DNA of 12,306 bases, taken from the NCBI GenBank assembly GCA_008534395.1, contig SHMQ01000048.1, positions 1 to 12,306 on the forward strand, read 5' to 3'. A program made the position numbers and the translations under genes. This DNA is from Candidatus Acidulodesulfobacterium acidiphilum. GTDB taxonomy: Bacteria; SZUA-79; Acidulodesulfobacterales; Acidulodesulfobacteraceae. Below the pieces are notes generated by a model that saw nothing but the letters and a program-made list of their open reading frames with translations, was not told the DNA's origin and did no database searches. This document shows, in pieces, positions 1-12,306 of the stretch (position 1 is the first letter of the stretch; each line of letters begins with the position of its first letter).

Positions 1-257
1 AGAACCGCCCTGCCTCCGGTAGGTCTCGAAACAACGTCGAAACCCTTGCTTTTAGCTTTTTCGATAATTTTATCGTCTATATTCTTATCTTTTTGAAAAA
101 AACCTAACGATAACGCAGGAGGATTAAAATAATAAATCCTTAAGGTTGGATCTGCGGAAAAAGCGTCCGCAGTTTTATATTTATTTAATAAAAAAAGGTC
201 GGCGGACATATTAAAACTGCCGGAATGTCCGCCTGAAATTATAAGGTTGAAACTCAT
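1..257 (-). CDS. Lipoate-protein ligase A / LipM-type octanoyltransferase family protein, N-terminal part (runs off left edge)
   Basis: This family attaches lipoyl or octanoyl groups to the lysine of carrier domains such as GcvH. The 85 visible residues, read from the ATG at 257-255, contain NMSAD (16-20), the stretch LRIYYFNPPALSLGFFQ (39-55) and SRPTGGRAV (77-85). These match the conserved N-terminal half of the LplA/LipM family, where a PPALSLG-like segment precedes the RPTGGRAV substrate-binding loop. The RPTGGRAV form resembles LipM-type octanoyltransferases more than E. coli LplA, but the catalytic residue lies beyond the window, so the exact activity is open. The ATG overlaps the TGA of gcvH by one base (TGATG), which suggests translational coupling to its likely substrate. 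The 3' end is missing because the window stops, not because the gene is visibly broken. Confidence 0.85.
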   Translation of the reverse strand, partial: MSFNLIISGGHSGSFNMSADLFLLNKYKTADAFSADPTLRIYYFNPPALSLGFFQKDKNIDDKIIEKAKSKGFDVVSRPTGGRAV

Positions 258-640
258 CAAGAATTTTTCAAATATTCTTCGTATGCCGCCTGATACATAA
301 GATCGTTAAGCTCGTCTTCGTTAGTCAGTTTAACTTTAAGAAGCCATCCGGCATCGTAAGGTTCTTCATTTACTAATTCAGGCTCGTCTTTCAAGGAGTC
401 GTTTACGCTGATCACGTGACCGCTTACCGGCGCATAAAGTTCTGAAACCGATTTAGCCGATTCTATAGTACCGAAAGATTCGTTTTGTTCAAGTTCGTAA
501 CCTACCTCAGGCAGATCGACGTATATAATGTCTCCGAGCTGATCCTGGGCATAGTCCGTCACCCCTATAAGAGCGTTATCGCCGGTTACTTTTACCCAGA
601 TATGTTCCGAATTATATTTTAAGCCTTTTGGAAAATCCAT
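257..640 (-). CDS. gcvH: Glycine cleavage system H protein (lipoyl carrier)
   Basis: GcvH carries the aminomethyl intermediate on a lipoyl-lysine arm between the P, T and L proteins of the glycine cleavage complex. The 127 residues match the family's usual size. The lipoylation motif is ESAKSVSE, with the modified lysine at K63, preceded by GDIIYVDLPEVG (36-47) and followed by the typical APVSGHVISVN strand. The start has a good ribosome binding site, AAGGGGG, about four bases upstream of the ATG. The next gene, a lipoate ligase/octanoyltransferase homologue, overlaps the stop codon by one base. gcvT and gcvP are not in the window. Some GcvH homologues act as lipoyl-relay proteins instead of serving glycine cleavage, and the ligase neighbour keeps that option open. 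Confidence 0.95.
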   Translation of the reverse strand: MDFPKGLKYNSEHIWVKVTGDNALIGVTDYAQDQLGDIIYVDLPEVGYELEQNESFGTIESAKSVSELYAPVSGHVISVNDSLKDEPELVNEEPYDAGWLLKVKLTNEDELNDLMYQAAYEEYLKNS

Positions 641-684
641 AATTCCCCCTTTGCTATCCCTGTTATTATTATTTAGATGATTAT

Positions 685-713
685 ATTATGTTAATGCCTT
701 TTTATGCTTACAA
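685..713 (-). promoter_or_regulatory. Putative sigma70-type promoter for gcvH
   Basis: On the minus strand TTGTAA (713-708) is followed after exactly 17 bases by CATAAT (690-685), a 5 of 6 match to the -10 consensus. Transcription would start about 35-40 bases upstream of the gcvH ATG. It lies in the 206-base AT-rich gap between accC and gcvH. The surrounding sequence is so AT-rich that chance matches are likely, so this is a candidate only. I see no other gene in the gap 641-846. Confidence 0.35.
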
Positions 714-846
714 CATATAATAACTATAATGCGTAAATTATTCGGTATTTAATATATATTGCATACGATATATAATTTATTTAATAATTTTATTAAAATA
801 TTTGCAACATAAAATTTATATAATTTAAATAAATTTTAATTATTTT

Positions 847-2187
847 TCATCTTTCGATAAATCTCTGTACGTAACCTATATCTACTTTTCCGGAAATGAA
901 ATCGCTGTCGTTTAATATTCTTTTAAGAAAAGGAATATTTGTTTCGATGCCGTCTATTTCAAATTCGTTCAGGGCGTTCTTAGCTTTATTTATTGCTCCA
1001 AGTCTGTTAGAATCGTGGACTATAAGCTTGGCTATTAACGAATCGTAATAAGGCTGTACGCTATATCCGCAATATCCCAAATCGTCCACCCTGACGTTGA
1101 ATCCGCCGGGCTTGATATAATTAGTTATTAAACCCGGCGACGGTTTAAAATTTATCGGATCTTCGGCGTTAATCCTGAGTTCTATGCTGTGGCCTTTAAT
1201 TTTAACGTCTTCCTGTTTTATTTTAAGCCTGTCGCCGTTTGCTATTCTTATCTGTTCCTTAATGATATCGATACCGGTAACAAGCTCGGTAACGGGATGT
1301 TCGACCTGAACGCGGGTATTTACTTCCATAAAATAAAAATCATCGTTTTTATCCAATAAAAATTCAAAAGTTGCCGCATTTACGTAATTTATTTCCTTTA
1401 CGACTTTTAATATTAATGCGCCCATCTTTTTTCTTGCAGCGGATTTTACGGCGAGAGACGGCGCCTCTTCTATAATTTTTTGATGTCTTCTCTGAATAGA
1501 GCAATCCCTTTCACCAAGATAAACCGCATTTCCGTACTTGTCTGCAAGCACCTGGAATTCTACATGCCTTGGATTTTCGCAAAATTTTTCCAAATAAACG
1601 TCCTGATCGCCGAAAAAAGACTGCGCTTCCTGTCTTGCCTGATGATAAGCCTGAGATAAATGAGCCGGCGTCAAAACCATTTTAATGCCTCTTCCGCCGC
1701 CGCCCATAGAAGCCTTAAGGATTAACGGATATCCTATTTTTTCGGCCGCTTTTTTAATCTCCTCTTCATTATCGTCTATATCATCGCTGCCGGGTAAGAC
1801 CGGAATGCCGAGGCTCTTGACTAATTTTCTGGCATTTCGCTTATTTCCAAGCATATTCATATTTGAAGAAGTAGGTCCGATAAATTTGATGCCGCAATTC
1901 TCGCAAATTTCGGCAAAATTTGCATTTTCCGATAAAAAACCGTATCCGGGATGTATGGCTTCGCTGTCGGTTATTTCCGCCGCAGATATAATCGAAGATA
2001 TATTAAGGTAACTTTTAGAAGAAGGCGGAGGCCCTATGCATATACTCTGGTCGGCATATTTTACGTGAAGACTGTCCCTGTCGGCAGTTGAATATACGGC
2101 AACAGTTTTTATGCCGATTTCTTTGCAAGCCCTTATGATTCTGACCGCAATTTCTCCTCTGTTGGCAATTAAAATTTTTCTAAACAT
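847..2187 (-). CDS. accC: Acetyl-CoA carboxylase, biotin carboxylase subunit
   Basis: AccC carboxylates the biotin on AccB with ATP and bicarbonate, in the first half-reaction of acetyl-CoA carboxylase (fatty-acid synthesis). The 446 residues are close to the usual 445-450. Visible features are the biotin carboxylase N-terminal motif KILIANRGEIAVRIIRA (4-20), the HPGYGFLSEN signature (79-88), the ATP-grasp glycine loop KASMGGGGRG (158-167) and the residues expected from the E. coli enzyme. These are K116, K158, H208, E275, E288, R292, E296 (in NTRVQVEHPVTE) and R338 (in ELRINAEDP). The C-terminal domain is complete. It lies 88 bases downstream of accB on the same strand. The ribosome binding site is poor (only AAAATAAAAT before the ATG), but no better start is visible. 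A pyruvate carboxylase subunit is possible but unlikely next to accB. Confidence 0.96.
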   Translation of the reverse strand: MFRKILIANRGEIAVRIIRACKEIGIKTVAVYSTADRDSLHVKYADQSICIGPPPSSKSYLNISSIISAAEITDSEAIHPGYGFLSENANFAEICENCGIKFIGPTSSNMNMLGNKRNARKLVKSLGIPVLPGSDDIDDNEEEIKKAAEKIGYPLILKASMGGGGRGIKMVLTPAHLSQAYHQARQEAQSFFGDQDVYLEKFCENPRHVEFQVLADKYGNAVYLGERDCSIQRRHQKIIEEAPSLAVKSAARKKMGALILKVVKEINYVNAATFEFLLDKNDDFYFMEVNTRVQVEHPVTELVTGIDIIKEQIRIANGDRLKIKQEDVKIKGHSIELRINAEDPINFKPSPGLITNYIKPGGFNVRVDDLGYCGYSVQPYYDSLIAKLIVHDSNRLGAINKAKNALNEFEIDGIETNIPFLKRILNDSDFISGKVDIGYVQRFIER

Positions 2188-2275
2188 ATTTTATTTTTTT
2201 ATTTTCTGTTTTTAAGCTTATTTTTTAAGCTTATTTTATATAACTTATATAAAGTTTTATATTCCCCGAATTTTA

Positions 2276-2791
2276 TTAAAGAGGCTCTACCAAAAACAAA
2301 GGCTGTCCAAATTCGACCAATTGTCCGTTTTCAGCAAGAATAGATACTATCCTGCATTTCATATCGACCTCTATTTCGTTCATAATTTTCATAGCCTCGA
2401 CTATACAAACAGGACTTCCTTTTTCGACTATAGAATCTACCTCGACGAAAGACGGTTTATCCGGAGAAGGCGACCTATAAAACGAGCCTACAAAAGGAGA
2501 AACTATCTCTTTAAGACGTTCATTTTTAACTTTAGCCGATACTGCATCGGTTTCCGCCGCTATATTAGCCCTGCTTATAGCAAAGTTAGCAAGCTCCTCT
2601 TGTTCGTAATCGGAAATTTGAGCGCCGCGCTCTTCTTTTTTTCCAATTAATGCATTTCTGCGTCCGCCTTTATAAAATTCATCGGAATCAAGGGTAACTT
2701 TAAACTCTTCGTCGCCTTTTTTATAGTAAAATTCTTTAATTTTATTAGATTTAATGAATTTAACCAAATCTTTAATGTCTTTTATATTCAT
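2276..2791 (-). CDS. accB: Acetyl-CoA carboxylase, biotin carboxyl carrier protein
   Basis: AccB (BCCP) carries carboxybiotin between biotin carboxylase and the carboxyltransferase. The 171 residues show an N-terminal segment (1-40, MNIKDIKDLVKFIKSN...) typical of BCCP. A variable charged linker covers about 41-93. The biotinyl domain (94-171) starts at IVSPFVGSFYRSPSPDKPSFVEV and contains the biotinylation motif EAMKIMNEI, with the modified lysine at K135. The AAAGGAG ribosome binding site sits about six bases before the ATG. It lies between efp (64 bases upstream) and accC (88 bases downstream), the standard efp-accB-accC order. Confidence 0.96.
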   Translation of the reverse strand: MNIKDIKDLVKFIKSNKIKEFYYKKGDEEFKVTLDSDEFYKGGRRNALIGKKEERGAQISDYEQEELANFAISRANIAAETDAVSAKVKNERLKEIVSPFVGSFYRSPSPDKPSFVEVDSIVEKGSPVCIVEAMKIMNEIEVDMKCRIVSILAENGQLVEFGQPLFLVEPL

Positions 2792-2855
2792 ATTTTCTCC
2801 TTTAACCCGGCAAGACGATATATTTTCATAGAATTACAATCGGGTAACCGATATT

Positions 2856-3425
2856 TTACTGTTTGGCACTTATTCTTTCTATATAAGACCTAGTCCTGGT
2901 ATCGACTTTTATTAAATCGCCTTCGTTTAAAAATAAAGGCACGCTTATAACTAATCCTGTTTCTAAAGTCGCGGGTTTGGTAGCGCCCGAAACGGTGTCG
3001 CCTCTAAGACCAGGTTCTGTTTGAGTTATTTTAACGTCTATAAAATTGGGCGTTTCTATATTTATTGGTTTGCCGTTATAATAGAGCACTTTAACGTTTA
3101 TATTTTCAAGCAAAAAACCGGCGCTTTCGGCGCAGGCTTCTTTGTCTATATGAACCTGATCATACGTTTCGTTGTCCATAAAAATAAAATCGCTACCCTC
3201 GTTGTAGAGATACTGCATATTTTTTTCTTCTATATTTGGCGTTTCAACTTTTTCTCCCGCCCTTAAAGTTCTGTCGATTACTTTTCCCGAAATAAGGCTC
3301 TTCAGCTTTGTCCTGACGAACGCTCCGCCTTTGCCGGGCTTCACATGCTGAAAGTCGATTATTTCATACGGCTCCTTATCCATTTCTATCTTAAGCCCTT
3401 TTTTAAAATCCGTAGTAGAATACAC
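2856..3425 (-). CDS. efp: Translation elongation factor P
   Basis: EF-P binds ribosomes stalled at consecutive prolines and promotes peptide-bond formation. The 189 residues cover the KOW-like N domain and both OB domains. The loop that enters the peptidyl-transferase centre reads VKPGKGGAF, with its tip lysine at K32, equivalent to E. coli K34. The C-terminal signature TEPGLRGDTVSGATKPATLETG (136-157) and the end VDTRTRSYIERI are also typical. A lysine tip fits beta-lysylation-type or other lysine modification, not arginine rhamnosylation, but no modification gene is visible here. The start is GTG at 3425, supported by a strong GGAGG nine bases upstream. The Pro-rich secreted protein at 10142-11023 would be a plausible EF-P client. 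Confidence 0.96.
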   Translation of the reverse strand: MYSTTDFKKGLKIEMDKEPYEIIDFQHVKPGKGGAFVRTKLKSLISGKVIDRTLRAGEKVETPNIEEKNMQYLYNEGSDFIFMDNETYDQVHIDKEACAESAGFLLENINVKVLYYNGKPINIETPNFIDVKITQTEPGLRGDTVSGATKPATLETGLVISVPLFLNEGDLIKVDTRTRSYIERISAKQ

Positions 3426-3465
3426 TTAGCAAAACCTCCGTTATATGTAATATTTTAATTTTAAT

Positions 3466-3482
3466 ATACTAATATTTAGTAT
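3466..3482. promoter_or_regulatory. Palindrome upstream of efp, possible operator
   Basis: ATACTAA (3466-3472) and TTAGTAT (3476-3482) form a perfect 7-base inverted repeat around a TAT centre. It lies about 40 bases upstream of the efp GTG, in the 153-base AT-rich gap after the aminopeptidase gene. Its dyad shape could be an operator or part of an internal promoter region. In sequence this AT-rich such palindromes also arise by chance. Confidence 0.2.
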
Positions 3483-3578
3483 TTATTTTTGCATATTATT
3501 TTTATTTTCAACGCATTAATTAATTTAAAACAAAGCGGAATAAAAATCAACTATTAAATTTAAAACTGCATTTTAAAT

Positions 3579-4685
3579 CTATAGCAAACTTTCTATACTA
3601 TGCCGATTTTTTTTAATTCCGGTTATAATCCTTGCTCCTTCGCGTTCTACATAACACATATCTTCAATCCTTATGCCGAATTCACCCTCTAAATAAACGC
3701 CGGGCTCCACGGTAAACACCATTCCTTCCTTAACCGTATCTAAATTTTTTTTGCCGACGTACGGATATTCGTGTATGTCTAATCCTACGCCGTGCCCCAA
3801 AGAATGAGTAAAATATTTTCCGTAACCTCGTTTTTCTATATAATCGCGCGCCGTTTTATCTAAACTGCTAAATTTTACGCCCGGTTTTATTTTTGAAATA
3901 GCCTTCTGCTGCGCCGTATAAACCGTGTCGTAAACGTCTAAAAATTTCTTGTCCGGTTTTCCAAGATAAACCGTAAACGTCTCATCGCTCTTATATCCGT
4001 TAATCTCTGCTCCAAAGTCGCATAATAAAACTCCGCGCTTTGAAATAATTTTATCCGCTGAAGGCAAGCCGTGCGGAATACTTGAATTTCTGCCGGAGAG
4101 CACTATCGTTTCAAATGATTCCGCAGAATAAAAATCTAAAAGATTTTTTTTATAAATTAAAGAAGCTTTTTTCTCGGAAATACCGTCTGATTCATTATGG
4201 TAAACAATTTTCTTAAGCATGTCGATAACGGCTTTTTCCGATACGGAAACTGCCTGCATTATATAGTCTAATTCTTTTTTATCTTTTACGGATCTGATTT
4301 TCGATAAAAAGCCGCCTGCGGGAATAAAATTAAATTTATTTCCCAATTCTTTTGCAAACGATATGTATTCATCGTAAGTAATATAATCCGATTCAAACAG
4401 TATAGAAGAAAAACCGCTTAAACCGGCTCTTGAAGATATGTCGGAGGCTATATCCTTGAATATTTCTTTTATTTCGATTATATTAACATTTTTAAAACAT
4501 TCTCTGGAGGCTCTTTCGGAATATCTTGCATCGGTATAAAGAATAATTTCTCCGGAAACCGAAAAATACAGATATCCGCTTCCCGAAAAATTAGAGATAA
4601 AAAAGATATTTGCCGGCTTTTTAATTAAAATTCCCGACGCTTTTTTTTCTGCTATATTTGAAGCAAGTTCCGGCAAATTAAGCAT
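3579..4685 (-). CDS. Xaa-Pro aminopeptidase / M24B metallopeptidase
   Basis: M24B peptidases remove an N-terminal residue before proline using two divalent metals in the cytoplasm. The 368 residues divide into a creatinase-type N-terminal domain (about 5-130) and a pita-bread catalytic domain (about 140-362). All five metal ligands are visible: D223 (CDFG), D234 (SDETFT), H298 (SLGHGVG), E327 (VEPGVY) and E341 (IRIEDM). The supporting histidines H205 (SIPHG) and H305 (DIHE) are present too. The length is nearer to the short aminopeptidases found beside efp in many bacteria (such as B. subtilis YqhT) than to the longer E. coli PepP, so I give no symbol. No clear ribosome binding site precedes the ATG. 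It lies 54 bases downstream of the small TPR-like gene. Confidence 0.9.
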   Translation of the reverse strand: MLNLPELASNIAEKKASGILIKKPANIFFISNFSGSGYLYFSVSGEIILYTDARYSERASRECFKNVNIIEIKEIFKDIASDISSRAGLSGFSSILFESDYITYDEYISFAKELGNKFNFIPAGGFLSKIRSVKDKKELDYIMQAVSVSEKAVIDMLKKIVYHNESDGISEKKASLIYKKNLLDFYSAESFETIVLSGRNSSIPHGLPSADKIISKRGVLLCDFGAEINGYKSDETFTVYLGKPDKKFLDVYDTVYTAQQKAISKIKPGVKFSSLDKTARDYIEKRGYGKYFTHSLGHGVGLDIHEYPYVGKKNLDTVKEGMVFTVEPGVYLEGEFGIRIEDMCYVEREGARIITGIKKNRHSIESLL

Positions 4686-4739
4686 GGCTTATGATTATTT
4701 TATATTCTATTTATTTACTTTATTTATTGTTATATTTAC

Positions 4740-5003
4740 TCAGAGCAGGGAGGAACCTTTTTTGTAGGCATAAGTTTTCTGCAGAAAATTTTCTAAAACA
4801 GATATTGCTTTTTGACTTTTTTTATTATTGTTTTCTTTTTCTGTTTTAATTAAGTTTTGAAGTCTTCTTATGTTGCTCAAAGATTCTTCGTCAAAAGGAT
4901 TTTCTTTTAGCAGGTCTATATAAATATTTAATGCTTCTAAATAATGTCCCTGCGATTCATAAATTTCCGCAAATGTTTTTGTTTTTAGTTGAGTATCCAT
5001 CAT
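4740..5003 (-). CDS. Small tetratricopeptide-like protein
   Basis: This short protein of about 87 residues contains one recognisable TPR-like helix pair: TFAEIYESQGHYLEALNIYIDLLKENPFDEES. It has the small/large residue pattern of a TPR (A-x3-Y-x2-Q-G-x-Y-x2-A-L-x-I-Y). A Lys/Asn-rich helical tail follows. One repeat is too few for a stable superhelix, so it probably works as an adaptor or oligomer, but no function is known to me. I chose the ATG at 5003. The frame also opens upstream with a GTG at 5021 and has another ATG at 5000, and none of these has a convincing ribosome binding site. It sits between glnD and the aminopeptidase gene with gaps under 80 bases, consistent with one transcript. 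Confidence 0.65.
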   Translation of the reverse strand: MMDTQLKTKTFAEIYESQGHYLEALNIYIDLLKENPFDEESLSNIRRLQNLIKTEKENNNKKSQKAISVLENFLQKTYAYKKGSSLL

Positions 5004-5042
5004 AATTAATATTTTTATCACAACATAATACTTTTAGTCAAG

Positions 5043-5071
5043 CAAATTAAGCGGCGTCAAATTAAACGGCG
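5043..5071. repeat. Short tandem direct repeat in the glnD-TPR gap
   Basis: CAAATTAAGCGGCG (5043-5056) and CAAATTAAACGGCG (5058-5071) are adjacent copies with a 15-base period, identical at 13 of 14 positions. They lie in the short gap between the glnD stop and the small TPR-like gene. They could be a duplicated protein-binding site or simple slippage. Confidence 0.45.
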
Positions 5072-5077
5072 GTTATT

Positions 5078-7786
5078 TTAAAGCTTATCTTTAACGGTTT
5101 GTTGTATTTTTTTCATTAAAAGCAAATTTCTTATTTTGCCGCCTTGATAATTTTTAACGTAAAACGTATCATATACTTTATTTCCCTGCGTCGTAATTTT
5201 AGAAACAAAAATATCGATGTTAAATGAATTAAAAATTTTTCCTATATCGTGCAAAAGTCCTTTCCTGTCCAAAGCCTGTATTTCTATTACGGTAAATTCA
5301 TCGCTCATATTATTGTAAATTTCGACGGAAGTTATAACTCTGGGGCCGCTCTTTGCATATAAACTTTCGCTTTTTCTTTTATTTTTTAACTTTTCCTCCA
5401 ATTTTTCCGTTCCGTTGAAAACGTTAAAAAAAGTCTTTCTCAGTTTGTGCCAGTCGATATCTCCGTCAACTTTTTTGTATATATGGTTTACAAAAAAAGT
5501 ATCTACGAATTTACCGTCTTTTCTCGTGTTTATATCCGCACTCAATATATTAAAATCAAAATACGATAAAACTCCCGTAATATCCGAAAATATTGCTTTA
5601 TTGTCTTCTCCGCAAATTACTATTTCATAATAATCTTCAGTTTCATGCATTTTTGCGACGAAATTAAATCTATGGGATTCGGTTATTTTCGAAAACAACT
5701 TTAAGTGCAGCAAAATATTTTCCTTGCTTTCTCTTGCCAAGTACTTGCCTGGGGAATAAAATTTATTAATAAAATCCGAAATAAATTCTTTTAAATCCTT
5801 AATATTTTCAAGAAATTTATATCCGTTTTTACCTCTTAACGTTTCGGCGTATTCATATACTTTATTTATATAATAGGCGTCGTCTTTAAAATATTCTTCG
5901 GTATTTTTTAAATACGACAAGGTTCTTTCGTAAAGTTCGACTAACAGCATCTTCCTCCATGAATTAAACCTTGTTTTAGAAACGGCCATAGAATCGCAAA
6001 TACTGACTATAAAAAGAAGTTTTAAGCGCTCTACGTCTTTAACGATACCGGCAACGTATTTAATAGTTGACGGATCATGGATATCCCTTCTTTCGGAAGT
6101 AAGAGGAAGAACGAAATGATTTAAAATTAAAAATTCTATAGCATCGGAAATATTTGAATTAAAACCTATTCTTTTTGCAATTTTAGCTGCTATTTTTGAG
6201 CCTATGGACTCGTGATGAGCGGAATATCCTTTGCCGATATCGTGAAGAAGAAGAGAAAAATTTAAAATAAGCATATCTTCCGGGCTTAAATCCTCAAAGA
6301 TTTCTTTAAGTTCGTTGTTTACTTTAAAATTTGCCATATTTTCAAGATAATATATACCGTTTAAAGAATGTGCATCGACCGTATATACATGATAAACGTC
6401 GTTAGTAGAGAGGGAATCTATTTTTTCAAACTCAGGAATTAAAGCGACGAGTATTTTAGTTTCATGCATTAACAGCAGCGTTTGATATACTCTTTTTTTA
6501 TTCTTTAGTAAATTTATAAAAAAATCTTTTGAAAAATTACCTTTTTTAATTTTAGCGGCGTATTTGTTTCCGCTGATTCTTAATAAATTAACGGATTCCG
6601 CATTTAATCTGTAACCGGATGTTTGATACAAATTTAATAAATTAAAAATATTCCTATATTCGGATAAAAATAGTTCTTTGTTTTTTACCGCAATCAAACT
6701 GTTATTTAAAAAAAAATTATTTTCTAAAATTATTTCTTTTTGTTTTTTTTCCTTATATTTACTTATTAAAATCTTCGGTTCTATCAGAATATTTATAATT
6801 AATTTGGAAATATTATGTATGTTTTTCGCATTTAAATAATAGTCATGCATAAAATACTCTATTTTATTTAAAAATTTGCCGTCTTTATAATAAAATGCAT
6901 TGGCTATATTCTCCTGAACGTCGAAAGTAAGCCTGTCATTTTTTTTTCCGGCAAGCAGATGCATCATAATGCGCGTTTTTAAAATGAATTTTTTTCCTTC
7001 ATAAAGATCCGTTATATCCTCTTTTTTTAAAGAAGTGTCGGCTTTGTTTGCTTTCAGCGCGGCAATTACCGTTTCTTCGGCCTTTTTAAATTTATTTTGA
7101 TATTCAAGGATTTCTCCGCCTCCATCAGGATTAGGAAATATATCCTTAACGCCAAGATAATATATCCATCCGCAATAAGAATAATCCCTCAAACCTCCTA
7201 TAGCCTCTTTAACATCCGGTTCAAGAAGAAAAATGTCGTTGTCGGTCATAACATTGATAAGCCGCCTTTTTCTTAAGCTCTTCATTATTTCTTTTAAAAA
7301 AATTAATTTCGCATCTATCTTTTTAAAATCGGATTTAAATTTATCAAATAAATACTTGTTGCCGGCAATATATCTTGCATTTATAAAAGACGTATAGGTA
7401 TTCAAATCACTGCCCATAAGTTCTACCGCTTCGGCGCAGGTCATTACGCTCTGCGCAAGATCTACACCCGCATCCCAGAATAAATAAAAAAAATCCTTCA
7501 GATCCCTTGCAGAATCCTCTCCGCTTAATCTGTTTTCCGTCAAAATCATTATATCTATGTCCGAATAAGGGCACAATTCTAAATTTGAGTAACTGCCCCC
7601 TGCCACTACACAGTAACCGTCTCTTCCTTTAATAAGGGAAAAAGCTTCGACGATTATGGAATCGTAAAAGAAAGAAATTTCCTTGGCGGTGTGAAACGAA
7701 TCGTAATTAAGAAGGTCGTCTTTTAACAGCGCATATTTCGATCTTATTTTTTGTTTTAATTCTGTTGACGTAATCATCGTAATCAT
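5078..7786 (-). CDS. glnD: Bifunctional PII uridylyltransferase / uridylyl-removing enzyme
   Basis: GlnD senses glutamine and uridylylates or deuridylylates PII proteins, which controls glutamine synthetase and nitrogen-regulated transcription. The 902 residues are close to E. coli's 890. The domains run in family order. The nucleotidyltransferase domain has GGSYSNLE (63-70) and the catalytic aspartates SDIDIM (D76, D78), followed by the EPDVKEAIGGLRD segment (189-201). The HD phosphohydrolase domain has HVYTVDAHS (466-474), LLLHDIGKG (512-520; H515, D516), AHHE (523-526) and CDSM (D598). Two C-terminal ACT domains lie at about 719-790 and 831-900, the second with FTVIEIQALDRKGLLHDIG. GGAG lies ten bases before the first ATG. 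It heads the minus-strand block and diverges from the potassium channel gene. Oddity: GGSYSN replaces the usual GGYGRGE-like loop. Confidence 0.95.
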   Translation of the reverse strand: MITMITSTELKQKIRSKYALLKDDLLNYDSFHTAKEISFFYDSIIVEAFSLIKGRDGYCVVAGGSYSNLELCPYSDIDIMILTENRLSGEDSARDLKDFFYLFWDAGVDLAQSVMTCAEAVELMGSDLNTYTSFINARYIAGNKYLFDKFKSDFKKIDAKLIFLKEIMKSLRKRRLINVMTDNDIFLLEPDVKEAIGGLRDYSYCGWIYYLGVKDIFPNPDGGGEILEYQNKFKKAEETVIAALKANKADTSLKKEDITDLYEGKKFILKTRIMMHLLAGKKNDRLTFDVQENIANAFYYKDGKFLNKIEYFMHDYYLNAKNIHNISKLIINILIEPKILISKYKEKKQKEIILENNFFLNNSLIAVKNKELFLSEYRNIFNLLNLYQTSGYRLNAESVNLLRISGNKYAAKIKKGNFSKDFFINLLKNKKRVYQTLLLMHETKILVALIPEFEKIDSLSTNDVYHVYTVDAHSLNGIYYLENMANFKVNNELKEIFEDLSPEDMLILNFSLLLHDIGKGYSAHHESIGSKIAAKIAKRIGFNSNISDAIEFLILNHFVLPLTSERRDIHDPSTIKYVAGIVKDVERLKLLFIVSICDSMAVSKTRFNSWRKMLLVELYERTLSYLKNTEEYFKDDAYYINKVYEYAETLRGKNGYKFLENIKDLKEFISDFINKFYSPGKYLARESKENILLHLKLFSKITESHRFNFVAKMHETEDYYEIVICGEDNKAIFSDITGVLSYFDFNILSADINTRKDGKFVDTFFVNHIYKKVDGDIDWHKLRKTFFNVFNGTEKLEEKLKNKRKSESLYAKSGPRVITSVEIYNNMSDEFTVIEIQALDRKGLLHDIGKIFNSFNIDIFVSKITTQGNKVYDTFYVKNYQGGKIRNLLLMKKIQQTVKDKL

Positions 7787-7933
7787 TAAGATTTATCTCC
7801 GTTATTCCGCTAATATATAATAATCTGTTATAATAATGATAAATTCATTTGGAACGATATATTTAATTTCTGTTTGCTTAATACAACTAATACCGCATTG
7901 TACAAGCAAAGCTAAATTATTTAAAAGTAATTT

Positions 7934-7967
7934 TTGACGACTATAATACTGTTGACGATAGTATAAT
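7934..7967 (+). repeat. Direct repeat in the glnD/channel divergent region
   Basis: TTGACGACTATAAT (7934-7947) and TTGACGATAGTATAAT (7952-7967) are two similar units about 18 bases apart. Each pairs a -35-like TTGACG with a TATAAT that is too close to act as its own -10. The spacing across units (22 bases) is too long for a standard promoter. They look more like duplicated binding sites, just upstream of the channel gene's candidate promoter. The whole divergent gap is 7787-8034, and I see no gene in it. Confidence 0.35.
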
Positions 7968-7984
7968 AATTATACAATTATTTA

Positions 7985-7993
7985 TGCTATAAT
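7985..7993 (+). promoter_or_regulatory. Extended -10 promoter candidate for the potassium channel gene
   Basis: TGCTATAAT at 7985-7993 is an exact extended -10 element (TGn followed by the TATAAT consensus). A start near 8000 would leave a leader of about 35 bases before the ATG at 8035. No matching -35 lies 17 bases upstream, as is common for extended -10 promoters. The AT-rich background reduces confidence. Confidence 0.4.
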
Positions 7994-8034
7994 ATCTTTA
8001 AAAAAAACAAAAAATTTTATATAACTAAATAGAA

Positions 8035-9024
8035 ATGTTTAACGTCATATTAATTTTTTTTCGTAAGTTAAAAATATTAACGAATCAGCATAAATCCGAT
8101 TTAATAAGAATTTTTGTTTTTCTTATAGCTATACTTTTAATTTTTTCTTACTTATTCAGCCGTTACGAAAAAATATCTTTTTTTAAATCATTTTACTGGG
8201 CGGTTACTACCGCTACCACAGTAGGTTACGGCGACGTTACGCCGACAAACGATGCCGGAAGAATTATCGCTATGGGTTTAATGATTGCCGGAATAGGAAT
8301 TTTAGGTCTTTTTTTAGCGACGGTGTCTTCTATTATGTTTGAATTTAAAATAGGGAGGATATTTGGAACCGTGGAAAGCCATATTTTTAAGGAACATATC
8401 GTTATACTAGGTTACAGCAGTTTAATAAAATCTTCTTTGAAAGATATTTTGGAAACGAAAGACAACGTCACTCTTGTGGCAAATATCGAAAAATCGCCGG
8501 AAAACACCGGTAAATTAATATTTATAAAAGGCGATATCACGGATGAAAAAACGGTTGCAAGAGCTCACATCGATAAAGCCAAGCTGTGCATTATTTCGGA
8601 CGAAGACGATGCAAACTCTTTAATAGCCGGCATAAACGTTAGGACGCAATATAAAAATATTTACATAATCGCTTTAATTTTTAAAAAAGAAACTGAAAGG
8701 GCTTTTAAAGAAATAGGCATCAACGAGGTATTTTCCTCCGGTTCGTTTTCAAGCAGGGTTCTTGTTAAATCCATAGAGTTTAAAGGCGCTTCTAAATTTT
8801 TTAACCAGCTTTTAGACGAAAATTTTAAAGAAGGTCTCATAGAAAAAAATTTACCCGGAAATTTAGAAAATAAAGAATTTTTAGAAGTTATAAAATTTTT
8901 TAAAGAAAATAAAGACGAAATTGCCGTCGGAATAAAAAGAAATGAACTGGTTATAATAAATCCCGAAAAAACTTTTGCAGCGGCGGCAGGCGACAAAGTT
9001 ATGCTGATCGGCAAAAAAAGCTGA
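8035..9024 (+). CDS. Two-TM potassium channel with RCK (TrkA-N/TrkA-C) domain, MthK-like
   Basis: This is a membrane potassium channel gated by a cytoplasmic RCK ring. The 329 residues show TM1 (about 23-42), a pore helix and the selectivity filter TTVGYGDVTP (61-70), then TM2 (about 75-100). The RCK N-lobe runs from HIVILGYSSL (121-130) to about 240 and a C-terminal TrkA-C-like lobe covers about 250-328. The RCK entry reads GYSSL, like the GWSES of MthK, and lacks the classic GxGxxG of NAD-binding RCK domains. Gating by an ion or another ligand is therefore more likely than gating by NAD(H); this is inference. No clear ribosome binding site precedes the ATG. It is transcribed away from glnD, with purU 82 bases downstream. 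A single-chain KefC or Trk subunit is unlikely because the pore is present. Confidence 0.9.
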   Translation: MFNVILIFFRKLKILTNQHKSDLIRIFVFLIAILLIFSYLFSRYEKISFFKSFYWAVTTATTVGYGDVTPTNDAGRIIAMGLMIAGIGILGLFLATVSSIMFEFKIGRIFGTVESHIFKEHIVILGYSSLIKSSLKDILETKDNVTLVANIEKSPENTGKLIFIKGDITDEKTVARAHIDKAKLCIISDEDDANSLIAGINVRTQYKNIYIIALIFKKETERAFKEIGINEVFSSGSFSSRVLVKSIEFKGASKFFNQLLDENFKEGLIEKNLPGNLENKEFLEVIKFFKENKDEIAVGIKRNELVIINPEKTFAAAAGDKVMLIGKKS

Positions 9025-9106
9025 CTTCAGGAACAATGCAGACGGAAGCAACTCGATAAAAGTAACCAAAACTCTTTATTTATCTTAAAATTTAGAAAAT
9101 AATACT

Positions 9107-9997
9107 ATGAATAGAAAATTAGTTTTAATCTTTTCTTGTCCTGATAAAAAAGGAATAGTAGCCGCAGTTTCAAAAGTCCTTTTTGAAAACGACGGAAATA
9201 TAGTAGAATCAAACCAGCATTCAGCTAAATCTGTTACAAATCCCCATTTTTATATGAGAATCGTCTTTGAACTGGATAGTATTTTTGCCGAAAAAAATCT
9301 TGCAAATATAAAAATAAAATTAAACGAACTTAAGAGCATATTCGGCATTGAATATGAATTAAACGATACTTCCGTTAAAAAAAATGCGGCAATTTTCGTC
9401 TCAAAAGAAGACCATTGCCTTTATGAGTTATTGTGGCAGACGAGTTCCGGCGATATTTTTTTGAATATCGGCTGCATATTGTCAAATCACAAAGTCCTGT
9501 CGTCCGTCGCAAATTTTTATAATGTGCCGTTTATATATATTCCGTCAAATTTTGCCGTTTCAGATAATGACGACGATAGCCTTAGGCTTAAACAGGAACG
9601 ATTTATTTTAAACGAAATAGCAAAATACGATATTGATTTTATTATACTGGCAAAATATATGAGAATTTTATCGCCTGGTTTTATTAATTTATTCAATAAA
9701 AAGATAATAAACATTCATCATTCTTTTCTGCCGTCGTTTCCGGGAGCCAAGCCTTATCTTCAGGCATACGAAAAAGGCGTAAAAATAATCGGGGCAACCG
9801 CCCATTTCGTTAATGAAAAATTAGACGACGGACCAATAATAGAACAGGACGTCATAAGGATTAACCACGAAGACGACGCGGAAGAGCTTAAAAAGAAAGG
9901 AAAAATCATCGAAAGAACGGTATTGGCAAGGGCGGTAAAATTTTTCGTCGAGGACAGAATAATACAATACGGCAACAAAACCATTGTTTTTGCTTAA
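9107..9997 (+). CDS. purU: Formyltetrahydrofolate deformylase
   Basis: PurU hydrolyses 10-formyl-tetrahydrofolate to formate and tetrahydrofolate, balancing one-carbon pools for purine synthesis and glycine metabolism. The 296 residues hold an N-terminal ACT domain (5-85; FSCPDKKGIVAAVSKVL) and a formyltransferase-fold hydrolase domain (about 92-285). Catalytic residues aligned with GAR transformylase are N202 and H204 (in INIHHSFLPSFPGAKPY) and D240 (in KLDDGPIIEQ). The segment AKYMRILSPGF (182-192) is typical of PurU. The length is slightly above the usual 280-290. The ribosome binding site is weak. It follows the channel gene on the same strand with an 82-base gap. Its one-carbon role links loosely to the glycine cleavage protein GcvH, but the two genes are about 8.5 kb apart on opposite strands. 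Confidence 0.95.
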   Translation: MNRKLVLIFSCPDKKGIVAAVSKVLFENDGNIVESNQHSAKSVTNPHFYMRIVFELDSIFAEKNLANIKIKLNELKSIFGIEYELNDTSVKKNAAIFVSKEDHCLYELLWQTSSGDIFLNIGCILSNHKVLSSVANFYNVPFIYIPSNFAVSDNDDDSLRLKQERFILNEIAKYDIDFIILAKYMRILSPGFINLFNKKIINIHHSFLPSFPGAKPYLQAYEKGVKIIGATAHFVNEKLDDGPIIEQDVIRINHEDDAEELKKKGKIIERTVLARAVKFFVEDRIIQYGNKTIVFA

Positions 9998-10030
9998 ACA
10001 GCTGCCGACGCCTTTTTCAATAGCACGATT

Positions 10031-10140
10031 ATTTATTCGCTAAACCGGCAAACTCAGTCCGGAGTGAAGATGCGGAGGCGGGCGTTTATAAAAGCGAAGC
10101 TTTTATGCCGGCCGAAGCGAATAAATCTGTCCCCTTTAAT
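10031..10140. repeat. Structured intergenic element, possible REP/MITE-like repeat
   Basis: Between the convergent purU and secreted-protein genes, ATTTATTCGCT (10031-10041) is the exact inverse of AGCGAATAAAT (10116-10126). Just inside, CCGGC (10045-10049) matches GCCGG (10107-10111). The centre holds a perfect 8-base hairpin, ATAAAAGC-GAA-GCTTTTAT (10088-10106), and ACTC/GAGT (10052-10055 / 10062-10065) can also pair. Reading the minus strand, the element's edge is AATTAAAGGGGACAG (10142-10128), which resembles sequence I associate with REP-type transposase elements. No T-run follows the hairpin on either strand, so a standard intrinsic terminator is not supported, although termination between convergent genes is possible. 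Confidence 0.5.
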
Positions 10141-10141
10141 T

Positions 10142-11023
10142 TTACTGCGGATTTGCTACGGTTACGGAAACCCCGCCCGATTGCGAATACGAATACGAAG
10201 GTTCGTTAGGCGCCTGCGTAGTTATCGTAATATTAATGTTACAGTTATATACTCCTCTGGTTGAAGAGTTCTTATTGCAAGTAGTACCAGGACCGCCAGG
10301 AGCAGGAGGACCGCCAGGACCAGGGGCCGGTGGCGGTCCAGGAGGCAAAGGAGCACCGCCAGGACCTTTCGGTTTTGGTCTTGCAGGTTGGGGATTAGGT
10401 TGAACTCCGAAAATATTATTTAAAATTCCGCCCCAAAAATAATTCCAATCATTTAAAAAATTTAAATTTAGCGACAGGTTGGAATTAATATTGGAAAGCA
10501 AAAGATACAATTCGACGTCGGTTAATTTTGATAATAATTTATTTAACTCCTTTTTGCTCAATGATTTCAACAGCGTATAAAGTTGGCTACTCGTTAATGT
10601 GTTCAACAGATAATATAACTGATTCGAATTTAACGGGTGCAGTAGATTATAAAATTGTTTCGGGGATAACGACGACAAAATTCCGTTAAGCTGACTGGAA
10701 TTTAGCGGGATTAGAACTCCATACAGGTCTGCCGGACTCAAGATAGATAAAACCGAATTTAGTTGTTGTCCGCTTAAAAGTGAAAGAACGCTGTTTGTCT
10801 GGCTGGGACTCAATGGATATAAAAGGCTGTAAAGGTTTTTATTAGATAAACAGCTTAATGCATTATAAACCTGCGTTCCGGTCGTCATGCTCAACAATTG
10901 GCTTTGCGTCGGCGCAGAGCAGGTTCCGGCATATACGGGTTTTACAAAACCGATATTTACGTAAATTGCGCTAAAAAATAATACTGCTAATATTATCAGC
11001 AACTGGATATGACGTCGGTACAT
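10142..11023 (-). CDS. Unrecognised secreted protein with eleven 12-residue repeats and Pro/Gly-rich linker
   Basis: I do not recognise this 293-residue protein. It begins with a signal peptide (basic MYRRH, hydrophobic 7-21, likely cleavage VYA|GT after residue 32), so it is probably exported. Residues 48-179 are eleven 12-residue repeats in perfect register. Examples are SPADLYGVLIPL, NSSQLNGILSSL, SPKQFYNLLHPL and TSSQLYTLLKSL. The consensus is [S/T/N]-x-x-[Q/E/D]-L-[Y/N]-x-[L/V]-L-x-x-L. The first and fourth positions look like helix capping boxes, suggesting a solenoid of short helices (inference). Residues about 209-246 are a Pro/Gly-rich linker. The last 47 residues have two cysteines (C249, C261) and beta-like Ser/Thr/Val-rich sequence; C35 and C58 flank the N-terminal side. 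The start has a near-perfect AAGGAGGTGA nine bases before the ATG. Its first 53 bases overlap the prepilin gene in another frame. Confidence 0.8.
   Translation of the reverse strand: MYRRHIQLLIILAVLFFSAIYVNIGFVKPVYAGTCSAPTQSQLLSMTTGTQVYNALSCLSNKNLYSLLYPLSPSQTNSVLSLLSGQQLNSVLSILSPADLYGVLIPLNSSQLNGILSSLSPKQFYNLLHPLNSNQLYYLLNTLTSSQLYTLLKSLSKKELNKLLSKLTDVELYLLLSNINSNLSLNLNFLNDWNYFWGGILNNIFGVQPNPQPARPKPKGPGGAPLPPGPPPAPGPGGPPAPGGPGTTCNKNSSTRGVYNCNINITITTQAPNEPSYSYSQSGGVSVTVANPQ
10487..10882 (-). repeat. Protein-level tandem repeat array, 11 units of 36 bases
   Basis: These codons encode residues 48-179 of the secreted protein as eleven consecutive 12-residue units without insertions or deletions. 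The units are diverged at DNA level and conserved mainly at hydrophobic and capping positions, so the array is old and selected and not a recent slippage product. The next twelve residues (180-191) look like a degenerate final unit. Confidence 0.75.
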
Positions 11024-11495
11024 CGGAGTTCACCTCCTTATAAAGAATATTATTTACGACGCAATAAACTATTAGTTCATAATTTCCCGTTTTTTGATTT
11101 AACTGAAAAAAAGATATTTCGTTTCCAATTCCCTGCTTATTGCAACCAGCCCCCGTATTAAAACTGCTAAAAACACATATTGGATTAGTTTGTGAAGGCT
11201 CATCTGTTGGTTTATTAAATGGACATACGCCTGATACGGAAAATGTTTGAGGCGGCGTCGGCGGCATAGCCGCATTCTCCAAATTTCTCCTTATCGTCGC
11301 CATTGCTTGCGTCATCGAATTGTTTGAATGGAGATACTGTTCATTGGTCATATAGTCGTTTATCCCCCACATAACTACTTGATACAGCCCTATGGACAAG
11401 ATGCCGATAAGCAGAATCGTCATCACTAATTCTATAAGAGTAAAACCGCCCCTATTTTTTTTAATACTATTCAAAGTCTTAATTATCATTTTCAT
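10971..11495 (-). CDS. Prepilin-type N-terminal methylation domain protein (type II/IV pseudopilin-like)
   Basis: This is a pilin- or pseudopilin-like subunit made as a prepilin and cut by a PilD-type peptidase. The leader ends at KKNRGG|FTLIELVMTILLIGIL: G17 precedes the cut, F18 becomes the first mature residue, and E22 is the conserved glutamate +5. The hydrophobic assembly helix covers about 18-42. The globular part has four cysteines (91, 107, 118, 145), and its end resembles GspJ/PilW-type minor pilins (NNILYKEVN...YPVADNISSIIF). At 174 residues it is short for that group, and it stops just after the ADNISSIIF motif, where relatives usually continue, so the C-terminus may be truncated. 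No ribosome binding site is clear; ATG at 11489 is an alternative start. Its last 53 bases overlap the secreted-protein gene. No other pilus gene is in the window. Confidence 0.8.
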   Translation of the reverse strand: MKMIIKTLNSIKKNRGGFTLIELVMTILLIGILSIGLYQVVMWGINDYMTNEQYLHSNNSMTQAMATIRRNLENAAMPPTPPQTFSVSGVCPFNKPTDEPSQTNPICVFSSFNTGAGCNKQGIGNEISFFQLNQKTGNYELIVYCVVNNILYKEVNSDVPTSYPVADNISSIIF

Positions 11496-11514
11496 AAAAA
11501 TTTAAGAATATACC

Positions 11515-11567
11515 TTGTCATTCCTGCGAAAGCCCTGTCGTCATTCCTGCTTTCGCAGGAATGACAA
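11515..11567. repeat. Palindromic repeat with nested alternative hairpins
   Basis: TTGTCATTCCTGCGAAAGC (11515-11533) is the exact inverse of GCTTTCGCAGGAATGACAA (11549-11567), a perfect 19-base inverted repeat. Inside it, GTCATTCCTGC (11540-11550), the loop TTTC and GCAGGAATGAC (11555-11565) form a complete 11-base hairpin. The unit is therefore one full palindrome plus an inverted half copy, and the two structures exclude each other. The ATTCCTGCGAAAGCAGGAAT core resembles the dispersed palindromes of many genomes (dRS3/REP-like). No T-run follows in either direction, so I do not call a terminator. It lies between the prepilin start and the HEPN stub. Confidence 0.75.
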
Positions 11568-11589
11568 AAACGAATTATATTTTACACAT

Positions 11590-11670
11590 TTATTTTAATT
11601 TTATATCTTTTAAGTTATCCCTCGATTTTTCTAATTGATATTTTGCGTATTCAATTAATTCTTTTTTCAT
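11590..11670 (-). pseudogene. Truncated HEPN-domain (HepT-like) gene, N-terminal stub
   Basis: Directly after the nucleotidyltransferase, with a 4-base ATGA overlap, an ATG opens a 26-residue frame: MKKELIEYAKYQLEKSRDNL followed by KDIKLK and a stop. This matches the first helix of HEPN antitoxin/toxin partners of MNT nucleotidyltransferases, which are normally about 110-140 residues. The catalytic R-x4-6-H motif and the rest of the helical bundle are missing. The next sequence is a short AT-rich stretch and then the palindromic repeat at 11515-11567, so deletion or element insertion probably removed the 3' part. The assignment rests on a short stretch plus the operon context. Confidence 0.65.
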
Positions 11671-12011
11671 ATAAACATGCCTTCTCTGAGAATATTTTCT
11701 TTCAAAAAAGGATTGCCTTTATAATCGTTATTCCAATCGTTTATATTTTTTATTAAAGGTCCAAATAACAGGCCGTATTTTAATTCTATATCATATATAT
11801 CGCCTATAATTTTTTCTTCTAATTTAGAATTTACTTCGGTATTAAGAAGTATGAGTATATCGATATCGGAATCTTCGGTATAATCTCCTCTTGCTTTAGA
11901 GCCGAATAATATTATTTCCGCGTCTGGATATATGCCGAGTATGGTTTTCTTTAGTTCTTCTACGGCTTTTATTTCGTTATCCTTAAGTTTTAAGTCTTTT
12001 ATAGATTTCAT
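11667..12011 (-). CDS. MNT-type minimal nucleotidyltransferase (MntA-like)
   Basis: This is a 114-residue nucleotidyltransferase of the MNT superfamily. In MntA/HepT modules such proteins add nucleotides (AMP) to the HEPN partner and neutralise its RNase activity. The catalytic signature is ILFGSKARGDYTEDSDIDILI, with G37-S38 and the metal-binding D49 and D51. The length fits the minimal form. The ribosome binding site AAAAGGAAAT immediately precedes the ATG. The stop overlaps the ATG of a HEPN stub by four bases, the normal coupling for this module. Because the partner is truncated, this is probably an orphan remnant, unless it acts on another HEPN protein elsewhere. It is in the same orientation as the upstream start-less frame, nine bases away. 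Confidence 0.85.
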   Translation of the reverse strand: MKSIKDLKLKDNEIKAVEELKKTILGIYPDAEIILFGSKARGDYTEDSDIDILILLNTEVNSKLEEKIIGDIYDIELKYGLLFGPLIKNINDWNNDYKGNPFLKENILREGMFI

Positions 12012-12020
12012 ATTTCCTTT

Positions 12021-12242
12021 TCATTTTAAACTTAGATAATAATCCGCATAAACCGTCGAAAGAGTCACGTAGGGACAGCTCCCCGCAGTTCCGGGGCATC
12101 CGGCCGGAGCCGCCGGACAAGTTCCGCCGCCGTTAGCGGAAAACCAGCCTGTTTGAACTATGGTCTGAATAAAATTGTTGATAGTGTAAAATATCTTGTG
12201 TAAATTTCCAATGGCAAAATAGGCGCACCTCCTATAAAATAG
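12021..12242 (-). pseudogene. Coding-like open frame with no start codon, probable gene remnant
   Basis: A 73-codon frame is open from just after a TAA (12245-12243) to the TGA at 12021. It has no in-frame ATG, GTG or TTG. The sequence reads like real protein: IGNLHKIFYTINNFIQTIVQ, then TGWFSANGGG, a Cys/Pro/Ala/Gly-rich stretch with three cysteines, and YVTLSTVYADYYLSLK. Codon choice resembles that of the neighbours. AGGAGG (12233-12228) lies within the frame but leads to no usable start. The likely reading is the 3' end of a gene whose 5' part was lost or frameshifted, with the upstream palindrome at the breakpoint. A non-standard ATT start is a weaker alternative. I recognise no family. 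Confidence 0.4.
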
Positions 12243-12282
12243 TTATTGACCAAAATAACTTTAAATTAAAGGAGGCAACGCC
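12222..12282. promoter_or_regulatory. Imperfect palindrome sequestering the Shine-Dalgarno of the right-edge gene
   Basis: GGCG (12222-12225) pairs with CGCC (12279-12282). CCTCCT (12228-12233) pairs with AGGAGG (12270-12275), the ribosome binding site of the plus-strand gene. An inner hairpin AGTTATT/AATAACT (12241-12247 / 12254-12260) closes the structure around GACCAA. In RNA the AGGAGG would be base-paired, which suggests translational control. As DNA the dyad presents AGGAGG on both strands. It could instead be the terminal inverted repeat of an element. Confidence 0.5.
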
Positions 12283-12283
12283 A

Positions 12284-12306
12284 ATGATATCTTTGTCGGC
12301 GGCTTA
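12284..12306 (+). CDS. Start of a plus-strand gene (runs off right edge)
   Basis: Only the first seven codons are visible (MISLSAA). The start is supported by AAAGGAGG eight bases upstream of the ATG, one of the strongest ribosome binding sites in the window. Nothing can be said of function. It diverges from the minus-strand remnant and MNT gene. Confidence 0.55.

Follow-up and report, generated by a model that had tools for sequence, protein, structure and literature searches.

The window, a 12,306-nucleotide stretch of Candidatus Acidulodesulfobacterium acidiphilum DNA that constitutes a complete contig from a 2.09-Mb genome, harbors a gene for a secreted repeat protein overlapping the 3' end of a gene for a GspJ/PilW-like (J-type) prepilin (Table 1). 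The prepilin motif of the latter scores 29.7 bits with PF07963 (cut-off 21.2). In complete relatives the operon order is I-type prepilin, J-type prepilin, the gene corresponding to the repeat protein (termed carrier in the following) and a K/PilX-like protein that has no Glu5. The g2 genomes G016, G025, G027, G028 and G029 have the carrier gene between the I and J genes. An MNT-type nucleotidyltransferase gene (11667–12011, −) lies between the two prepilin genes of the window, followed by a short remnant of its HEPN partner (11590–11670, −), and the same slot in G005 and at both G010 loci holds intact HEPN reading frames that continue, in the same frame, into the J prepilin. A palindromic repeated element, GTCATTCCTGCGAAAGCAGGAATGAC, at approximately 11505–11570 (−) takes the place where the remaining HEPN gene would be, and may be a REP-like insertion by which that gene was disrupted.

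Table 1 Features of the window, with the evidence on which each assignment is based
Feature	Position	Strand	Basis
Whole gene, secreted solenoid and pilin-hairpin protein, 293 aa	10142..11023	(-)	ORF; long form in 6 genomes; dN/dS well <1
Signal peptide, residues 1-32, type I site ...KPVYA/G (cleavage at the slash), without lipobox	10928..11023	(-)	sequence
N-terminal cap, residues 33-47, contains C35	10883..10927	(-)	alignment
Array, eleven 12-residue units, residues 48-179, predicted MgtE_N-type helical solenoid	10487..10882	(-)	HMM, model, structure matches
Helical tail rich in Asn/Trp, residues 180-206, low confidence	10406..10486	(-)	AlphaFold model
Linker rich in Pro/Gly, residues ~207-247	10283..10405	(-)	sequence; pLDDT mostly <50
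C-terminal module, residues 248-293, two-Cys beta-hairpin	10145..10282	(-)	homology to G008/G020 prepilin tails; predicted strands
Shine-Dalgarno AAGGAGGTGA of solenoid gene, within prepilin Lys-Glu-Val codons	11030..11039	(-)	sequence
GspJ/PilW-like (J-type) prepilin, 174 aa, stops just before terminal hairpin, end ...ADNISSIIF	10971..11495	(-)	N_methyl above cut-off; alignment; fold of unsplit homologue
Overlap of prepilin 3' end and signal-peptide coding sequence, 53 bp, out of frame (+1)	10971..11023	(-)	sequence
I-type (PilV/GspI-like) prepilin 3' end, cut by contig end	12021..12306	(-)	ends like complete homologues (...YVTLSTVYADY)

Conservation and selection support the repeat-protein reading frame as a real gene. 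Simple Nei-Gojobori counts yield a dS of 0.27 and a dN of 0.036 for cap and array of the window gene compared with G005, and a dN of 0.056 and a dS of 0.37 for the C-terminal hairpin module, which on these counts is under purifying selection. The gene is preceded by a strong Shine-Dalgarno sequence (AAGGAGGTGA) upstream of its ATG. An earlier note on this DNA had described a signal peptide, a Pro/Gly linker, a C-terminal module with two cysteines and, at residues 48–179, eleven 12-residue units in strict period without indels, all of which were recovered. Two further cysteines, C35 in the cap and C58 in the first array unit, are invariant in the alignment of the long, array-bearing forms.

The array is strongly periodic: column 1 is Ser/Thr/Asn and column 4 Gln/Glu/Asn/Asp in 11/11 units, column 9 is Leu throughout, and column 12 is Leu in ten units and Ile in one. 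Residue identity at lag 12 reaches 0.40, compared with a highest value of 0.26 among 20,000 shuffles, and the motif score, with residue classes picked from the array itself, is 66/66 (shuffles: mean 28, maximum 38). Calling the repeats “exact”, as had been done, holds for the 12-residue period and not for the sequence. Identity between units averages only 38% and no tandem repeat was found in the DNA of the array; it is therefore an old repeat. In g2, the array proteins (L025 12715–13821, L026 2726–3835) are interrupted behind unit two by a long Pro-rich insertion, which means that the unbroken 12-residue period seen in the window does not hold for the family; irregular spacers occur in the G003 array as well.

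Searched against Pfam, the array scores 28.8 bits with MgtE_N (PF03448), above the gathering cut-off of 25.9, and homologous arrays reach 46.2, 36.9 and, below the cut-off, 22.8 bits; all but one of the four scanned long forms thus pass. The match is absent from six control arrays, three residue shuffles and three column-permuted versions that retain composition and the 12-residue period. AlphaFold, run without an alignment, models one short helix per unit, with pLDDT >90 over most of the array. Foldseek places MgtE cytosolic N domains as best matches to this model (top 2oux_B, E 4.9e-4), and in VIA-align a designed fibre protein comes first (Z 9.3), followed by the MgtE structure 8gpv (Z 8.8, 122 aligned, 4.0 Å). 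Z values of this size are common for helical repeats and not decisive by themselves, so that the MgtE_N sequence match carries the main weight. An NCBIfam search returned no confident family for the solenoid. A phmmer search of the full protein against the PDB listed estrogen receptor, Nup107 and MgtE 8gpv (E 1.8), too weak to use. We conclude that the array is an MgtE_N-type helical solenoid, with a predicted fold. The compact, exported helical solenoid proposed in the earlier note is thereby supported. Its “no named family” fails, given the MgtE_N score and the structural likeness to MgtE N domains; a described repeat family is the very kind of match that the note had itself set against novelty.

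The protein is no MgtE transporter, scoring 12.3 bits with TIGR00400 (cut-off 232.75) and having no CBS or transmembrane domains; in their place are the signal peptide, the linker and the pilin hairpin described below. MgtE_N proteins (the cytosolic N domain of MgtE, FliG, FlgY) form an ARM-like, right-handed superhelix of short helices; the array model is likewise a solenoid of short helices, presumably of the same hand, but the array protein has no CBS or membrane domain and no coiled coil, and differs in its very regular 12-residue run, its fusion to a pilin hairpin and its place in a minor-pilin operon. An MgtE_N domain on an exported protein has already been described in FlgY of the flagellar E-ring (PMC11870540, PMC13023049), a trait that FlgY shares with the array protein. 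Other MgtE_N matches in the phylum have sizes that fit FliG and MotE/FlgY-like proteins, which they presumably are.

The C-terminal module was compared within the phylum-level group of the window (30 genomes, one family). At 18/18 loci with a truncated J (17 genomes), a separate hairpin reading frame is present in the same operon, compared with 0/2 genomes with an unsplit J (G008, G020), a perfect complementarity of arrangements. The unsplit prepilins comprise 221 and 216 aa in G008 and G020, respectively, and end in ...MYYYYINM..S.LPSGYSEN..GGASVI(I/V)ANPQ, the split modules having the consensus ...VY.CNINIT.T...YSQSGGVSVTVANPQ. A hidden Markov model built from the 18 split modules places the G008 (E 5e-4) and G020 (E 1.4e-3) prepilins at the head of the non-members among 1606 reading frames, the next non-member following at E 1.1. 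Both matches fall at the prepilin C-termini, with the last strand as the aligned part, and reverse phmmer searches with the two unsplit tails recovered the split modules (best E 1.5e-5). This homology spans about 16–34 residues, and much of its support is positional. MAFFT misplaced isolated hairpins against whole prepilins, and the hairpin model and reciprocal phmmer were used instead. A break between stick and head was also sought; the split lies before the last beta-hairpin instead. J is hence encoded in two pieces, the second bearing a signal peptide as judged by sequence pattern. An assembly or frameshift error is ruled out as the source of the split, because the same split occurs at 18 loci of 17 genomes, some with rearranged gene order. 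By homology, the C-terminal module is the split-off terminal beta-hairpin of the adjacent J-type pseudopilin. The earlier reading of a “small two-cysteine domain” was correct as to the two-cysteine module, which is, however, not a new domain. The unsplit tails have neither of the two cysteines, which means that the module was altered after the split; all split modules have gained them, and they may tie the hairpin together.

AlphaFold with 20 homologues models the unsplit J of G020 as a long helix with a beta-sheet, at a mean pLDDT of just 60; its last strands (183–192, 206–212) correspond to the hairpin module. The first eight VIA-align rows for this pLDDT-60 model are structures containing GspJ (XcpW, EpsJ, GspJ; Z 6.6–7.9), and unrelated rows start at Z 5.9, Z <8 being the range given for common arrangements. 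The GspJ alignments of the same low-confidence model cover residues 73–216, hairpin included, and reach or almost reach its last residue. NCBIfam gspJ (TIGR01711) is the matching subtype for the homologues of the window J, but they score 15.6–18.0 bits against an equivalog cut-off of 64.85, and we therefore name the protein GspJ/PilW-like only. The likeness to GspJ/PilW-type minor pseudopilins consists of the prepilin motif and the operon order I, J, K-like; unlike GspJ, the J of the window has no last two strands.

In most loci the slot is occupied by a protein of 80–103 residues composed of a signal sequence, a Gly/Pro linker and the same module without an array. A lipobox (LSGC, LVGC, LAGC) is present in 11/12 of these short carriers, the remaining one (G023) having SVYC; in the array-bearing forms (G000, G003, G005, G025, G027, G029) it occurs in 0/6 and a type I-like site in 6/6. 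The sequence ahead of the hairpin has turned over completely, and the hairpin core GG.SV.VANPQ is maintained in g1 and g5 and can still be recognised in g2. In a GlnD tree, rooted on G020 by assumption, array-bearing forms are scattered, with at least seven changes among unsplit, short and long states. Cap and array are 93% identical between G000 and G005, and the closely related G010 and G012 carry the short form. Either an exchange of cargo or its repeated loss may explain this distribution. For J, dN is 0.30 across the whole protein, reflecting a fast head, and 0.011 in the first 60 codons. The metagenome-assembled genome G010 (59% complete) contains two operon versions (L027, L030), both with short carriers and probably from mixed strains. 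When one genome per species, across 84,980 species, was scanned with two peptide patterns, by which distant forms may be missed, solely members of the repeat-protein family were returned, and no homologous locus outside the phylum-level group was found in the confident range.

At 11 loci the carrier starts inside the J gene, where the +1 frame across the conserved end of J (TTSYPIANNISGISF) encodes the carrier signal peptide RHRIRLLIILPALVFS. The same frame of the unsplit genes already contains a hydrophobic stretch, ALTILAILLFLL in G020 and ALTMLALILLF in G008. An apparent vestige of the overprinted signal peptide persists in G005 and several g2 genes, whose carriers have their own start. In G023 (L073 6225–7114), the 3' part of J seems partly duplicated, giving rise to a separate carrier reading frame that has lost its lipobox. 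Most overlapping loci place a Shine-Dalgarno sequence within the J codons for Glu/Lys-Glu-Val, and unsplit and relocated loci have Gln at this position and no such motif, a pattern that is correlated with lineage and therefore no more than suggestive.

With respect to the apparatus, the genome encodes a secretin, PilB/PilT-type ATPases and a PilY1-like protein. A second minor-pilin set is found in G000 at another locus, together with a 1280-aa PilY1-like protein (L080 4462–10802). No second PilY1 was detected in the operon of the repeat protein, the single match lying elsewhere (G000:C1) beside its own minor pilins; this operon would therefore represent an additional tip set without PilY1. Minor pilins of the H/I/J/K types assemble into a tip complex (PMC9934059). 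The link to a prepilin-like neighbor suggested earlier is closer than had been proposed, through hairpin homology and overlapping genes.

Taken together, we favor, with a probability of roughly 60%, a split minor pilin that receives its last strands in trans and whose solenoid is exchangeable cargo shown with the tip complex. J would obtain its N-terminal helix and the bulk of its beta-sheet from the prepilin gene, and its final hairpin from the repeat-protein gene, at the C-terminal end of a protein that is exported through Sec on its own. Once outside, the hairpin would most likely, by analogy with the published systems compared below, complete the open sheet of the truncated J by strand complementation; whatever precedes it would then join the filament-tip complex. 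This cargo would be just a lipid-anchored linker in most relatives and an eleven-unit MgtE_N-type solenoid here. Pairing in trans, display at the tip and a binding role are what we infer here, the solenoid on its Pro/Gly arm being probably a binding or a spacer module. As to origin, the chances appear even that a frameshift in the J gene made a signal peptide from out-of-frame pilin sequence and thereby an exported plug, which then gained interchangeable cargo (lipid anchor or solenoid) displayed by the truncated pilin at the tip via strand complementation.

Other readings of the locus explain parts of these data. The carrier might by now be independent, a secreted or lipid-anchored protein with an inherited hairpin that has ceased to pair with J, and the truncated J would then function by itself. 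Membrane anchors have arisen in most carriers, and the two cysteines found in all of them and absent from unsplit forms could make the module a self-stabilised mini-domain. Yet each truncated J keeps a carrier and the unsplit J has none, relocated genes remain in the operon, and the hairpin core persists despite the turnover of the preceding sequence, which renders such independence unlikely. Far less credible is a stand-alone solenoid of a new repeat family tied to the prepilin by neighborhood alone, as the earlier note had it: the confinement of long forms to the phylum-level group (6/30 genomes, the wide scan having returned solely members of this family) would fit, but the MgtE_N cut-off is passed by three of four scanned long forms and by 0/6 controls, MgtE N domains are the top structural matches, and the hairpin is homologous to the prepilin.

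Programmed +1 frameshifting at TTT-TAG, where the prepilin frame ends, would instead yield a single protein, a J pilin whose loop ahead of the last hairpin accommodates the solenoid. The second reading frame does lie in the +1 frame, and a T run precedes the stop in overlapping loci (TTTTTTAGC in the window, TTTTTAG elsewhere). Such a mechanism is nevertheless impossible in the five g2 genomes whose carrier gene lies upstream of the J gene, and likewise in G005 and G023, in which the carrier starts separately downstream of the prepilin stop. The solenoid gene of the window moreover has its own strong ribosome-binding motif and ATG, and lipoboxes and signal-peptidase sites would be senseless inside a pilin. 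Frameshifting thus appears quite improbable, if slightly less so than the stand-alone solenoid.

For the favored split pilin with strands supplied in trans, partial precedents exist in Geobacter and Streptococcus sanguinis. The Geobacter major pilin consists of two proteins, a PilA-N stick and a PilA-C head (PMC10191384, PMC8844916), and thus resembles J and its carrier in that one pilin is encoded as two separate proteins. The Geobacter break separates helix stick from head in a major pilin, whereas here a minor pilin is interrupted ahead of its last hairpin and its second piece, unlike PilA-C, bears extra cargo or a lipid anchor. The S. sanguinis tip pilins PilB and PilC carry grafted adhesive modules, and PilA stabilises the incomplete PilC head, for which modelling suggested strand complementation (PMC9934059). 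Common to both systems would be a module on a tip pilin and an incomplete head completed by a partner. In S. sanguinis, however, module and pilin belong to a single chain, whose partner is a complete pilin, whereas here the module would ride on the pilin's own missing strands; a graft of the S. sanguinis kind is not present, the module being on a separate reading frame that has just the hairpin of the pilin.

If this reading is true, the type IV filament has a naturally evolved split-protein docking system, in which related species swap the cargo on the supplied strands (a lipid anchor or a solenoid, short or long). Split pilins would then reach beyond the major pilin of Geobacter to a tip pilin with cargo, and a route would be suggested by which tip proteins diversify with the pilin core untouched. 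The group would also make the birth of a signal peptide by overprinting traceable, its members displaying the unsplit, overlapping, vestigial and relocated states side by side.
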